From: Halobacteriovorax sp. | GTDB lineage: Bacteria; Bdellovibrionota; Bacteriovoracia; Bacteriovoracales; Bacteriovoracaceae | DNA length: 64,000 nucleotides | Direction: 5' to 3' | Assembly (NCBI GenBank): GCA_020048985.1 | Contig: JAIFLR010000024.1 | Span: 30,658 to 94,657 of the forward strand | Part shown: positions 1 through 64,000 of the stretch, piece by piece | How the letters are laid out: every line of letters begins with the position of its first letter | Position numbering within the stretch: position 1 is the stretch's first letter | Made by a program: the position numbers and the translations under genes | The notes under the pieces: model-generated | Database searches by the model: none | The model's input: only the letters and a program-made list of their open reading frames with translations | What the model was told of the DNA's origin: nothing

Positions 1-372
1 CCCAATCACGCGTTTAATGTAATTAAGGTTTGTGTCCTTAGGGTATTTAAAAACAATCACGTCCCCACGCTCGGGCGACTTGGGACCCGTAATGTATACA
101 GGATCAGTAAACCAATCACTGAAGGGCACCTTGAAACCATAGGAAAATTTATTCACAAGAATAAAATCACCAATCAGTAGAGTTGGTATCATTGACCCTG
201 AAGGGATTTTGAATGGTTCAAAAAGAACAGAGCGAAAAACCAGTACAGATAAAATAATCAGCGTAAAAGACTTTACCTCTTTAATAAACTTTTCTTTTCT
301 AGATACGACGGCAACGGGAGCCGCTTCCGGTTCAACATTAATATCAGTTACCGGTGTTTGATTGTCTTGCAT
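1..372 (-). CDS. lepB: Signal peptidase I (partial, C-terminus beyond window)
   Basis: Type I signal peptidase, which cleaves signal peptides from exported proteins at the outer face of the inner membrane. The first 124 residues are visible. A charged cytoplasmic N-terminus is followed by one hydrophobic segment (about residues 37-50). The catalytic serine lies in the motif PSGSM (Ser60) and the general-base lysine in YIKRVIG (Lys120); both fit the family's Ser/Lys dyad. The start is the ATG at 372, 12 bases after the transpeptidase gene ends, so it is probably the last visible gene of the rlmE-transpeptidase-lepB operon. The C-terminal part lies outside the window. Confidence 0.93.
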
Positions 373-384
373 AAGAGATGCCTT

Positions 385-1638
385 TTATTTTTTCAAAGGA
401 TGTAGAGTTGAGTAGTAATATTCCATTATATTTTTCGCAAGCAATGGTGATTTTATATACCATTTTTTTTGATTCACGATCATGACACAGATTGAGATTC
501 CTTTATCAGTCTTATCTTCAAGAGATTTTGCGTAACTCACAAACCAGTCTCTTTTGCCGTAAGGTTCACCCCCGGTGATACTTCCTGTTTTTCCACCGAT
601 TTCAAGTTTGTTTAAAAGATACAGGCTTCTGCGGAACGATGATCGGGCAGTCCCTTTCGTTATAGTTCCCATAAATAAAGTTCTAAGATCTTCAGCAGAC
701 TGAGGAGTCAGAACTTGCTCGTCAGTTTTTATGGGAGGATAAATGATTTTGTTATCTTTTATACCTTCAACTGATTTGATGACTATCGGATATCTAAAAA
801 TGCCTCCATTAGCGACAACTGATCCAATGACTGCTCCATGCACAGGACTCATTACCGTCTGAGTGTTTAGGCCCGATGAAAATTCGGCTAAATTGTATTG
901 ATCCTGAGCGATGTTAAAAACTGAAGGTGCAAGGTTAATGCCCTCTAGAATCTTTTTATTAAAACCAAATTTTTCTGCCATACGTTTAAGTCCAGCAGGA
1001 GTTAGGTTCTCAATCGCAGTTCTGCCAAAGATTACGTTGTTTGAAGTGGCAAATGCTTTTTGCAGATCCAGGCTTCTAACCCATCTGCGGTTCGGTGGTT
1101 CTTTAAGTTGTGAACGATAAAGAGTTGTTGAGCGACCTGTGAAGTTAAACTCTGTGTCTGTTTTAATATGGGTATTTTCTAAAAGGTCAGCGGCGGTGAT
1201 GACTTTGAAAATGCTTGCCGCCGGGTGAGTCGTTGTAAAAGCTAAGTCGCGACCAAAAACATTTTTACCCCTTGCGTAGTCTACTGCTGCCAGGATGTGG
1301 CCGGTTTCATTATCAATCACTACTACTGAGGTGAAGTCAGGTCGATATAATGCGAGTTGTTTTTTTACGAAATCTTCTAAATCTGAATTAAAAGTATAAT
1401 TAGTTTTATATTTTGCTGAATCGTAATCAATCAATTGATTCCAAGACTGGTGCTGACCAACAATCTTCTGCCACTGGTCTGGCGACTTTGTAGGTGATGC
1501 CTTTAGCGCCTGAATATCTCCAGGAGTTTGAAAGAGTGAATTGTCCTTAATAAAATTGAGATTTCCCCACGCAGGGAAAGAGCACAATAGGGCAATACTG
1601 AGCAATAGTAGAGATCGGTTTAAGTCCTTAAAAACCAT
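385..1638 (-). CDS. Short penicillin-binding transpeptidase
   Basis: A 417-residue exported protein with a penicillin-binding transpeptidase domain, probably cross-linking peptidoglycan in the periplasm. A signal peptide or anchor covers about residues 8-25. The three active-site motifs are present: SxxK as SIFK (Ser142, Lys145), SxN as SNN (199-201) and KTG (350-352). It lacks the large N-terminal non-catalytic domain of classical class B PBPs, and no transglycosylase domain is seen, so it is a near single-domain enzyme. It lies 7 bases after rlmE and 12 before lepB. A class D beta-lactamase is a less likely alternative, because the domain reads more like PbpA/FtsI. Confidence 0.82.
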   Translation of the reverse strand: MVFKDLNRSLLLLSIALLCSFPAWGNLNFIKDNSLFQTPGDIQALKASPTKSPDQWQKIVGQHQSWNQLIDYDSAKYKTNYTFNSDLEDFVKKQLALYRPDFTSVVVIDNETGHILAAVDYARGKNVFGRDLAFTTTHPAASIFKVITAADLLENTHIKTDTEFNFTGRSTTLYRSQLKEPPNRRWVRSLDLQKAFATSNNVIFGRTAIENLTPAGLKRMAEKFGFNKKILEGINLAPSVFNIAQDQYNLAEFSSGLNTQTVMSPVHGAVIGSVVANGGIFRYPIVIKSVEGIKDNKIIYPPIKTDEQVLTPQSAEDLRTLFMGTITKGTARSSFRRSLYLLNKLEIGGKTGSITGGEPYGKRDWFVSYAKSLEDKTDKGISICVMIVNQKKWYIKSPLLAKNIMEYYYSTLHPLKK

Positions 1639-1645
1639 TTAAGCA

Positions 1646-2242
1646 TTATGCCTTAAAGTGCTTTCCAATGACAAAAAATTCTTTACTGACACTTCGAGTG
1701 GATTTTGGCTTCAAATATTGGAATTCATTAAATCGATTTTTTTGCTCTTTCAGGTAGTTTTGGGCATCTTGTGAGTCAAAAACCTTAATAACAAAGTTTC
1801 CCCCTGGGCGCAGAAACTTAGGAAGAAGGCCAAAAACTGACTCAACTAGGTTAAGACTCCGTATTTGGTCCAAGGACTGCATCCCTGTTGTGCTAGGCGC
1901 CATATCAGACAAAACAACATCAAACTGGTCTTTCACATCGAGCTGGGACAAGTCAGCTATGTCAAAAATGTCTTTTTGGTAAATTCTCACGTTTTTGATG
2001 CCAGTAAGTTTTGGATTACGCTCTTGAATATCAATTCCAACGACACGACCTTCGTCCCCAATCACCTTACTTGTGTATTGAACCCAAGATCCTGGATAAT
2101 AACCAAAATCGACAACCAGCATGCCCGGGCGCAGAATTTTAAACCGCTGATCAATCTCTTCCAGCTTGTACACACTACGGGCAACGTAATTGTCTTTTTT
2201 CGCTTTATCAAAATAGTGATCTTTAACTTTAAAATTACCCAT
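1646..2242 (-). CDS. rlmE: 23S rRNA 2'-O-ribose methyltransferase RlmE (FtsJ)
   Basis: SAM-dependent methyltransferase that in the known family modifies U2552 of 23S rRNA late in 50S assembly. The K-D-K-E catalytic tetrad is present: Lys26 (VYKLEE), Asp113 (LSDMAP), Lys153 (VIKVFD) and Glu188 (SKEFF), counted from the ATG at 2242. An upstream TTG at 2257 would add five residues, but the ATG fits the family better. Motif I reads VDFGYYPGSW where the family usually has VDLGAAPGGW, so the SAM-binding loop is atypical. The gene is divergent from nth with only about 33 bases between the two starts. Confidence 0.9.
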   Translation of the reverse strand: MGNFKVKDHYFDKAKKDNYVARSVYKLEEIDQRFKILRPGMLVVDFGYYPGSWVQYTSKVIGDEGRVVGIDIQERNPKLTGIKNVRIYQKDIFDIADLSQLDVKDQFDVVLSDMAPSTTGMQSLDQIRSLNLVESVFGLLPKFLRPGGNFVIKVFDSQDAQNYLKEQKNRFNEFQYLKPKSTRSVSKEFFVIGKHFKA

Positions 2243-2275
2243 GCCGTTTTTTAGCAAGCTTTGTTAACATGGGCC

Positions 2276-2953
2276 ATGAAAAAAAATGATATCGCCCTCG
2301 AGGTATTTAAGCGCTTAAAGAAGCTCTATCCGGACGCACACTGCGAGCTAAACCACTCAAATCCCTTTGAACTTCTGATTGCAACCATTCTCTCCGCCCA
2401 ATGCACGGACGTCCGGGTGAACATGGTTACCCCTGGGTTATTTAAAAAATTTCCCACACCTCAAAAGATGGCCAAGGCCAAACTAGAAGACGTCCAGGAA
2501 GCCATCAAGTCCATTAATTTTTTTAATAACAAGAGTAAGGCCCTGATTGGCTGCGCCCAAATACTGGTGGAAAAATTTCAAGGCGAAGTTCCTAAGACTG
2601 TGGAAGAACTTAGTCAATTGCCAGGAGTCGGAAGAAAAACCGCCAATGTGGTTTTAGGCAACGCCTTCAATATTAATACGGGGATCGTTGTAGATACGCA
2701 TGTTAAACGAACAACCTATTTATTGGGTATAACTAAGAATACTGACCCCGAAAAAGTAGAACAAGACCTCATTAAGCTTTTTCCCATCGAGACCTGGACT
2801 GACTTGGCGCACTTACTTATTTTTTTAGGCCGAAGAACTTGTATTGCCCGTCGTCCCCAGTGCGACCTCTGTATACTCAAGGATATTTGTCCTTCAGCTA
2901 CGATTACAAAAGAGAAGAAAGCTCCTCAAAAATCTCTTCGCGGCACCAAATAA
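2276..2953 (+). CDS. nth: Endonuclease III (DNA glycosylase/AP lyase)
   Basis: Base-excision repair enzyme that removes oxidised pyrimidines and nicks abasic sites. It has a helix-hairpin-helix LPGVGRKTANV with the catalytic Lys121, the catalytic Asp140 in VVDTHV, and a C-terminal [4Fe-4S] motif C199-x6-C206-x2-C209-x5-C215. The ATG at 2276 matches the length of the E. coli enzyme (about 211 residues plus a short basic tail); a TTG at 2261 also opens the frame. Its 3' end overlaps the convergent phosphatase gene by 50 bases. Confidence 0.95.
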   Translation: MKKNDIALEVFKRLKKLYPDAHCELNHSNPFELLIATILSAQCTDVRVNMVTPGLFKKFPTPQKMAKAKLEDVQEAIKSINFFNNKSKALIGCAQILVEKFQGEVPKTVEELSQLPGVGRKTANVVLGNAFNINTGIVVDTHVKRTTYLLGITKNTDPEKVEQDLIKLFPIETWTDLAHLLIFLGRRTCIARRPQCDLCILKDICPSATITKEKKAPQKSLRGTK

Positions 2954-3638
2954 GCGGTGGAAGATAGTTTTGTTTTACTTCAAGGACCTCTTTACCTTCA
3001 GAATAAAATTTTATTTTCGAGTGCTGGCATAAGAGTGTTCCCCCAGCGATATCCCAGATACTTTTGGGAGTCATGCTAATCACAAAATCAGAATTTCCTG
3101 CAGCTAACAAGCCCAGCTTGTAAGCAATACTTCCTTTTGGCCTGATCGCGAACTTCTCACTTTTGAAAAAGTTATATAAACCTCTCTCCCATTCTGAGTG
3201 AGAAACTTCCCCGTAATATTTCGACTTAGGCACATAATCCACTGGCTTCATTTCACAGTTAAAAACTTCTTTGGTAAGCGGATTATAAACCCAACCATCA
3301 CCTGAAAAATTTTGAGATTCAAATAACCCTATTGAGATTGCCCACTCAGGGCGCTGTCGAATATATTCCCGAGTACCATCCAAGGGATCAATGGCAATTA
3401 AAGGAAATTTCCATTCCGAAAACTTTTCTTCCGAGTAAAAAGTGACATCTGGAAACCGATCTTGCGCCATAGTCTCGAGGAGTGCCGAAAGTGCTAGGTC
3501 CAAAGGGGTGACTGGGGTTCCGTCCTGCTTTAAACTGGCCGGCGCAGACGGGTATAGCCTAGTGAGCTCATGGATATCGGGTAGGATACCAACCATAATT
3601 GTAGCTAAATTTGATCTCAATAATTGTTTTTTATCCAC
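2904..3638 (-). CDS. Inositol monophosphatase-family phosphatase (CysQ/SuhB-like)
   Basis: A 244-residue Mg2+-dependent, Li+-sensitive-type phosphatase of the IMPase fold. Metal-binding motifs are visible: SEE (Glu70, Glu71), DPLDGT (Asp84, Asp87) and WDIAGG (Asp196). The family hydrolyses inositol phosphates, 3'-phosphoadenosine 5'-phosphate or fructose-1,6-bisphosphate. The substrate cannot be fixed from sequence; the KQDGTPVTPLD start and YIRQRPEWAISIGL region lean toward a CysQ-like 3'(2'),5'-bisphosphate nucleotidase. The start is GTG at 3638. The gene overlaps the end of nth convergently and appears to be transcribed alone. Confidence 0.8.
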   Translation of the reverse strand: MDKKQLLRSNLATIMVGILPDIHELTRLYPSAPASLKQDGTPVTPLDLALSALLETMAQDRFPDVTFYSEEKFSEWKFPLIAIDPLDGTREYIRQRPEWAISIGLFESQNFSGDGWVYNPLTKEVFNCEMKPVDYVPKSKYYGEVSHSEWERGLYNFFKSEKFAIRPKGSIAYKLGLLAAGNSDFVISMTPKSIWDIAGGTLLCQHSKIKFYSEGKEVLEVKQNYLPPLIWCREEIFEELSSLL

Positions 3639-3734
3639 AAAATAGCCCTAGTTTTCCACAATATTTTTTGTTTTACATAAACTAACACCTGTCATCTAGA
3701 CCGCGTCAATTACCGTAAATTCAATAACATAAAA

Positions 3735-3757
3735 AAGGGGAACGCTTGGTTCCCCTT
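3735..3757 (-). terminator. Intrinsic terminator after the 3809-5710 gene pair
   Basis: Perfect 9-bp stem, AAGGGGAAC (3735-3743) with GTTCCCCTT (3749-3757) and a 5-base loop. On the minus strand the stem is followed by a run of six T residues (complement of 3731-3736). It therefore ends minus-strand transcription from the 110-residue gene and its upstream membrane-protein neighbour, before the phosphatase gene starts at 3638. Confidence 0.85.
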
Positions 3758-3808
3758 ACATCAATTCAACTAATAATTGTTGATCGTTTCAGTTTTCCCC
3801 AGAAATAA

Positions 3809-4141
3809 TTAACCAGCCTCATGAAGCGTTAACATTTCAACAAAACCATCTTGGGCCACAGAAAGTGCAAAAATCCCATCGCTAGCTGCATTGAGATCAT
3901 CCACCACACCCGTTAACAACTTCACACCATCAGCGTCTACATAGACGAATGCTTCATCAGGACTTTTGGCTTTTTGGGACGTGAAATGTTGATAACAAGA
4001 AGAGAAATCTTTGAAAACAGTGGCCGTTAAGTGAGTCTTGTACAAAAGTCCTCCTTGATGCCTAGAAGTGATCCATTCACTTCCTGCTTGATTAATGAAA
4101 TTGTAACAATAATTAGAGATATGGTGCAAAAGAAATGTCAT
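3809..4141 (-). CDS. Hypothetical protein, 110 aa
   Basis: I do not recognise this protein. It is a small soluble-looking protein with no signal peptide or clear membrane segment, three Cys, and a C-terminal half rich in Asp, Ala and Val (around FVYVDADGVKLLTGVVDDL) that suggests a small alpha/beta fold. It lies 33 bases downstream of the 511-residue membrane protein gene on the same strand and is followed directly by a strong terminator, so the two probably share an mRNA. The start has no clear ribosome-binding site. The terminator placement is the main support for a real gene. Confidence 0.55.
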   Translation of the reverse strand: MTFLLHHISNYCYNFINQAGSEWITSRHQGGLLYKTHLTATVFKDFSSCYQHFTSQKAKSPDEAFVYVDADGVKLLTGVVDDLNAASDGIFALSVAQDGFVEMLTLHEAG

Positions 4142-4174
4142 GAAATTAAGGAAAAATAAGAACTTAACCTGATT

Positions 4175-5710
4175 CTAACGATTCAAAAACTCAACTATAT
4201 CAGGCGGAGATTGATAGAAATTGTACAGCATTCTTATTCTGCCTTCAAAGTGTGAGTCCAATAAACACAGTAGAATATAGATCGCATAGATAAAATTTCG
4301 TCGCGATCTGAGACGACTAATACTTTGAAAAATCCACTCTAGAGGCAAAATTGAAAGGAACACGACAAACCAAAGTATGCCAAAACTTTTAGTCATATCC
4401 TTATCTACAATCAGGCCAAGCACAATTACACAACCTACTAAAATACCTAACTCCCCCATACGTTTAAAATCAATTGTGAGGTTGGATAGGAGTTTAATTT
4501 TCGGTTTTATTAACATCAAAACAAAGACAAACAGGCCAATAAAGGACAGGGAGTAAAAAGCCTTCCGCTTAATGACAACTGAGAGGTAACTCTTGAACTG
4601 ATGAAGACTCATGGCGTGCTCAAAGAATCTTAAATCAATGTGTGTAATCAGAGTGAGAAGGACCAGGAACATCCCCAGGGATGTATATTTTACGAACTGG
4701 TTCCTGTACCACTCAGTGTTTTCTCTTAAAAAATAAAAATACAAAAGACCCAAGCCTACGGGAAATAAGAAAAAATTATTATAATTGAGTGTGACACCAG
4801 CGTAACATAGAAGACCATACATAAGGCCGGCACGATAAGTTGAACTCTTCACACACCAGAGAATTGACCACACCCATAAGACTGAAAATGTAGTTGAAGC
4901 GCAAGTATAGATATCTTTTTTAAGAAAGAGGGAAAAACTCCAGGTAGAAACGAGCGCAAAGAGTCCGAGAATTGAAAGTCTGCGGGAAATGAAAAAGCGC
5001 AGTATTCCATAAAATGCCAACAAATAAATACTGAAGCTAATGAAGTAGAAATGCATGCTCCAGCCCAGATTCATTAAATGGGGAAAACGACGGAAAGGAA
5101 AAAAATTCATGTGAAGATAGCTCCACAGCTGGCCATTCATTTTCTCTTCAGGATCAACAATCAATTTAAAAGTCTCTAGATTGCTCAGAAAAGGAAAGCT
5201 GGGCATAGAGGCAAAAAACATAGCAATCGTAAGAAATAGAACAGTCTTCTCAAAAGCATCCAGATATTTATATTCGGTAAACTGGCTTGTCACAGATTCC
5301 TGAATAATTTTTCCGCGTGTCGGCCAGGAATAAAAAAGTCCCACTACAACAAAGAAGCCCCAGAAAAAATGGCGGATAACTGAATCTGGAATAAACGACA
5401 TCAGGTTGAAAATGATCATCATGGTGGCATTGCCGATAACGACCCGGTATAGAACTCGGTCAATGGTAGAATTGGCCCTAAAGTAGATTTTGAGGCGATG
5501 ATCAATCTCTTTACCTAATAGGTACCATTGGCCGGCCATAAACATCAGGTAAGCCAACATCATCAAAGATTGGACGAAAATGTTAATTTCTAGGGATTTC
5601 TGGATCCAAACAGGCAAAAGCAGGAACGAGAAGTAAATAACTGCTCGATTTATAAAGAATTTGGATTTTTCCCAAACTATATTTGAGTTTTTTGCTAAAG
5701 TATTTTCCAT
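4175..5710 (-). CDS. Polytopic membrane protein, 511 aa, unknown function
   Basis: Integral inner-membrane protein with about 10-12 hydrophobic segments spread over its whole length, separated by short basic or aromatic loops. No catalytic motif that I can name is visible. Its overall look (long loops near the N-terminus, many Phe/Tyr/Trp) resembles lipid-linked glycosyltransferases or O-antigen-type membrane proteins, but that is only resemblance. The ATG at 5710 lies inside the divergent sigma28-type promoter of the flagellar operon, so expression of the two directions may interfere. The 110-residue gene follows. Confidence 0.7.
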   Translation of the reverse strand: MENTLAKNSNIVWEKSKFFINRAVIYFSFLLLPVWIQKSLEINIFVQSLMMLAYLMFMAGQWYLLGKEIDHRLKIYFRANSTIDRVLYRVVIGNATMMIIFNLMSFIPDSVIRHFFWGFFVVVGLFYSWPTRGKIIQESVTSQFTEYKYLDAFEKTVLFLTIAMFFASMPSFPFLSNLETFKLIVDPEEKMNGQLWSYLHMNFFPFRRFPHLMNLGWSMHFYFISFSIYLLAFYGILRFFISRRLSILGLFALVSTWSFSLFLKKDIYTCASTTFSVLWVWSILWCVKSSTYRAGLMYGLLCYAGVTLNYNNFFLFPVGLGLLYFYFLRENTEWYRNQFVKYTSLGMFLVLLTLITHIDLRFFEHAMSLHQFKSYLSVVIKRKAFYSLSFIGLFVFVLMLIKPKIKLLSNLTIDFKRMGELGILVGCVIVLGLIVDKDMTKSFGILWFVVFLSILPLEWIFQSISRLRSRRNFIYAIYILLCLLDSHFEGRIRMLYNFYQSPPDIVEFLNR

Positions 5711-5722
5711 AATATCCGATCA
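5696..5722 (+). promoter_or_regulatory. Sigma28 (FliA)-type promoter for the fliD leader
   Basis: TAAAGTAT (5696-5703), 11 bases, then TCCGATCA (5715-5722). Against the known FliA consensus TAAAGTTT-N11-GCCGATAA this is 7/8 and 6/8. It agrees at 13 of 16 positions with the independent site upstream of flagellin in this window. The predicted start lies about 7 bases downstream, near 5729. The site overlaps the first codons of the divergent membrane protein gene. Confidence 0.7.
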
Positions 5723-5728
5723 GAATAG

Positions 5729-5805
5729 TGGACTATAACTATAGTCCAAACCTTAGACCTAATCCTCAAAAGGGAAGGTGGATTGTTCACCCACCTTCCT
5801 TTTTC
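5729..5805 (+). ncRNA. Candidate short terminated leader or sRNA upstream of fliD
   Basis: From the predicted sigma28 start to the terminator T-run there are about 77 nt. A perfect stem-loop (TGGACTATA, 2-base loop, TATAGTCCA; 5729-5748) is followed by a C/U-rich single-stranded linker (5749-5767) with CCTTA and ATCCTC, both complementary to Shine-Dalgarno sequences. An intrinsic terminator (5768-5805) closes it. No other plus-strand gene lies between 2953 and here, so the terminator must act on this transcript. It is either an independent small RNA or an attenuator controlling read-through into fliD. Function is inferred only. Confidence 0.5.
5768..5805 (+). terminator. Intrinsic terminator in the fliD leader
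   Basis: GGAAGGTGG (5773-5781) pairs perfectly with CCACCTTCC (5791-5799) around a 9-base loop. A-U pairs extend the base of the stem, and a T-run (5800-5804) follows. It lies about 95 bases before the fliD start. On the other strand it also has a TTTT run, but no minus-strand gene ends nearby. Confidence 0.75.
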
Positions 5806-5899
5806 TTTAAATCGTAGCTCACTTTCTTCCCACTTGCATCAACTATGTCCCATGCTAACCTTAACTGTGACCCACACGCCTTTCATGGAGGAAAGAAAT

Positions 5900-7291
5900 T
5901 TGGGGATTTCCTTTGGTTCCATCAATTCAGGACTTCCTAAAGATATCGTTCAACAGATTGTCGAGGCTGAAAAAATTCCCCTCAAACAAATGGAAGCGCG
6001 TAAGGGAAAAATTGAAGATAAAAAGGCCCTCGTAGGTCAACTCATTACATTAGTCGAGAATATGAGGGGAGAAATCCTCAAGAATAAAGGCGCTCGAAGT
6101 CTGCGCGAAATGAAAGTTAATACTGGCGACAATCCAAACGTTGCAGTTTCTGCAGATAAAAACGTTGCGGATCCTGGAAAATACAATCTTGAAGTACTTC
6201 AACTCGCCCAAAAATCCTCTGCCATTAGTAACGGCATTGAGGATAAAGACAAAACATATTTAGGTGTCGGTTATATAAAAGCCGTTCTTCCTAACGGGGA
6301 TACCAAAGAGATTTATGTCGATCAAGAAAATGCAACTCTTACAGGCATAGCTAAACTTATCAATGCTGATGCAAGTCTTGGGATGAAAGCAACTGTCGTT
6401 AATGACGGGAAAGATGAAGACGAGCCTTACCGGATGATGATTGCCATGCAGGAAACCGGAGATGGCAATAGAGCAGAATTCCCTTATCTATATCTTGTTG
6501 ATGGTGAAGTCGATTTGTACTTTGATCAGGAAAAGCCGGCCCAGGATGCAAAGGTTAAGTTAGATGGCTTTGAGATTGAGATTCCTAGTAATAAAGTGAC
6601 TGACCTGATTCCAGGAGTCACGATTGATCTCAAAAAAGCTAAAATAGGTGAAGAGATTAGTATCGATATCACCGAGGACGTAGAGAAAATTGGTGTTAAA
6701 ATCACCAGTCTGGTTGATAACATTAATAATGTTCTTAAGTTCATCAAAGATCAAAACACACTCGATGACAAAAGTGATACTTCGCGAACTCTGGGTGGTG
6801 ATCTCACCCTGACTACCATTGAAAGCAAAGTCAGATCTGCGGTGTTTACACCTATTGCGACAGAGAGTGGCGCTCACCGTGTTGGTGATTTTGGAATCTC
6901 GTTTGAAAGAAGTGGATTACTGAAATTTGATTCCGCTAAGTTTGAGGCAGCCATTTCAAAAGACTATAAAGCGGTGGCACAAACCCTAACGGGAATGTAT
7001 TCAGTTGAGGGTGGTAAAAGTAATGGCTTTATAGATTTGTTAGAAGAATCTGCGAAATCACTTTTAAATACACCCAACGGTGCTCTCCAAACGAGAAAGT
7101 CTGGTCTTCAAAGCCAGATCGGGAACATTGACCGACAAATCGTGACCAGGCAGCGAATGATTGCGTCAAAAGAAGAAATTTTAAAAGCGAAATTTGCCCG
7201 ACTAGAAGAGACGATGTCTAAAATTCGTGGTCAGGGGGCAGGACTTGCCGGTATGGCAGGGCCTATGAATCCAGTTCAACAATTAGGGTAG
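5900..7291 (+). CDS. fliD: Flagellar cap / hook-associated protein 2 FliD
   Basis: Flagellar filament cap, which assembles at the filament tip and folds incoming flagellin. It has the FliD_N region (GSINSGLPKDIVQQIVEAEKI) and a C-terminal FliD_C region with the long coiled-coil end typical of the family. I place the start at the TTG at 5900 because GGAGGAAAG (5887-5895) sits at ideal spacing before it, and the protein then begins MGISFGSINSG, as FliD proteins do. The frame is open further upstream (ATG 5885, TTG 5783), but that would include the Shine-Dalgarno and terminator region. It is first in an operon with fliS. Confidence 0.92.
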   Translation: MGISFGSINSGLPKDIVQQIVEAEKIPLKQMEARKGKIEDKKALVGQLITLVENMRGEILKNKGARSLREMKVNTGDNPNVAVSADKNVADPGKYNLEVLQLAQKSSAISNGIEDKDKTYLGVGYIKAVLPNGDTKEIYVDQENATLTGIAKLINADASLGMKATVVNDGKDEDEPYRMMIAMQETGDGNRAEFPYLYLVDGEVDLYFDQEKPAQDAKVKLDGFEIEIPSNKVTDLIPGVTIDLKKAKIGEEISIDITEDVEKIGVKITSLVDNINNVLKFIKDQNTLDDKSDTSRTLGGDLTLTTIESKVRSAVFTPIATESGAHRVGDFGISFERSGLLKFDSAKFEAAISKDYKAVAQTLTGMYSVEGGKSNGFIDLLEESAKSLLNTPNGALQTRKSGLQSQIGNIDRQIVTRQRMIASKEEILKAKFARLEETMSKIRGQGAGLAGMAGPMNPVQQLG

Positions 7292-7319
7292 AATAATCGT
7301 GACATAGGAGGAGGGTCTT

Positions 7320-7721
7320 ATGAGTTATGGTTTAGGTGCATATAAGAAAACGTCTGTAGAAACTGCCAGCAAGGAACAAATCCTGCTCATGCTTTATCAA
7401 GCAGCTATTAAAAACTGCAAGAAAGCAATGGAAGCAATCGAACAGAAAAATATCGCTAAAAAAGGCGAGTACATCGGCAAAATGCAAGACATTGTCGTTG
7501 AACTTTCCAATAGTCTGGATTTTGAGGTAGGTGGAGATGTTGCAAAAGAACTTGCTTCACTCTATGACTACATTCTTTATTCTAGTACCCAGGCGAATAT
7601 CAAAATTGATAAATCTCATCTAGAAGGATGTCTAAGAGTTCTTAACACTCTTTATGATGGCTGGACGGAAGCAATCAAGCAGATAAAAACTCAAACGACC
7701 ACAAGCAACAAGAGCGCTTAA
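7320..7721 (+). CDS. fliS: Flagellin export chaperone FliS
   Basis: A 133-residue cytosolic helical chaperone that binds the flagellin C-terminus and prevents early polymerisation. The N-terminal AYKKTSVETASKEQILLMLYQAAIKN is the FliS signature, and the length is typical (about 125-135). A strong ribosome-binding site GGAGGAGG lies just before the ATG. It sits 28 bases after fliD, and its stop codon overlaps the next gene by one base (TAATG), indicating coupled translation. Confidence 0.95.
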   Translation: MSYGLGAYKKTSVETASKEQILLMLYQAAIKNCKKAMEAIEQKNIAKKGEYIGKMQDIVVELSNSLDFEVGGDVAKELASLYDYILYSSTQANIKIDKSHLEGCLRVLNTLYDGWTEAIKQIKTQTTTSNKSA

Positions 7722-8068
7722 TGAACAAGATGATCCTCCTCTTCGATGAATTCATTATGAAGGCTATTGTCATGACCGAGTCTATTCTAGACTCGGACTA
7801 CCGTGAATCAGCCAAGCTAGAAGAGTTTACTCAAAACAGAGAAAGACTTTTATCAGTCATAGATCAGATCTCACAACAAATTGAATGGGAAACCATTTCA
7901 ATTGATGATCGCAGTGAATTAAACAGAAAAATTGAATACATTAAAAATCTCGACCTTAAACTTCTTTCTCAACTCAACGAACACAAAGAAGAAGTAAAAA
8001 AAGAAATCGAGCAAACTTTCAAACAAAAAGAGAACATCAAGGGCTACAACCTCTCTGATGTAAAATAA
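7721..8068 (+). CDS. FliT-like small helical protein
   Basis: A 115-residue, highly charged, all-helical protein with a coiled-coil-like C-terminal half (ELNRKIEYIKNLDLKLLSQLNEHKEEVKKEIEQ). It sits in the position that FliT occupies in fliD-fliS-fliT operons and overlaps fliS by one base. FliT is the export chaperone for FliD in enterics. Sequence resemblance is only in size and helical character, so the FliT role is inferred from context. Confidence 0.55.
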   Translation: MNKMILLFDEFIMKAIVMTESILDSDYRESAKLEEFTQNRERLLSVIDQISQQIEWETISIDDRSELNRKIEYIKNLDLKLLSQLNEHKEEVKKEIEQTFKQKENIKGYNLSDVK

Positions 8069-8070
8069 TA

Positions 8071-9417
8071 TTGAAAAAGCTCCTCATCATTCAAATGGAT
8101 GAAGCCTATTTTCTCTTTGAAACTCTGGTTATGCTTGACCGGTATCGTGATTCGTTTAAAAACTTTGAAATATCCCTATTGGTTAACCCAATCTCCCATT
8201 CACAGATTAAAGATGGCTCAGAACCAATTATAGCTGGCATCACTACAAATATAGAAAATGTTCTGGCTAGCGAATTTGACATTAGCGTAAATCTCTCGAT
8301 GACAGAAACTTCATGGGCCATTCATAATCAAATCAATTCTGCTCAAAAACTTGGGCCATACTTAAAGAATGATCAATTGCATGTTCCGGATGCATGGTCA
8401 TCATTTCTTCTCACATTGAAAGCAAGGGCCCCATTTCTCACTTTTCATATTCAAGACATATACAAAAATATTCTTGGAGTTAAGCGTGTCTCATTTCCTG
8501 TTAAAGAGGCAAAAAACTATCAACAAATTGTTATCGGTTTTTGTAATACGAACTTCTTTGCGGCAACGGAGCAAGAAAAGCTGATTAATCTGATTCATGA
8601 ACAATACCCTTATTTGAAAATTAGAGATATTTCAGAGATAGACCCTATTTCAAACCTTTCGCAGATTTTGTACTTAGGACCAGCAACTATAGGTGCATTA
8701 AAACTGTGCGAAGATGGTGCGACGGGCATTTTTCTGTCCAGTCAGTTTCAGGGATTTAATCTCCTTCCATTTAATGAGGGTCATCTCGTTGTGAGTTCAA
8801 GAAACTCACAAATAACTGCAGAAAAGTTATTCCCACTCATTACTACCCAACTTCAGCACAAGGAAATTCCAACTAATTTCCCTTATTCAGTTTATCAAAT
8901 TGATGAAGAAAATCTTTTTGGCAGTTATCTTAAGAGCCTTAACATGAGTGATGATAGTTACCCTATTTATCAATCACATGTGGTTTTATGGAATTTTATT
9001 TTAAATCTTTTTGATATCCATTTAGAGATCATCCAGTGCAATACGGCCCAAATCAACGTGCTAAAAACTCAAGCTGAAGTCTTAGCTAAACTGATTAGGC
9101 TCTATGATTTTGCCATGAGTTCTGTTGATTCAATCCACAATGAGGCGAAATCAATTTCGGCTGATCATGATAAGATCCAGGGCCATACAAAAAATCTCCA
9201 AGACATCGAAAGCATATCCGACAAGATCTCTCAGTCTCACTCCTTCCTTCGACCTATCCTTGATTTCTACCGCATTCGTCGTGGTCAGAATTCTGGCAAC
9301 ACTCTTCTAGAACAGGCCCAACACAGCTTCCTTAACTATTCAGAAGAGCATCAGGCCATGAAGGCCATGCTAGAATTATTTACTGTGACATTGCGTAAAA
9401 ACGAAGTTAGCATTTAA
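8071..9417 (+). CDS. Glycosyltransferase-9-like (heptosyltransferase-like) protein
   Basis: A 448-residue cytosolic protein. Residues 1-45 form a Rossmann-type strand-helix-strand (KKLLIIQMDEAYFLFETLVML ... ISLLV) like the start of ADP-heptose:LPS heptosyltransferases. A later block (ILYLGPATIGALKLCEDGATGIFL) resembles the donor-binding segment of GT9 enzymes but lacks their usual D-S-G-P/H-L-A residues. About 130 extra helical residues follow. Start codon is TTG at 8071, two bases after the FliT-like gene. The flagellar setting suggests flagellin modification or a non-catalytic assembly factor. The family assignment is tentative. Confidence 0.45.
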   Translation: MKKLLIIQMDEAYFLFETLVMLDRYRDSFKNFEISLLVNPISHSQIKDGSEPIIAGITTNIENVLASEFDISVNLSMTETSWAIHNQINSAQKLGPYLKNDQLHVPDAWSSFLLTLKARAPFLTFHIQDIYKNILGVKRVSFPVKEAKNYQQIVIGFCNTNFFAATEQEKLINLIHEQYPYLKIRDISEIDPISNLSQILYLGPATIGALKLCEDGATGIFLSSQFQGFNLLPFNEGHLVVSSRNSQITAEKLFPLITTQLQHKEIPTNFPYSVYQIDEENLFGSYLKSLNMSDDSYPIYQSHVVLWNFILNLFDIHLEIIQCNTAQINVLKTQAEVLAKLIRLYDFAMSSVDSIHNEAKSISADHDKIQGHTKNLQDIESISDKISQSHSFLRPILDFYRIRRGQNSGNTLLEQAQHSFLNYSEEHQAMKAMLELFTVTLRKNEVSI

Positions 9418-9434
9418 GTATCAAGGAAGAAATC

Positions 9435-9854
9435 ATGTCAGGGATGACTGCTCAAGCCTTCAACGAAATTGATGTACTATTGTCTGATACTATTGCTGTC
9501 GGTCAGGACTTGCTAAATGATATTATCCACCAAATAAATATCACCGAAAGCTTTATCCCGGAAAAAGAGTATTTCTGGAATCTCCAGCTCTCCTCTTTAT
9601 CAACTGACATTACAAAGTTTGTCGAACTCACTACCCTAATTTCTAAAATTCTCAGCTCAAAGAAGAAAATAAGCCTACCCAATATCAAAGAATCCCATAT
9701 TCATCTGCTTTTCATCCTTAAGGGGATAAACCAGGCACAACAAAAACATGACTCTTTAGTGCTGGAAGATTTGATTAAGTATGAATTAAAAGATAATTTA
9801 ACTCAGTGGAAAATAGATTTCATCCCCCTCATCAAACGCCTCCTAAACTCTTAG
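9435..9854 (+). CDS. Hypothetical flagellar-operon protein, 139 aa
   Basis: I do not recognise this protein. It is a small, probably all-alpha cytosolic protein without Cys, membrane segment or signal. A clear ribosome-binding site (AAGGAAG) precedes the ATG at 9435. It lies between the GT9-like gene and the histidine kinase gene, whose frame overlaps its end, so it is co-transcribed and may be translationally coupled to the kinase. A helper of the adjacent two-component pair is possible but not shown by sequence. Confidence 0.6.
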   Translation: MSGMTAQAFNEIDVLLSDTIAVGQDLLNDIIHQINITESFIPEKEYFWNLQLSSLSTDITKFVELTTLISKILSSKKKISLPNIKESHIHLLFILKGINQAQQKHDSLVLEDLIKYELKDNLTQWKIDFIPLIKRLLNS

Positions 9855-11524
9855 CGATTCACATTGATCCGCAAATTATGGACGATATTCCCGAGGGTAC
9901 AATTGATTGGTCTATCTTTCAATTAGTACCAGCCAATGAGGCGCAGTTTACCATCTTAAAAAAAGATTCACGCTTATGGGCCCAATTTCCAGATGGTGAC
10001 TTTTGTGATTATCCCTTTTATTTTAAAAATATCGCAAGACTCCTTGAAAGTTTTAAATCGTCCTCTCTGGTAAACATTTTCCCTGCAGAAACGTTTCAGT
10101 CATTTATCAAATCCACTCAGGCAATTGAAAAAAAGATTTTCTCAAATGTGTCAATGAACCCCGGCGAAAACGTTAAAGATCTTTGGGATGAAATCATCAA
10201 GAAGGTGAATATCATTTCCACCGAGTCTCATAGCTTAAAAGATTTAGTAGAAAAAATCCTTGAAATCCCTTTTCTTCAGAACTTCGAGACTTCATTAATT
10301 ATACTACACTTGAAGGGCCAGACAAAAGCTGAACTGATGGGCACGATGTGGAGATCAGAGCATGTGCACAGGCTGATCGAGGTTAAAGATTTTAATGATT
10401 TATTTAATTCAATTAGAAAGTCTAAAATTAAATCCTTTTCTACAGATGCATTTTCAAAAGTAAACATTCCCTTTAATGGAAGTTTTCTGGCCAAAGAAGT
10501 CATCAGCAAAAAATACAGTTTGATTGCCATCGTTTCAAGGCATGACTTCCTAAATTACAGCTCTGATGAAATCGAGCTCTTTGAAACCTGTATTTCTCTT
10601 CTTCAACCACATTTTGAACGACTGATAGATCAAGAATTCTCTGATAAAAAAATATCTGAGTTAAGGGTCTGTTTAAAAGAATTCCCACTTCCACTCCGTA
10701 TAAGAGACGGCCATTCGGGATCTTCATTTATTAATGATCTTTATAATAATGAGCTTCAAGATCTGGATATTTTTTTTAATAAAAAAATTAAGGGTCCCTT
10801 TAGCCTCGATTTATACGATAGTGATGAACTTCGTCACTACGCTTTTGACCTTTTTCATTTTCAAAGAATTTCCCTCTTGGGTGAACTACTTAATACGCTC
10901 AGACACGAATTAAGTAATCCTCTATTTGGTCTTAAATTAAGTTCACAAATATTCACCACTTTAGACGTCACCACAGATGATAAAGAGCTCATGATTGAGA
11001 TTGAGAAAAATGTGAACCGATGCCAAGCCATAATAGAAAACTTTTCCAATCTTTATCAAATTCAGCCAGACAACAAACCAGTCCTTTTGAAAAAGATGAT
11101 TGATGAATCCATGGTTTTGGCCAAAAGTGAATTGCGTGAAGTGACGAAAAAGATTTCTTACGACCCCGGTACCGAAAACATAGAACTAGCAGTGCCGCTT
11201 ATTTTTGTGGTGCAGATTCTTTTCAATTTAATCGTGAATGCTTCACAGGCAATGCGAACACAATCGGAGCGAGCTGAACTCGAACTACATGTGTCATTCA
11301 TTGATTCCAATGTCATTATTGATGTCTCGGACAATGGATCTGGCATTCCAGAAGATAAGCTGATAAATCTCTTTACGCCGTTCTATACAACAAAAACTCA
11401 AGGCACCGGACTAGGTCTCGTCTTGTCACGAAACCTGGCCCTCAAGATGGGTGGCAATCTTGAGTATCTTGTCACAAGCAATAAAAAGGGCGCCTGCTTT
11501 AGGGTGAGTCTACCAGTAGTATGA
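9806..11524 (+). CDS. Cytosolic sensor histidine kinase
   Basis: A 572-residue histidine kinase with no membrane segment, so probably a cytosolic sensor. The N-terminal 350 residues are a poorly conserved input region, part of it GAF-like in pattern (about 150-290). The H-box is LRHELSNPLFGLKL with His367; the N-box is NLIVNASQAM; G1 is DNGSGIP; G2 is GTGLGL. The GTG start at 9806 overlaps the previous gene by 49 bases; an ATG at 9878 is the alternative but would remove a likely strand. The gene overlaps the receiver gene by 4 bases (ATGA), indicating a cognate pair, presumably controlling motility. Confidence 0.85.
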   Translation: MENRFHPPHQTPPKLLAIHIDPQIMDDIPEGTIDWSIFQLVPANEAQFTILKKDSRLWAQFPDGDFCDYPFYFKNIARLLESFKSSSLVNIFPAETFQSFIKSTQAIEKKIFSNVSMNPGENVKDLWDEIIKKVNIISTESHSLKDLVEKILEIPFLQNFETSLIILHLKGQTKAELMGTMWRSEHVHRLIEVKDFNDLFNSIRKSKIKSFSTDAFSKVNIPFNGSFLAKEVISKKYSLIAIVSRHDFLNYSSDEIELFETCISLLQPHFERLIDQEFSDKKISELRVCLKEFPLPLRIRDGHSGSSFINDLYNNELQDLDIFFNKKIKGPFSLDLYDSDELRHYAFDLFHFQRISLLGELLNTLRHELSNPLFGLKLSSQIFTTLDVTTDDKELMIEIEKNVNRCQAIIENFSNLYQIQPDNKPVLLKKMIDESMVLAKSELREVTKKISYDPGTENIELAVPLIFVVQILFNLIVNASQAMRTQSERAELELHVSFIDSNVIIDVSDNGSGIPEDKLINLFTPFYTTKTQGTGLGLVLSRNLALKMGGNLEYLVTSNKKGACFRVSLPVV

Positions 11525-11880
11525 AACATATTTTAATCATTGAAGACGAAATACTCATACAACAATCCCTCAAAAAGCTTTTTGAGAGGAGAGGCATTAA
11601 AGTTGATGTTTCCGCCAGCGGCAAAATTGCCATTGATATGATCCTGGCCCATAACTATGATCGGATCATCTGTGACCTGATGCTTCAAGACATCTCAGGC
11701 TTTGATGTCATAGAGGAATCAAAAAAACGCTATACCCCAGAAGAAATAGGTCTAAAGTTTGTTATAATGACCGCCTATAATTCTCCTCAAGTTCTTTCCC
11801 GTGCAACATCTTATCAGTGTAAACTATTAAATAAGCCATTTGATAATCTGGACGAAGCCTTACGTATAATGACGGAGTGA
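11521..11880 (+). CDS. Single-domain response regulator (CheY-type receiver)
   Basis: A 119-residue stand-alone receiver domain. Acidic pocket Glu8-Asp9, phosphoacceptor Asp52 (CDLML), Thr84 and Lys105 (NKPF) are all in place. There is no output domain, so it acts by protein contact, like CheY or a phosphorelay intermediate. The ATGA overlap with the kinase gene implies that kinase is its partner. Being downstream of fliD-fliS suggests a role in flagellar rotation or assembly, by inference. Confidence 0.9.
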   Translation: MKHILIIEDEILIQQSLKKLFERRGIKVDVSASGKIAIDMILAHNYDRIICDLMLQDISGFDVIEESKKRYTPEEIGLKFVIMTAYNSPQVLSRATSYQCKLLNKPFDNLDEALRIMTE

Positions 11881-11883
11881 TTT

Positions 11884-12786
11884 ATGAAGCAAGCCTCTCT
11901 TACTATTGTAGGTATAACACTCAAACCAAATTCTACTCCAGAGTTTTACAATATTTTGCCCAATCTTTGCTCTTGGCTTCTTAGACGAAAGCGCAGAGTA
12001 ATATTTCGTGAAGATGATAGGGAAAGAGTTTTGAAGTTTTTTAAAAATAAAAAAACAGATGAACTTGAATTCTGGGGCAATAAAGAATTTCATAACAAAA
12101 TCCACATCATGCTCTCCCTAGGGGGAGACGGCACCTTAATTGGCGTCTGTAGACGAATTAATTCTAAGATCCCTGTATTAGGTATAAATCTTGGACGACT
12201 TGGCTTTATCACCGAATTTAATAAGAATGAGTATTTTGATCGACTCGTCACGATCCTTGACGGTAAATACGAAATTACAACCAAGCCATTATTTCATGTC
12301 TCAATTATGAGAAAGAATAAAGTTCATTTTAAGGATTATTTCTTTAATGATGCTGTCATTGCCAAAAATGACATCGCCCGAATGATTTATTTACGAATCG
12401 ATCTTGGAAATGAGCACATTTATAACATAGCAGGGGATGGCATCATTATTTCAACCCCAGTAGGCTCGACGGCCTATTCAATGGCTGCAGGTGGGCCTAT
12501 TGTGCATCCTGAAGTAAAGGGATTGGTCCTTACTCCAATTTGTCCTCACTCACTCATTCATCGGCCTTTTGTCGTCCCAGATACTGCCCCTATTAGCCTT
12601 AAGATCCTGCCCCCTCATCATTCTGTTACATTGACCCTCGATGGCCAGGTTGCCCTAAATGTAGATGAACAGGACGTAGTGATGATTAATGCCGACAAAG
12701 TGAAGAAGATCTCCCTCATCAAGAACCCTGACAGAAGTTACTTTGAGACCATCCGTGAGAAGTTCATATTTTCAAAACGTGATTAA
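11884..12786 (+). CDS. nadK: NAD kinase
   Basis: ATP (or polyphosphate)-dependent phosphorylation of NAD to NADP in the cytosol. The family motifs are GGDGT (80-84), the NE/D motif at Asn155-Asp156 (FFNDAVI), and the glycine-rich GDGIIISTPVGSTAYSMAAGGPIVHP segment starting near residue 184. At 300 residues it has the usual length. It follows the receiver gene by three bases, so it ends the flagellar operon. No convincing terminator follows. Confidence 0.95.
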   Translation: MKQASLTIVGITLKPNSTPEFYNILPNLCSWLLRRKRRVIFREDDRERVLKFFKNKKTDELEFWGNKEFHNKIHIMLSLGGDGTLIGVCRRINSKIPVLGINLGRLGFITEFNKNEYFDRLVTILDGKYEITTKPLFHVSIMRKNKVHFKDYFFNDAVIAKNDIARMIYLRIDLGNEHIYNIAGDGIIISTPVGSTAYSMAAGGPIVHPEVKGLVLTPICPHSLIHRPFVVPDTAPISLKILPPHHSVTLTLDGQVALNVDEQDVVMINADKVKKISLIKNPDRSYFETIREKFIFSKRD

Positions 12787-12808
12787 TACGTAAAACATAC
12801 GCTTTTTC

Positions 12809-12837
12809 TTGACATCCGTAAATTATCCGTAATACTA
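12809..12837 (+). promoter_or_regulatory. recN promoter with two in-phase direct repeats
   Basis: TTGACA at 12809-12814 is a perfect -35. A -10 lies in TAATACTA (12830-12837), with 15-17 base spacing depending on register. Two copies of ATCCGTAA (12814-12821 and 12825-12832) lie exactly 11 bp apart, one helical turn, across the promoter. This looks like an operator. A LexA-type damage regulator would suit recN, but the published Bdellovibrio LexA site (TTAC-N3-GTAA) is not matched exactly. Confidence 0.6.
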
Positions 12838-12856
12838 AGGGGGTAGTGAGGATTTT

Positions 12857-14485
12857 ATGGAAAAAAATTTCTATTTAAAAAAATTGATCATTCAAAATTT
12901 CGCAACTTTCAAAAACCAGTCTATCCATTTTAGGCCTGGCTTTAATGCTATTATTGGAGAAACAGGCTCTGGTAAAAGTCTCGTGCTAGATGCCCTGCAA
13001 TTAATCCTTGGTTCTAGGGCGGACAAACGAGTCGTAAGAAAAGATACAGACTATTCACTCCTTGAAGCCTCTTTTGTATGTGAAGACCAGGGTGTTATAG
13101 AGTTTTTGGAGTCCGAAGGCTTTCCTATAGATGGGAAAGAATTAATTATCAAACGTTTAATTTACAGAAATGGCACAACCAAGAATTATATCAATCATCT
13201 CGCATGTACTGTAACTTTTCTTGCGACATTTTCTAAAAAATACATTGATCTTGTAGGCCAATTTGAAAATCAAAAGCTTCTGTCTGAGAGCTATCAACTT
13301 CACCTCTTGGATCATTATGGTAAGTTATCCCAGGAAGTATCAGGTTATCAAAAAGCTTTAATCACGTACAAAGAGCTTCAATCTCGTTACACAGAGCTTG
13401 AATTATCAAAAACCCACAGAGAGCAACGATTAGATTACTTAAATTTTCAGCTTCAAGAGATAGAAAAACTTAATCCATCCTCCCAGGACGAAGAAGACCT
13501 TCTCAAGAAGAAAAACCTCCTCATTAATGTTGAAAAGATACAAAAAATTTCTTTTCAACTTAGGGACATTTTTGAAGGAGACGAGGGTCAACCTGGTCTC
13601 CTTTCTCAAATGAAAAAACTTAGTTCACTAGTACTTAAAAACAAGGATTTCCTTGAAAATGAACTTACGGACGTTTCCGATATTGATGATAAACTCCATT
13701 TACTTTTTGGTAATCTTAATCAAAAACTTGATCTTGATATGGATCCACAGGAACTCGAAGGAACTATAGAAAGACTTGATATCTACCAAAAGCTTAAAAA
13801 GAAATTTGGGGGCACAGTTGAGACGATGCTTGAATCACAAGATATCTTCACGAGGGAAAGAAATAAGCTCCAGGAACTAGACTTTGACTTAGATGATCTA
13901 AAACTTAAAATTAAAAACTTAAAGAACGATTTGTTTCAATTATCCAAAAATTTACATGCAAAGAGGACTCATTGCGCTTCAAAGCTTTCAAAAGAACTGA
14001 CGGAGAGAGTTCAAATATTAAAGATGAATGGAGCAACGATTAAACTGGTTCTCGAAGAGTTAACTGATTTTAATGAATCAGGCTCTACTCGTGCTAATTT
14101 TGTAGCTGAAACTAATCCTGGAGAGGGTTATTTCAAAGTAAAAGATATTGCTTCGGGTGGAGAACTTTCACGAATTCTCCTGGCCGTTAGGCAAATCCTT
14201 TCAAATCATGATTCGATCAGCATCTTTCTTTTTGACGAAATCGACACCGGTATCGGTGGGGAGACTGCAAACTGCATCGGTAAAGCGCTTTTTCAAGTTG
14301 CGGCCAATGGGCAGGTTATCGCCATTACTCATTTGCCACAAATCGCACAATTCGCAGACTCTTTGATTCTTGTTCAAAAAGAAATACAAGCAGACAACAA
14401 GAGCTCGAGAACAGAATCATCCGTTAAAGAAATTTCGGGAAAAATGGTTCAGAAAGAAGTCAGGGCAATGAGCCAATTAAATTAG
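12857..14485 (+). CDS. recN: DNA repair protein RecN
   Basis: SMC-like ATPase acting in double-strand break repair. Walker A GETGSGKS lies at residues 34-41. A central coiled-coil region runs from about residue 155 to 370. The ABC signature is ASGGELSRILLAV and Walker B is IFLFDEIDTGIGG. At 542 residues it is normal length. The ATG at 12857 follows the sequence GGGGGTAGTGAGG. The last 9 bases overlap the convergent phosphoesterase gene. Confidence 0.95.
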   Translation: MEKNFYLKKLIIQNFATFKNQSIHFRPGFNAIIGETGSGKSLVLDALQLILGSRADKRVVRKDTDYSLLEASFVCEDQGVIEFLESEGFPIDGKELIIKRLIYRNGTTKNYINHLACTVTFLATFSKKYIDLVGQFENQKLLSESYQLHLLDHYGKLSQEVSGYQKALITYKELQSRYTELELSKTHREQRLDYLNFQLQEIEKLNPSSQDEEDLLKKKNLLINVEKIQKISFQLRDIFEGDEGQPGLLSQMKKLSSLVLKNKDFLENELTDVSDIDDKLHLLFGNLNQKLDLDMDPQELEGTIERLDIYQKLKKKFGGTVETMLESQDIFTRERNKLQELDFDLDDLKLKIKNLKNDLFQLSKNLHAKRTHCASKLSKELTERVQILKMNGATIKLVLEELTDFNESGSTRANFVAETNPGEGYFKVKDIASGGELSRILLAVRQILSNHDSISIFLFDEIDTGIGGETANCIGKALFQVAANGQVIAITHLPQIAQFADSLILVQKEIQADNKSSRTESSVKEISGKMVQKEVRAMSQLN

Positions 14486-15208
14486 TTCAGGGAATGAAAC
14501 TTGATGATTTTCAATTAACAAGAATGTTTTCGATTTTTGAGCATATCCATTGTTTATGTATACTGACTCCTCACTCATTAAAAATGAATCTTTGACGTGG
14601 CTATGGCCACCAAGCACAAAATTATATTTCCCCAAAGTCGTTTGTAGAACTCCATCCCTAAAATTTTGTTTAATCAAATCTTCATTATATGATTTAGAGC
14701 CTCTCTTTCGAGAAATTTTGGATGCACGATTCCCCACATAGTTCAGAATACTGTAGGGCATGATGTGATTGGCCACGAACTTCAAAGGAGCGGAAAGAAT
14801 AAGGGCCTTGTACCGCTGGTATGAGAGATTGTTGACCTCATGTTCATCTCCATGGGAAAAATAGTATGTTTTGCCTGCAATTGTTTCAATAACAGGTTTC
14901 TGAGAAATGATAAGTTCATTATTTGGCCAACGCTGCTTAAATAATTTTTCCAAATGAACATCGTGATTCCCTTCAAAGAAGAAAACTCGTTTACCATTTT
15001 TTATCAATTGATCTATATGATCAAATATATGACCAAAGATTGAGAGGTATTCAGCATGAGGGCCACACATTAGATCAAAAATGTCTCCAAGAAGAACAAT
15101 ATAGTCAGAGGACATGACAATAGGGTTAGTCAGAAATTGACAGAGGAGGTGATCAGCATCATCGTGGGGTGTTTTAACATGAACGTCAGAAATTGCAGCT
15201 ATCTTCAT
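14477..15208 (-). CDS. Calcineurin-like phosphoesterase, LpxH-like
   Basis: A 243-residue metallophosphoesterase. Metal motifs are D8-x-H10, GD (41-42), GNHD (80-83), SHGDEH and GGHSH. The order and size match UDP-2,3-diacylglucosamine pyrophosphatase LpxH, which hydrolyses UDP-2,3-diacylglucosamine to lipid X in lipid A synthesis at the inner membrane. Other calcineurin-like phosphatases share these motifs, so the LpxH role is probable rather than proven. Its ATG directly abuts the stop codon of the PilZ gene, so the two are co-transcribed. Confidence 0.7.
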   Translation of the reverse strand: MKIAAISDVHVKTPHDDADHLLCQFLTNPIVMSSDYIVLLGDIFDLMCGPHAEYLSIFGHIFDHIDQLIKNGKRVFFFEGNHDVHLEKLFKQRWPNNELIISQKPVIETIAGKTYYFSHGDEHEVNNLSYQRYKALILSAPLKFVANHIMPYSILNYVGNRASKISRKRGSKSYNEDLIKQNFRDGVLQTTLGKYNFVLGGHSHVKDSFLMSEESVYINNGYAQKSKTFLLIENHQVSFPELI

Positions 15209-15958
15209 CTAACCATTTATAGCATGCAGTTCGTCTTTTATCCTCTCAAATATATACTTTTCCAGGTACTTTTTACTGATTTGATCGATTTGAGAAAATC
15301 GGCAACAGACACGCCAAACTTTATAATTCAGTCCATTATACTCGTCTGGCTCGACCTCTTTGATTAATGCAATCTCAGCATTAACCTTGGTCGACCAGTT
15401 TCCCGCCTTAATTTCAATGGTCCGAATGGGATCGTTGATCTGAAAAAATTTTGACTCCATTCTTGAAACAAGAAATGAAAATCCACCATTAGATATATCA
15501 AAGCATGCTTTATTAAAATGCTGTGACATAGGACGAGGTACGGATACTGACTTCCCAAAGCTCACTTTTACGTCTTCTGCATCATAAACATTTAATCGAA
15601 AACTTTTGCGTCTTTCTACTTGAGCGACAAATGCAGGGATTTCTAGATAATACCTAAAAGGTGCGTCTGTATGACGAATGTTACATCTTAAAAGTAGTGC
15701 TGATTCAGGTACATAAAGATCGATATAACTCTGGCCACCCATGAGCTCTTGAACCTGTCTCTCATGTCCTTGAATCGGAATAATACAGAAATCTTTCCGT
15801 GGTTTTCGGATGGACTCAATCCTGACATTGGCCAGATGCTTAGAGCCACCAATGAGACGCCAAATAAAAACTTCTAGTTCAGCTTCTTTGGTTCCTGAAA
15901 GTAGACCATGTATGACTGCCTCATCTTGAACTTTTTTAAGTTTGTTTTCACTAGTCAA
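15209..15958 (-). CDS. PilZ-domain (c-di-GMP-binding) protein
   Basis: A protein of about 250 residues with a C-terminal PilZ domain. The c-di-GMP contact motifs RRKSFR (RxxxR) and DISNGG (D/N-x-S-x-x-G) are intact. The N-terminal half fits a YcgR-type flagellar-brake domain. It lies directly downstream of flagellin. The longest frame starts with a TTG at 15973, but that codon lies in the T-run of the flagellin terminator. The TTG at 15958 has GGAG nine bases upstream and is a better start. Transcription may come from flagellin read-through. Confidence 0.82.
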   Translation of the reverse strand: MTSENKLKKVQDEAVIHGLLSGTKEAELEVFIWRLIGGSKHLANVRIESIRKPRKDFCIIPIQGHERQVQELMGGQSYIDLYVPESALLLRCNIRHTDAPFRYYLEIPAFVAQVERRKSFRLNVYDAEDVKVSFGKSVSVPRPMSQHFNKACFDISNGGFSFLVSRMESKFFQINDPIRTIEIKAGNWSTKVNAEIALIKEVEPDEYNGLNYKVWRVCCRFSQIDQISKKYLEKYIFERIKDELHAING

Positions 15959-15973
15959 AGCTATTTTCTCCAA

Positions 15974-16005
15974 AAGGACCTCTCGGTTTTAACCGAGAGG
16001 CCTTG
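15974..16005 (-). terminator. Flagellin transcription terminator
   Basis: Ten-bp perfect stem CCTCTCGGTT / AACCGAGAGG (15979-15988 and 15991-16000) with a 2-base loop. It is extended by AAGG/CCTT beyond one bulged base and followed on the minus strand by TTTT. It lies 49 bases after the flagellin stop codon. Its 3' arm and T-run run into the start region of the PilZ gene, so termination efficiency sets how much PilZ message is made from the flagellin promoter. Confidence 0.75.
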
Positions 16006-16048
16006 GGCTTAAGTAACTGTTTAAAACACCTTAAAAACAATTATTCAA

Positions 16049-16879
16049 TTAACCAATTAATCTAAGTGCACCAGAACCAAGTTGGTTTGCTTGTGCAAGT
16101 GAAGCTGTACCTGCAGCATTTTTAATTTGTGCAGATGCAAGTTTTGCTGTTGAGTCTGCTACATCGACATCCTCAATTCGAGAACGAGCCGACTCTTGGT
16201 TAACCACGGCAACATCAAGTGTGTTAATACTTGTTTGTAGTCTTGATTGAATGGATCCAAATGTTGCTCGGAATCCACTCACTTTCTCAATCGCCACATC
16301 GACAGTGCTAAGATTATCGATGGCGCTTTCTTTATCTCGAAGGTTCGAACCACCAATACCTAAACTTTCTGCTGAAGCATCAGTTACACCAGCATCAAAT
16401 TCAATTCGGTTGTGCTCATTTCCCTGTGATCCAACTTGGAACTGGAGAACTGAACCTTCACCTTGTAGTAGTGATCGTCCGTTAAAGTTTGTTGTTTTAG
16501 ATATACGGTCTGCTTCCTGTACAAGTTGCTCGTATTCAAGAGAGAGATAACCACGTTCGACGTCTCCCACCGTGTCTGAGCCAGCTTGAACTGAAAGTTC
16601 TCGCAATCGAGTAAGGATATTCTGCGTTTCGTTCAAGCCACCTTCGGCAACTTGTACTAACGAGATAGCATCGTTGGCATTTCTTGAAGCCATTCGCAAA
16701 CCGCGAGTTTCTGCTTCAAGTTTTTTGGCGATCGCCAAACCTGCTGCATCGTCAGCAGATTTTGTAATCCGCTTACCAGATGAGAGTTTGGAGAACTCTG
16801 ATTCCGCTTGGGCGGTTGAGGCCCTCAGGTTTTTTTGTACCTCTTGCGAGGCAATGTTGGTGTTGATTCTTAAGCCCAT
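16049..16879 (-). CDS. fliC: Flagellin
   Basis: Filament subunit, 276 residues. The conserved N-terminal helix (MGLRINTNIASQEVQKNL; SKLSSGKRI; DDAAGLAIA) and C-terminal helix (SRIEDVDVADSTAKLA; LAQANQLGSGALRLIG) match the D0/D1 domains. The central variable region is short (about 60 residues), giving a small flagellin. The ribosome-binding site AAGGAG precedes the ATG. It has its own sigma28-type promoter and terminator, so it is transcribed alone. Only one flagellin gene is visible here. Confidence 0.97.
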   Translation of the reverse strand: MGLRINTNIASQEVQKNLRASTAQAESEFSKLSSGKRITKSADDAAGLAIAKKLEAETRGLRMASRNANDAISLVQVAEGGLNETQNILTRLRELSVQAGSDTVGDVERGYLSLEYEQLVQEADRISKTTNFNGRSLLQGEGSVLQFQVGSQGNEHNRIEFDAGVTDASAESLGIGGSNLRDKESAIDNLSTVDVAIEKVSGFRATFGSIQSRLQTSINTLDVAVVNQESARSRIEDVDVADSTAKLASAQIKNAAGTASLAQANQLGSGALRLIG

Positions 16880-16921
16880 TAACGTACTCCTTAATAAGAA
16901 CCGGTGTTTCGGTGTTTTATA

Positions 16922-16940
16922 ACCAACTAAATTAGTCGGT
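16922..16940 (-). promoter_or_regulatory. 5' stem-loop of flagellin mRNA
   Basis: ACCAACTAA-A-TTAGTCGGT, 9-bp arms with one G/U-type mismatch around a single base. On the minus strand the hairpin begins within 1-3 bases of the start predicted from the sigma28 promoter, so it would form the very 5' end of the flagellin mRNA. Such 5'-terminal hairpins are known to protect messages from decay. An operator function is the alternative. Confidence 0.5.
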
Positions 16941-16948
16941 CGTATTGC

Positions 16949-16975
16949 TTATCGAAACAGTCAGGTAATACTTGA
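16949..16975 (-). promoter_or_regulatory. Sigma28 (FliA)-type promoter of flagellin
   Basis: Read on the minus strand: TCAAGTAT (complement of 16968-16975), 11 bases, then TTCGATAA (complement of 16949-16956). This is 6/8 and 6/8 against TAAAGTTT-N11-GCCGATAA. The predicted start is near 16942 and the leader about 63 bases. The same element order and spacing occurs upstream of fliD. Confidence 0.75.
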
Positions 16976-17027
16976 GCTTTATTTTAGATGAAGATTAGGA
17001 AAAATTTAAAAATTTGAATTAAAACTG

Positions 17028-17363
17028 CTACTTAGAGGATATCAAGAGCTTCTTTAAAGCTTCGTAGGTAACTGGAATTGCTTTATGTGCCTCTAAAAGG
17101 ACACTAAGCGATCGCGGAGCAAGCCAGAGAAACTCATCTCCTGCATGCCACCTACGGGTGAAATCTACCGGTGGTAGTATTGAAAAATGGCTCTCGAGAA
17201 TGAGGACATTCTTTTTCATTTTCAAAGATGAAGCAATGGCATTCAGCCAGTACTCTTGAGAGAGAGAAATCGCATTTTCCGTATTAAAAAAACAAAAAAT
17301 ATCTGTCTGATTAATTTCTAAATTCATTTCTTTTTCAAACGTATTTGAAAATGAAAAAATCAT
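17028..17363 (-). CDS. Hypothetical protein, 111 aa
   Basis: I do not recognise this protein. It appears soluble, with a mixed alpha/beta pattern, and contains FFNTENAISLSQEYWLNAIASSLKMKKNVLILESH, which could be a strand-helix-strand unit. It overlaps the rfaE2-like gene by 4 bases (ATGA), so it is translationally coupled and last in the prmA-rsmE-RDD-rfaE2 operon. It lies upstream of flagellin on the same strand, but flagellin has its own promoter. No function is assigned. Confidence 0.6.
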   Translation of the reverse strand: MIFSFSNTFEKEMNLEINQTDIFCFFNTENAISLSQEYWLNAIASSLKMKKNVLILESHFSILPPVDFTRRWHAGDEFLWLAPRSLSVLLEAHKAIPVTYEALKKLLISSK

Positions 17364-17812
17364 GTAGCCTGAATTTTATGAATGATAGAGGTTGTGGAGT
17401 AGCCATCGATAAAGTTTAGAGAAAAAACTTCTCCGCCAGACTGGATAACTTCTTTTCCACCAACAATCTGGTCAATTTTCCAATCTCCGCCTTTAACTAA
17501 GACCTGTGGGTTAATTTTCAAAATAAGATTGAGTGGAGTGTCCTCAGAAAAGATTTCAACAAAATCTACGGGCTTCAGTTGAGACATTACATACTGTCGA
17601 TCTTTTTCATTATTGATTGGTCTTTCAGGACCTTTAAGTCGTTTAACGCTCGCATCAGAGTTCAAACCTATGACGAGTAGATCACCAAGTTTCCTTGCTT
17701 CACAGAGGTAAGCTACGTGGCCTCTATGAAGGATGTCAAAGCACCCATTAGTAAAAACAATCTTTTTATTTTTGTTTTTTGCTAGAAATTCTTCCAGGTC
17801 TTTCGAAAACAT
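17360..17812 (-). CDS. rfaE2: D-glycero-beta-D-manno-heptose 1-phosphate adenylyltransferase
   Basis: A 150-residue nucleotidyltransferase matching the C-terminal domain of HldE/RfaE. It activates heptose-1-phosphate with ATP to form ADP-heptose for the LPS inner core. The motifs FTNGCFDILHRGHVAYL (HxGH type), GLNSDASVKRLKG and the ERPI-RQY region are characteristic. The kinase half found fused in E. coli HldE is absent here, so it must be encoded elsewhere. It starts one base into the end of the RDD gene and overlaps the 111-residue gene. Confidence 0.92.
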   Translation of the reverse strand: MFSKDLEEFLAKNKNKKIVFTNGCFDILHRGHVAYLCEARKLGDLLVIGLNSDASVKRLKGPERPINNEKDRQYVMSQLKPVDFVEIFSEDTPLNLILKINPQVLVKGGDWKIDQIVGGKEVIQSGGEVFSLNFIDGYSTTSIIHKIQAT

Positions 17813-18513
17813 TAATCAGCCTTTACTACTTTTGAATTAGAAACTTTATTCTGCAAATCAAAATAGGAAAAAAGCCCTAGGCTCACAAAATTCAGTAATG
17901 AAATAAATGAACGAAAAACGAGTAAAGTGAATGATTGTGGTTTGTTATCTAGATCGACAACAGTAATTCCCAGAAGGTTTTTTCCTAGCGTTGACTGATG
18001 AGTTTTTTCAAAAATGGAGAAGTACATCATGTAAAAACCAGTAAACAGAACAACTACCAAAGGAGTTATTTCATTTGAGTAAGTCATCCAAACATCAATC
18101 AAATCTTTTTCAATAACTCGAGACATGATCGTTAAAACAAGGGCAACACCGGAAAGTACCAGACCTAGATCTAGCCCATAGGCCAAAACTCTCTGAGACT
18201 TTGTGGCATTACGTATAATTTTCTCAGGCTTAACATTTTCAACAGGAACTTGTGACAAAGTTTCGCGCCCGTAAAAAGCGGAGAGCTCACTTTGATAGAT
18301 CTGATTATTTTTATTTGCTATTGGATTAGGAGTTGTTTGTGGGACATGATTCGTCAAAGTAGAGTGCACATCACTAAAAGTAGGTTTAATTTCTGTCGTC
18401 GCGTGATTATGAAACCCAAGACCGGAGGTTATCGGTTTAAAATCGAAATCAATCTCATCGCTTGCCACGATCATGGTTGGCTTTTTTGAAGAAGAATTTG
18501 ATTCTAAGTTCAT
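17812..18513 (-). CDS. RDD-family membrane protein
   Basis: A 233-residue protein with a soluble, low-complexity N-terminal half (about 115 residues, rich in Asn, Pro, Ser and Thr) followed by an RDD domain: QRVLAYGLDLGLVLSGVAL, a second hydrophobic helix, and STLGKNLLGITVVD, then a final hydrophobic stretch. RDD proteins have three transmembrane helices and are thought to transport small molecules; the substrate is unknown. It sits between rsmE and rfaE2 in one operon. The long N-terminal extension is unusual for this family. Confidence 0.8.
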   Translation of the reverse strand: MNLESNSSSKKPTMIVASDEIDFDFKPITSGLGFHNHATTEIKPTFSDVHSTLTNHVPQTTPNPIANKNNQIYQSELSAFYGRETLSQVPVENVKPEKIIRNATKSQRVLAYGLDLGLVLSGVALVLTIMSRVIEKDLIDVWMTYSNEITPLVVVLFTGFYMMYFSIFEKTHQSTLGKNLLGITVVDLDNKPQSFTLLVFRSFISLLNFVSLGLFSYFDLQNKVSNSKVVKAD

Positions 18514-18557
18514 GATTTTATCCTTTTAATTCTTTCTTTAAGATTGGCATACAATCT

Positions 18558-19247
18558 TTAATCCAGCAATGACCCGAGAATAATCCCGGCCCCCGCAGAA
18601 ACAGCTGTCGGTGTCCGTAAAATGGGAGTGGGTAGATTAAGAATCCTGATATTTGCCACTTTATGCAGAAAATCTCTTTCCTCTTTTGAGAAACCACCCT
18701 CAGGCCCAACAATCAGAAGCCTGGGATCAGTTTTTTTGGGCATATTATCATTTTGTGACTCACTTTGAGAATCCATCATGAGAATTTCACCATAATCAGT
18801 GACGGGAATCTTATCCCAAGTGGTTGGACATATCTCAGGCATAAAAGCTGAGTTCGACTGTTCAATAGCACTAATAATCAAACTTTCTAGTCGCTCCATT
18901 TCTGGCAGCTTAGTCTGGGAGTAATCCGATCTGACGAGATAAATCTTTCTAAAACCCAGCTCTACCGCTTGTTTGAGGCACAATTCAAGAGCTTCTTTTT
19001 TAGGTATGCCCAGCGCTAGATCCATCTGAATCTTCTGAGCAATGGTGGAGCTCGCAGTGCACTTTAAAATAATTTCTTTCTTGGATAGGGAGCTCACTTT
19101 TGTTTTAACAGTGAGGCCCGCACCATTTAGTAAAAGAATCTCTTCATCCATCTCAACCCGTACCACATTGGCCAAGTGATGAGCAGCATCCCCTTTAATG
19201 AGATAGCTTTCCTGAATGGATAAATCCTTCTGGTAAAGGGCCCTCAT
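18558..19247 (-). CDS. rsmE: 16S rRNA m3U1498 methyltransferase RsmE
   Basis: SPOUT-class methyltransferase that in the known family methylates U1498 of 16S rRNA. It has an N-terminal PUA-like region (HHLANVVRVEMDEEILLLNG) and a C-terminal knot with LLIVGPEGGFSKEE and ILRTPTAVSAG, the SAM-binding loop. At 229 residues it has normal length. The start ATG at 19247 overlaps the prmA stop codon, so the two are coupled; this pairing is common in bacteria. Confidence 0.94.
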   Translation of the reverse strand: MRALYQKDLSIQESYLIKGDAAHHLANVVRVEMDEEILLLNGAGLTVKTKVSSLSKKEIILKCTASSTIAQKIQMDLALGIPKKEALELCLKQAVELGFRKIYLVRSDYSQTKLPEMERLESLIISAIEQSNSAFMPEICPTTWDKIPVTDYGEILMMDSQSESQNDNMPKKTDPRLLIVGPEGGFSKEERDFLHKVANIRILNLPTPILRTPTAVSAGAGIILGSLLD

Positions 19248-20203
19248 TACTGACCTTTAGTAAAATAGAGAGCAGCCCAATCGCCTTTTTCAAGATGACG
19301 TTTGAGAGTCATTCCTTTCTTGGTATAAGCTTCTATGATACCTGGAACCTGAGGTCGCAAAAGACCCGAAAGGATTAATCCTCCGCCAGGTCGAGTGACT
19401 TTTGTCAGGTAATCTATTTCTAGCATCAGTATACTTTCCAAAATATTTGCAAAAACTAAGTCATACTCAGGTTTTAATTTCTCCCTCACTTCAGGCAGCA
19501 ACAAACGAAAGGATAAGTTTTCAAGTTTATTTAATTCTGCATTTTGGTAGCAGTTCTTATTTGCTTCGGGGTCGATATCGTAAAAATCCACTTGAGCATT
19601 TTCATAAAACTTAAAAGTTGCGAGCCCTAGAATTCCTGAACCGGAACCAAAATCTAAAACACTATTCAAAGGAATATCTACTTCTTCGGTTAAAAGCTTT
19701 AAGCAGAGAAAAGTTGTTTCATGGCTGCCAGTACCAAAGCCCATTCCAGGATAGATATAAATATGCTGAGGTGTTTTTGGCCTATAATCCATCATCCATG
19801 AAGGAATGATTTCAAATTTATCATTTACTAAAATTGGGGAATAATGTTTTTTCCACTCAGCATTCCAGTCTTGTTGCTCATGCTCCTCAACTTGAACTTC
19901 GGCCAACACTTGCTTCGTACAATGATACTTAAACTTCTCAGCATCATCGGCGGTCGCAAAAAAGAATCGATAATTCGCCGGGCGACCCAATACAGTCGTT
20001 TCCACTTCATCCAAGACGGTCTCTGGAATATCCCCGCCTGAATAGGCACGCTCTCCGAGGATAGCGTCAACTTCAGCCTCGCTTAGAGAGAACTCTTCTA
20101 TTCCCAGTGTATTAAACTGTTCTACTGCCACGCTTTCTAAACTTCCCCGTTCATTTTCAGTAGGTTGAAAATGAAAGAGCGTCACGACCCAGAACTTATC
20201 CAT
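19247..20203 (-). CDS. prmA: Ribosomal protein L11 methyltransferase
   Basis: SAM-dependent methyltransferase that trimethylates ribosomal protein L11. It has an N-terminal substrate-recognition domain, then FGTGSHETTFLCLKLL and motif I VLDFGSGSGILGLA. The catalytic-region motif reads VFANILESIL where PrmA usually has ANI-L. At 318 residues it is near the usual 290-315. First gene of a five-gene operon; AAAGGA precedes the ATG. It is divergent from udk with about 120 bases between. Confidence 0.92.
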   Translation of the reverse strand: MDKFWVVTLFHFQPTENERGSLESVAVEQFNTLGIEEFSLSEAEVDAILGERAYSGGDIPETVLDEVETTVLGRPANYRFFFATADDAEKFKYHCTKQVLAEVQVEEHEQQDWNAEWKKHYSPILVNDKFEIIPSWMMDYRPKTPQHIYIYPGMGFGTGSHETTFLCLKLLTEEVDIPLNSVLDFGSGSGILGLATFKFYENAQVDFYDIDPEANKNCYQNAELNKLENLSFRLLLPEVREKLKPEYDLVFANILESILMLEIDYLTKVTRPGGGLILSGLLRPQVPGIIEAYTKKGMTLKRHLEKGDWAALYFTKGQ

Positions 20204-20324
20204 AAAAATCCTTTAATTGCCATGTTTTATAACTCATGAAACAGCAAATGTGAGGCTAAAATTTTTACACTGAGCAAGGTTTTCTTGGTATTAAGGACAT
20301 TTTTTTGTTAGAAGACAAACCCGT

Positions 20325-20972
20325 ATGGATAAAATTTTTCTCATTGGTATTGCTGGTGGCTCTGGTTCCGGAAAAACGACTTTCGCAAGAAAGGTCATGA
20401 AAGGCATCAGTAACTTAGACTCCTCCATGCTACACATGGATTCCTACTATTTACCAACTCAGCCCAAGACAAACTACACATCTAGCGGAAAACCCAATTT
20501 TGATCACCCGAACGCATTTGACTGGGACTTATTAAGGCAACACCTTACGGCCCTTAAAAATGGGCTATCCATAAAATGCCCAATTTATGATTTCAAAAGC
20601 TCAGGTCGCACTGGTGAATACGAAACCATAGGCCCCTGCAGAGTTGTACTTTTCGAAGGAATCTTTGCTCTTTATGACCAAGAGATTCGGGATCTTTTAG
20701 ATATCAAATGTTACCTGCACGTAGATTCAGATATCCGCTTTACTCGTCGCCTTCACCGAGACGTTAAAGAGCGAGGCCGCTCTCTGGAATCAGTTATTTC
20801 TCAGTACTATGACACCGTTAGACCTATGTATCAAAAATATCTCGACCCTCAACGTCAGTATGCGGATTTCACAGTTGGGGAAGAAACCGATGTTGCCTCT
20901 CTCATATTGTCTGCTAGAATTAAAGAAATGCTCACCACATCTCAAGATTTAGAAGCACACGAGGCGATCTAG
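20325..20972 (+). CDS. udk: Uridine kinase
   Basis: Phosphorylates uridine and cytidine in pyrimidine salvage. Walker A is GIAGGSGSGKTTFA; the DSYY segment, FDHPNAFDW, IYDFKSSGR and VLFEGIFALYD motifs are typical of Udk. At 215 residues it is normal length. Its stop codon is immediately followed by the TTG start of the RNase J gene, so the two are co-transcribed. Confidence 0.94.
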   Translation: MDKIFLIGIAGGSGSGKTTFARKVMKGISNLDSSMLHMDSYYLPTQPKTNYTSSGKPNFDHPNAFDWDLLRQHLTALKNGLSIKCPIYDFKSSGRTGEYETIGPCRVVLFEGIFALYDQEIRDLLDIKCYLHVDSDIRFTRRLHRDVKERGRSLESVISQYYDTVRPMYQKYLDPQRQYADFTVGEETDVASLILSARIKEMLTTSQDLEAHEAI

Positions 20973-22589
20973 TTGAAAAATAAATACTTTTCTGTTCTTC
21001 CCATCGGTGGAGTCGAAGAAATTGGCTCCAACATGACCATGATCCGCTCAACTGATGAGGACATCATTATTGATTGCGGTATGCTTTTTCCCTATGAAGA
21101 ATGCTTTGACATAAACTATCTCATTCCTGATTTCTCTCTACTTGATGCCGCACGAGTGAAAAACATAATCATCACTCACGGACATGAAGATCACATTGGA
21201 GCTCTTGGGCATTTACTTAAGGCTTTCCCTGATCTCACTGTTTGGGTAACACCTTTTACGCTCCATCTTATTCAGAGAAAACTTGAAGAACATAAAATCA
21301 GCATGAATTACCAGGTCTATAAGCCAGGCCAGGAACTTTCGTTTAAAAATGTTGATGTAACTCCAGTCCACGTGAATCATTCAATTCCGGAGACAAGTGG
21401 GCTTATCGTCAGGTCTAAAGGCCGGGAATGGGGTGCGCTCTATATTTCTGATTTTAAAGTTGATCTGGCTTCAAAGCACGAACTCCCCATCGACTTCACT
21501 ACCATTAAGCAAAAGCTAACCGAGTGTACTCAGACGGCTTATTTTATTGATAGCACCAATGTCATTTACGACGGAAAAACCACTTCTGAAAATGAACTCC
21601 ACGCGGATCTTGAACATCTCATGAACCGCCCTGAAAATCGTTTATTCATAACTCTGTTCGCTTCAAACGTTCATCGTATGAATGCCATTGCGAAAATGGC
21701 AAAAGCATCTGGTAGAAAAATTGTGGTCATGGGACGTTCACTTTGGACCTATATGGAAGCGGCCCGTGAATCTGGCCACACAGAAATTACTGCCGACGAC
21801 TTATTCATGGCCGATCAGGTTAGGGGTCAGAGCGGAAAAATGCTAATTTTCCTCTCTGGATGTCAGGGTGATTTTTTAAGTGCTCTAAGAAGATTTAGTT
21901 TTGGAGAAGATGGAAGTTTCAAGCCCATTCCTGGAGACGTGGTTATTTTTAGTTCTAAAGTCATTCCAGGAAATGAAAAAAAGATTTATCGTATTTATAA
22001 TAAGCTGACTCAATTTGGTGCTGAAATAGTTACCGCTTACGACCACCTCATTCACGCCTCAGGTCACCCAGGCAAAGAAGATTTAAAACTCCTTCTAAAC
22101 AATTTCAAGCCGAACTTCTATATTCCGATTCATGGCGAAAGCTATATGCTCAGAAAACATGCAGAATTTGTCAGAGAGAATTATCCTCAAATATCAACTC
22201 ACGTTATTCATAACTATCAGGAAGTGATTTTGGGTGATGGGATGATTAAAGTTGAGGATCACCCCGTAAAAGAGCCAAGACTGATACATGGAAAGAGCCT
22301 TGAGATTGAAAAAACTCAGATTTCCCAGCGCCGAAAAATGGCGACCCAGGGTGCAGTTTTCATCAGCTATCACCGGACTATAGGCCACATGGAAGTCACC
22401 ACGGTAGGACTCCCACTTATGGCGCAAGAGCATATGGAATTACTTAAAAAGCGACTTCTGAAACAAATCAATTCAGATCTATCTTCCCGTGATGAAACTT
22501 ACTTCAAAGATCAGTTAAAAATCTCGTCCCGTCAGTTCTATAATAACCTTCTGGGTTATAAGCCAGTCACTGAAGTCCATTTGTATTAG
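20973..22589 (+). CDS. rnj: Ribonuclease J
   Basis: Metallo-beta-lactamase/beta-CASP ribonuclease with 5'-3' exo- and endonuclease activity in RNA decay and processing. The metal site HGHEDHIGALGH and further motifs (HSIPETSGL, the STN segment, HASGHPGKEDL) are present. At 538 residues it fits the family's 550 or so. It starts with TTG at 20973, using GAGG in the end of udk as ribosome-binding site. The C-terminal domain is short, and the protein is of the soluble cytosolic type. Confidence 0.93.
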   Translation: MKNKYFSVLPIGGVEEIGSNMTMIRSTDEDIIIDCGMLFPYEECFDINYLIPDFSLLDAARVKNIIITHGHEDHIGALGHLLKAFPDLTVWVTPFTLHLIQRKLEEHKISMNYQVYKPGQELSFKNVDVTPVHVNHSIPETSGLIVRSKGREWGALYISDFKVDLASKHELPIDFTTIKQKLTECTQTAYFIDSTNVIYDGKTTSENELHADLEHLMNRPENRLFITLFASNVHRMNAIAKMAKASGRKIVVMGRSLWTYMEAARESGHTEITADDLFMADQVRGQSGKMLIFLSGCQGDFLSALRRFSFGEDGSFKPIPGDVVIFSSKVIPGNEKKIYRIYNKLTQFGAEIVTAYDHLIHASGHPGKEDLKLLLNNFKPNFYIPIHGESYMLRKHAEFVRENYPQISTHVIHNYQEVILGDGMIKVEDHPVKEPRLIHGKSLEIEKTQISQRRKMATQGAVFISYHRTIGHMEVTTVGLPLMAQEHMELLKKRLLKQINSDLSSRDETYFKDQLKISSRQFYNNLLGYKPVTEVHLY

Positions 22590-22624
22590 TTGAAGTTTAA
22601 AACAGTTGAACTACAATAGAGCTG

Positions 22625-23227
22625 ATGGAACAAACCGCCCTTATTCTCATTGCTGTCGTCCTATTATTAGTAGTAATCCTTGTAGGATTCCTTACTATTC
22701 TTATCTACAAAATGTTTCGAGAAAATAAGTCCTTCTCAGGGCAACCTTCCGCTACGCCACCAGGTGAGGCTCCTCACCCGGACATCTCTAAATCGGAATT
22801 TCATCCAGCCATTTTGGAGAGAATCAAAGGTTTGGAAAAAGTTAAACCAAAGCGGGCAGACCTTTTCTGTCCCAATCACACTGAAGAGCCGGGCGAAACG
22901 ATGTGTGCTATTTGTGATAAGTTGTATTGCAAATCCTGTATCAAGCCATTCAAGAGTCTACATTTCTGTAAAGAACACCTGCCCCTCATCATGAGGCATG
23001 ACTGGGATGAAGTTATAACCATTAAGACTTCTACTCATGATCCTGAGCAAGGGGTGAGACTCTACGACGTTAAAAAAGAAATCTTTGAACATCATGACCT
23101 CCCAACTTATATTGAAACCCATTATAAGATCAACGTAGATCAGGACTATATTGAAACATACTTAGTTTTATATGCTCAGAAAGAATTAACTGAACGAGTC
23201 AGAGAAAAAATTCAAGATAAAGTATAA
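22625..23227 (+). CDS. Membrane-anchored B-box-type zinc-finger protein
   Basis: A 200-residue protein with one N-terminal transmembrane helix (residues 6-30), a Pro-rich linker, and a Cys/His cluster C-x2-H-x8-C-x2-C-x4-C-x2-C-x9-C-x2-H (about residues 81-118) that matches the spacing of B-box zinc fingers, a fold common in eukaryotic TRIM proteins. The remaining 80 residues have a mixed alpha/beta pattern. Function is unknown. It follows the RNase J gene by 35 bases, so it may share its transcript, and it ends at a strong bidirectional terminator. Confidence 0.75.
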   Translation: MEQTALILIAVVLLLVVILVGFLTILIYKMFRENKSFSGQPSATPPGEAPHPDISKSEFHPAILERIKGLEKVKPKRADLFCPNHTEEPGETMCAICDKLYCKSCIKPFKSLHFCKEHLPLIMRHDWDEVITIKTSTHDPEQGVRLYDVKKEIFEHHDLPTYIETHYKINVDQDYIETYLVLYAQKELTERVREKIQDKV

Positions 23228-23256
23228 AAAAAAGCCCTCTTTCGAGGGCTTTTTTT
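23226..23256. terminator. Bidirectional terminator between B-box gene and ftsZ
   Basis: AAAGCCCTC (23231-23239), loop TTTC, GAGGGCTTT (23244-23252), flanked by A-run on the left and T-run on the right. It works as an intrinsic terminator in both directions and separates the udk-rnj-B-box operon from the convergent ftsZ end. Confidence 0.92.
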
Positions 23257-23257
23257 A

Positions 23258-24769
23258 TTAGATTTGTGAGTCGTGATTGCGCTCATTCTTCTTCATGAAA
23301 GACGGTGTATCGAACTCATCTTCATCAAAGTTAAAGAATCCAAGTTTTTCAGCAATGGATTTAATTCTGCTCTCACGGTTCTGAGAAGCCTGAGAATTGT
23401 TTTCATTTTTGGCAGCTTCAACTGGAGCTGAATTATCAAAATGTGAATATTCAGTGCGTGTTTCCATCGCCGGAGCCTGTGGAGGCGTTGGGCGAGACGC
23501 TGGGGCTTCAAAGTTTTTTTGAGATTCATACTTAGAAGCTGCGCTTTGTAATTTTTCAGCCCAATTAATCTTAGGTTTATTTTCAACCGGTGCAGCTTTT
23601 GTCTCTTCAAAATCAAAAATAATTTCTGATTTTACAGCGTAATCAGTATTTTTATTCTGAACAGGTGCTTCGTAGCGAGTTTCCATTTTAGGTGGATTCG
23701 GGCTCACAGGAGCTGCCTGAACATAAGGAGCCTCATAAACTGGAGCAGCAATTGGAGCTGCGGCAACAGAGGCTTGGCGATTTACAAAACTATTAGTTTC
23801 TTTGCGAGCAACACGAAGACCAGTTGCAATAACAGTCACTTTAATATTCTCGCCCATTGTATCGTCAATCACTGTACCAAAAATAATTTCAGCATCTTCG
23901 TCAGCCGCTTCCATGATCAATGTGACAGCTTGATTAGTTTCAAAAGTCGTCAGTGTAGAACTACCAGTGATGTTAATGATAATACCAGTGGCACCATCGA
24001 TAGAAACGTCTTCAAGAAGTGGAGAGCTGATCGCTGTTTTAGCCGCTTTCATAGCACGTTCAGCACCAGCAGCAGTTCCTGTTCCCATAAGGGCAAGACC
24101 CTTGTTGGTCATTACACTTGAAACGTCAGCAAAATCCGCGTTAATAAGACCAGTGTTATTGATCAAATCAGAGATACCTTGAACAGCATTGAGTAGTACT
24201 TCATCGGCAGCTTTAAATGTATCAACTAATGATAAATTCTCACCGGCCAATTGAAGCAGTCTTTGGTTTGGAATACAAATGAGTGAATCTACAGACTCTT
24301 CAAGAGACATAATTCCTTCATCAGCTTGACGAGCGCGCTTTTTACCTTCAAACATGAATGGCTTAGTTACAACACCAACAGTAAGAGCACCCATCTCGCG
24401 AGCAAGCTTAGCAATTACTGGAGCTGCACCTGTTCCAGTTCCGCCGCCCATACCGGCAGTAACAAAAACCATATCTGCACCTTGAAGTGCCTCAGAAAGT
24501 CTTTCATAGTCTTCAATTGCAGCCTTACGACCAACTTCAGGATTGGCACCAGCGCCCAAACCTTTTGTTACGTTTCCGCCCAATTGGATTTTTGTTGATG
24601 CCATACTTGCATTGAGTGCCTGAGAATCTGTGTTGGCAACAATATATTCAACTCCAGTCAAACCCGCACGGATCATAGTATTAACAGCGTTACATCCGCC
24701 TCCACCCACACCGATTACCTTGATACGGGCACCAGTTTCTGAGTTTGAGTTATCCGCGATATCGAACAT
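23258..24769 (-). CDS. ftsZ: Cell division protein FtsZ
   Basis: Tubulin-like GTPase that forms the Z-ring. The GTP-binding T4 loop is [15 protein letters not shown], with NTDSQAL and the T7-loop NADFADV region also present. The globular core ends near residue 325. A long, Ala/Pro/Asn-rich disordered linker of about 145 residues follows. The C-terminal docking peptide reads FDTPSFMKK, near the usual D-I-P-x-F-L-R, and is followed by an extra 8 residues. At 503 residues it is longer than most FtsZ because of the linker. It is last gene in the murB-ftsQ-ftsA-ftsZ run. Confidence 0.97.
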
Positions 24770-24783
24770 AGAGGCCTCCGAAA

Positions 24784-26019
24784 TTAAAAAATCTCTTTAA
24801 AAACGTTTTTTAATGATTTACCTAGTTTATCAAACATATCTGATTCGTCTTCTTTTTTCTCATCACGAGTCATTGCTTCAGAAAACTTATTTGATTCCTG
24901 GAGAAGACCAAGAACTGTTGAAAATTTTGGGTGCTGCATGGCCGAAGTCATGCCACCAAAAGCTTGTGGGTAACCCAGCTTAACTGGCTTTTCTAAAATA
25001 TATTCTGCCATCTCTGGTAGGTTACGAATCAAAGCGCCTCCACCTGTGAGCACAAAGCCCCCAGTGATATCTGCTTGCAAATTCTTCTCCAAGATCATTT
25101 CTTTAACCACATTGAACATTTCTTCAGCTCTGGCGCCTAAAACTTCAGCTATATAGCCCATTGAGACCTCTCTTGCTCTGGTGCCAGATAGGCCCTGAAC
25201 AGTTAGATAAGTTTCATTTAACTGGGCCTGATTTAGGACCGTTCCGTAGGTCAATTTGATTCTTTCAGCTTCATTATGCGGAATTTTTAAAGCTACAGCT
25301 AAATCATTAGTGAAGTGGTTTCCACCCAGAGGAATGATTTGAGAGTGAACCAGGCTTCCATCTTTCCAAACCGCAATATCCGTAGTCCCACCACCGATAT
25401 CAATTAGTACAACTCCGAGTTCTTTTTCTTCCATTGAAAGAACTGAACGAGAAGAGGCAATTGGTTGAAGGATAATCGAATTGGCCGTAAGGCCGGCCTG
25501 TTCAACACACTTTACAAGATTGTGAATGAGAGGAGTTTTTCCAGTAACAATGTGAACATTCACTTCTAAACGCGATCCACACATTCCGATTGGGTTTTTA
25601 ATTCCAACCGTATTATCTACTTTAAATTCTTGTGGAATAACATGGATAATTTCACGATCAGACGGTATCAATACTGCTTTCGCGGCTTCAACGACTCTAT
25701 CTACATCGGCTTGAGTGATTTCTTTGTTCTTAACAGGTACAACGCCAGAAGAATTAAAACAGTAGATATGATTACCAGCAATACCAACAGTTGCGGATTC
25801 AAGTTCTTCGATTCCAGCCATGAGTTTAGCTTCTTCGATTGATGCGCGTATTGATGCAACAGTTTTTTCAATGTTTACCACCGAGCCTTTTTTAAGGCCG
25901 TTACTCGGGTGAGATCCCACTCCGAGAATTTCTATATTTTTAGAGTTTTGTTGGGCGATCAGGGTACAAACTTTTGTAGTCCCGATATCCAAAGCGACAA
26001 TTACACTTTTGGTACTCAT
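24784..26019 (-). CDS. ftsA: Cell division protein FtsA
   Basis: Actin-like protein that tethers FtsZ to the membrane. The phosphate-1 motif is [10 protein letters not shown] and phosphate-2 is [14 protein letters not shown]. The C-terminus [12 protein letters not shown] is an amphipathic membrane-targeting helix, as expected. I place the start at the ATG at 26019, because AAGGGA precedes it at good spacing; the frame is open from 26049. It lies 14 bases before ftsZ and about 45 after ftsQ. Confidence 0.96.
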
Positions 26020-26063
26020 GAGATTCCCTTCTCGATATTGAGGCTTCATGCCTCTTATAAATT

Positions 26064-26816
26064 CTAGATATTGTCAGAAAACTTGACAACAACCTTTTTC
26101 GAATTTACCAGGTTGATACTGCCTGGGTAACGCTTGTTCTTTTTTATGTATCCTACAATTTTTGCAAGCCTAGTGAGTTTTTCTTCCCACAAGTCTGCCC
26201 CCATGAATACACTGGTCGCCTTTCCATTAAACGAAAAAACGATCGTTAAGTCATTGCTTTTACTTACAATAACCTCAGAGATCTGACTGCGTAAATCTTT
26301 ATCCATCAGCTTGATAAAATTCGCTAAATTGGTAGGGGCATCGCCCTCTAATTGTTTCATTGAAATGGCGAGAAGGGGGAGATTCTTATTTAACTTTTTT
26401 TCGGCCTTCATTAAATTTTCATAACCCGGCTCATACATCTTGGCATTATCACCAAGAATGGCAGAGTAGTGTTCTTCGCCGTTACTTTTATAGACCTGAA
26501 CCTTAACCAATGGCTGAGGACACTCTAGATTAATACGAAGAGTTTTAATGACTGGATTGTAGTTAATTCGGTAATCAGAGAGAAAATGCTTCTCGTCTAA
26601 TTTCTCATGCAGAATCTTTTCTTTCACGTCTTTTAGTGAGTGCTTCTTTTCGAATTCTTTCATCACGATCATAGCAAAATTGCTAGAGGACTTAGCGGGA
26701 CACTCGCCTACGTAAGTTCGGTAGTTAATATTTTTCTGAGTAAACGAGTCCGGTACTGCCGCAACGGCAGTCAGGGTGGTGAGGCTCAAGAATGATACTA
26801 AAAGGAGTGACCACAT
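26064..26816 (-). CDS. ftsQ: Cell division protein FtsQ-like
   Basis: A 250-residue periplasmic protein in the ftsQ position. The C-terminal part (WEEKLTRLAKIVGYIKKNKRYPGSINLVNSKKVVVKF) matches the FtsQ/DivIB end domain. The N-terminus begins directly with a hydrophobic segment ending AVAA, so it looks like a signal peptide or a minimal anchor. There is no cytoplasmic tail: the murB stop codon lies in the same frame just upstream, so the protein cannot begin earlier. The POTRA region is divergent. Identification rests on the C-terminal domain and position. Confidence 0.8.
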   Translation of the reverse strand: MWSLLLVSFLSLTTLTAVAAVPDSFTQKNINYRTYVGECPAKSSSNFAMIVMKEFEKKHSLKDVKEKILHEKLDEKHFLSDYRINYNPVIKTLRINLECPQPLVKVQVYKSNGEEHYSAILGDNAKMYEPGYENLMKAEKKLNKNLPLLAISMKQLEGDAPTNLANFIKLMDKDLRSQISEVIVSKSNDLTIVFSFNGKATSVFMGADLWEEKLTRLAKIVGYIKKNKRYPGSINLVNSKKVVVKFSDNI

Positions 26817-26819
26817 GAA

Positions 26820-27719
26820 TTAATGATAGGGGATTTTTACTTCCAATTCAAACTCTATTCCATAGAAGTGATCCATTTCGAAATTTATCAGCCCAACTAA
26901 GGATTCGAATTGATCCCAAGAGGCCTTGCCAGAGTTTTCCATGAAGTTTCCGTGCTTAGGACTAATTCTTAAATCCCCTATCCCCACTCCTTTTAATTGG
27001 AGTAAATCTATCAACTTCCCGGCCGGTAAATCCTTGAGGGGATTTTTAAATACGCAGCCGCAATTCTTAGTCGCTAAGGGCTGGGTCTTTTTTCGGTACT
27101 CTAAGTAATCTTTTATCTTTTGAGGAATTGATTCATCCACACCTGAATGAATCATCGTAGCCCCCACAATAACTTCACCTGGACGAACAAAAAGATTCTT
27201 ACGATATGCAAAGCTCTCTTTATGAATGATCTCTTCGCGCAGTTCACCCTTTGGAGTAACTAGCTGAACTTTCTTAATTAATTTCCCAATCTCACCCAGA
27301 TTGGTACCCGCATTCATATAAATCGCCCCACCAAGTGAAGCGGGGATGCCTGTAAAGACTTCCCAACCTTTTAATCCGAATTTAACCGCATGCGAGGTCA
27401 GGTGGTTTATTCCAAGGGAAGAAGGCAATATATATTCATCCCTTTGGGACTCAAGATAAGTTGAATCGAAATTAAAATCGAGATGTATTAACAATTCTTC
27501 ACACTGGGCCGGGAGGATTTGATTTGCTCCCCATCCCACAACTAGATACTTTTTTTGTCTTTCGGTCAAAAGAGGAAGTAGCTTTTGCAGAGCTTCGACC
27601 GTTTTTACTTCAACTAAATTACCCACCGAAGTCAATTTGAACGTAGTGTACCTAGTGAGATCAATATTCTCAAAATACTCACAGCCATCGATTTGTTTTA
27701 TCTGATTAAAAATTTCCAT
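26820..27719 (-). CDS. murB: UDP-N-acetylenolpyruvoylglucosamine reductase
   Basis: FAD/NADPH enzyme completing UDP-MurNAc synthesis in the cytosol. FAD-domain motifs are VVGWGANQIL, GIPASLGGAIYMNAG and YRKNLF. The catalytic acid position reads NCGCVFKNP, with Cys where E. coli has Ser229. A conserved Glu follows in ELEVKIP. The frame is open to a TTG at 27794; the family begins about 15 residues before the DLTRYTTFKL segment, so I prefer the ATG at 27719. It is first of the second dcw segment, after the three-gene interruption. Confidence 0.93.
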   Translation of the reverse strand: MEIFNQIKQIDGCEYFENIDLTRYTTFKLTSVGNLVEVKTVEALQKLLPLLTERQKKYLVVGWGANQILPAQCEELLIHLDFNFDSTYLESQRDEYILPSSLGINHLTSHAVKFGLKGWEVFTGIPASLGGAIYMNAGTNLGEIGKLIKKVQLVTPKGELREEIIHKESFAYRKNLFVRPGEVIVGATMIHSGVDESIPQKIKDYLEYRKKTQPLATKNCGCVFKNPLKDLPAGKLIDLLQLKGVGIGDLRISPKHGNFMENSGKASWDQFESLVGLINFEMDHFYGIEFELEVKIPYH

Positions 27720-27933
27720 TCCTGAAAAGCTATCACTAACTGGGCATTTTTTCCAAAGCATACAGAAGTAATTTTTTACATCTTGGCCAATCAATGTCGA
27801 AAAGATCCCAAGTATAATAGATAAGTTATTGAAAACTTGGTCTATACATAAGGGACTTCACCTTTTTTTTCTCAATTCGACAGATCTATTAACTAAAATT
27901 CATTAATAACTGATTCCTAATAGGAGCATAGTC

Positions 27934-29196
27934 ATGAATACAATCAAACGCGCCATATTTTTGTCAGCCTTAGCATTAAGTTTTACATCGGGCGTTTATG
28001 CTCAGGTGAAAGCGGAACTCAAAACAGATATAGCTAAAGAATACGTAAAGAAAAAAAGAGAAGAAAGAGTCAGTAAAATTCTAGGAACCCTTATGACTTT
28101 CGGGATCGAGGAAAAAGTTCTTAATATGAAAGCCCTTGGAGTGACTGAACAGGAGTATTATTCACTCCTCACTGCGGGTGGACAACTTTTTGATAATGTT
28201 GATGAACAAGGAATAATTGCGAGCGGAGATTATACCGCCGATGGTGCTGCCATCGTTCCTTATAAAGTTAAAATTTCTCCCGAAGGTTTTACCTTTGTGG
28301 AAGTCAGTTTGGTTAAACTCTATATGTTTGAATCCTATGACTTTGACGAGGCGAGCTTAGGTGTCGATTTTCTTATGCTTGAATACAATAACAAATATGA
28401 TTATCTCGCCAATCGTGAGCTCACCCTTAGTATTGTGAGAGGTGCATATGAAGCCTCTGCAAATGGTCTTGGTGTTGGAGCAGGGGTAAGGTTAGATGTA
28501 CCTATTTATGCCAAACTAGATCAAACCTCAGTTCATCCAGCAGTTAACTTTAATGAAGGCACTGGATATAGAGTCGACCTGAAGGCCAAAGCTGCTTTAT
28601 CAATCAAAAAAGATTTGTCGCTTACGTTTGGAGCGTCGACCTATTTCAGACATCATAAGTACCGCAATTGGGTCTCTGAAGCTGGAAAAGCCAAATACGA
28701 GACAGATCTGCAGGATTTTAATACTGATTTAAACACCCAAGCTGCGGCGATCAATCAATGGGATGACGACAAGTTCGCTTGGGAAGTGGCCAATGGTTAC
28801 CCTAATCCGGTTTCAGAGACATTTTATCTTGCTTCAAGTAGTGCAGGTTCTCGTCCTCAGTATTCTCTTCAATATCCGTATTTTGAGAAATATGGGCAAA
28901 ACGTGGTGAGAAATACAATCGTTCTGTCCCCCTCTTTGTCCTTGAAAAAGGACTTCTATTCAAAGTCAGGCAAAGTAAAGCAATCTCTTGAAATGTCTCT
29001 TGAAGCCGATTTATTTATGTTAGATAAATTCACTGGTAAGCGCGAAAAACCGAATCGCATGTTTCAGAAGCAGGACAGGAACATGGGAGCAAGTTTAACT
29101 GATGAGGAGCTTATAAACTTTAAAAACATTGGTTCAGGTGCTTCTCAGAATAATTATACAATTCGACTGGTGTATAAATTTGGGGCAAGAAATTAA
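27934..29196 (+). CDS. Exported outer-membrane-type protein, 420 aa
   Basis: A 420-residue protein with a clear signal peptide (MNTIKRAIFLSALALSF through VYAQ). The mature part contains many alternating hydrophobic/polar strands (for example the LKAKAALSIKKDLSLTFGAST block) and ends in the strand-like YTIRLVYKF, so I infer an outer-membrane beta-barrel or porin-like protein. No enzyme motif is seen. A good ribosome-binding site (TAGGAG) precedes the ATG. It is on the opposite strand to the dcw genes and interrupts them; it converges with the TPR gene, with only 3 bases between the stops. Confidence 0.72.
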   Translation: MNTIKRAIFLSALALSFTSGVYAQVKAELKTDIAKEYVKKKREERVSKILGTLMTFGIEEKVLNMKALGVTEQEYYSLLTAGGQLFDNVDEQGIIASGDYTADGAAIVPYKVKISPEGFTFVEVSLVKLYMFESYDFDEASLGVDFLMLEYNNKYDYLANRELTLSIVRGAYEASANGLGVGAGVRLDVPIYAKLDQTSVHPAVNFNEGTGYRVDLKAKAALSIKKDLSLTFGASTYFRHHKYRNWVSEAGKAKYETDLQDFNTDLNTQAAAINQWDDDKFAWEVANGYPNPVSETFYLASSSAGSRPQYSLQYPYFEKYGQNVVRNTIVLSPSLSLKKDFYSKSGKVKQSLEMSLEADLFMLDKFTGKREKPNRMFQKQDRNMGASLTDEELINFKNIGSGASQNNYTIRLVYKFGARN

Positions 29197-29199
29197 TTT

Positions 29200-30381
29200 T
29201 TAGACGACTTTATATCTAGCGTCGAAAGCTTTAACTTTTGCATTATACTTTTTAGAATAATCAGAAACGAGCTTTCGAAGCCTTTGAAGAGATATCTCTG
29301 TCAGCTCCTCATTCCAAATAAGCCTTATGAGTTCTTCATTTTGAATCGGGGCGCGGCATACAGAGAATATATAAGCCATTTTTTCAAGATTAGTTTCCAT
29401 TAAATTTAGTTTTTCTTCATCAATAGTCAATTCACCAATGTTTCCTAGATGCTTTTGGATGGCTTGATAAAAGAGCGATTTTTCACCCGTATAGGTAAAG
29501 TTTTTGTCGTATAAAAATTTATTATGATGAGATAGTGTATTCCAGACTTTTGCTGCCTCTTGAGTATCTCCAGACTTCAGCAGGTTAATCACTTTGAGCT
29601 GCATGTATAACTCAGGAAAATCTTTAAAGTCTTTACTGTAAAAATAGAGAGGAGCATCCTGTGTGAGATGCTCTAAGACGCATTTCATATACAAATAATT
29701 CGCTTTAACCAGACAACCAGAAATTTTCTTGTATTCATCTAAAACAATGAAACATTGATCGAAGTTTTTATCCGTTGCATGAAGATTAAAAAGATTAACT
29801 AAAAAGTATGGTCTATAAATCTCAAACTGAGGATTGGATTGGCCTTTAATCTTTTTATAAAATGAGACTGCGTTTTTTGTTTGCCCAGTTATTGAATAGT
29901 AGCACATCTGAGCATATTGCTTTTGAAGCTTCTGTGAATCATTTTGGGGCTCAACCACAATCAACTGGTCTAAGACTTCAGAGGTCTTCTGAATATCTCG
30001 TCGGTTGGAGTAGACATTTACGAGAAGGCAAAGTGAATTAATAATAAATGGGCTTGCTTTTTGTTTTTTAAAGCACTCTACCGAGTTGTTTAGGTTCTCA
30101 ATGGCATGACTAAAGTGGCCATGTTGATTATAAATGAGGCCCTTGAGGTAGTACCTAATCCCTTCAAGAAAAGTATCATCTTGGATTTTGATTTTAAGAA
30201 GATCCAACGCTTCATCTTTTTTATTTTTATTATACAAATAAAAGGAGGTCAGAATCTTCTTCTCTGTAATTGAAAATGGATGCTGTTTAAGTCGGTACCG
30301 GAACATCCTGAGGTTGGAGTGAACAAGCTTCCAGGTATCTAGGAAAAAAAGAGTATTTTCTTCGGTGCTACTTTTTTTCAT
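29200..30381 (-). CDS. TPR protein with C-terminal winged-helix-like domain
   Basis: Cytosolic protein of about 393 residues (frame open to 30411). The body is a series of helical hairpins in TPR-like register (for example ALDLLKIKIQ, AIENLNNSVECF, AVSFYKKIKG). The last 65 residues (MAYIFSVCRAPIQNEELIRLIW ... LQRLRKLVSDY ... ARYKVV) resemble an OmpR-type winged helix. This suggests a transcription regulator with a TPR sensing domain. It overlaps the 148-residue secreted-protein gene and is co-transcribed with it. No target is known. Confidence 0.65.
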   Translation of the reverse strand: MKKSSTEENTLFFLDTWKLVHSNLRMFRYRLKQHPFSITEKKILTSFYLYNKNKKDEALDLLKIKIQDDTFLEGIRYYLKGLIYNQHGHFSHAIENLNNSVECFKKQKASPFIINSLCLLVNVYSNRRDIQKTSEVLDQLIVVEPQNDSQKLQKQYAQMCYYSITGQTKNAVSFYKKIKGQSNPQFEIYRPYFLVNLFNLHATDKNFDQCFIVLDEYKKISGCLVKANYLYMKCVLEHLTQDAPLYFYSKDFKDFPELYMQLKVINLLKSGDTQEAAKVWNTLSHHNKFLYDKNFTYTGEKSLFYQAIQKHLGNIGELTIDEEKLNLMETNLEKMAYIFSVCRAPIQNEELIRLIWNEELTEISLQRLRKLVSDYSKKYNAKVKAFDARYKVV

Positions 30382-30805
30382 ATATTTCAAGCAATGACTT
30401 GAGGCTTTCAATGTGTGCTGTTCTTATGTTTGATGTAACATGACATGATACAGCGGCACTGCCTTCAAGCTCTTTTAGAATTGCATGAATCGCCTGTAAC
30501 TCAGTGTTTATATCTTTACAGATATGTGACTGAAGCTGATTCAGCTTGAGAATATCAGTAATACTATCAATGACTATTTGATTTTTAATTGCCTCGACAT
30601 GATTTCCAAATTCATCAAAACTTATAAACTTCTTGTGCCAAATATCTAAGAAGCTTGTTTCTAATTCTCTAAGAGTAGTGAAATGAGTTTTACATTGAAT
30701 TGATTCGTTCCCCATTTCATCATCTGGCCCTCCACCCCCGGGGTTACCAAGGGTTTGAGAGAATGCAACTTGAGAAAAGAGTAAAAAAAATAGAATGCTT
30801 TTCAT
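30368..30805 (-). CDS. Small secreted protein, 145 aa
   Basis: I do not recognise this protein. A signal peptide (KSILFFLLFSQVAFS) is followed by a Gly/Pro/Asp-rich stretch (NPGGGGPDDEMGN) and a helical region. The mature part has three Cys, which could form a disulphide. The start may be the ATG at 30805 or 30814. It lies about 105 bases after the murC stop on the same strand and overlaps the TPR regulator gene, so the two form an operon inserted in the dcw cluster. Confidence 0.65.
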   Translation of the reverse strand: MKSILFFLLFSQVAFSQTLGNPGGGGPDDEMGNESIQCKTHFTTLRELETSFLDIWHKKFISFDEFGNHVEAIKNQIVIDSITDILKLNQLQSHICKDINTELQAIHAILKELEGSAAVSCHVTSNIRTAHIESLKSLLEIYEKK

Positions 30806-30918
30806 AGTTCTCATATCGGATATAGCTCGTTAGAACTAAAGAAATAGCTATAAGTATCTGTTATTAAACGGGTTTCCCGAACCGTCGGAAAGGGCGCGCT
30901 TAGATCTATAAATGCTGA

Positions 30919-32295
30919 TTAAAGTGCCTTAACCATCTCACGAATTTTCTTCGAAATCGCCCCCGCTCCGAGAGTTACAAAAAGATAGTCTTTATCTTTG
31001 CGCTCTTGGAGCAATGGCTTCATTTCATCTAGACTTGAAAGGTAATGAACGTTCTTGCCACTTTTTTTCATTTCAGCGACAAGTGCTTCTGTTGTAATAC
31101 CTGGTATCGGTTGTTCAGAGGCCGCGTAGATGGGAGTCAGGTACAGTTCTGTTGCACCCTCAAAACATTCTTGAAACTCTTTCCAGAAGTTCTGAGTACG
31201 GCTGAAACGGTGAGGTTCGAAGACCACACACATGGGACGGTTATCCACATTTCTTAGTGTTGAAATAGTTGCTTTAACTTCCGTTGGATGGTGGCCGTAG
31301 TCATCGATAACTAGAAAGTTATTCTTTTCGTAGAGTTTTTCAAGGCGGCGGCCTACGCCTTGAAACTTCATGAGTCCAGACTTTATAAGTTCTAAATCAA
31401 TTCCAGCCTGATGAGACATCGCAATGGCAGCAAGAGAGTTTGAAACATTATGCATCCCCCACATGGGAGTTTTGATTGTGGTCAGTTTTTCGCCCTGAAA
31501 ATATAGCTCGTAAGTAGTTCCACCAGCATTGATCGAAACGTTCTTTGCGACATAATCAGTTTCTTCTAAGTCAGTATCAATGCCATACCAAACCATAGGA
31601 CGCTTGATTAGTCCCTTTATAGAAAGTGTAGGTTTGTCATTGGCATTGAGTGCAACTCGCCCGTAAAAAGGGAGTTTGTTAACAAACTCCACAAATGCTT
31701 CAACAACTTTTTCTTTAGTGCCATAAAAATCGAGGTGATCATCATCAATATTAGTGATCGCGGCCATTATTGGATTCAACAAAAGAAATGAGCCATCAGA
31801 TTCGTCAGCTTCAGCAATCAGAAATTCTCCATCACCTTTTCTGGCATTTCCGCCAAGGTTACTGACAATTCCCCCGATGATATGGGTCGCATCTTTTTTA
31901 GCTTCTTGGAAAATGGTTGCAATCAAACTGGTGGTAGTTGTTTTCCCGTGAGATCCGGCGACAGCTATTCCGAATTTCAGGCGCATCAGTTCAGCCAGCA
32001 TTTCGGCCCTTCTAATCATAGGGATTTTAAGTTCTGTTGCTCTGGCGAATTCCGGGTTTTTTGGATCGATAGCGGAGCTATAAACAACGAGTGTCGCTCC
32101 TTCAATGTTAGAAGCGTTGTGACCAATGAAGATCTGGGCACCTTTTGATTTGAGATTTTCTGTTACAGAAGAAGCGTTCAGATCAGAGCCGGAAATGTTA
32201 TATCCAAGATCAAGCAAAACCTCGGCAATTCCGCTCATGCCGATGCCGCCAATTCCGATAAAATGAAGTTTTGTTGTCTTAAGCCATCCCAACAT
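30919..32295 (-). CDS. murC: UDP-N-acetylmuramate--L-alanine ligase
   Basis: ATP-dependent ligase that adds the first stem residue, L-Ala. It has an N-terminal Rossmann domain (HFIGIGGIGMSGIAEVL), P-loop GSHGKTTT, the metal-binding TNIDDDHLDFYG segment, and the C-terminal domain with DDYGHHPTEV and EPHRFSRT. At 458 residues it has the usual length. Its start overlaps the end of murG by 17 bases. It is the last gene of the first dcw segment. Confidence 0.97.
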   Translation of the reverse strand: MLGWLKTTKLHFIGIGGIGMSGIAEVLLDLGYNISGSDLNASSVTENLKSKGAQIFIGHNASNIEGATLVVYSSAIDPKNPEFARATELKIPMIRRAEMLAELMRLKFGIAVAGSHGKTTTTSLIATIFQEAKKDATHIIGGIVSNLGGNARKGDGEFLIAEADESDGSFLLLNPIMAAITNIDDDHLDFYGTKEKVVEAFVEFVNKLPFYGRVALNANDKPTLSIKGLIKRPMVWYGIDTDLEETDYVAKNVSINAGGTTYELYFQGEKLTTIKTPMWGMHNVSNSLAAIAMSHQAGIDLELIKSGLMKFQGVGRRLEKLYEKNNFLVIDDYGHHPTEVKATISTLRNVDNRPMCVVFEPHRFSRTQNFWKEFQECFEGATELYLTPIYAASEQPIPGITTEALVAEMKKSGKNVHYLSSLDEMKPLLQERKDKDYLFVTLGAGAISKKIREMVKAL

Positions 32296-33334
32296 GCGCT
32301 TTAATCTCTCTTAAAATCTCAGTGCAGGTTTCATTACCTGAATGAGGGGTTTGAGAGTACTTTAGCTCTTCCTTTGAAGCCTTGACTAGAAATTCTTCAA
32401 CGCGCTTTACGCACTCATCATGGGGTAATTTGGGGTCAAGAACGTCCACAGTAAAGTCTGATTCTTCTTTGAAGATCTGGGCATTATAAAATTGATGATT
32501 ATCCGTTGCGGCAGGGTAAGGAAATATCAGAACTGGCTTCTTAATAATGGCCAGCTCCGATACCGTACTGGCACCGGCACGGGCAATGATCACATCGCAC
32601 CATTCGTATTCATTTTGAATATTTTCAATGTAATCCATTGGTACATACTCAATTCGAGTCGCTGTTTCAGGAGCTTTCTGACCACTACCAAGTTGATGAT
32701 GAATACTCAAAGCGGACACTGGTGGTTTTTTTAGAATATCAAAAATGACTTTATTGATTTGGGTCGCCCCCAAACTTCCACCGAAAACTAGCACTTTAAG
32801 ATTTCCATCAAATTGTTTTGTGGGTACTGGCTGAATTGATTTCCGGGTCGGGTTTCCCACCACACGGACCTTATGCTTGAGACTGGCGGATAGTCCCTTG
32901 GTTTTTGAAAAATGAACAAAAATTCTGGCAGAAATCCAACCCAGAATTCTGTTAGTTAACCCCATGACGGCGTTCTGCTCAATAATAAAAACTGGGATGA
33001 ATTGTAAAAAGCCCGCTAGAAGTGTTGGGCCGCAAACATATCCTCCGGCCCCAACAATAAATGATGGCCGCTTAGAGAGATAAATTTTAAAAATTGTAAA
33101 AAAACTTATCGCATTGAGCACAATGTTTTTAAAGAGAGTAATTGGATTATTGGTTCTCAGAGGTTTCGAATTCAGATGGATGACGTTTTGATCCTTAAAC
33201 AACTTATAATCCAAAGGCCGCTGGCCAGTAAGATAAAGGATATCAAATCCCTTCTCTTTTAGGGCCTCACCTATCGCCAGGGCAGCATTGATGTGACCGC
33301 CAGTTCCACCGGCAACGAGTACAGCGTATTTCAT
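32279..33334 (-). CDS. murG: UDP-GlcNAc transferase to lipid I (MurG)
   Basis: Peripheral membrane GT28 glycosyltransferase converting lipid I to lipid II. It has the N-terminal G-loop GGTGGHINAALAIG, a hydrophobic membrane-contact patch, GGSLGATQIN, and the donor-site motif ARAGASTVSELAIIKKP with FPYPAATDNHQ. At 351 residues it is typical. It lies 3 bases after ftsW and overlaps murC. Confidence 0.96.
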   Translation of the reverse strand: MKYAVLVAGGTGGHINAALAIGEALKEKGFDILYLTGQRPLDYKLFKDQNVIHLNSKPLRTNNPITLFKNIVLNAISFFTIFKIYLSKRPSFIVGAGGYVCGPTLLAGFLQFIPVFIIEQNAVMGLTNRILGWISARIFVHFSKTKGLSASLKHKVRVVGNPTRKSIQPVPTKQFDGNLKVLVFGGSLGATQINKVIFDILKKPPVSALSIHHQLGSGQKAPETATRIEYVPMDYIENIQNEYEWCDVIIARAGASTVSELAIIKKPVLIFPYPAATDNHQFYNAQIFKEESDFTVDVLDPKLPHDECVKRVEEFLVKASKEELKYSQTPHSGNETCTEILREIKAHVGMA

Positions 33335-33337
33335 AGA

Positions 33338-34504
33338 TTAATTAAAAGCGCTCTTCAGAGCTCCCACAGGGGACTGCTTACCTTTATTTTTAATTTCTTT
33401 TAGATCCCCTGGCTGGATTCTAATACAGGCAAAGACCAGACCTAATGCTGCAAGGTTGGCCACCATGGACGATCCCCCGTAACTAATGAATGGAAGATTA
33501 AGACCCTTGGTAGGAAGCACACCTAGGACTACACCCATATTTAAAAAGGCTTGAAAGCCAATGGTGAAAATAATCGTCGAAACCATGATGCTACCGACTC
33601 GAGATTTAAGTGAAATGGCCATTTTGAAGCCAATAAATATAAAGCTCACAAACATGATGGCGGTAGCAATCACGCCAATAAAACCTAACTCTTCACCAAC
33701 TACTGAGAAGATGAAGTCGTTATACGCTTCAGGAAGATAAAAGAGTTTTTCGTTACTGTTGCCCAATCCCTGTCCAAAGAATGAACCATTGGCAAAAGCC
33801 AGGAATGATTGAATCACCTGAAATCCACTGCCGCGAGGATCGGCCCAAGGATCTAAAAAAGCGAGGAGTCTTTTAACTCGGTAAGGAGCGGAGATTAAAA
33901 TTCCGAAAGCACCGATAAAACCAACCACCATACAACCATAGAAATATTTACGAGGGAATGAACTTAAAAAGGCGATAAAACCAAGAATCATGGCGGAGAT
34001 AAAAAAAGTTCCAAAGTCAGGCTGGACGACAAAAATCGCCAGAGGATAAACCAGTCCTGAAAAGTATAAGGCCCTTTGCTTAGGAGTGTAGTTATTGAAA
34101 TTCTCGAAATAACGAATCGCCGCCAACATCAATGTATACTTTAAAAACTCACCCGGCTGAAGATTCATGAATCCCAAATTCAACCAGCGCTTAGAGCCCT
34201 TCATCATGACCCCGATTCCTGGAACGAGAGTCAGAGTTAAAATGAAAGCAAAAAAAGCATTAATCTTATAGGCTTGCTTGTAGAGATAGAGAATTTTAAG
34301 TTTAGAGAAGACCAGAGCAAGCCCCAAACCAAGGGCAATGAAGATGAGCTGTTTATAAAGGAAGAAGTAACTATTCCCCATGTTCTCAGTCGCATACATA
34401 TAGCTGGCCGAGAACACCATGATGACTCCAAAGAGAGTCAGAAAGAAAACATTGATCAGGAAATAATTTGTTAACTTTTCTAGTCGGTTATTAGTGTCTT
34501 GCAT
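33338..34504 (-). CDS. ftsW: SEDS glycosyltransferase FtsW
   Basis: SEDS-family peptidoglycan polymerase of the divisome with about ten membrane segments. Motifs include KGSKRWLNLGFMNLQPGEF and the end motif GLNLPFISYGGSSMVANLAALG. At 388 residues it has typical length. It follows murD by 48 bases and works with FtsI, encoded upstream in the same run. Confidence 0.95.
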   Translation of the reverse strand: MQDTNNRLEKLTNYFLINVFFLTLFGVIMVFSASYMYATENMGNSYFFLYKQLIFIALGLGLALVFSKLKILYLYKQAYKINAFFAFILTLTLVPGIGVMMKGSKRWLNLGFMNLQPGEFLKYTLMLAAIRYFENFNNYTPKQRALYFSGLVYPLAIFVVQPDFGTFFISAMILGFIAFLSSFPRKYFYGCMVVGFIGAFGILISAPYRVKRLLAFLDPWADPRGSGFQVIQSFLAFANGSFFGQGLGNSNEKLFYLPEAYNDFIFSVVGEELGFIGVIATAIMFVSFIFIGFKMAISLKSRVGSIMVSTIIFTIGFQAFLNMGVVLGVLPTKGLNLPFISYGGSSMVANLAALGLVFACIRIQPGDLKEIKNKGKQSPVGALKSAFN

Positions 34505-34552
34505 GTGTTACACCGGAAATGAGTTGTTTCATTACCAGTGTAACATAGGACA

Positions 34553-35935
34553 TTAAAGTTGGAAGATGAGTTTCTTGTAGTAGTTACCTTTTTCTTCAAA
34601 ATCCCGGAACACATCAGTGCTGTCGTTACCAGGGCACAGAAGAATCGTGTCCCCAGTTCGTGATTTCTGATAGGCCAGCAAAACTGACTCATCAAAAGAT
34701 CCAACCAGGTAGGTTTGAGTAGAATCACCGAGAACTCTGTTCATCGATTCTTTAACTTCACCCACTAAAACGAGAACACGGACCTTATCTTTCATAATTG
34801 AAGCGTATTTATCATAAACAACACCTTCAATTTCCTTACCACCAGCAATCAAGATGACGGGATCTTTGAAGGCTTCAAGCGAAACCTTGAGCTCTTCCAT
34901 CGTTTCTGACTTCGAGTCGTTGTAGAAACGCACGCCGTTCTTCTCTACGACGAATTCAAGACGATGAGGAATTCCAGGGAACTTCTCAATACAGTTTTGG
35001 ATTGAAGCATCAGAAACTTTAAGCGCCTTACAAGCTGTGATGGCTGCCATCATATTTTCGCGGTTATTAACACCCACGATTCTCATATCCGTTACTTTGA
35101 ACTCAGAGTGGTAATGAATATTGGAATGAATTCGTTTGTCATGAAAGTGAGTTCCCTGAATTTCTGAGATCACACCCATCGTTACGAATGATTTTCTTGA
35201 ATACCAAAATGTCTGGGCTTGAGAAGATCTAAGTACCGAGTTAGAGGCCAGTTTATCAAAGTTCACTACTAAATAACTTTCTGGACCTAAATTTCTTGCC
35301 ACTTTAAGGGCAGTATCAAGGTATTCTGCAGACGTTTTGAAGCGACCTTGAAGATTTTTTTCCTCAAGATTCGGATAAACGGCCATAATCGGTTTAAAAT
35401 TTTCAACCGTCTGAAGCTGAAGTGGAGAAACTTCAACCACGCAGTAATCAATCTCCTCTTTATTTGGAAGAGAGAGAAAGTTTATGAATGGCTCTTCAGA
35501 AGTTCCACCAATGAAAACATTCTTTTTATCTACTTTAAGCGTGTAGCCGATCATATGCGAAGTGATGGTTCTACCATGACTTCCACAAACGGCGATGATT
35601 GGCTTTTTGCAGTTTTCGTAAGCAAAAGCAAAGTCTGAATAAACAGCTCTTCCATGCTCACGAGCGACTTTCAATTGTGGAAGGAAAGGATCTACAGAGG
35701 AAGAATAGACCACCATGTCGGCATCAATAAAATCTTCATCTTTATGCTCACCAAGAGTCATGGTAGGCGTCGGATTTATTTTTCTTAATCTCTTCACTTG
35801 TTTATTTAAATCAAAGATAGGCTTTATATCTGTAACTTTAATTTCACAACCAAGTTGAGTAAAAAGATGAATGAGTGCAAAACCAGTCTTTCCAAGTCCT
35901 ACGACTAAGACTTTTTTGCCTTTATATTTTTCCAT
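34553..35935 (-). CDS. murD: MurD-like UDP-MurNAc-L-Ala:D-Glu ligase, altered active site
   Basis: By position (mraY-murD-ftsW) and overall sequence this is MurD, which adds D-Glu. The N-terminal domain (VLVVGLGKTGFALI) and the substrate-side motifs PGIPHRLE and NDSK are conserved. Several catalytic positions differ: the P-loop reads GSHGRT, with Arg in place of the invariant Lys; the usual DHMDR segment is replaced by EEKNLQGRF; and the position of the carbamylated Lys (E. coli K198) aligns with Ala. It may be a strongly adapted enzyme or inactive. At 460 residues it has normal length, without a frameshift. Confidence 0.85.
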   Translation of the reverse strand: MEKYKGKKVLVVGLGKTGFALIHLFTQLGCEIKVTDIKPIFDLNKQVKRLRKINPTPTMTLGEHKDEDFIDADMVVYSSSVDPFLPQLKVAREHGRAVYSDFAFAYENCKKPIIAVCGSHGRTITSHMIGYTLKVDKKNVFIGGTSEEPFINFLSLPNKEEIDYCVVEVSPLQLQTVENFKPIMAVYPNLEEKNLQGRFKTSAEYLDTALKVARNLGPESYLVVNFDKLASNSVLRSSQAQTFWYSRKSFVTMGVISEIQGTHFHDKRIHSNIHYHSEFKVTDMRIVGVNNRENMMAAITACKALKVSDASIQNCIEKFPGIPHRLEFVVEKNGVRFYNDSKSETMEELKVSLEAFKDPVILIAGGKEIEGVVYDKYASIMKDKVRVLVLVGEVKESMNRVLGDSTQTYLVGSFDESVLLAYQKSRTGDTILLCPGNDSTDVFRDFEEKGNYYKKLIFQL

Positions 35936-35953
35936 GAAAGCTCCTTAAAAAAC

Positions 35954-37030
35954 TTATCTGAGTTTGAGTGTTGCCAGAGCAAGAATGGCAAAAACCAGAC
36001 TCACAATCCAAAAACGAACGATTACTTTTGTTTCAGGCCAGCCTTTCAATTCAAAGTGATGATGAATTGGAGCCATTTTGAAAATTCTTTTTCCACGAGT
36101 CTTAAACGAGGCAACCTGTAAAATTACAGAAACTGCCTCAATCACAAATATCCCACCAATGAGAACGAAAAGGATTTCGTTTTTGGTCAATACTGCAATA
36201 GTCCCGAGGCAACCACCAAGAGATAGAGATCCAACATCTCCCATAAAAATCTCTGCTGGGTAAGCGTTATACCATAAAAAACCCACACCGGCACCGATTA
36301 AGGCAGAAACCAGAACGAGAAGTTCTCCGACATCAGGCACATGTGGAATTAACAAATAATTTGATAACTCAGCGTGACCGGCCAGATATGAAAGCAAACC
36401 TAGAGTTGCGGCTGACGTAATTGTTGGCCCAATTGCCAATCCATCCAAGCCGTCAGTCAAATTCAGAGCATTAGAGGAACCTACAATGACAAAAGCAGCA
36501 AATGGAACATACCACCAACCAATATCTATCACGGGGTCTTTGAGAAATGGAACATAGACCTGTGAGTCAGTGACGCCGTACTTAATCATCACATAACTTG
36601 CCAAGAGAGCTGTTGCAAACTGCCAGGCGAGCTTTTGACGGGCACTTACGCCCTTTGAGTTTTTCTTGAGAACTTTTAGGTAATCATCTAAACCACCCAA
36701 GAAGAAATAAGAAATAGTCACAAATAGAGCAATTAAGAAGGGAAATGACACAAAGTTACCACAAACGGCGCAAGCGATGACAGCACTGCCCAAAATAAAC
36801 ACACCGCCAAAAGTAGGTGTACCTTTTTTCTTTTTGTGGGACTCAGGACCCTCTTCACGGATTGATTGGCCAAATTGCTTCAATTTCATCAACTCAATAA
36901 AACGTTTTCCCCAGAAAATAGAAACAACCGTGGCGATAATAAAGGCCAGGAAAGATCTGAAGGTAATGTATTTGAATACATTGAACAAATGACTAGATTG
37001 ACTGGCTGAGTAAAGCCAATGATACAGCAT
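35954..37030 (-). CDS. mraY: Phospho-MurNAc-pentapeptide translocase
   Basis: Integral membrane enzyme with about ten helices, making lipid I from UDP-MurNAc-pentapeptide and undecaprenyl phosphate. Conserved catalytic motifs are GGLDDYLKV, NALNLTDGLDGLAIG, GDVGSLSLGG and the PIHHHFELKGWPE loop. At 358 residues it is typical. It lies between murF (25 bases upstream) and murD (18 bases downstream). Confidence 0.97.
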   Translation of the reverse strand: MLYHWLYSASQSSHLFNVFKYITFRSFLAFIIATVVSIFWGKRFIELMKLKQFGQSIREEGPESHKKKKGTPTFGGVFILGSAVIACAVCGNFVSFPFLIALFVTISYFFLGGLDDYLKVLKKNSKGVSARQKLAWQFATALLASYVMIKYGVTDSQVYVPFLKDPVIDIGWWYVPFAAFVIVGSSNALNLTDGLDGLAIGPTITSAATLGLLSYLAGHAELSNYLLIPHVPDVGELLVLVSALIGAGVGFLWYNAYPAEIFMGDVGSLSLGGCLGTIAVLTKNEILFVLIGGIFVIEAVSVILQVASFKTRGKRIFKMAPIHHHFELKGWPETKVIVRFWIVSLVFAILALATLKLR

Positions 37031-37055
37031 GTTTATCCCTTTAAAAAAGATAAAC

Positions 37056-38462
37056 TTAAGTTATATCGAAGAGTGACTCCAATTGTAAAGAGCGGGACCC
37101 TTTAATAAAGTGAATTCGGTGTTTCTTTAGAACATCCCCTCGGTATTCGCTCTTAAAGTCAGCTGTGCTCTGGCGACCCAAACCTAGTGAGCACCCCTTG
37201 AGGTAATCGGCGTGGAAGCGGCCTACAAAATAAACGTACTTAAACCCAAGAGTCTTAATAAAATCTCCGACGTCTTGATGGTAAGCAGGAGAAGAATCCC
37301 CAAGCTCATTCATATCACCTAGTACAACACAGGCTTCATCAAGTGTAAGTCCTTGCGCTAAAACACTCTCTTTAAATCCTGAAAGTGCCGCTTTCATTGA
37401 AGATGGGTTGGCATTGTAGGCATCTAAGTAAACTGGACGTCCTTCAAATTCAATCCATTCAGAACGATTTTTTGTTGGTCTAAACTCTTTAGCAGCTGCC
37501 AGAATTTTCTCACGACTTTCCGGATAAAAATGAAACGCAATAAAGGCGCAAGTAATAAGATTAAGTTTATTATGACTGCCAGTAATATGAGGATTAGTCG
37601 CTACCAGGGTTTCACCGTTATAAAGAATTTGTGCTCCATTTTCTAAATAACTAACCTTCGCTTGGACGTTATCTGTTACACCGTAAGTGACAGCACCCTT
37701 GAACGGCGAAAGAGTTTTCAAAAATGGGTCATCTTTATTGATGAGATAAAATCCAGTCCCTTGAGTCACTTCTTTTACTGCATGATAGAGATAACCTTCT
37801 TCGATAAAGACATTTTCCTCAGTATCAAAGAACTCCAAATGAGTCGCTCCGATATTGGTTGTAAGACCAGCATTGGGGCAAGCGATGTCACAAAGAACTT
37901 TGATTTCGCCGGGGTGATTACTACCAAGTTCCAAAACAACCATTTCCGTCTCACCACTCACCTGCAAAAGAGTTAGTGGGACACCAAGATGATTATTATT
38001 ATTTTTTTCTGTGGCAACTATTTTGTGAGGTTTGATGGCTTTTAGAATATGCGACAGCATTTCTTTATGAGTCGTTTTACCGTTTGATCCAGAAATGGCA
38101 AAAACAGTATTCTTAGGATCTTGCTTCTTCCAGTTCAAAATATGCTCATGGGAAAGCTCTTGGAGAAACGTGACAGAATCGACCACTGGAAGAAAGGTCG
38201 TTTGGGGATACTTGGCGCGAAGATCAGAAACTTTTTGATTATTTTCTGGGTTTTGTTGGAAAACAATCAAAGGGCAATTTTGTGTAAGTAAATTTTCAAT
38301 AATATCGAGCGGATTAACTTTGGCACCGGGAATGGCGACAAAAAAAGATGGATGGTTATACTTACGGGTATCTGTGCAGAAATTTAATTTGGACTCTAAA
38401 TTTAGAGTACCGGGTACAGTGATAACACTTGGACAATTTTTGATGTGACTTAGTGAAATCAT
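37056..38462 (-). CDS. murF: UDP-MurNAc-tripeptide:D-Ala-D-Ala ligase
   Basis: Adds the D-Ala-D-Ala dipeptide to the stem. The P-loop is GSNGKTT, and TTNIGATHLEFF and YLDAYNANPSSMKAAL match MurF. At the carbamylated-Lys position, where most MurF have AKGEI, this protein reads EEGYL, so Glu replaces Lys. A carboxylate could still hold the Mg2+. It overlaps murE by 4 bases. No ddl gene (maker of D-Ala-D-Ala) is seen in this window. Confidence 0.94.
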   Translation of the reverse strand: MISLSHIKNCPSVITVPGTLNLESKLNFCTDTRKYNHPSFFVAIPGAKVNPLDIIENLLTQNCPLIVFQQNPENNQKVSDLRAKYPQTTFLPVVDSVTFLQELSHEHILNWKKQDPKNTVFAISGSNGKTTHKEMLSHILKAIKPHKIVATEKNNNNHLGVPLTLLQVSGETEMVVLELGSNHPGEIKVLCDIACPNAGLTTNIGATHLEFFDTEENVFIEEGYLYHAVKEVTQGTGFYLINKDDPFLKTLSPFKGAVTYGVTDNVQAKVSYLENGAQILYNGETLVATNPHITGSHNKLNLITCAFIAFHFYPESREKILAAAKEFRPTKNRSEWIEFEGRPVYLDAYNANPSSMKAALSGFKESVLAQGLTLDEACVVLGDMNELGDSSPAYHQDVGDFIKTLGFKYVYFVGRFHADYLKGCSLGLGRQSTADFKSEYRGDVLKKHRIHFIKGSRSLQLESLFDIT

Positions 38463-39835
38463 ACTTTGTTCCTTGAAATAAACTCATCAACTTCCCGAAT
38501 ATCGCTATAAGGATGTTTAACACCATTAATTAGGATGTAATCTTCGTGGCCTTTGCCGGCCAGAAGCAGGACTTCTTTATCTTGTAATTCTGCAAATGCC
38601 ACTTTAACAGCTTTTGGCCTTTCTGTAATGGCTTGAAATTTCTTTCCAGAAATTCCCGTAATAATATCTGAGATAATTTGTTCAGGGTTTTCTGATCGTG
38701 GATTGTCACTGGTAATATAAATTTCATCCGCCCAATCCGAGACAACAGCAGCCATTTTGGGCCGCTTCATCCGGTCCCGATCGCCACCACAACCAAACAA
38801 AACCTTCAGTCTATAACCTGGGAAAGTGTCTTTGATTCCCCGACAAATATTCTCTAGTGCATCTGGTGTATGAGCAAAATCCACTACGATATAACTGTTT
38901 TTATGGCCCTGAATATAAAAGCGTCCATCAGGAGGGAGCAATAAATTGTAATCAGTAGCCACTTTTATGTCGAAGACTGCTTCAATCAGCGCTTTGGCGA
39001 CTTCCAGATTATTTTTATTAAACTGTGTACGAAAAAATAGCGGAAGCGGATCATTGATTTCTGGAGCAAAGGTAGCTGCAGCTGATGTCTGTTTCAGCTT
39101 AAGGTGAAGATCTTTTTGCTCAGATGGTGAAAATAATTTTGTTCCAGATTTTAACTTTTGAAAAATGAGACTTTTAGCATTGTAATACTCTTCCATATTC
39201 TGATGATAATCTAAATGGTCCTGAGAAAAAGACAACCACCCGGCGGCATCAAAATAAAGGCCATGTAAACGATCTTGAATTAAGGCATGAGAACTTGCCT
39301 CCATGACACAAAATTCTTTATCTTTTCCATATAGAGAGAGGAATTTTCTCAGATCAATGAAGCTAGGTGAAGTCAGACCAAAATCCAGAATCGTATGATT
39401 ATATTCACGCACACCCAGTGTTCCAATGCTCAGACCTTTTTTGCCACAATGATGTCCAATCTGGAGAACCAAATCAGCGGTTGTGGTTTTGCCATTGGTG
39501 CCTGTAATTCCAATCATCTTGAGTTCGGGAAGTGGATATAAATGATCCAAAATCTGTTTTTGTACTTCTGGCCAAAGGTTCTCTTCGACCACACTCACAT
39601 GATTTGGCATGTTTTGGATTTTGCGATTTACAACGAGCCAGGAGTATTGAGTTTCGGTGAGACGTTTTAAAAAAAGTTCTTCACTTGCTGAATCTGCTGT
39701 TAGCTTATAAAACAGAATACTCTCTGACGTTGAGTCCTGAGTGCGCCAATGGATGTCTTTAATAACAATAGCGGGTATTGATTGATTAAGAATTTTACCT
39801 AGTTCGACATTATTCAGCATAAGTTGGGGCTTCAA
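38459..39835 (-). CDS. murE: UDP-MurNAc-dipeptide:meso-diaminopimelate ligase
   Basis: Adds the third stem residue. The P-loop is GTNGKTT, with FSQDHLDYH and AKSLIF keeping the carbamylated Lys. The specificity motif SDNPR indicates meso-diaminopimelate rather than lysine, as expected for a Gram-negative. At 458 residues it is slightly short at the N-terminus compared with E. coli (495). It overlaps ftsI by 26 bases and murF by 4. Confidence 0.95.
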   Translation of the reverse strand: MKPQLMLNNVELGKILNQSIPAIVIKDIHWRTQDSTSESILFYKLTADSASEELFLKRLTETQYSWLVVNRKIQNMPNHVSVVEENLWPEVQKQILDHLYPLPELKMIGITGTNGKTTTADLVLQIGHHCGKKGLSIGTLGVREYNHTILDFGLTSPSFIDLRKFLSLYGKDKEFCVMEASSHALIQDRLHGLYFDAAGWLSFSQDHLDYHQNMEEYYNAKSLIFQKLKSGTKLFSPSEQKDLHLKLKQTSAAATFAPEINDPLPLFFRTQFNKNNLEVAKALIEAVFDIKVATDYNLLLPPDGRFYIQGHKNSYIVVDFAHTPDALENICRGIKDTFPGYRLKVLFGCGGDRDRMKRPKMAAVVSDWADEIYITSDNPRSENPEQIISDIITGISGKKFQAITERPKAVKVAFAELQDKEVLLLAGKGHEDYILINGVKHPYSDIREVDEFISRNKV

Positions 39836-41729
39836 ATTGAAGACGCAAATGAGAGTTTCCTGCCAGAGGTGTTCCGGCCGGAACCGTTTGTTTAGTTACA
39901 ACACCAAACCCATTTGTTTCAACTTGAATTGATCTCTCTTCTGCTAGTTGAATGGCACTGGATTTATCCATTCCTAAAAAGTTTGGCATGTAACCAGGGG
40001 CAAAAACTTTTTGTGTAGAGGCTTGTTGCGACTGAACAGTATCCATATTGTCTTTATTGGATTTCTCATCGTATTTTGCAAATTGTGCAAAATCTTTTTT
40101 CTTATAGAGAATATACTGCGTAATTTTTTTTACAATTGGTGCTGCCGTTACTCCGCCGTAATACCCATTTGCAGTTGGATGATCGATGTAGGCCATAACG
40201 ACAAATTTCTTATTCACGTTTACTGGAAAGCCGACAAAGCTACCAATATAACCTTCGTATCCGCCTCGTGGTGACACTCTTTGAGCAGTTCCAGTTTTCC
40301 CCGCCATTTCATAGTGAGGAATTATGGCACTTGTTCCAGTCCCCCCACTTACAGCATTAACTAGCATTTTAGTAATGCTTAAAGATGTTTGTTCTGAAAT
40401 GATCCTATTTTCTTTTGTGAGTTGACTCTCATCACGTTTCAAAAGAGTAGGCTGAACCAAATACCCACCGTTAGCAATTGCCCCGTAAGCCCTGAGCATT
40501 TGAATAGCAGTAGTGGCGATACCTTGACCGAAGCTGATGTTACTTAAACTAAGCGGGCGAACCTTATCAGTTGCCTTGTAAGTTAGAATTCCTTTTGATT
40601 CACCACGAACTTCAATACCTGTTTTTTGCGCAAATTTAAATTTATCCATAGATTCGCGGAGCTTTGGATATTTCAAACTAAAAGCTATTTTCGTTGTACC
40701 AACGTTCGAACTGAATTTTAAAATGTCACCAACGTTAAGCCATTCAAACTTCTCATGAGTTTCAGCTTCAGAGATCCAGTGGTTTTGCACTTTCATTTTC
40801 CCGCCTTCGCAGAAAAACTTTGTCTCGGGCTTTGCTACTTTATGCTCTAATGCGGAGGCAATGGTAATTGTTTTAAAAATTGAACCGGGCTCAAATGGAT
40901 CCGTAACAAAGGCAAGTTTTCTATTTTCAAGGGGAGAGCCGACAGCCTTATTCGGATCAAAAGTCGGATAGTTTGCAATGGCAAGAATCTCTCCTGTCTC
41001 TGCGTCCATGATACCCGCACCACCTCGAAAGGCTTTATGGTGATCAACTGCTTCTTTTAAATAACTTTCAAGTGCGCCTTGAATATCCTTATCTAACGAT
41101 AGATGAATATCCTCGGAATAGACCTCTGCTGATTTTGTCTCATATTTTATTGGTCGCCCTTTGGCGTCACGAATATATTTTACAACTTGGTGCTTACCCT
41201 TGAGCTCTTTATTCATGCTGAATTCAACACCGGCCAGACCAGTATTATCCACACCTACGAAGCCCAGTGTTTGCGCCATGAGCTCACGGTTAGGATAGAC
41301 CCGCTCGGAGTGAGACTCGATAAATATTCCATCGAGTTTTTTAATTTTTTCAAGTTGAGACTCAGAAAGAGTAATTTTTCTTGCTAGCCACGTATATCTG
41401 GTTCTTTTTTGAACTAATGATTTTAGTTTTGGGTATGTGAGCTGGGGTACAGTTTTAGACAGTCCCTTGAGTTGATTATAAAAATCAGCATCTTTATTTT
41501 TAGGAATAGTGAAGAGATTATAAACGTGGACATTAATCGCAAGTGGACTTCCATTTCGGTCCAGAATATTTCCACGATTTGGATATTCTTTTACTTCCCG
41601 AATGAATTGGCTTTTAGCGTATGACAGAAGTTTTTGTTTATTAAGGACTTGAATATAAAACGCTTTGCTCACTACTACAGCAAAGAGAAAACAAAAAACC
41701 ATAAAACTAAAAAATATTCTATTCTTCAC
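39810..41729 (-). CDS. ftsI: Division transpeptidase FtsI (PBP3) with PASTA domain
   Basis: Class B penicillin-binding protein that cross-links septal peptidoglycan. One N-terminal transmembrane helix (about 5-25) is followed by the dimerisation domain and the transpeptidase domain with SIFK (in EPGSIFKTITIAS), SSN and KTGT motifs. The last 60 residues (MPNFLGMDKSSAIQLAEERSI ... VPAGTPL) form one PASTA domain, found in Spo-VD/PBP2x types and in delta-group bacteria but not in E. coli. At 639 residues the length fits. It follows ftsL by 11 bases. Confidence 0.96.
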   Translation of the reverse strand: MKNRIFFSFMVFCFLFAVVVSKAFYIQVLNKQKLLSYAKSQFIREVKEYPNRGNILDRNGSPLAINVHVYNLFTIPKNKDADFYNQLKGLSKTVPQLTYPKLKSLVQKRTRYTWLARKITLSESQLEKIKKLDGIFIESHSERVYPNRELMAQTLGFVGVDNTGLAGVEFSMNKELKGKHQVVKYIRDAKGRPIKYETKSAEVYSEDIHLSLDKDIQGALESYLKEAVDHHKAFRGGAGIMDAETGEILAIANYPTFDPNKAVGSPLENRKLAFVTDPFEPGSIFKTITIASALEHKVAKPETKFFCEGGKMKVQNHWISEAETHEKFEWLNVGDILKFSSNVGTTKIAFSLKYPKLRESMDKFKFAQKTGIEVRGESKGILTYKATDKVRPLSLSNISFGQGIATTAIQMLRAYGAIANGGYLVQPTLLKRDESQLTKENRIISEQTSLSITKMLVNAVSGGTGTSAIIPHYEMAGKTGTAQRVSPRGGYEGYIGSFVGFPVNVNKKFVVMAYIDHPTANGYYGGVTAAPIVKKITQYILYKKKDFAQFAKYDEKSNKDNMDTVQSQQASTQKVFAPGYMPNFLGMDKSSAIQLAEERSIQVETNGFGVVTKQTVPAGTPLAGNSHLRLQFEAPTYAE

Positions 41730-41740
41730 TGCTTCACGAC

Positions 41741-42055
41741 CTATGGTATGAGAATGATCTGTTCAGGACCAGGCTCTTTAAGACCATACGTCGCAGCGAA
41801 CTCACGAAGTTTTGGCACAGACATTTCGCGGGCGCGCTGTGCTTTCAATTCTTTGTTATTAATAATGGCTTTATCAATCTGACTATTAATGTTGTTAAGC
41901 AGGTAAGCCTGCTCAATTCCTTTCATTCGAAAAGCAACAAACAATACAGCGAGGGTTGTAAAGGTAAGGGTAAAAGGCAACGCTTGAGGATTGAAGAGAA
42001 ACTCCATCAAACGATTATTGAATTTAAGTTTTGTACCTTTTTTTCTTAGTGCCAT
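41741..42055 (-). CDS. ftsL: Cell division protein FtsL-like
   Basis: A 104-residue bitopic protein. A basic cytoplasmic N-terminus is followed by one membrane helix (LPFTLTFTTLAVLFVAF) and a periplasmic coiled coil (LLNNINSQIDKAIINNKELKAQR). This topology and its place between rsmH and ftsI identify FtsL; the sequence itself is poorly conserved in this family. The ATG at 42055 has a strong GGGAGGG just upstream; the gene overlaps rsmH by 32 bases. Confidence 0.85.
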   Translation of the reverse strand: MALRKKGTKLKFNNRLMEFLFNPQALPFTLTFTTLAVLFVAFRMKGIEQAYLLNNINSQIDKAIINNKELKAQRAREMSVPKLREFAATYGLKEPGPEQIILIP

Positions 42056-42998
42056 CAACCCTCCCTAGTTGAGTCTCTCGTTGTAGTATGCGGAGTTTTG
42101 CGCTCCGGGAACGAGAATTTTCAGACAGCTCTTCATCCGTGGCTGTGAGTGGCTTCTTAGTTAAAATTGTAACAGGAAAATCTTGTTTCTCCAGTAATTC
42201 TTTAAAGGTGTGTTTCACAATCCGATCTTCGAGTGAGTGAAAACTGATAATCGCCAACACTCCACCCTCAGCTAAAAAAGGCAACAGTTTTGGTATGGTA
42301 TCTTCCAGCACTCGTAATTCATCGTTCACAGCAATTCTCAAGGCCTGAAAAGAGCGAGTCGCGGGATGAGTTTTTTGGTGGCGGTCCTTGGCAGGATAAG
42401 CATGAAAACAAATATCTTCTAATTCCCCAGTCGTTTCTATTTTTTTGGTCTCACGAAGCTCACAAATTTTAGCAGCAATTCTTCGCGAAAGTCTTTCTTC
42501 ACCGTAATTGAAAAGAATGTCAGCAATCTCTTTTTCAGAAAGTGTATTTAGTAAATCCGCTGCATTAGGAGTGTTTTTATCACCATAATTCATCCGCATA
42601 TCAAGGGGAGCATCCGCTCGAAAACTAAAACCCCTCTCCATTTTATCAAACTGGTGAGACGAAACTCCCAGATCCATTAAAATGCCTGCTAATTTTCCAT
42701 GCATTTGATTCTTTTCACACCAATCTGGAAACTCTACAAAGTTCATGGGAAGGAGCTTAACACTCCCCTCTTTGCCCCTACGGCGAATGTTATCTTCACC
42801 GTTTTTTAATGCGTCTGGATCTTGATCGGTGGAATAAACCGTAGAACCACTTATCCGGTCCGACAGAGCGAAGGTGTGACCACCGGCCCCAAATGTCAGG
42901 TCAGCAAACATTAAGGAGCCAGAAGCCTTTGAGCCAAGCTCCAGGGCCTCAAGGCATTCTTTAAGCATTACTGAATAGTGTGAAAGATATTCGGTCAT
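42024..42998 (-). CDS. rsmH: 16S rRNA m4C1402 methyltransferase RsmH (MraW)
   Basis: SAM-dependent methyltransferase, first gene of the classical dcw core here. Motifs are HYSVMLKECLEAL, DLTFGAGGHTFAL, GILMDLGVSSHQFD, RGFSFRADAPLDMRM and the C-terminal SFHSLEDRIVK. At 324 residues it has normal length. No mraZ is present upstream; its place is taken by mtnP, whose stop codon overlaps the rsmH start by one base. Confidence 0.97.
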   Translation of the reverse strand: MTEYLSHYSVMLKECLEALELGSKASGSLMFADLTFGAGGHTFALSDRISGSTVYSTDQDPDALKNGEDNIRRRGKEGSVKLLPMNFVEFPDWCEKNQMHGKLAGILMDLGVSSHQFDKMERGFSFRADAPLDMRMNYGDKNTPNAADLLNTLSEKEIADILFNYGEERLSRRIAAKICELRETKKIETTGELEDICFHAYPAKDRHQKTHPATRSFQALRIAVNDELRVLEDTIPKLLPFLAEGGVLAIISFHSLEDRIVKHTFKELLEKQDFPVTILTKKPLTATDEELSENSRSRSAKLRILQRETQLGRVDGTKKKRYKT

Positions 42999-43843
42999 TA
43001 TTTTAAGATAACATCCAGTATCTCTTTATGCGAAGGCTTAAGTAGGGATACGTCAGTCATGACTGCATATTGATTTTCTGGAGTAAATTTAATGGGGTCT
43101 TTGACCAGGCTTGGAATTGCTTCAATTACAAACTTTTGGGCCGAAACATAATTCGACTTCATAACATCCATGATTTCCTGAACCGTGCAATGCTCTTCTT
43201 TCCAGCAATCATAGTCAGTAACCATAGCAACTGTCGCGTAAGCCATGCCAGCTTCTTTGGCCAAAAAGGCTTCTGGTACATTTGTCATACCAATAACAGA
43301 TGCTCCAAAACCGCGGTAGATTTTCGACTCAGCTCGAGTTGAAAACTGAGGTCCTTCGATACAAATATAAGATCCGTTAAGATGTGAAGTGACCCCGGCT
43401 TTTACTGAAGCGTCATACAATCTTTTTTGCAGTGTTTTTTCTACAGGATTGGCTGCAGAAACGTGACCAACCATTCCCTCATCAAAAAAAGTTCTTTTTC
43501 TCAGACCTTTGGTCCAATCAATAAACTGATCAACAAAAACAAAATGTTTCGGTGCGTATTCTTCCTGGAGTGACCCCACAGCTGAAATACTTACGATGGT
43601 GCTCACGCCAAGTTTTTTTAGTGCAAAAATATTGGCGCGGTAATTTACTTCTGAAGGTGTATATTTATGGCCATGCCCATGTCTTGGTAAGAAATAAAAA
43701 GAAACGCCATCAACTTCACACTCCATGATCTCAGCACTAGGCTCTCCGAACGGTGTGTGAACTTTGATTTGATTTTTTACTTTAATGGCATCAAGTTTAT
43801 AAATCCCTGATCCCCCAATTACTGCAACATTAATATTGGCCAT
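42998..43843 (-). CDS. mtnP: 5'-methylthioadenosine phosphorylase
   Basis: Purine-salvage phosphorylase of the MTAP/PNP family, 281 residues. The start VAVIGGSGIYKLD, the phosphate-binding RHGHGHKYTPSEVNYRAN, SAVGSL, the substrate site IEGPQFSTRAES and MTDYDCW-type region (VTDYDCWKE) fit MTAP. It converts methylthioadenosine to adenine and methylthioribose-1-phosphate. Its position directly ahead of rsmH, coupled by TAATG, ties it to the dcw transcript without an obvious functional reason. Confidence 0.9.
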   Translation of the reverse strand: MANINVAVIGGSGIYKLDAIKVKNQIKVHTPFGEPSAEIMECEVDGVSFYFLPRHGHGHKYTPSEVNYRANIFALKKLGVSTIVSISAVGSLQEEYAPKHFVFVDQFIDWTKGLRKRTFFDEGMVGHVSAANPVEKTLQKRLYDASVKAGVTSHLNGSYICIEGPQFSTRAESKIYRGFGASVIGMTNVPEAFLAKEAGMAYATVAMVTDYDCWKEEHCTVQEIMDVMKSNYVSAQKFVIEAIPSLVKDPIKFTPENQYAVMTDVSLLKPSHKEILDVILK

Positions 43844-43850
43844 ATAATCC

Positions 43851-44288
43851 TTACGCCATCATCCCAGTCAAATCTAAAACCTTTCCAAGAGATTTTGACT
43901 GACGACCAGTGAAACTATTAGATTCATCTCTTTCAGACTCTTCTTTGCATTGGATGCACATTTCAGCAGTAGGACGAGCTAATAGACGCTCAAAACGAAT
44001 CCACTCCCCACAATCAGAACACAATCCAAACTCATCCATTTCGAATTTCTTCAAAGCTTTATCAATTTTTTTTGCATAAAAAACTTCACGATTTCTAAAA
44101 CGTAACAAATGAGAATTAGTATAGTCCGTGATTGATTGTTCCACCTCATCGCTGCCCTCAGGCTTAGAAAGTTCAATATTGGATGCATTAACTTGATCAC
44201 TAAAAACTAAACCATTTTTTTCTTCAATGAGCTTATTCTTAAGTGTCTCAAGTTGTTTTTTAGTTAAAGCTCTAGCTTTGTCAGACAT
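43851..44288 (-). CDS. dksA: DksA/TraR-family RNA polymerase-binding factor
   Basis: A 145-residue protein with a long N-terminal coiled coil and a C4 zinc finger (CSDC ... CIQC) followed by a short Ser-rich tail. DksA binds the RNA polymerase secondary channel and works with ppGpp. The coiled-coil tip has DEVE where E. coli DksA has DPVD, so the first acidic residue is kept and the second is Glu. It lies 22 bases after mglA and 7 before mtnP, in the same minus-strand run. Confidence 0.88.
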   Translation of the reverse strand: MSDKARALTKKQLETLKNKLIEEKNGLVFSDQVNASNIELSKPEGSDEVEQSITDYTNSHLLRFRNREVFYAKKIDKALKKFEMDEFGLCSDCGEWIRFERLLARPTAEMCIQCKEESERDESNSFTGRQSKSLGKVLDLTGMMA

Positions 44289-44310
44289 GGGGATAACTCC
44301 TCTATTTTAA

Positions 44311-44901
44311 CTATTCTAGTCCGCCCTTAATATTGAGCAGAACTGATTTTGATACCATTTTTAGTGTTTCAAATACACCATGCCCCTGACTTGCGATAGC
44401 TTCAAAGGCTGGATTTTTTCTTTTATTTAATTGCATCTGAAGATCTTCAACTCCAACAATATTTGGCAGATCTCTTTTGTTCCATTGCATAACTAAAGGT
44501 ACTTTAGAAAGATCGTAACCCTGATCAAGCAGATTTTTTTCTAAGCCTTGTAGTGACTCAATATTGGCTTCCATTCTTTCAACCTGTGAGTCTGCTACAA
44601 ACACCAGGCCATCCACACCTCTTAAAATGAGTTTACGGCTGGCTTCGTAGAAAACTTGTCCTGGGACGGTATAAAGATGAAAACGTGTTTTAAAGCCTCT
44701 GATCTCACCTAAATCAAGCGGAAGAAAATCAAAAAATAGCGTGCGCTCATTCTCAGTATTGAGAGTGATCATTTGGCCTTTATTCTGAGAGCTTGTTTTC
44801 TGGTAGATGTATTGAATGTTGGTAGTTTTACCACCAAGGCCAGGGCCGTAATAAACGATCTTACAGTTAATTTCTTTAGTGTGATAATTTACAAATGACA
44901 T
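44311..44901 (-). CDS. mglA: MglA-type small Ras-like GTPase
   Basis: Polarity GTPase of the MglA family, which in Myxococcus and Bdellovibrio sets cell-pole identity for motility or invasion. Motifs are G1 [10 protein letters not shown], switch region [18 protein letters not shown], and G4 NKRDLP. At 196 residues it is typical. I prefer the ATG at 44901 (AGGTGG upstream) over GTG at 44913. It is paired with a roadblock protein encoded directly upstream, the usual GAP or partner. Confidence 0.93.
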
Positions 44902-44902
44902 A

Positions 44903-45394
44903 TTACAATCCACCTAGATAGAAAAGACGATCTATCTCAGCATCTGAGATATCTTGAAAGAGATAACCTTGGCGAACAGTTGCAATATTCTTCTTTGGAA
45001 GTGGCTCGTTAGCAAACAACCTTTCCATCTCTTCTTTAATTAAAGTTACCTGACGCTTTAACAAACCCGGATTAAGGCAATGGTTATAAATAGCACCAAG
45101 GAAGTACTTTTTTCCTGATAGCATAAAGGGAAATAAATAAATTCCCTGAGACGAAGTATCAAATCCTAGACGAAATTCCATAACCTCGTTTTGTTTATGA
45201 ACTAGGCCCATCAAAGCTTCCGAAGCCTGCCAAACACCACTGACCAGAGCAGCTACTGAGGTTGTCGTATTATTTTGAACCGAGTCATAAATGGTAATTC
45301 CATCTTCCCTCGTAACAAAAAGACGCGCACTGATTCCATTTAGTTTTGAATCAAGTACCACTTTAACTTTTTCAGTAACTGTTACTGCTCTCAT
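44903..45394 (-). CDS. Roadblock/LC7-domain protein (MglB-like)
   Basis: A 163-residue protein with a roadblock/LC7 fold in its N-terminal 120 residues ([19 protein letters not shown] ... [16 protein letters not shown]) and a short extension. Roadblock proteins bind and stimulate MglA-like GTPases, and this gene is directly upstream of mglA, so an MglB-like role is likely. It differs from Myxococcus MglB in having a C-terminal tail ([22 protein letters not shown]). The start overlaps the recR stop by one base. Confidence 0.8.
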
Positions 45395-45990
45395 TAAAAC
45401 CTTTTACGATTTTCTAATGCTTTAGTTATTGTCATTGGATCGAGATACTCAAGGCTTCCACCAATTGGAACACCAAAACCAATTCTTTCAACCTGGACAG
45501 TTTCAGGAAGAATAGACTTCATATAAGAACAAGTCGCATCACCCTCAACGGATGGATTTACTGCCAAAATTATTTCTTGAATCTGATTTTTGATTATTTT
45601 GTCGCGTAAAACATCCATCTTTAGTTCATCAGGGCCAACACCCAGTAATGGATTTAAAACGCCACCAAGTATGTGATAGACACCTTTAAAGGTTCCACTT
45701 TTCTCAATTGCCATAAGGTCAGAGGCATTTTCAACCACACAAAGTGTTTGAGTATGCTGTCTGGTTTCATTCGCGCAAATTGAACAAAGATTATCATCAG
45801 CAAACATGCCACATTCCTGACATAACTTGAGATGCTGAAGAGAAGCTAAAGCACTCCCTACGCTTGTGAGTTCAGAGGATTTCCAGTTAGTCATATTCAT
45901 GACCATTCTGAACGCAGTTTTTTCTCCTACTCCGGGTAAACGGGTAAGCGCTTCTACTGCACCTTTGATAACTTCAGGTAGTTGAATCAC
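45394..45990 (-). CDS. recR: Recombination protein RecR
   Basis: Toroidal clamp-like protein of the RecFOR pathway. It has an N-terminal helix-hairpin-helix (LTRLPGVGEKTAFRM), a C4-type zinc finger (CQECGMFADDNLCSIC), a Toprim domain with CVVENASDL, and a C-terminal Walker-B-like segment (GFGVPIGGSLEYLD). At 198 residues it has exact family length. One-base overlaps join it to ebfC and the roadblock gene. Confidence 0.96.
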   Translation of the reverse strand: MIQLPEVIKGAVEALTRLPGVGEKTAFRMVMNMTNWKSSELTSVGSALASLQHLKLCQECGMFADDNLCSICANETRQHTQTLCVVENASDLMAIEKSGTFKGVYHILGGVLNPLLGVGPDELKMDVLRDKIIKNQIQEIILAVNPSVEGDATCSYMKSILPETVQVERIGFGVPIGGSLEYLDPMTITKALENRKRF

Positions 45991-46298
45991 TAAAACATAC
46001 CCGGGATATTCATTCCACCAGTGACTTTAGACATCGCTTGCTGAACCATGTCCTGAGACTGCTTCATCGCCTGATTTACAGCTGTGAATACGAGTTCTTC
46101 AAGAGTGGCCACATCATTTGGATCAACACACTCTTTATTAATAGAGATACTTAGCAATTGCTGCTTACCGTTTACTTTAACTTTTACCATTCCGCCGCCG
46201 GCAGCAGCTTCTACTTCTCTTTCCGCAAGTTCATTTTGAAGCATGGCCAGCTTGGCCTGCATTTGCTGAGCTTGTTTCATTAGGTTATTCATGTTCAT
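45990..46298 (-). CDS. ebfC: YbaB/EbfC nucleoid-associated protein
   Basis: A 102-residue DNA-binding dimer found between dnaX and recR in most bacteria. It has a helical Gln-rich N-terminus (NLMKQAQQMQAKLAMLQNELAE), central GGGMVKVKVNGKQQLLSISINKE and a C-terminal helix. It lies 8 bases after dnaX and overlaps recR by one base, the classical dnaX-ybaB-recR order. Confidence 0.95.
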   Translation of the reverse strand: MNMNNLMKQAQQMQAKLAMLQNELAEREVEAAAGGGMVKVKVNGKQQLLSISINKECVDPNDVATLEELVFTAVNQAMKQSQDMVQQAMSKVTGGMNIPGMF

Positions 46299-46306
46299 AG
46301 AGACTC

Positions 46307-47911
46307 CTAGTCGTTCAATATAATTTTATCAATCTTGCTATTAAAGAGCCTTTCAGCTTCTTTTACATACGGATCATTTAAAATCTTCTGTCTTCTTTTT
46401 TCTTCTCTATTTCTTCTATCTTCGTCACCTATTTCAACAGTGGTTCTAAAGTTTTTGTCTTTCTTTTCTTCGTCAGTGAGAAGCTGTGTTTTAAATTGCA
46501 ACTTCTCAATATCAACTTCGAAGAAATCGGCCAAATGATTTTTTAATCTGGCGTAAATATCTTTATCATCCAGAAAATCTTTAAACACCGATGCGTCCTG
46601 TGGAAACGCGATCTGGATGGTTAACGGTACGATATTAATATCAAAATCTTCAATCAGGTTGCCATGTTCTAAGTTGGCAGCAGTGGCAGGAGCAGCACTG
46701 ATAAGGTGGCCCAAAAAATCATTCCAAGTTTTGGCAATTTTCTTGGGAGCTTCTACTTTAATCGTAGCTCCTGCTTCAGACTTTCCCGGCTGAGAAATCT
46801 CCCCAATTTTTACGTCCTCACCCTTTAGGATGGTTCTTCGTAAGCAAATTTTTTGAAGCACAACAAGCACTACCTTTTCCGGGTTCATACTAGTTAGCGC
46901 CCACTGAAAATCTTTCACTAGAGATTCATAAATCCAGAAGATCTCCGCAATTGAAACCCCTTCCAAAGATTTTTCATGGATCAAGTCTTGAGAGTAAAGC
47001 GACTTCTGATCATCAATTGAATTAATGATTTTATAAAATCCATCAAGAATCTGGTCACACAGTTTTTTAAGATCAATATTTTCTTCAATTAACTGGGTGA
47101 ATGTTTTGCTACAAATTTTTGAATGAGAGGTAAGAATGCTTGAAAGGAGCTCTTTCATCGCCGATGTTCCGGCAAGTCCAAGAGCACTTGTTAAGGTATT
47201 CTCATTGACGTTCTGAGAACCAGAAAGACCCAATACCTGATCAAAGATCGATAAAGTATCTCTGACAGATCCTTTGCCTAATTCAGCTAATTTCTCAGCA
47301 ATCTTCGGAGATGAAAACTTTATCCCTTCGGCTTCAGCTATTTTAAGCACATGCTCTTTTAACACATCGACCGATACGTTTTTAAAATCATATCGCTGAC
47401 AGCGAGAGATGACTGTACCCAATAGTTTTTGTGGATCAGTTGTCGCTAAAATAAACAGTGCGTGAGCTGGTGGTTCTTCTAGTGTCTTAAGTAGTGCATT
47501 AAAGGCACTTACTGAAAGCATGTGAACTTCATCTACTACATAGATTTTATACTTTCCACGAGTCGGGAGATAATTAACATTTTCGATCAAAGCACGAACA
47601 TCATCCACGCTATTATTAGATGCCCCATCAATTTCAATGTAGTCCATTGAGTTGCTGGCATCGATATCCAAGCAAGAAGCACAGACTAAGCATGGATTTA
47701 AATCGGGCTTACGATTTTCGCAACGAATAGCTTTTGCAAACAAACGAGCAATCGAAGTTTTTCCCACACCACGAGTTCCAGTGAACAAGTAGGCATGCGC
47801 TAGCTTCTCCTGCTTAATCGCGTTTTGCAGCGTTCTAGTGACATGGGTCTGCCCGACAACTTCTTCGAATTGTTTCGGACGCCACTTCCTGGCCAGGACT
47901 TGATAGGCCAT
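46307..47911 (-). CDS. dnaX: DNA polymerase III gamma/tau subunit
   Basis: Clamp-loader ATPase, 534 residues. It has Walker A GTRGVGKTS, a zinc motif (C ... CLVCASC), Walker B VVDEVHML and sensor regions (TTDPQKLLGTVISRCQRYDF). The C-terminal 170 residues are less conserved and shorter than in E. coli tau (643). It is first gene of the long minus-strand run that continues to murC. The leader lies downstream of the SRP RNA. Confidence 0.95.
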   Translation of the reverse strand: MAYQVLARKWRPKQFEEVVGQTHVTRTLQNAIKQEKLAHAYLFTGTRGVGKTSIARLFAKAIRCENRKPDLNPCLVCASCLDIDASNSMDYIEIDGASNNSVDDVRALIENVNYLPTRGKYKIYVVDEVHMLSVSAFNALLKTLEEPPAHALFILATTDPQKLLGTVISRCQRYDFKNVSVDVLKEHVLKIAEAEGIKFSSPKIAEKLAELGKGSVRDTLSIFDQVLGLSGSQNVNENTLTSALGLAGTSAMKELLSSILTSHSKICSKTFTQLIEENIDLKKLCDQILDGFYKIINSIDDQKSLYSQDLIHEKSLEGVSIAEIFWIYESLVKDFQWALTSMNPEKVVLVVLQKICLRRTILKGEDVKIGEISQPGKSEAGATIKVEAPKKIAKTWNDFLGHLISAAPATAANLEHGNLIEDFDINIVPLTIQIAFPQDASVFKDFLDDKDIYARLKNHLADFFEVDIEKLQFKTQLLTDEEKKDKNFRTTVEIGDEDRRNREEKRRQKILNDPYVKEAERLFNSKIDKIILND

Positions 47912-48147
47912 AACACTCCAGAAATTTTAGGTTTTGCGAGTCGGAAAATAGGGGAGTTCCCTCTTGAAGTCATGGCGCAGATGCTTTGAAACTTGGATAA
48001 AAAATCCAATGTAAGAAGATTTAAGATACATCCATTTTTAACCCATTTTCAGAGGGAAAACAACAGATAACGCTAGTCGAAATTTGCTTAGATAAAACTG
48101 ATATAAATAGTAAATTTGTTTATTGGAGAAAAGTTTATGCGGGAAAA

Positions 48148-48268
48148 TTTAGCAGCAGCCTGAACTCAAACACAACATCCCAATCCACTACCGTTGCTCC
48201 ATTCCTGGCCTGGCGGGGTTGGCGGCGAGATACTCATCTAAGACAGACTGCCGTCGAGCATCCTAACT
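48148..48268 (-). ncRNA. ffs: Signal recognition particle RNA (4.5S type)
   Basis: The minus strand carries the SRP apical hairpin: AACCCCGCCAGGCCA, tetraloop GGAA (complement of 48202-48205), then TGGAGCAACGG. The base pairs closing the tetraloop are CA/UG rather than the usual CC/GG, a compensating change. Lower helices also pair: GGCAGTCTG (5' side) with CAGGCTGCT (3' side). The ends are estimated from the closing GTTAG/CTAA pairing. It guides membrane-protein targeting with Ffh. It lies between tRNA-Ser and dnaX. Confidence 0.87.
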
Positions 48269-48327
48269 TTTCATCAAAATTATGTAAAGGAAGAAGAACT
48301 CAAGTTAACCAGTCGTGCATTTGAAAA

Positions 48328-48417
48328 TGGCGGAGATGGAGAGATTCGAACTCTCGAATGGCTTTCACCATTACACGCTTTCCAAGCGTGCTCATTCGAC
48401 CGCTCTGACACATCTCC
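48328..48417 (-). tRNA. tRNA-Ser (anticodon GGA)
   Basis: A 90-base class II tRNA on the minus strand. The acceptor GGAGATG pairs with CATCTCC, the discriminator is G, and CCA is encoded. The anticodon arm is CACGC-TTGGAAA-GCGTG, giving anticodon GGA (complement of 48381-48383). A long variable arm and a T-arm with GTTCGAATC follow. It reads UCC and UCU serine codons. Confidence 0.97.
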
Positions 48418-48471
48418 GCATTAAACATTCAGCGAGCAAATGTTCTAACACATGCATATCGCGTCAGACAA

Positions 48472-48960
48472 CTAGTTCTTGGGTCTGAAGCTTGCGCGTC
48501 GTTCTTTAAAAAACTGGGATAAAAGTCTGGAGCATTCAAAATGTTTCACTCCACCCAGTACAGAAAACTGATGATTAAGCCGTTGGTCCTGGTGCAGATG
48601 ATAACCCAAACTAAGAGCACCACCCTTTGAATCATAGGCACCAAAGACACATTGTTTTAATCGCGATTGAACCATTGCACTCAAACACATCGGGCAAGGC
48701 TCAAGGGTCACATAAAGTGTGCAGTCAGAGAGACGCCAGTTTTGTATTTTCTTTCCAGCTTCTTCTAGACAAAGAATTTCAGCGTGAGCGATAGGATTAA
48801 AATGAGTTTCTTTAAGATTAAATTTTTTAGAAAGAATGGCGCCAGTCGGCGAAACCAGTACTGCCCCAACGGGAACTTCCGAAGCTTTATAGGCTAACTC
48901 AGCCTCTTCTAAGGCAATGTTCATAAACCACATATGGTCTTGTATTGTAGGTTTGGACAT
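48472..48960 (-). CDS. tadA: tRNA adenosine(34) deaminase
   Basis: Zinc deaminase that converts A34 to inosine in tRNA-Arg(ACG). The zinc/catalytic motifs are HAE (His59, Glu61) and PCPMC (Cys89, Cys92). At 162 residues it is typical. It lies 54 bases upstream of tRNA-Ser on the same strand and 3 bases downstream of the PilZ membrane protein gene, so it is in that operon. Confidence 0.93.
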   Translation of the reverse strand: MSKPTIQDHMWFMNIALEEAELAYKASEVPVGAVLVSPTGAILSKKFNLKETHFNPIAHAEILCLEEAGKKIQNWRLSDCTLYVTLEPCPMCLSAMVQSRLKQCVFGAYDSKGGALSLGYHLHQDQRLNHQFSVLGGVKHFECSRLLSQFFKERRASFRPKN

Positions 48961-48963
48961 AGG

Positions 48964-49692
48964 TTACTTTTGAGAGGCAAACTTATTTCTGATTTTGATC
49001 TTTTTACTCTCATGCCAGTAGTTGGTCAATAAACGAAGACGCTGTTTTTGCTCTAGATCATTATTCACAAATTTAATTCCATAAATAATAGATCTTCCAA
49101 TAATGGGCTCACGCTTAGATCGAACTTCAGCAAAAAGGGTAAAGTTCTGATTAAGAATTTCCAGATTAATCTGAATAGGCTGACCAATATGGGTGTGGTT
49201 AAATAACTCAAGACACGCAGCTCCTCGTCTTAAGTCTGAGAGGCGGCCTCTAAATTGCTGACCATCAACTTCCACCTGACAGCGAATATCCGCTCTAAAT
49301 CTAAAATCATATTCCCACCAATGAACTCGTGGGTAATAAAGTGGTGAAGAAATAATATAACAAGCTATGAGTAAGAAAATTAAACTGAAAAAGAAGATCA
49401 CTCCAATCATTGGATGACCAACCACCAGAAAATTTCTAGTTAGCGAGACGAGATAATAAATCGCCAAGACCAAAGATATGTTCCAGTAGGAATAGAAGAG
49501 ATTAGAAAGAGCGTTGTAATAAAAGTTATAAGTAGCAAAAAGCAGAATCAGCTGAAAGATGAAAGAAAAATTTAAAACGGATTGGGTAACCAATGCCTCG
49601 GCCACAAAACCAACCAAAACAAAAATGAACTGGAGTAAAGTTAAAAACTTTACCTTGTCGTATGAATTTTGCAGATTGAATTTCTTAAACAT
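48964..49692 (-). CDS. Membrane protein with PilZ-like domain
   Basis: A 242-residue protein with four or five membrane segments in its first 125 residues, then a cytosolic PilZ-like domain. The RxxxR motif resembles RFRADIR, and the second motif is degenerate (SDLRRGA instead of D-x-S-x-x-G), so c-di-GMP binding is uncertain. Such TM-PilZ proteins occur in Bdellovibrio-like genomes. It is followed closely by tadA. Function is unknown. Confidence 0.65.
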   Translation of the reverse strand: MFKKFNLQNSYDKVKFLTLLQFIFVLVGFVAEALVTQSVLNFSFIFQLILLFATYNFYYNALSNLFYSYWNISLVLAIYYLVSLTRNFLVVGHPMIGVIFFFSLIFLLIACYIISSPLYYPRVHWWEYDFRFRADIRCQVEVDGQQFRGRLSDLRRGAACLELFNHTHIGQPIQINLEILNQNFTLFAEVRSKREPIIGRSIIYGIKFVNNDLEQKQRLRLLTNYWHESKKIKIRNKFASQK

Positions 49693-49722
49693 GCCTTACT
49701 TAACGGTAAGTTAGATTCTTAT

Positions 49723-51039
49723 TCAAGGAATATTATCTCCCATTTTAGCAGGCTTAAATCCCTGAACGAGTTTGAGACTTTTTCCGTCAGGAGATGGGAC
49801 AATTTCTCCGTCAAATTGCCTCTTGTCCGTGACGTAACATACCATTGAACTCAGGTAATAAGCCGAACTGGGCTCCCAGTAATCGAATTGGTTTTTTCTG
49901 GACCCTAGATTTAGCGCATGAACCGGCCGATCTAAGTAAAACGAAAGCTTTGAAGCCATTTGATAAGTATTGGCCAGAATCGGTTCCGGGCATTTCTCAT
50001 CAACCGTTTGGGCCCATTTCTTCCAACCATGAAACTCATTTAGCCGCTTTATTTTAACCACTGAAGGATCCAGGGTGAATAAAAAGCGCGCCAAAAAAAC
50101 AGGCAAAAAGGAAGCAACTAAAAGAATCTTAACCCATTTTTTTTCCCATGCATTAGATTGCATGGCTAAAACAATCAGAGGAATAGTTAAGAATATAGTC
50201 CAGTTGGCCTCAAATTTTTTTGATAACGTGGACACAAAGAAAAAGATGAATGTTCCCACACAAATAAATTTCAAGGCTCTTTGAAAATCATTCAGGGCTT
50301 TGTTTTTTATTACTACCCACCACACAAGTGGCCCGACCAATAAACCGGCCAGAAACACTTGGGTCGCTGAATATTCGGCAAGGCGGACGAAGCTAAAATC
50401 AGACTTCGGTCGTTCAAAAAAGTGATACTTCAAGGTGGAGAATCCATGATCGTACTGCCATAAAACGTGAGGCATAAACAAGACAATGGCGACCAATGTG
50501 ACAAGATAGAAATCTTTTCTTTTAAATAATTGAGGAAGTGCCAGGAGGGTAAAAAAGATTACCAGGATTCCATGGTACTTTGAATACAGAAGGAGCGATA
50601 TGACCGTGCCCATTCCTAAAATTGAAAACACATCATTTTTTTCAAGATATCTTTTTAGGAAAGCACAATACAAAGCGGTCATAAACAGGAGTGGCATATC
50701 TGGGAGGGCCAAAAGACCTGAGAAGGAGGCCAAGGGAAAAGCAAAAAATAAAAGGACACTGACCCACTGTCTATTTTTTGGGACAAGCTGCATCAACAAA
50801 TAAGCTGAAATTGCCTGCAAAAATATGAAACCAAGTCGGATTGAAACTTCTGACCTCGGTAGAAAAGAAAACAACTTAATAATTATTCCAACCATTGGTG
50901 GGTGATCAAAAAAACCCCAGTCTAGGCGTTGTGAGTAAAGCCAGTAATAAGCCTCGTCATGAGATAATTCAAAATTACTCGCCACCCATACGTGAATGAA
51001 GATAACTAGGATTAGGGAGAAATTTAAGATTTTCGTCAT
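49723..51039 (-). CDS. GT39/ArnT-type lipid-linked sugar transferase
   Basis: A 438-residue polytopic membrane protein. The first loop contains SHDEAYYWLYSQRLDWGFFDHPPMVG, where the acidic pair matches the donor-binding loop of PMT/ArnT-family enzymes that use polyprenyl-phosphate sugars. About ten membrane helices follow, then a periplasmic C-terminal part (about 100 residues). It probably glycosylates protein or lipid A at the periplasmic face. It is divergent, by 48 bases, from a Dol-P-Man-synthase-like gene that could make its donor. Confidence 0.8.
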   Translation of the reverse strand: MTKILNFSLILVIFIHVWVASNFELSHDEAYYWLYSQRLDWGFFDHPPMVGIIIKLFSFLPRSEVSIRLGFIFLQAISAYLLMQLVPKNRQWVSVLLFFAFPLASFSGLLALPDMPLLFMTALYCAFLKRYLEKNDVFSILGMGTVISLLLYSKYHGILVIFFTLLALPQLFKRKDFYLVTLVAIVLFMPHVLWQYDHGFSTLKYHFFERPKSDFSFVRLAEYSATQVFLAGLLVGPLVWWVVIKNKALNDFQRALKFICVGTFIFFFVSTLSKKFEANWTIFLTIPLIVLAMQSNAWEKKWVKILLVASFLPVFLARFLFTLDPSVVKIKRLNEFHGWKKWAQTVDEKCPEPILANTYQMASKLSFYLDRPVHALNLGSRKNQFDYWEPSSAYYLSSMVCYVTDKRQFDGEIVPSPDGKSLKLVQGFKPAKMGDNIP

Positions 51040-51087
51040 GTAATTTTATGGTATAAAGATTATCTAACATAAGCCAAGGATTTTCGT

Positions 51088-51816
51088 TTGATAAGCTTAG
51101 ATAAAGCTGTGGTTATAATCCCTACGTATAACGAAATCTCAAACATTGAGAAGATGCTGACGACTTTAGATAATCTGCATCCAACTCTCAATGTTCTCAT
51201 TATTGATGATGGATCACCAGATGGTACCGCCCAGATAGTGAAAACCTTCCAGAGCAAGAAAAAAAATCTCCATATTTTGGAGCGTAAGGGCAAACTTGGG
51301 CTAGGGACAGCATACATTAAAGGCTTTAGATGGGCCCTCGAGAATGGGTATGAAGCAGTTATCACTATGGACTGCGATTTTTCTCACGAGCCAGAAGCCA
51401 TTCCTAGTTTTACCGAAAAAATTGGTCAATACGACCTGATTGTTGGATCTCGATATATTGGTGGCATCAGAATTATGAACTGGCCTATGCAGCGATTGCT
51501 TCTTTCATATTTCGCCTCTATCTATGCCAGGACCATTACAGGTATTCCCTTTTCGGATTCAACTGGTGGGTTCAATTGCTACAGTCGTAAAGCTCTCTCA
51601 TCAATTAACTTGGATAAGATTTTTTCAATTGGTTACGCATTTCAAATCGAATTGAAATATAAAATTTGGTCACTGGGGCTTCCGAGCCTCGAAAACCCCA
51701 TCACTTTTTTTGAAAGAACGGTAGGGAAGTCCAAGATGAGCCGTAAAATAATCATAGAAGCAGTAGTTAACGTTTTTAGGCTTAGATTTAAAAAGATGTT
51801 TGGAACTCTTCAGTGA
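51088..51816 (+). CDS. Polyprenol monophosphate mannose synthase-like GT2
   Basis: A 242-residue GT2-family cytosolic enzyme resembling archaeal/eukaryotic DPM1 and bacterial Ppm1. It has IPTYNEISNIEKML, IDDGSPDGT, GLGTAYIKGF, the metal site DCDFSHEP and STGGFNCYSRKAL. It transfers a sugar from GDP- or UDP-sugar to polyprenyl phosphate. No C-terminal membrane domain is present. Start TTG at 51088 with AAGGA upstream. It overlaps the PAP2 gene by 4 bases (GTGA). Confidence 0.87.
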   Translation: MISLDKAVVIIPTYNEISNIEKMLTTLDNLHPTLNVLIIDDGSPDGTAQIVKTFQSKKKNLHILERKGKLGLGTAYIKGFRWALENGYEAVITMDCDFSHEPEAIPSFTEKIGQYDLIVGSRYIGGIRIMNWPMQRLLLSYFASIYARTITGIPFSDSTGGFNCYSRKALSSINLDKIFSIGYAFQIELKYKIWSLGLPSLENPITFFERTVGKSKMSRKIIIEAVVNVFRLRFKKMFGTLQ

Positions 51817-52385
51817 TCGATTTTCTTTCCTCAATAGATCAAAAACTCTTTCTCATATTTAATTCATGGCATGCTGATTGGCTGAATCCTATTATGGTTT
51901 TATTCTCTGGGCAGCTTATTTGGCTTCCCTTTTTAATCCTTGTTTTTGGTATCGCTTTTAAAAAACTGGAGAGAAGAAGCTTCTTTCTTTTCATGTTGTT
52001 TTTAGTTCTGGCCTTGATAGCGTCTGATGTTACCTCATCCTACATTCTTAAAAATATCGTACAAAGATTACGGCCCTGCAAAATTCCTGAGCTAAAATCC
52101 TTAATCTTTAGCTTTGGCCAAAAATGCGGAGGTCGCTTTGGCTTTGTGTCTTCTCATGCGGCCAATTCTATTTGTGTGCTTATGTTTTCTACGATTGCTT
52201 TAAAGATCAAATCCAGGGCATTCCATTGTTTATGGCTGTTACCACTATTAGTAAGCTTCAGTCGCATCTACCTTGGCGTGCATTACCCAGGCGACATCTT
52301 GGGTGGAATTTTTGTAGGCTTAATGTGGGGAAGCCTAATGGCGATGATTTTTAGAAACCAAGGACTATGGGGCGAGTCGGCTTAG
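51813..52385 (+). CDS. PAP2-family lipid phosphatase
   Basis: A 190-residue membrane phosphatase. The three PAP2 motifs are KNIVQRLRP, SSHAAN (usually PSGH) and SRIYLGVHYPGD. There are about five membrane helices. The family dephosphorylates undecaprenyl pyrophosphate or other lipid phosphates. It is coupled to the polyprenol-mannose-synthase-like gene, so it may recycle the carrier lipid. The GTG start overlaps the upstream gene; its end overlaps pdxH convergently by 21 bases. Confidence 0.88.
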   Translation: MIDFLSSIDQKLFLIFNSWHADWLNPIMVLFSGQLIWLPFLILVFGIAFKKLERRSFFLFMLFLVLALIASDVTSSYILKNIVQRLRPCKIPELKSLIFSFGQKCGGRFGFVSSHAANSICVLMFSTIALKIKSRAFHCLWLLPLLVSFSRIYLGVHYPGDILGGIFVGLMWGSLMAMIFRNQGLWGESA

Positions 52386-53012
52386 GTGCCAGCCCTGTGA
52401 ATTCTTTTCGTAAATGATACGATCATGCATTCTGTTTTCCCGGCCTTGCCAAAATTCAAAATAAGTAGGGGTAATCGTATAGCCTCCCCAATGCTCAGGT
52501 CTTTTTATTTCAACCTCATTTGAGTACTTCTTATCTGCATCCTGAAAAAGTTTTTCTAACTCATGTCTTGAAGCCACTTTCTGGCTCTGAGGAGAAGCAA
52601 TGGCACCTATTTGGTTCCCTCGAGGTCTTTTCTGAAAATACTCGTCGGAAAATGCCGAATCAATTTTTTGAAGAGTTCCTTCAATTCTGATCTGGCGTTG
52701 TAGTGGCAGCCACAAGAATGTCATAGCGACATGGGAATTATTAGCTAGCTCCGCACCCTTGGCGCTATTGTAATTAGTATAAAATGCAAAATTTTCGTTA
52801 TGGATACCCTTTAGAAGGACAACTCTTGCCCGCGGCTGTCCATTTAGCACCGTAGATAGAACAAAAGCATTTGGCTCGTCACACTCTGCGGCTACGGCGT
52901 CCTTGAACCAGCTATCAAATTGTATGTCAGGGCGGGAGTTAGCGTCGCTTATGTCAAAAGAAGCGTTACGATAACTTCCTCTAAGATTTTCGAGGGTTTG
53001 ATTTATACTCAT
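52365..53012 (-). CDS. pdxH: Pyridoxamine 5'-phosphate oxidase
   Basis: FMN enzyme forming pyridoxal 5'-phosphate. Motifs are RARVVLLKGIHNENFAFYTNY, the substrate-site segment NSHVAMTFLWLPLQRQIRIEG, RPRGNQIGAIASPQS and the C-terminal PTYFEFWQGRENRMHDRI. At 215 residues it has exact family length. Confidence 0.96.
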   Translation of the reverse strand: MSINQTLENLRGSYRNASFDISDANSRPDIQFDSWFKDAVAAECDEPNAFVLSTVLNGQPRARVVLLKGIHNENFAFYTNYNSAKGAELANNSHVAMTFLWLPLQRQIRIEGTLQKIDSAFSDEYFQKRPRGNQIGAIASPQSQKVASRHELEKLFQDADKKYSNEVEIKRPEHWGGYTITPTYFEFWQGRENRMHDRIIYEKNSQGWHLSRLAP

Positions 53013-53035
53013 TAACAGATACTAGGCTTCCCATG

Positions 53036-53686
53036 TCATTCTGTCACCTGGTCACCGGTTAAAATAAAGATTTTAAAATTTTCTACTATTTTAAAGGCTC
53101 GCTCATTAGGGTCAGTCACTCCTGTAAAAAACTTATCTATCGCATTACCGGAGTCATCCAAAATGACGGTCTTAATACCTTGTAAGTTTTTAAGCTCAGT
53201 AGGGTCAGTGATTTCCTTCTCCATCTCATCAATCATTCTAACGATGAAAGCCTGTAGAGTTTTAAATAACATTTTTGAAATGATGATATTTGTCACTATA
53301 TTTTTCGTTTTTACGACACCAAGAAGTTTTGCATCACCCAACCCAACATCGTAAGCCGAAGATAAAGCAAACTTACTTAACCCGGCCAACACCTTCATAC
53401 AAAAAACGGTTTTTTGTTTTTGATCAGGAAGTTTATCCAATTCGGTTAAAAAATCTTTTGTGAAGATTTTAAATCCATCATTCACACGCATGGGAATTGC
53501 TCTTAATAAGAGAATTGTTCCCTGAAGTGATTCTTTGGCATCTGTTATAGATTCTTTGATATTAATTTTTTGAGCATTTGAAATAAAATCGGTCGCCGTT
53601 TTTTTTACATCTTCTTTTACCACATGAGAAATGATCCCTCGGGTTTTTGTTATAAGAACATGCTTCATTGACTCGGAAAGGTTCAT
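53036..53686 (-). CDS. Hypothetical helical protein, 216 aa
   Basis: I do not recognise this protein. It is predominantly helical, with no signal peptide or strong membrane helix, and ends with a segment that may bind a partner (DSGNAIDKFFTGVTDPNERAFKIVENFKIFIL). It follows two tiny membrane-peptide genes by 30 bases, all behind one sigma54-type promoter, so they probably form one operon. No catalytic motif seen. It lies 23 bases upstream of pdxH, on the same strand. Confidence 0.65.
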   Translation of the reverse strand: MNLSESMKHVLITKTRGIISHVVKEDVKKTATDFISNAQKINIKESITDAKESLQGTILLLRAIPMRVNDGFKIFTKDFLTELDKLPDQKQKTVFCMKVLAGLSKFALSSAYDVGLGDAKLLGVVKTKNIVTNIIISKMLFKTLQAFIVRMIDEMEKEITDPTELKNLQGIKTVILDDSGNAIDKFFTGVTDPNERAFKIVENFKIFILTGDQVTE

Positions 53687-53716
53687 GCTACAAGCTTACA
53701 CGAGTTGCTGAATGAC

Positions 53717-53806
53717 TTACAAGTGTCCGGCACCAACGTAGCTGATAATAGCTGTTATAATAAGCAGAAAATAGAGCTTCCTATGGATGGCTTTTTGTGA
53801 ATTCAT
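53717..53806 (-). CDS. Tiny single-helix membrane peptide, 29 aa
   Basis: The ATG at 53806 overlaps the stop of the 37-residue frame (TGATG), and TAA is at 53717-53719. The product has a basic N-terminus followed by one hydrophobic helix (LYFLLIITAIISYVGAG). It is too short to identify by family. Coupling to the upstream peptide gene, and the membrane-helix pattern in both, support translation. It could be a subunit stabiliser or regulator of a membrane complex, by analogy with peptides such as KdpF or CydX; that is inference. Confidence 0.5.
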   Translation of the reverse strand: MNSQKAIHRKLYFLLIITAIISYVGAGHL

Positions 53807-53919
53807 CAGCAATTTGCCTTTTTATCCAAATCAATATTGGACTCTAGAATATAAACATATGCACTCATGACAACCGTTATGAGGCCTAAGATAAAAACAG
53901 ATTGGGTCGCGCGGAACAT
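53806..53919 (-). CDS. Tiny single-helix membrane peptide, 37 aa
   Basis: ATG at 53919 with a good ribosome-binding site (AAAGGA, five bases upstream) and TGA ending at 53806. The product has one membrane helix (VFILGLITVVMSAYVYIL) and a charged C-terminal tail (ESNIDLDKKANC). It lies about 36 bases after the predicted start of a sigma54-type promoter. It overlaps the next tiny gene by one base. Not recognised by family. Confidence 0.58.
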   Translation of the reverse strand: MFRATQSVFILGLITVVMSAYVYILESNIDLDKKANC

Positions 53920-53966
53920 CAGAATCCTTTTGCAGTTAAGATTGGCTCAACATTGTGTCGTTAAGT

Positions 53967-53981
53967 GCAGGGAAGGTGCCA
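53967..53981 (-). promoter_or_regulatory. Sigma54-type promoter for the peptide operon
   Basis: Minus strand TTGGCACC-TTCC-CTGCA: GG (complement of 53979-53980), 10 bases, GC (complement of 53967-53968). This matches the consensus TGGCACG-N4-TTGCW at nearly every strong position. The predicted start is near 53955, 36 bases before the first small ATG. Confidence 0.75.
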
Positions 53982-54087
53982 AATACCGCTCATTATATTT
54001 CAGGTATTTATTGCCTTGTGAGGCTTGTTTTTGGGTAATTTTGCCTCTATATTTCGGCAAAAGTACCCTTCAAAGGATTTTAGCCCC

Positions 54088-55494
54088 GTGAAGATCAAAA
54101 ATAATTCAACCATTGCTCTGATTGATGACGACTTAGACCTTCTGGATTTGCTCGCCAGTTTTTTCAGGCAAAGAGGCTATAAAGTTTTAGCTTTCAGTAA
54201 TGCTGAAGAAGCTCTGATTGACTTCGAGAATAAGCGAGCTGAAGCCGATGTGGTTATTTCTGATTTAAAACTTCCCGTCATGTCGGGGATGGAATTCATC
54301 AAGCGCATAAAAAAATCCCATCCAAACCTTCCTATAATACTTATGACCGCTGAGGGTAGTGTTGAGACAGCTGTTGAAGCAATTGAAACTGGTGCCTACG
54401 ATTTTGTTTTAAAACCGTTGCACATACCCCAGCTTCTTATTTCGGTTCAACGTGCTCTACACCTCAATGAAGTGCAGACAGAAAACAAAAATCTCAAAAG
54501 TCTTTTTCATGGCCAGGACTTTATGGGTCTTAAGGGTGTTATTGGAAAAAGCCAAGGTTTCAAAAAAGCGATGGAACTTGCAAAAAGAGTTTCATCCAGC
54601 CAGGCGAACATTCTTATCAGTGGAGAAAGTGGTTCAGGTAAAGAAGTTATCGCCAAAGCTGTCCACGAGCTAGGCGACAAAAAAGACGGACCATTCATTG
54701 CTATTAACTGCTCGGCTATACCAGAAAATTTACTGGAGTCAGAATTGTTTGGTCATGCCAAGGGTGCTTTTACTGGTGCCAATGATAAAAAAATTGGTCT
54801 CTTTGAAGAGGCAAACAAAGGCACCCTTTTTCTTGATGAGATTGGTGACCTAACTCTGTCACTACAGGCTAAACTTTTGCGTGTACTGCAAGAGAGAAAA
54901 GTAAAAAGGATCGGGGAGAACCAATACCGGGATATTTCTGCCCGTATCATTTGTGCTACCCATAAGGATCTTAGAAAAGAGGTTACAGAGGGAAGATTTA
55001 GAGAAGATTTATACTTCCGCCTGAATGTGATTCCTATATACATGCCACCACTTCGTGAAAGAAAAGATGATATTCTGCCACTTAGCGAATACTTTCTTAA
55101 AAAGTTTGCGCTTATGAACAACATGCCTGTGAAGGGATTTTCTAAAGAAGCGATCCAAAAGCTAGAAGCCCACACATGGAAAGGGAATGTTCGAGAACTT
55201 GAAAATGCTATAGAGAGAGCGGTGGTTCTCTCTAGTTCAGAAATTCTTCAGGTTGATGACCTACCGACTGAAGATGTTTTCAGGCAAGAAACCCCATCTT
55301 CAACCTCAGATGAAGCGACTAATGATTTATTAGCTTTTAAACATAATGAGCCTGTTACTCTTGATGAGCTGTCGAAAAAATACATCCAATATACTTTTGA
55401 CAAGAACGGTGGCGCCAAAGAGCAGACCGCAAAAGATCTAGGTATAGATCGTAAGACCCTTTACAGAAAATTAAAGGAAATGAATTTAAATTAG
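54088..55494 (+). CDS. NtrC-family sigma54-dependent response regulator
   Basis: A 468-residue bacterial enhancer-binding protein. It has a receiver domain (acidic pocket around residues 13-15, phosphoacceptor Asp59, Thr87, Lys109), then an AAA+ domain with Walker A GESGSGKE and the sigma54-contact motif GAFTGA intact, then a Fis-type helix-turn-helix (AKDLGIDRKTLYRKLKEM). I choose the GTG at 54088 (AAGGA ten bases upstream); a longer frame opens at 54025. It is convergent with the Hpt gene and surrounded by sigma54-type promoters, its probable targets. Confidence 0.93.
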   Translation: MKIKNNSTIALIDDDLDLLDLLASFFRQRGYKVLAFSNAEEALIDFENKRAEADVVISDLKLPVMSGMEFIKRIKKSHPNLPIILMTAEGSVETAVEAIETGAYDFVLKPLHIPQLLISVQRALHLNEVQTENKNLKSLFHGQDFMGLKGVIGKSQGFKKAMELAKRVSSSQANILISGESGSGKEVIAKAVHELGDKKDGPFIAINCSAIPENLLESELFGHAKGAFTGANDKKIGLFEEANKGTLFLDEIGDLTLSLQAKLLRVLQERKVKRIGENQYRDISARIICATHKDLRKEVTEGRFREDLYFRLNVIPIYMPPLRERKDDILPLSEYFLKKFALMNNMPVKGFSKEAIQKLEAHTWKGNVRELENAIERAVVLSSSEILQVDDLPTEDVFRQETPSSTSDEATNDLLAFKHNEPVTLDELSKKYIQYTFDKNGGAKEQTAKDLGIDRKTLYRKLKEMNLN

Positions 55495-55754
55495 TGCTGA
55501 ATGGTCAACCAGTGCGAGAACTCTTTCAGTGATTGATTTAATGTTTCAAGATCGTGGGTCTGCGCTGCAAGCTCAAGGTTTGCCCCAATAAGAGAAAGCT
55601 CAGGATATCCAAATGTGCTGCCATTGCCTTTGATTTGGTGGCCTATTTTTTCGATTTCAAAGAACTGATTGTCCGCAAGTGAGTGTAGACACTCTTCCAG
55701 GTCACGCCTTCTGTTATCTAAGTACCTTCCCATAATGTCGTTTGGAACTTCCAT
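55491..55754 (-). CDS. Hpt (histidine phosphotransfer) protein
   Basis: A stand-alone 87-89 residue Hpt domain. The phosphoacceptor is in IGHQIKGNGSTFG (His41 when counted from the upstream ATG at 55760). The family forms a four-helix bundle that passes phosphate between receivers. I prefer the ATG at 55754, with GAGG six bases upstream; the ATG at 55760 is the alternative. It converges with the NtrC-type regulator (4-base overlap), so it may feed that regulator or its kinase. Confidence 0.88.
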   Translation of the reverse strand: MEVPNDIMGRYLDNRRRDLEECLHSLADNQFFEIEKIGHQIKGNGSTFGYPELSLIGANLELAAQTHDLETLNQSLKEFSHWLTIQH

Positions 55755-55873
55755 TTTCATCCTCTAAGGCGAGATATTACACTTAAAATAATTAATGATC
55801 CACGACTAAGCTAGGCCAGGGTATTATTCCCCACGGCAAAGCAATAAACCGTTAATATTTCGTAAATTCCTGG

Positions 55874-55889
55874 TGGCACTATTCGTGCA
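55874..55889 (+). promoter_or_regulatory. Sigma54-type promoter upstream of the methyltransferase leader
   Basis: TGGCACT-ATTC-GTGCA: GG at 55875-55876, 10 bases, GC at 55887-55888. It is close to the consensus. The predicted start is near 55900, giving a 189-base leader to the ATG at 56089. It lies in a 330-base stretch (55761-56088) without any gene. Confidence 0.7.
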
Positions 55890-55911
55890 TAATCCATCAT
55901 TACTTACTGGC

Positions 55912-55937
55912 ATCATTGGTCAAAATTGACCAATGAT
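55912..55937. repeat. Perfect 26-nt palindrome
   Basis: Arms ATCATTGGTCAA (55912-55923) and TTGACCAATGAT (55926-55937) around AA, with no mismatch. It lies about 12 bases downstream of the predicted sigma54 start. It could be an operator for a dimeric regulator or the first stem-loop of the leader RNA. A second, shorter palindrome (GACAAG-AA-CTTGTC, 55948-55961) follows. Confidence 0.7.
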
Positions 55938-55961
55938 AATTCAAAAAGACAAGAACTTGTC

Positions 55962-56072
55962 GAATACCTGCACGCTACGGCCAGTATTTCCTGCCTCTTT
56001 TCCCACCTTATTTCGCCTCTCCCTTTCCAATTTACCACCCTGTTAAATGCAGGGTGGTCATCCCTCAGGGAT
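55962..56072 (+). promoter_or_regulatory. CU-rich structured leader before the methyltransferase gene
   Basis: After the palindromes the leader has a pyrimidine-rich tract (about 55989-56038) with several Shine-Dalgarno-complementary units (CCTC, CCACCTT, CCTCTCCC). Then comes a stem-loop CCACCCTG / CAGGGTGG (56035-56042 and 56050-56057, 7-base loop) and a small hairpin ATCCCT/AGGGAT (56060-56072). The larger hairpin lacks a T-run, so it is not a normal terminator. The layout suggests a regulatory leader or an sRNA with CU-rich seed regions. Confidence 0.45.
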
Positions 56073-56088
56073 ATGCTAGATTACGCCC

Positions 56089-56910
56089 ATGAACCTTATA
56101 CCTGAAATCAAACCCGGCCAATCCCTGGAACTCCTGAAAGAACTTCACATCCTTACTCGAGATGGAAAAATAAACCAGGACAGTCGACGAAAACTCAAAC
56201 AAGTTTATCATCTATATCAATTTATCGAGCCCTTATTAAAAGATGTTCTGGCAAAAGAAAAAGAACTTACATTGGTTGACCACGGTGCTGGAAAATCTTA
56301 TCTCGGCTTCATCATTTATGACTTGTTTTTCAAGGGTTTAAACGAAGGAAGAATTTTTGGCATCGAGACCAGAGACGAGCTAGTCAAAAAGTCTCAAGAC
56401 TTAGCTAAAAGATTGTCCTTCCCGAGAATGACTTTTCTCAACCTATCAGTAGAAGAATCTATCACTTCTCCTTTAATTCCTAATAACGTTGAAGTTGTCA
56501 CTGCCCTCCATGCCTGCAATACCGCCACAGATGACGCTATTGATTTTGGCTTAAAACGAAATGCTTCATATTTTGTCTTGGTTCCCTGTTGTCAGGCCGA
56601 AGTTGCTGCCGAGTTCAGAAGAACGAAAGGCAAAATGATCGGGAAGAATTTCATGACTGAAATGTGGAGACACCCTATTCATACCCGTGAGTTTGGCAGC
56701 CATATTACAAACGTACTCAGATGCTTAAGACTTGAGGCTCACGGATACCAGGTTACGGTTACAGAATTAGTGGGCTGGGAGCATTCAATGAAGAACGAGC
56801 TTATTGTCGCGCAATACAAGGATCTTCCCCGCAAGAATGCGCAGGATAAACTTAATGCCCTGATTGAAGAACTAGGGTTATCTGAGCTCAAAACCAGATT
56901 TGCTGAATAG
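56089..56910 (+). CDS. Putative SAM-dependent methyltransferase
   Basis: A 273-residue protein with a class I methyltransferase pattern: motif I as LVDHGAGKSYLGFIIY, an acidic residue after strand 2 (GIETRDELV), VVTALHACNTATDDAI and VPCCQAEVA. It resembles the METTL25/RRNAD-like group, whose members are thought to act on RNA or protein. The substrate is unknown. It is expressed from a long leader behind a sigma54-type promoter. It ends 12 bases before the convergent small gene. Confidence 0.75.
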   Translation: MNLIPEIKPGQSLELLKELHILTRDGKINQDSRRKLKQVYHLYQFIEPLLKDVLAKEKELTLVDHGAGKSYLGFIIYDLFFKGLNEGRIFGIETRDELVKKSQDLAKRLSFPRMTFLNLSVEESITSPLIPNNVEVVTALHACNTATDDAIDFGLKRNASYFVLVPCCQAEVAAEFRRTKGKMIGKNFMTEMWRHPIHTREFGSHITNVLRCLRLEAHGYQVTVTELVGWEHSMKNELIVAQYKDLPRKNAQDKLNALIEELGLSELKTRFAE

Positions 56911-56922
56911 AAGAAACTCACG

Positions 56923-57123
56923 TTAATTGGAACTGTATTTTACGTCACTATTTTTATTAATACTGTAATCAGTGTATTTATAATGGCAATCCATCCTGCC
57001 CTTAAGCATGCGGCATGCCCTTTCTTGCTTTTGTTCCATATGACTTGACCCGAATGGTTTCAAAATCAAGCCCAGAAAAAACAACGCCACCAGCGTAATA
57101 GAATAATGTAACTTGATCTCCAC
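56923..57123 (-). CDS. Small membrane-anchored protein, 66 aa
   Basis: GTG start at 57123, one base after the DUF1328 stop codon, so coupled to it. One N-terminal hydrophobic helix (ITLVALFFLGLILKPF) is followed by a charged tail with two Cys (RACRMLKGRMDCHYKY). Not recognised. It is in the same sigma54-type transcript as the DUF1328 gene. Confidence 0.5.
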   Translation of the reverse strand: MEIKLHYSITLVALFFLGLILKPFGSSHMEQKQERACRMLKGRMDCHYKYTDYSINKNSDVKYSSN

Positions 57124-57124
57124 T

Positions 57125-57307
57125 CTAGTGCCTATTAATCATTCTGCGGCCACTAACCATACTTGCAATAAAGCTGATAACGGCAAGAATGAGGAACACA
57201 AATAGCAAAGTCTTACCAATTTCCAATGACAATCCACCTACGCCGTTAGCTCCTAAAAGTATTGCCACCAAACCTAAAACAAAAAATGCAATTGCAGCCC
57301 TTAACAT
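57125..57307 (-). CDS. DUF1328 (YtjA-like) small membrane protein
   Basis: A 60-residue protein with two hydrophobic helices (AAIAFFVLGLVAILLGANGVGGLS and LLFVFLILAVISFIASMV), the DUF1328 pattern. Function is unknown; homologues are often stress-induced. Start is the ATG at 57307, with GGGAG upstream; the frame is open to 57337. It is behind a sigma54-type promoter and followed by the 66-residue gene. Confidence 0.85.
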   Translation of the reverse strand: MLRAAIAFFVLGLVAILLGANGVGGLSLEIGKTLLFVFLILAVISFIASMVSGRRMINRH

Positions 57308-57352
57308 AGTCGACTCCCTGTTGTGCGAGATCACCACTCACATACCTTCTAT

Positions 57353-57368
57353 GGCAGGAATGGTGCCA
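57353..57368 (-). promoter_or_regulatory. Sigma54-type promoter of the DUF1328 gene
   Basis: Minus strand TTGGCACC-ATTC-CTGCC: GG (complement of 57366-57367), 10 bases, GC (complement of 57354-57355). The predicted start is near 57342, 35 bases before the ATG. It resembles the promoter at 53967 almost base for base. Confidence 0.75.
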
Positions 57369-57441
57369 ATTGATTTAAATAGGAAAAATAACAGGTTAGA
57401 TTTTTAAATGTGACAACAGGGGGCAAACTTCCTCACCAAAA

Positions 57442-57672
57442 TTACTCATTCGTTATGCTTTTTCGTCTCAAACCGACTAACCAGCGCTTGAGTAAGTCAT
57501 AACCAAGTGCAAGATCATTTCTCAATTTTAGAACATCCTTTCTAATTATCTTGGATTGGTGTGAGAGAGATTTATTCTCAGATGTTTTATGAGGAAATGG
57601 CTTATTTCCTCGGGCGAAGACCTTAATAGAATGGGCCCTGCGGGTATTGTTTATTAGATTAGTTGTTGCCAT
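57442..57672 (-). CDS. Small basic protein, 76 aa
   Basis: I do not recognise this protein. It is rich in Lys and Arg, with no membrane helix (for example KIIRKDVLKLRNDLALGYDLLKRWLVGLRRK), and could bind nucleic acid or membranes. The ribosome-binding site GGAGGTGAG is very strong, which supports it as a real gene. A sigma54-type promoter lies about 35 bases upstream. It is divergent from csbD. Confidence 0.6.
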   Translation of the reverse strand: MATTNLINNTRRAHSIKVFARGNKPFPHKTSENKSLSHQSKIIRKDVLKLRNDLALGYDLLKRWLVGLRRKSITNE

Positions 57673-57705
57673 AACTCACCTCCATCTTGCCACTCCTTTC
57701 AAAAT

Positions 57706-57719
57706 GCAAACTCTAGACC
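57706..57719 (-). promoter_or_regulatory. Sigma54-type promoter of the 76-aa gene
   Basis: Minus strand CTGG-TCTAGAGT-TTGCAT: GG (complement of 57718-57719), 10 bases, GC (complement of 57706-57707). The -12 half TTGCAT is perfect; the -24 half keeps CTGG but not CACG. The predicted start is near 57694. Confidence 0.55.
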
Positions 57720-57730
57720 AGAAGAAACTT

Positions 57731-57746
57731 TGGCATGACGTATGCA
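57731..57746 (+). promoter_or_regulatory. Sigma54-type promoter of csbD
   Basis: TTGGCATG-ACGT-ATGCA: GG at 57732-57733, 10 bases, GC at 57744-57745. The predicted start is near 57756, 18 bases before the csbD ATG. It lies back to back with the divergent promoter of the 76-residue gene. Confidence 0.7.
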
Positions 57747-57773
57747 AATATCCTTCTTTAAGAGGAGAAACAT

Positions 57774-58061
57774 ATGCTTACCCAAGAACAAATCCAAGGA
57801 AAATGGGAAGAGATCAAGGGGGGAATAAGGAATGTCTGGGGAGAGATTTCAGAAGAGGAGCTTGATCAAATTAAGGGGAATATCCTATCTGTTCCCGCAC
57901 TGGTTGCTAAAAAATATAACGAAACAAATGAATCAATTTTAAAAAAACTCAATACATTAATGAATAGCTTTGACAATGAAACAGACAAAAGTCTTAAGCT
58001 CAATGATGGGGAGAGCTCCTACCAACGAAGTCCGATAGATAATAATCCTTTATTTTCTTAA
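57774..58061 (+). CDS. CsbD-family stress protein
   Basis: A 95-residue protein with the CsbD domain at the N-terminus (QEQIQGKWEEIKGGIRNVWGEISEEELDQIKGN). CsbD-like proteins are abundant under general stress; the mechanism is unknown. It is longer than the usual 60-70 residues because of a Ser/Asn-rich tail. Ribosome-binding site AGAGGAG. The SET gene follows after 22 bases. Confidence 0.88.
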   Translation: MLTQEQIQGKWEEIKGGIRNVWGEISEEELDQIKGNILSVPALVAKKYNETNESILKKLNTLMNSFDNETDKSLKLNDGESSYQRSPIDNNPLFS

Positions 58062-58083
58062 AATGACCATTTAAGATTATTCC

Positions 58084-58671
58084 ATGCTTCATCCAGACAC
58101 CGAATTAAAGTATGTTTCCCCAGAAATTGGCTATGGCATTTTTGCAACAGCTCTTATCCCCAATGGCACTATTACCTGGGTCAAAGATGAACTTGATCGA
58201 ATTGTTCCTAAAGAAGATCTCGAAAAACTGAATTCGGCTAACCTGGAAAATCTGCTCAAATATTCGTATCGAAATTATCGCGGGGACTATGTTTTTTGCT
58301 GGGACCTTACCCGGTACGTCAATCACAGCTATCGACCTAACTCGATACTAACTCCACTAGGCTTTGAAATTGCCATTAGAGAAATTCATCCAGGTGAGGA
58401 AGTGACCAATGATTATGGAACTCTGAATATTATTGAATCATTTGAATGCGCCAATGGGCCAAGTCACGAGCGAGATCTCGTTTGCCCTGATGATTTAAGT
58501 CGGCACTATTCCACATGGGATGCACAGATTAATTCTTCATTTCCTTTAATTACGAAAAATCTGCAGCCCTTAAACAAATTTTTAACGACACATCAGACGA
58601 AGGAAATTGAACAGATTCTTAGTGGGAAAATGGTCATGCCTTCAGTGCTAAATAATCTTTACAAAAAATAA
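58084..58671 (+). CDS. SET-domain protein (putative lysine methyltransferase)
   Basis: A 195-residue protein with a SET domain: GYGIFATALIPNGT near the N-terminus, RYVNHSYRPNS (the NHS motif) and GEEVTNDYG (the catalytic Tyr region). SET proteins transfer methyl groups from SAM to lysine. No pre-SET domain is present. Bacterial SET proteins are uncommon and of mostly unknown target. It probably shares the csbD transcript. The end overlaps the convergent membrane-protein gene by 13 bases. Confidence 0.85.
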   Translation: MLHPDTELKYVSPEIGYGIFATALIPNGTITWVKDELDRIVPKEDLEKLNSANLENLLKYSYRNYRGDYVFCWDLTRYVNHSYRPNSILTPLGFEIAIREIHPGEEVTNDYGTLNIIESFECANGPSHERDLVCPDDLSRHYSTWDAQINSSFPLITKNLQPLNKFLTTHQTKEIEQILSGKMVMPSVLNNLYKK

Positions 58672-60278
58672 TCAAGCCTAAAAATTCTTTTTCTGGCGAC
58701 AATCATAAAAAAAATGCCAATAAAAAAATAAACCAGTGAAACCAGCCAATACAGGGGATCATACTTCAAGGTTATGGCGCCTGTTTTTGTTGGATGAATT
58801 TCAATTAATCCATTCATAGAATTTGTCTTACAACCTTCAAGGCAGGTCCATCCACCATTCCAGTTATAATTAAAAATAAAACTTTCCTCCAACGGCTTAT
58901 CTGTGATGATGTCTACGGATTCGTTAGTAAAAACAGCTTTTGTTCCATGATCCAGATTAAAAAAGAGATTTGAATAGGGTCGGATTTTTTTGGATTTTGC
59001 CGGTTCATAGCACTCAAATGATAGGAGCCTTGAAGAATAGACCTCTGGCTTTGGCATGGATTTCACGTATTGATCAATTGGCAACGAAGTCTGAGCAAGC
59101 TTAAATTGATCTTTTGCAACTGTATGCTTAAAGGCGTGGTAACTTGCATAACCACCACAGGCCACAAGCTCAATGATTGCCAGATGCAACAGCCATTTTC
59201 TCCACTGTTTAGAGCTATAACCTTTTATGATTAATACCAACATCATGAGATAGAATAAAATTAAGACCCTGCTTTGGACATGCATGTGATTAATGAAGGG
59301 AATACTTTTAATGATCGTCCATGGATTGAATACCCCACCAAGACCTAGGGCAATCCAGCCATAAAAAAAGAATTGAAAGATGATTTTTATATTGTTTTTC
59401 ATCTTCGGTATCAGGGAAATGAATACTACCGTAAGTCCTAATCCCAGATAATGGCCATATTCATGAAAAAAGAATTTCTGCCCCTTCATGGTAAGATAGT
59501 TACTTTGCCTGATATCAAAAAATGCCTGGATAATATTGGCGAAACTGTAGTTAGCTGCTTCGGTCACAGGTGACCTGTCATGGTGAACATAAAGCACTGG
59601 TAAAATCTTGGCCAGCAATAGAAAACTGATACCAATACATATGATGACCAATACTTTTAAATTTCTTCTGTCTGTGATTAATCTATAGAGACCTGGGTAA
59701 TTTGTGTTAAACACAACCAAAAAAATTGAAAAGTAGAGGGGATATAAGCCCCCGTCCAGAAACATTCCTGCCAAAATCAATAACAGCCACCATAAATTGG
59801 AAAGCGTATTTAACTTAGTCGACAGGTATAGGACAAATGGTAAAAAATAAAAGGATCTATAAACAATATGTCCTTCCGCAAAATGCAAAAAGAAAAATGG
59901 TGAGAGATTAAACAAAGCCGAGATCAGATATCCCTCGTATTTTGCCTCCATTCCTTCACATAACTTCAACATTCCCCAGTATCCGAAGAGACTACAAATT
60001 AACAGTGACAATAAATTGGCAATATAAGGATTTAAGAAAAGATTTAAAACCACTAAGGGTGAATAAATCCAATTCTGCGGATTAGAAAGAATATCAACTC
60101 CTCCGCATATCCATGGATCCAAAAGAGGCATCCTGAAATCCCGTAAAGCATCACCAATGACCAAGCCTAGTGAGTTAAAGTACCTCCAGTCTCCTGCTGG
60201 TGAGAGCGGCAGTTTGAATATATAAATTGAGTATGGAGCTATCGATAATACATAAAACAAGATGAGAATTTTATTCAT
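58659..60278 (-). CDS. Large polytopic membrane protein, possible glycosyltransferase
   Basis: A membrane protein of about 539 residues (frame open to 60317) with about eleven membrane segments and a periplasmic domain near the C-terminus (about residues 415-510), then a last helix and basic tail. The first loop has LLDPWICGGVDILSNPQNWIYSP, resembling YfhO/GT-C-type enzymes that use lipid-linked sugars. I cannot name the substrate. Convergent with the SET gene. The start was chosen by spacing from GGA; the ATG at 60287 is an alternative. Confidence 0.65.
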   Translation of the reverse strand: MNKILILFYVLSIAPYSIYIFKLPLSPAGDWRYFNSLGLVIGDALRDFRMPLLDPWICGGVDILSNPQNWIYSPLVVLNLFLNPYIANLLSLLICSLFGYWGMLKLCEGMEAKYEGYLISALFNLSPFFFLHFAEGHIVYRSFYFLPFVLYLSTKLNTLSNLWWLLLILAGMFLDGGLYPLYFSIFLVVFNTNYPGLYRLITDRRNLKVLVIICIGISFLLLAKILPVLYVHHDRSPVTEAANYSFANIIQAFFDIRQSNYLTMKGQKFFFHEYGHYLGLGLTVVFISLIPKMKNNIKIIFQFFFYGWIALGLGGVFNPWTIIKSIPFINHMHVQSRVLILFYLMMLVLIIKGYSSKQWRKWLLHLAIIELVACGGYASYHAFKHTVAKDQFKLAQTSLPIDQYVKSMPKPEVYSSRLLSFECYEPAKSKKIRPYSNLFFNLDHGTKAVFTNESVDIITDKPLEESFIFNYNWNGGWTCLEGCKTNSMNGLIEIHPTKTGAITLKYDPLYWLVSLVYFFIGIFFMIVARKRIFRLDYFL

Positions 60279-60486
60279 CTTAATCATTTCCGAAATAGCT
60301 TTAAACCTGGCTTTCACAAAGTTGATAATTCTGTCCCCAATAGTGTATTCAGTATTTGATCATCTTTTATGGCAGATGAAAACACTGCAATTCCGACTAG
60401 TTAGCTTAATGTCTAACTATTTAACACCCCCTGGATTTTTCTCTCCTACCATAGATAGAATTACCTAAATGTTGTTCAATCAAGTC

Positions 60487-61650
60487 ATGAAAAAACTTCT
60501 AACCGCTTCTCTGATTTTAGGCTCTCTTTCTGTTTCAGCAGCTCCAAAGGGTAAGTTTCTCTCCATTAATAGCAAGATCTTTGAAAAGATCAAGCACCTG
60601 CTGGTTTCAAACCCTAAAGCCATTACAAGCAATAAAGATGTTACAGTCATTAATGTTCCTGATCAACAAGTGGAAGAAGTTTCGGCAATGATCCATAAAA
60701 GGCTTAACCGTTGCGGCGGATTTATGGCCCACGATAGTTTAATGGAAGCCCAGGAGACATTTAAATCGACCAATTTCACTTCAGTGAACCCCCTGATTGA
60801 ATATGTTATTAATCAAAAAGAAACTGTTCAGAAAATTGTTAATGAGGTCAGAGAAGATAAAATCAGAGATATGATTTTGAATCTTTCCAGTTTTGAGACG
60901 AGACACTACACCTCCAAATCGGGAATTAAATCTTCGGAATACATAAAAACCGTGTGGTCAGAAATTTCTAAACACAGATCTGACGTTAAAGTTGATCTTT
61001 TCCAGCATAAAGGTTTTCCCCAAGCATCGATTATTATGACTATTCTGGGTTCAGAAAAACCTGATGAAGTCGTTATTTTGGGAGGCCACGCCGATTCAAT
61101 ATCAGATGAGCATATGGCCCCAGGTGCAGACGATAATGCCTCGGGCATAGCAAGTATCACAGAAGTCATCCGAAGTTTGATGGTTCATGACTTCAGGCCT
61201 AAACGGACAATCAAGTTTATGGGTTATGCAGCCGAAGAAGTGGGCCTCTTTGGTTCACAGGAAGTGGCAAGGTCATTTCGCAAACTTGAAACTAAGGTCA
61301 TTGGGGTCATGCAACTTGATATGACACTGTTTAAAGGAACTGCTGATAAAGATATTGTTCTTATTTCTGACTATACCAACAAAGCACAAAATCAATTTCT
61401 AGGTAAGCTTATTGATGAATACGTGAAAGTCCCTTGGGGTTATTCGGTTTGCGGCTATGGCTGCTCTGATCATGCATCATGGACAGCTCACGGATATCCG
61501 GCATCATTCCCATTTGAATCTGCCTTTGAGGACAGCAGCCCTCTCATTCATAGTGCTTCGGACGTGCTGGAAAACTACGCTGGGGACGCAGGCCATGCTG
61601 TGAAATTCTCGCAATTAGCAACAGCATTTGTCGTTGAAATGTCTAACTAA
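60487..61650 (+). CDS. Secreted M28-family aminopeptidase
   Basis: A zinc aminopeptidase similar to Vibrio leucyl aminopeptidase. A signal peptide (KKLLTASLILGSLSVSAA) is followed by a propeptide-like region of about 120 residues and the catalytic domain. Metal ligands and catalytic residues are seen in GGHADS, GADDNASG, AAEEVG, LDM and SDHASW. Secreted peptidases suit a predatory lifestyle. The frame starts at 60469, but the ATG at 60487 begins directly with the signal peptide. Confidence 0.88.
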   Translation: MKKLLTASLILGSLSVSAAPKGKFLSINSKIFEKIKHLLVSNPKAITSNKDVTVINVPDQQVEEVSAMIHKRLNRCGGFMAHDSLMEAQETFKSTNFTSVNPLIEYVINQKETVQKIVNEVREDKIRDMILNLSSFETRHYTSKSGIKSSEYIKTVWSEISKHRSDVKVDLFQHKGFPQASIIMTILGSEKPDEVVILGGHADSISDEHMAPGADDNASGIASITEVIRSLMVHDFRPKRTIKFMGYAAEEVGLFGSQEVARSFRKLETKVIGVMQLDMTLFKGTADKDIVLISDYTNKAQNQFLGKLIDEYVKVPWGYSVCGYGCSDHASWTAHGYPASFPFESAFEDSSPLIHSASDVLENYAGDAGHAVKFSQLATAFVVEMSN

Positions 61651-61651
61651 A

Positions 61652-62404
61652 CTAGTGACAGCTTAATTCATCTGTAACTGGCGCAGTCTTAGAGCTTTCT
61701 TGTAATTGATTAAGTTTAACCATTCTAAGAGTTATTGTCATAACTCCAATCAGAACCAAACTAATAGCAAAGGTCTTCGGTAATTTGGATTTAAATGGGC
61801 CGATAACCCTTTGTAGAATTCCAGGAGCAACAACCATGCTAGGCACTGTCCCTAACCAGAAGAAAAACATTGAGAAAACTGCTTCATAAGTATGCTGAAA
61901 AGCAAGCGTCCCAAGGACAACACCATAGAGAAGTCCGCATGGAAGGAAGATAGAAATTAACCCGGTAAAAAAGGCTTTGGTAAAGTTTTTGTTATGGAGA
62001 ACAAATCTTTGCCACAGCTTAGTATAGAATCTACTTAAAAATTTAGGTGCCGGAAGTTCAGCCTTTTTCCCTCTATAGTTTTGATATCCCCAAAAGATGA
62101 ATAGAGACCCAATAAATAACGCTGGAACCAGAGAGATCAACGGGTGAACGTTTTTAAAATTCAAAAATTTTCCAACTACTCCAGCGAGAATTCCCAAGGC
62201 AAGATAACCAATCAATCTACCTACTTGATAACGAAGAACGTCATTAGATTTTTCACAAGTAGCCGTTACAAGACCACCACACATTCCAACACAATGAAGA
62301 CTTCCACCTAAGCCTGCAATAAACGAGACCCAAGGAAAAAAAGATTTAGCTTCACTTAACCAGTTAACGAGCTGGGCCGACAAGGTCAACCTCCTGGGTA
62401 GCAA
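61652..62404 (-). CDS. SafE/UreH-like membrane protein of the cbb3 oxidase cluster
   Basis: A 250-residue protein with six membrane helices and the conserved GGSLHCVGMCGGLV motif, seen in TauE/SafE-like proteins encoded next to cbb3-type cytochrome oxidase assembly genes and thought to help in copper or haem handling. It overlaps ccoG by 41 bases, so the two are translated together. Confidence 0.8.
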   Translation of the reverse strand: MLPRRLTLSAQLVNWLSEAKSFFPWVSFIAGLGGSLHCVGMCGGLVTATCEKSNDVLRYQVGRLIGYLALGILAGVVGKFLNFKNVHPLISLVPALFIGSLFIFWGYQNYRGKKAELPAPKFLSRFYTKLWQRFVLHNKNFTKAFFTGLISIFLPCGLLYGVVLGTLAFQHTYEAVFSMFFFWLGTVPSMVVAPGILQRVIGPFKSKLPKTFAISLVLIGVMTITLRMVKLNQLQESSKTAPVTDELSCH

Positions 62405-63773
62405 CTATCATTTTGGTCATTTCATCAAAAACTTCAACCGTCACTTTTCGAGTGCCGGTAACTAGAATTGCGGGATCAAACTTAAAGAAAACAACAACTT
62501 TTTTTTCAGGGGTATTAAGGATTGTCGGATGAACTTGAGTTACGATCGTAATCTGGTTTTTTAATTCAGGCTCTCGTATGCTGAAATTGACTTTAAATTC
62601 CTGATCTCCCTGATGACTCATTTTAAGCGTGAAATTATTAACAACTGTTCGCCCTTCATCAATAACGGTAAATGGATTTTTAGCACGCAAGAATACAAGC
62701 TGTAAGTTTGTACTCGCATTAAGGAAATAGATAAATGAAGATACAAAAAATATTGAAATCACAATATAAACGATTGATCTAGCCGTGATTAACTTTCTAG
62801 GCTTTCCATTGATTTCATTTTCTGAACTATACTTAATGAGGCCTTTAGGCTTTTTAAGTTTTGTCATGATGTCATCACAGGCATCTATACACTGAGTGCA
62901 AGCAATACATTCAAGCTGGGTCCCACGCCTGATATCAATACCTGTCGGGCATACTTTTACGCAATTATAACAATTGATACAATCACCTTCATTGGTCCGC
63001 TCTACGCCATCAGTACCTCTTCTTGGTTCACCTCTTTTAACATCATACGAAACAACCAGAGAGTTCTCATCCATGGCAACTGACTGCATGCGACCATAAG
63101 GACACGCAATGATGCAGAACTGTTCTCTAAACCACCCAAAGTCCAGAAGGATGACCAGCGTGGCAATCATGGTGGCTATAAATATCCCCAAGTTTTCACT
63201 GGGTGCATTCATGGTTATATAAAACAATTCTCTTGGCCCGATAAAATAACCAACAAAAGTATGGGCTATATGAAGTGACATCGCAGTGAAAACTAACCAC
63301 TTCAAACTTTTTCTTAAAATTTTATTTATCGAATACGGGGCTTGATCAAGTTCTCTTCTTTGGCGGGCCTTGCCTTCGATAATTGATTCAACCTTCATAA
63401 AGATAGTTTGGATAAAAACTGTTTGAGGGCAGGCCCAACCACACCAAACTCGACCAAATAGACTTGTTATAAAAGCTATAAAAAATATTCCAGAAGCAAC
63501 AATTAAAAAAAACAAAATGGGCTCCACCCCATGCAGGGTAGAGCCAAGAACTGTAAATTCTCTTTTAAAAATATTTATCATCAATGCTGGCTTGCCATTG
63601 ATGTAAAACCAAGGAACCACAAGATATAAAACGATTAGAAACCAATAAAATATTTTTCGACGAGTTTTCCAGATTCCCTTCACATCTTCCGGGTACAAAT
63701 ACACACGATTTCCGTGCTCATCCGTTGTTGCTAGTCTTTCTGGATCCAGTTCGAAAATATTTTTACTCTTCAA
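62364..63773 (-). CDS. ccoG: Cytochrome c oxidase accessory protein CcoG
   Basis: Membrane ferredoxin-like protein (FixG/RdxA), 469 residues. Four or five membrane helices with the CGWACPQTVF motif, then two [4Fe-4S] motifs (CINCYNCVKVCP and CIACTQCIDACD). It is needed for copper delivery to cbb3 oxidase. The start TTG at 63773 overlaps the ccoP stop by 11 bases. The C-terminal part is a periplasmic Ig-like domain. Confidence 0.93.
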   Translation of the reverse strand: MKSKNIFELDPERLATTDEHGNRVYLYPEDVKGIWKTRRKIFYWFLIVLYLVVPWFYINGKPALMINIFKREFTVLGSTLHGVEPILFFLIVASGIFFIAFITSLFGRVWCGWACPQTVFIQTIFMKVESIIEGKARQRRELDQAPYSINKILRKSLKWLVFTAMSLHIAHTFVGYFIGPRELFYITMNAPSENLGIFIATMIATLVILLDFGWFREQFCIIACPYGRMQSVAMDENSLVVSYDVKRGEPRRGTDGVERTNEGDCINCYNCVKVCPTGIDIRRGTQLECIACTQCIDACDDIMTKLKKPKGLIKYSSENEINGKPRKLITARSIVYIVISIFFVSSFIYFLNASTNLQLVFLRAKNPFTVIDEGRTVVNNFTLKMSHQGDQEFKVNFSIREPELKNQITIVTQVHPTILNTPEKKVVVFFKFDPAILVTGTRKVTVEVFDEMTKMIVATQEVDLVGPAR

Positions 63774-64000
63774 TTTTTACACCTTCAGGGGCTTTCCCTT
63801 TTTGGAACGTATTCTTCAGACTACTCACATAAGCTACGGCTAAATATATTTCATCCGCAGTGAGTACTTCAGACCAAGCTGGCATCCCATTGGCCTCACT
63901 ACCATTGAATACTATGTTATATATAGTCTCAGGGGTACTTTTAGCAACTAACCAATGATCATCCGTTAAATTTGGTCCAATATCTCCCTTACCCTTTTCA
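63763..64000 (-). CDS. ccoP: cbb3 oxidase cytochrome c subunit CcoP (partial, C-terminus)
   Basis: The last 79 residues of a cytochrome c domain: GDIGPNLTDDHWL, then NGMPAWSEVLTADEIYLAVAYVSSL, typical of the second haem domain of CcoP. The haem-binding CxxCH lies upstream, outside the window. The stop TAA is at 63763-63765. The rest of the oxidase operon is beyond the right edge. Confidence 0.88.
   Translation of the reverse strand, partial: EKGKGDIGPNLTDDHWLVAKSTPETIYNIVFNGSEANGMPAWSEVLTADEIYLAVAYVSSLKNTFQKGKAPEGVKIEE

Follow-up and report, generated by a model that had tools for sequence, protein, structure and literature searches.

In the ZraR-zraP and PspF-psp systems, the activator gene lies beside or divergent from its sigma54 promoter, and small stress proteins are the output. 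The CsbD and DUF1328 families of small stress proteins are widespread and of poorly understood function. In Salmonella, the small proteins listed under sigmaS control include both CsbD/YjbJ and DUF1328/YtjA (PMC5437024), and csbD and ecnAB are EcfG targets in Sphingopyxis (PMC7083833). In Vibrionaceae, LuxO/SypG and sigma54 are linked to the Qrr small RNAs (PMC10162802). For Bdellovibrio bacteriovorus, eight attack-phase-specific ncRNAs have been described, one of them with a c-di-GMP riboswitch, and attack-phase control is tied to FliA; in the text of that paper, sigma54 appears only in a reference title (PMC3627812). Among the matches listed from the open-licence literature, no description of the regulon or of the RNA presented here was found.

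The stretch of DNA that was analyzed (the window) comes from Halobacteriovorax sp., which is related to predatory Bacteriovorax; it is 64,000 nucleotides long, and the genome encodes rpoN (PF04552, 210.8 bits). An initial annotation had proposed that five GG-N10-GC sites within 3.8 kb form a local sigma54 regulon around an NtrC-type activator. All five sites were found where claimed (Table 1), and a local regulon is the best reading, as sites recur in the same slots in many relatives and control genes of the same loci have no site scoring at least 12 (0/96). The outline of the proposal was thus retained; the RNA behind site 2 and the apparent extension of the regulon beyond the interval had been missed. 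We estimate a probability of about 75% that the activator switches on the DUF1328, CsbD-like, and p76 proteins and a predicted self-terminated RNA of ∼160 nt via repeated TGGNANWWTNCCCCA operators upstream of five sigma54-type promoter sequences, which recur before the same genes in many related Bacteriovoracaceae. This reading is carried by features of the sequences themselves, namely the sites, the conservation of their slots, the enrichment of operators across loci, and the covariation of the RNA.

Table 1. Features of the cluster, with positions counted from the first nucleotide of the window
Feature	Positions	Strand	Remarks
31-aa ORF	53717..53812	-	hydrophobic stretch; second of the 'peptide operon'; from ORF list
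37-aa ORF	53806..53919	-	probable remnant (N-terminal half) of a second, decayed DUF1328 gene
sigma54 site 1, TGGCACCTTCCCTGCA	53966..53981	-	divergent from activator gene; rank 1 of 64 kb; -24 T at 53981
predicted sigma70 promoter of activator gene	54026..54054	+	TTGTTT - 17 bp - TATATT, read by sequence
operator candidate AGGCAAAATTACCCA	54032..54046	-	in spacer of activator's own predicted promoter; score 21.8
inverted operator partner CGGCAAAAGTACCCT	54055..54069	+	score 12.6
NtrC-type enhancer-binding protein	54088..55494	+	468 aa; receiver (Asp59), AAA+ with GAFTGA, Fis-type HTH
Hpt protein	55491..55760	-	89 aa; HQIKG motif (His41); PF01627 29.0 bits, cut-off 24.6
operator candidate GGGTATTATTCCCCA	55819..55833	+	starts 55 bp upstream of site 2; score 11.5
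sigma54 site 2, TGGCACTATTCGTGCA	55874..55889	+	likely promoter of structured RNA; rank 3 of 64 kb; -24 T at 55874
predicted small RNA	55899..56062	+	start to terminator; start inferred from -12 element
RNA core	55904..55987	+	outer stem, inner hairpin with GAAU/AAAU loop, unpaired ACCUGCAC; covariation, model R1
terminator-like hairpin ACCACCCUG/CAGGGUGGU	56034..56058	+	followed by only weakly U-rich stretch in window
extended -10-like element TGCTAGATT	56074..56082	+	6 nt before methyltransferase ATG
Methyltransf_32 protein	56089..56910	+	Pfam; probably outside sigma54 regulon
p66	56923..57123	-	hydrophobic N-terminal segment, CxMLKGRMDC motif; downstream of DUF1328; relatives known
DUF1328 small membrane protein (YtjA family)	57125..57307	-	60 aa from ATG; PF07043 32.3 bits, cut-off 27
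sigma54 site 3, TGGCACCATTCCTGCC	57353..57368	-	upstream of DUF1328; rank 4 of 64 kb; -24 T at 57368
weak operator-like AGGAAGTTTGCCCCC	57419..57433	-	upstream of DUF1328; score 5.1
p76, orphan family	57442..57672	-	no Pfam or NCBIfam match
sigma54 site 4, TGGTCTAGAGTTTGCA	57705..57720	-	likely promoter of p76; rank 8 of 64 kb; -24 T at 57720
sigma54 site 5, TGGCATGACGTATGCA	57731..57746	+	likely promoter of csbD; rank 2 of 64 kb; -24 T at 57731
divergent CsbD-like protein	57774..58061	+	95 aa; PF05532 30.3 bits, below cut-off 40

The intact activator and the Hpt protein in the middle of the cluster, both named in the initial annotation, were confirmed by Pfam. The activator contains REC, Sigma54_activat, and HTH_8 domains, and its GAFTGA motif and Asp59 were read from the translation. 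Of the 115 genomes of the family, 24 contain a match to it at E ≤ 1e-150, and these come from 3 of 48 genera. Its predicted promoter is seen in L035 and other loci as TTGTCA - 17 - TATATT. The expectation that the targets are small membrane or stress proteins held for DUF1328, which is the only PF07043 match in its own assembly and carries a sigma54 site, and was not borne out for p76, which has no Pfam match and no obvious membrane segment by eye. A p76 profile, which included an L042 row from a wrong ORF, matched a sister-clade protein in the same divergent place with a probability of 90.7%. For csbD the predicted site stands, but the protein itself stays below the Pfam cut-off. The 'tiny peptide operon' was not upheld, as the 37-aa ORF reads from the alignment as a probably decayed DUF1328 copy; it has no PF07043 match (0 Pfam families), and the same slot holds a 57-aa DUF1328-like ORF in L035 (PF07043 25.1 bits, cut-off 27), L038, L052, and L055 and shorter forms in L032 (40 aa), L042 (28 aa), and L041 (36 aa). 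The 31-aa ORF has no Pfam match and no tblastn match at E 0.01 in 27 related loci.

The presence of small membrane and secreted-looking proteins among the targets, together with the scores of the activator with the ZraR and PspF models of NCBIfam (all below cut-offs), would also suit an envelope-stress or metal response of the Psp/Zra type in place of a general-stress-like program. We regard this as somewhat unlikely: a Pfam scan of 10 cluster proteins brought no target resembling PspA, ZraP, or a metal transporter to notice, and Salmonella has its CsbD and DUF1328 proteins under sigmaS control (PMC5437024).

Site 2 had been assigned to the methyltransferase gene, which it most likely does not serve. 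Instead, judging from the alignments, it likely feeds an RNA of ∼160 nt with covarying stems and a terminator-like hairpin. The fold of positions 55899-56070 has a z-score of -5.9. In an alignment of 14 sequences, 84.8% of the cells are paired and 13 of 16 pairs are changed on both sides; in 500 shuffles, such values were never reached on four of the five measures and were reached 33 times on the fifth. With 16 sequences, two of them found by the model, 85.8% are paired, and no shuffle (0/500) was as high on any of the five measures. For the terminator stem, the corresponding values are 94.6% of cells paired and 6/10 pairs changed on both sides. Rfam searches with window positions 52000-60000 and with L045 and L062 yielded no family at gathering score. 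Model R1 had no match in 32 genomes outside its own genus and none in 9 of 26 genomes inside it (with stricter filters and some genomes incomplete), and for the two other genera that have the activator, 10 genomes gave two marginal matches (E 0.12 and 0.137), which were not counted. A degenerate copy in L037 (22.4 bits, E 0.056) is at the right place, as is the match in L126, which has an operator-like string (12.1) but a sigma54-like site of only 7.2. A match in G023 (E 0.036), at a locus with no site above 10.5 and no cluster genes, was taken as chance.

The RNA may act in trans through the unpaired ACCUGCAC. The seed complement GTGCAGGT is hardly enriched in the assembly (69 places vs 59 for the reversed pattern), and one of its four occurrences in the window is the RNA itself. 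A search of the assembly, which is 91.6% complete, with the Hfq model TIGR02383 gave 0 matches. The shorter string GTGCAGG overlaps sigma54 site 1 as well.

Wherever the RNA was recognized with confidence, the methyltransferase gene follows it directly, and the order of structure, terminator, and gene is riboswitch-like. The RNA could hence be a 5′ leader of the methyltransferase mRNA, that is, an attenuator or riboswitch whose terminator gates read-through from the sigma54 promoter. We find this unlikely. The methyltransferase gene is an improbable sigma54 target because the terminator-like hairpin and the -10-like element lie between it and site 2, and this element may be its own promoter, given that TGnTAnnnT occurs 5-9 nt before the methyltransferase start in 13/20 loci, compared with 2/54 window ORFs. 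Loci in which the model detects no RNA (L039, L042, L043, L053, and L054) still have the gene; among these loci, TGnTAnnnT is present in L043 and L053, precedes an upstream ATG in L042, and is absent in L039 and L054. On casual inspection, no alternative antiterminator pairing was noticed. The methyltransferase gene is probably transcribed separately from the predicted RNA. By eye, L043 and L053 contain a similar hairpin and CCUGC, though they have no model match.

In many of 27 related loci, sites occupy the same slots. A site scoring at least 12 was found in the slot divergent from the activator in 15/28 loci, in 15/20 slots upstream of csbD, in 14/25 upstream of DUF1328, and in 11/15 upstream of p76; site 2 also recurs in its slot in relatives. 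Among control genes of the same loci, 2 of 96 slots reached 10. The slot counts are not independent because the loci are related, and in L045, L046, L047, L049, and L051 one site each was counted as both DUF1328 and divergent slot. The divergent slot has no site of at least 10 in L036, L037, L039, L040, L043, L044, L053, L054, L056, and L062. A sister clade keeps DUF1328, the CsbD-like and p76-like genes, Hpt, and operators in another order; as far as sequence can tell, the association persists through rearrangement.

At the level of sequence, a shared candidate operator motif links several promoters across loci. Training sites were picked by regular expressions in the activator upstream region of 26 loci, and the motif is found beside the activator in 25 of them, the exception being L043. 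L053 and L054, which are outside the training set, score 5.6 and 2.4, and no operator above 5.7 is present in the activator upstream regions of L043, L053, and L054. The matrix, for which the activator's upstream slot was the sole source of training sites, gave 21 matches when applied across loci to the 30-130 bases preceding other sigma54 sites, where 1.6 were expected (13-fold), and none of 200 column-permuted matrices reached this number (mean 1.05, largest 9). Within the window, the promoters of DUF1328, p76, and csbD have no operator of at least 9 nearby (best 6.7 and 7.1), and the case for control of these three by the activator has to be made from relatives, proximity, or looping; the L033 counterpart of the weak string upstream of DUF1328 scores 10.4. 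With three of five window promoters lacking a strong operator nearby and eleven strong sigma54-activator domains in the assembly, the neighboring one included, another activator could serve some promoters. That the sites as a set answer to another activator or to several, and that the neighboring NtrC-type protein is not their dedicated regulator, seems quite improbable in view of the enrichment of its motif upstream of other sigma54 sites and of the joint travel of the activator, DUF1328, CsbD-like, and p76-like genes through rearrangement.

The sites fit a TGGCAC-N5-TTGC-like form with GG and GC 10 bases apart. The bare GG-N10-GC spacing, which had been offered as evidence, was rejected as a criterion, since it has 227 matches in the window (16 of these in the interval), although the sites themselves stand: with a hand-made sigma54 consensus matrix, four of them take ranks 1-4 of the window and the fifth (TGGTCTAGAGTTTGCA) takes rank 8. 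A search for TGGCAC-N5-TTGC with 3 mismatches was useless (381 found vs 365 expected). The exact pattern TGGCAY-N6-TGC occurs 4 times in the window, always inside the cluster and each time at one of the four top-ranked sites, and 56 times in the 3.25-Mb assembly, compared with 15 for the reversed pattern; given these 56, the probability of 4 in 3.8 kb is ∼7e-7, or ∼6e-4 when corrected for 860 such windows. A chance cluster of sigma54-like strings in an AT-rich genome, which the commonness of GG-N10-GC might suggest, is next to negligible in the face of the top ranks, the genome-wide excess over the control, and the slot conservation, which already speaks against it.

A second csbD gene and the rearranged sister clade, which has a different structured RNA, are probably also covered by the regulon. 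Both csbD genes of the assembly carry sigma54 sites, and in three genera 27/32 examined CsbD genes have a site of at least 10. The control frequencies are 2/52 for window ORFs, 17/228 in relatives' loci, 39/529 in distant loci, and 12/49 for ORFs at the CsbD gene loci themselves. The exact matches outside the window number 52 of the 56, and each of these was checked for operators and for ORFs close by. The second csbD locus, picked for CsbD and not for its operator, has an operator match of 8.5 and is not singled out by such matches, as six other genomic sigma54 sites have operator matches of 7.4 to 9.7, three of them higher. Helix 3 of the sister-clade RNA has no pairs changed on both sides and is supported by sequence conservation only. 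All 7 strong matches of model R2 were training sequences; its 2 weak matches were in L179 (E 0.41) and L053 (E 0.58).

For activator binding, phosphorylation, and the stress signal, we infer the following scheme. A stress signal would arrive at the activator's Asp59, probably in a phosphorelay that runs from a kinase encoded elsewhere via the neighboring Hpt protein, and the active hexamer, bound to operators some 30-130 bases (the range examined) upstream of the -24 boxes, would remodel the RNA polymerase-sigma54 complex. The strongest operator overlaps the activator's own predicted sigma70 promoter, through which the activator would adjust its own level. Sites 4 and 5 are back to back, 10 bp apart. 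The p76 and csbD -24 boxes are 4-17 bp apart in most relatives measured (10/12 loci), and simultaneous occupancy of both promoters is probably impossible. With one activator and a recognizable operator, the whole set of this compact circuit might be switched with one gene. If confirmed, the two RNA families tied to this circuit would represent regulatory RNAs for which promoter, activator, and candidate seed can be tested, in a genome that gave no Hfq match.

The sigma70-family proteins found are RpoD, two FliA/WhiG-like proteins (one below cut-off), one ECF, and one weak match, and none of the four sigma factors scanned reached an RpoS- or SigB-level score; the 25 families listed in this NCBIfam comparison include no dedicated EcfG model. 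We tentatively suggest, as a possibility short of even odds, that where no RpoS/SigB was recognized in the predatory lineage the small-protein arm of general stress control was handed to sigma54 and a dedicated activator, that each clade added its own structured RNA (a free sigma54 sRNA in one clade, and in the sister clade an RNA derived from the 3′ end of the csbD-like message), and that the similar conserved stretch of both, CCUGCACA/CUGCAAACACAA, serves as a seed in trans without Hfq.

Unlike ZraR-zraP and PspF-psp, the cluster has no homologous targets that we noticed, more promoters, and an RNA among its outputs. As in LuxO-Qrr, an NtrC-family activator would drive sigma54-dependent transcription of a small RNA, which is here a predicted one (PMC10162802); in contrast to LuxO-Qrr, the activator is not a LuxO equivalog (393.2 bits, cut-off 800), Hfq was not found, the RNA has no Rfam family, and it shares its regulon with small stress proteins. 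The attack-phase ncRNAs of Bdellovibrio are likewise small RNAs, from a predatory relative (PMC3627812), and the sequence comparison with them extends as far as Rfam. As in the sigmaS and EcfG stress regulons, CsbD (in the window below the Pfam cut-off) and DUF1328 are among the likely targets, whereas the promoters here are of the sigma54 type and require an activator. This points to a stress regulon being able to exchange its sigma factor and still retain some of its members.

The five sigma54 sites claimed by the initial annotation are real: in a scan of the window by means of a hand-made sigma54 matrix, they occupy ranks 1–4 and 8 among all positions of the 64 kb. The pattern TGGCAY-N6-TGC has four matches in the window, all inside the cluster, and 56 in the whole assembly (15 for the reversed pattern). 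The GG-N10-GC rule that had served as the criterion is weak, since it matches 227 places in the window (16 in the interval) and is therefore insufficient to carry the claim of a cluster. A scan of genome contigs retained 80 loci, of which 27 (L032–L057 and L062) are close orthologues with 62–88% identity; the compared loci are mutually related and many come from metagenome-assembled genomes. The best sigma54 score within 170 bases upstream was recorded for each gene found in the window and these 27 loci. It was at least 12 upstream of csbD in 15/20 cases, of DUF1328 in 14/25 and of p76 (the gene between them) in 11/15, and on the strand divergent from the NtrC-type activator in 15/28; five sites (L045, L046, L047, L049 and L051) are counted twice in these figures because DUF1328 is the divergent gene there. 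Control slots in the same loci gave 0/96 at this score (activator gene 0/28, PdxH 0/21, p216 0/19, Hpt 0/19, SET 0/9) and 2/96 at score 10. The methyltransferase slot gives a mixed picture (4/20 at a score of at least 12), because an RNA usually displaces the sigma54 site past 170 bases. The −24 boxes of the p76/csbD pair stand back to back; of twelve loci measured, ten have a gap of 4–17 bases, L034 one of 30 bases and L056 one of 72 bases. Site 3 is near-palindromic, which creates a weaker sigma54-like match on the opposite strand, as it does in L038 and L056. A SET-domain protein is encoded immediately downstream of csbD; in L032 its gene lies ~900 bases farther away, so it is probably outside the csbD operon.

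A motif of the form [TA]GGC[AG]-N5-[ACT]CCC[AGT] is present upstream of the activator gene in 25 of the 26 loci examined; it is absent from L043, and L053 and L054, which are outside the 26, score low. A matrix built solely from these 25 sites was scanned over the window and the 27 loci with the activator-upstream slot masked. In the interval from 130 to 30 bases ahead of other sigma54 sites (those scoring at least 13) there are 21 matches with a score of at least 9, where 1.6 are expected; the Poisson p of 9e-17 serves as a ranking only, because the loci are related. None of 200 column-permuted matrices reached 21 (mean 1.05, largest 9). In the window, strong candidate operators lie near sites 1 and 2, and weak ones only (scores 5.1 to 7.1) near DUF1328, p76 and csbD. 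Sites 1 and 2 can be tied to the activator fairly strongly, sites 3 to 5 indirectly. The predicted promoter of the activator gene has its −35-like and −10-like boxes on either side of the candidate operator at 54046, an arrangement which suggests that the activator may regulate its own gene.

The divergent slot served by site 1 had been described as a tiny peptide operon. It holds a 37-aa ORF that Pfam does not recognize and that has an MxRAxxxxFxxGL start in common with 57-aa DUF1328-like ORFs in the same slot of L035, L038, L052 and L055; the L035 ORF scores 25.1 bits against PF07043, just under the cut-off of 27. The window's ORF is therefore better read as a probable decaying copy of DUF1328. 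Elsewhere the slot contains a 40-aa relative (L032), short ORFs of 28 aa (L042) and 36 aa (L041), an outer-membrane-like protein (L050) or an 88-aa Cys-pair protein (L057), and in L033 and L034 no DUF1328-like ORF of at least 22 residues was found.

The strand from site 2 to the methyltransferase start has a much more stable fold than its shuffled versions (z −5.9), and relatives have the same architecture in the same place, composed of an outer stem, an inner hairpin whose loop is GAAU or AAAU, and a terminator-like hairpin. The alignment comprises 14 sequences, all with an unpaired CCUGC; 84.8% of its cells are paired, and both sides have changed in 13 of the 16 pairs. The predicted RNA would be ~160 nt long, with ACCUGCAC as the candidate seed stretch through which it may act in trans. 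On four of five measures none of 500 shuffles equalled these values (33/500 did on the number of pair types), and pairing falls to at most 39% when the partner is shifted 1–3 columns. In the terminator stem, 94.6% of cells are paired and 6/10 pairs have changed on both sides. Across the window and the 27 loci, a covariance model of this RNA (R1) matched 15 times, namely the 14 training sequences and L037. In 58 whole genomes it matched 17 times, always within the 26 genomes of the window's own genus; the match in genome G023 is probably due to chance. Two of the 17, L125 and L126, had not been known to the model before, and both lie beside activator and methyltransferase genes. The L125 RNA is preceded by a sigma54 site (score 11.6), and that of L126 by TGGTCTAAGAAATGCT, which scores only 7.2 and has an operator-like TGACAAAAATCCCCG (score 12.1) upstream. 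With both added, 85.8% of cells pair, 13/16 pairs are changed on both sides, and on none of the measures does any of 500 shuffles equal the alignment. Rfam gave no match at the gathering score. The initial annotation placed this promoter before a leader of the methyltransferase, and the RNA could still, with lower probability, act in cis as such a leader. The sigma54 site of that proposal stands; the methyltransferase itself is taken as a separate, nearly leaderless gene, given the terminator-like hairpin of the RNA and a TGnTAnnnT motif 5–9 nt before the predicted start in 13/20 loci (vs 2/54 window ORFs), including L043 and L053, both without an R1 match.

In a sister clade (L045–L049, L051 and L062) the gene order is rearranged: DUF1328 itself is divergent from the activator, Hpt is downstream, and a CsbD-like gene, facing a p76-like gene (profile probability 90.7%) where seen, follows further on in most loci. 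Over 420 bases, L049 and L051 are indistinguishable from loci of one of the other activator-carrying genera. Further sigma54 starts lie before a hemerythrin-like protein (recognized by Pfam in the first 130 residues in L045) and before small secreted-looking ORFs; the latter are followed in L046, L048 and L051 by a gene that by eye looks LysR-like. The sigma54-preceded transcript of the CsbD-like slot ends at its 3′ side in an element of 123–130 nt with three stems in 7/7 loci, with an invariant CUGCAAACACAACAUCA that is unpaired apart from its first two bases. The element is kept in L048 despite the stop codon that falls inside it, and in L049 and L051 despite an unrecognizable CsbD part, and it therefore looks constrained as RNA; a 3′-end fragment of about 200 nt from the csbD-like message would be expected. 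The covariation evidence is weaker than for the first RNA, with 93.1% pairing and 6/25 pairs changed on both sides. In the loci searched from the window's own clade, the best match of its covariance model (R2) had an E of 0.58, and Rfam gave no match at the gathering score.

In the assembly as a whole, CsbD is matched twice and DUF1328 once. The second csbD bears the sigma54 site TGGCCTTAGATATGCA (score 11.3) and faces, 22 bases off, a sigma54 site before an 88-aa secreted-looking Cys-pair protein, which is the same back-to-back layout as in p76/csbD. This neighbour shares a similar Cys-pair motif with the window's p66 and with proteins encoded in L035, L057 and L062. A survey found 39 CsbD matches in 23 genomes (20 with one), of which 30 were examined together with the two of the window's assembly. 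A sigma54 site scoring at least 10 was located within 110 bases of a possible start in 27 of these 32 genes, some of which are also counted in the csbD slot test. The background was 2/52 for window ORFs, 17/228 in relatives' loci and 39/529 in distant loci; ORFs inside the CsbD genes' own loci gave a higher control of 12/49, probably because they include neighbours or overlaps of sigma54 genes. Three further sigma54 sites (L002, L004) are grouped in 2.8 kb close to a gene for a FliA-like sigma factor, and two of them precede similar leaders and tiny hydrophobic peptides with LAFQRxSYKK.

Coordinates of sites, candidate operators, RNAs and neighbouring genes (window positions unless a locus or contig is named)
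Feature	Position	Strand	Remark
Sigma54 site 1	53966-53981	-	
Sigma54 site 2	55874-55889	+	
Sigma54 site 3	57352-57368	-	
Sigma54 site 4	57705-57720	-	
Sigma54 site 5	57731-57746	+	
Strong candidate operator	54046	-	inverted partner at 54055 (+)
Strong candidate operator	55819	+	operator matrix
SET-domain gene	58084-58671	+	
Second csbD and Cys-pair protein	L149 / L027, G000:C38 about 66800-67350		own assembly (G000)
Three sigma54 sites	G000:C2:9352, 10336, 12133		
FliA-like sigma gene	C2:8020-8661		
TGGCCC-type sigma54 sites before similar proteins	L045:12322, L047:11433, L062:13307	-	L045 Hemerythrin (Pfam), others by eye
Sigma54 sites before 44-92-aa secreted-looking ORFs	L045:15035, L046:14203, L048:9155, L051:11778, L062:16011	+	
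Sister-clade RNA	L045:12472-12594	-	
Sister-clade RNA	L046:11575-11697, L047:11623-11745, L048:6802-6931		
Sister-clade RNA	L049:3418-3540, L051:9738-9861, L062:13419-13544		

In the genome collection, the activator gene has its closest relatives in records titled Bacteriovoracaceae or Bacteriovorax and in three titled Proteobacteria bacterium, and a match at E <= 1e-150 was found in 24 of 115 sampled genomes of the family, in 3 of 48 genera. The assembly carrying the window (3.25 Mb, 138 contigs) encodes RpoD, two FliA/WhiG-like proteins, one ECF protein and one weak hit among the sigma70-family proteins found. All four that were scanned score below the cut-offs for RpoS and SigB, and no Hfq was found; since the assembly is 91.6% complete, these absences are provisional. 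The sigmaS-controlled small proteins listed for Salmonella include CsbD (YjbJ) and DUF1328 (YtjA) (PMC5437024), and in Sphingopyxis csbD and ecnAB are EcfG targets (PMC7083833). The simplest account of the sequence data would be a sigma54 regulon that takes on the small-protein tasks of a general stress response. Compared with LuxO–sigma54–Qrr, the window's system has neither an activator that qualifies as LuxO nor, in the assembly, a recognized Hfq, and is therefore not a member; what it has in common with that system is an NtrC-type activator driving an RNA, here predicted from sequence.
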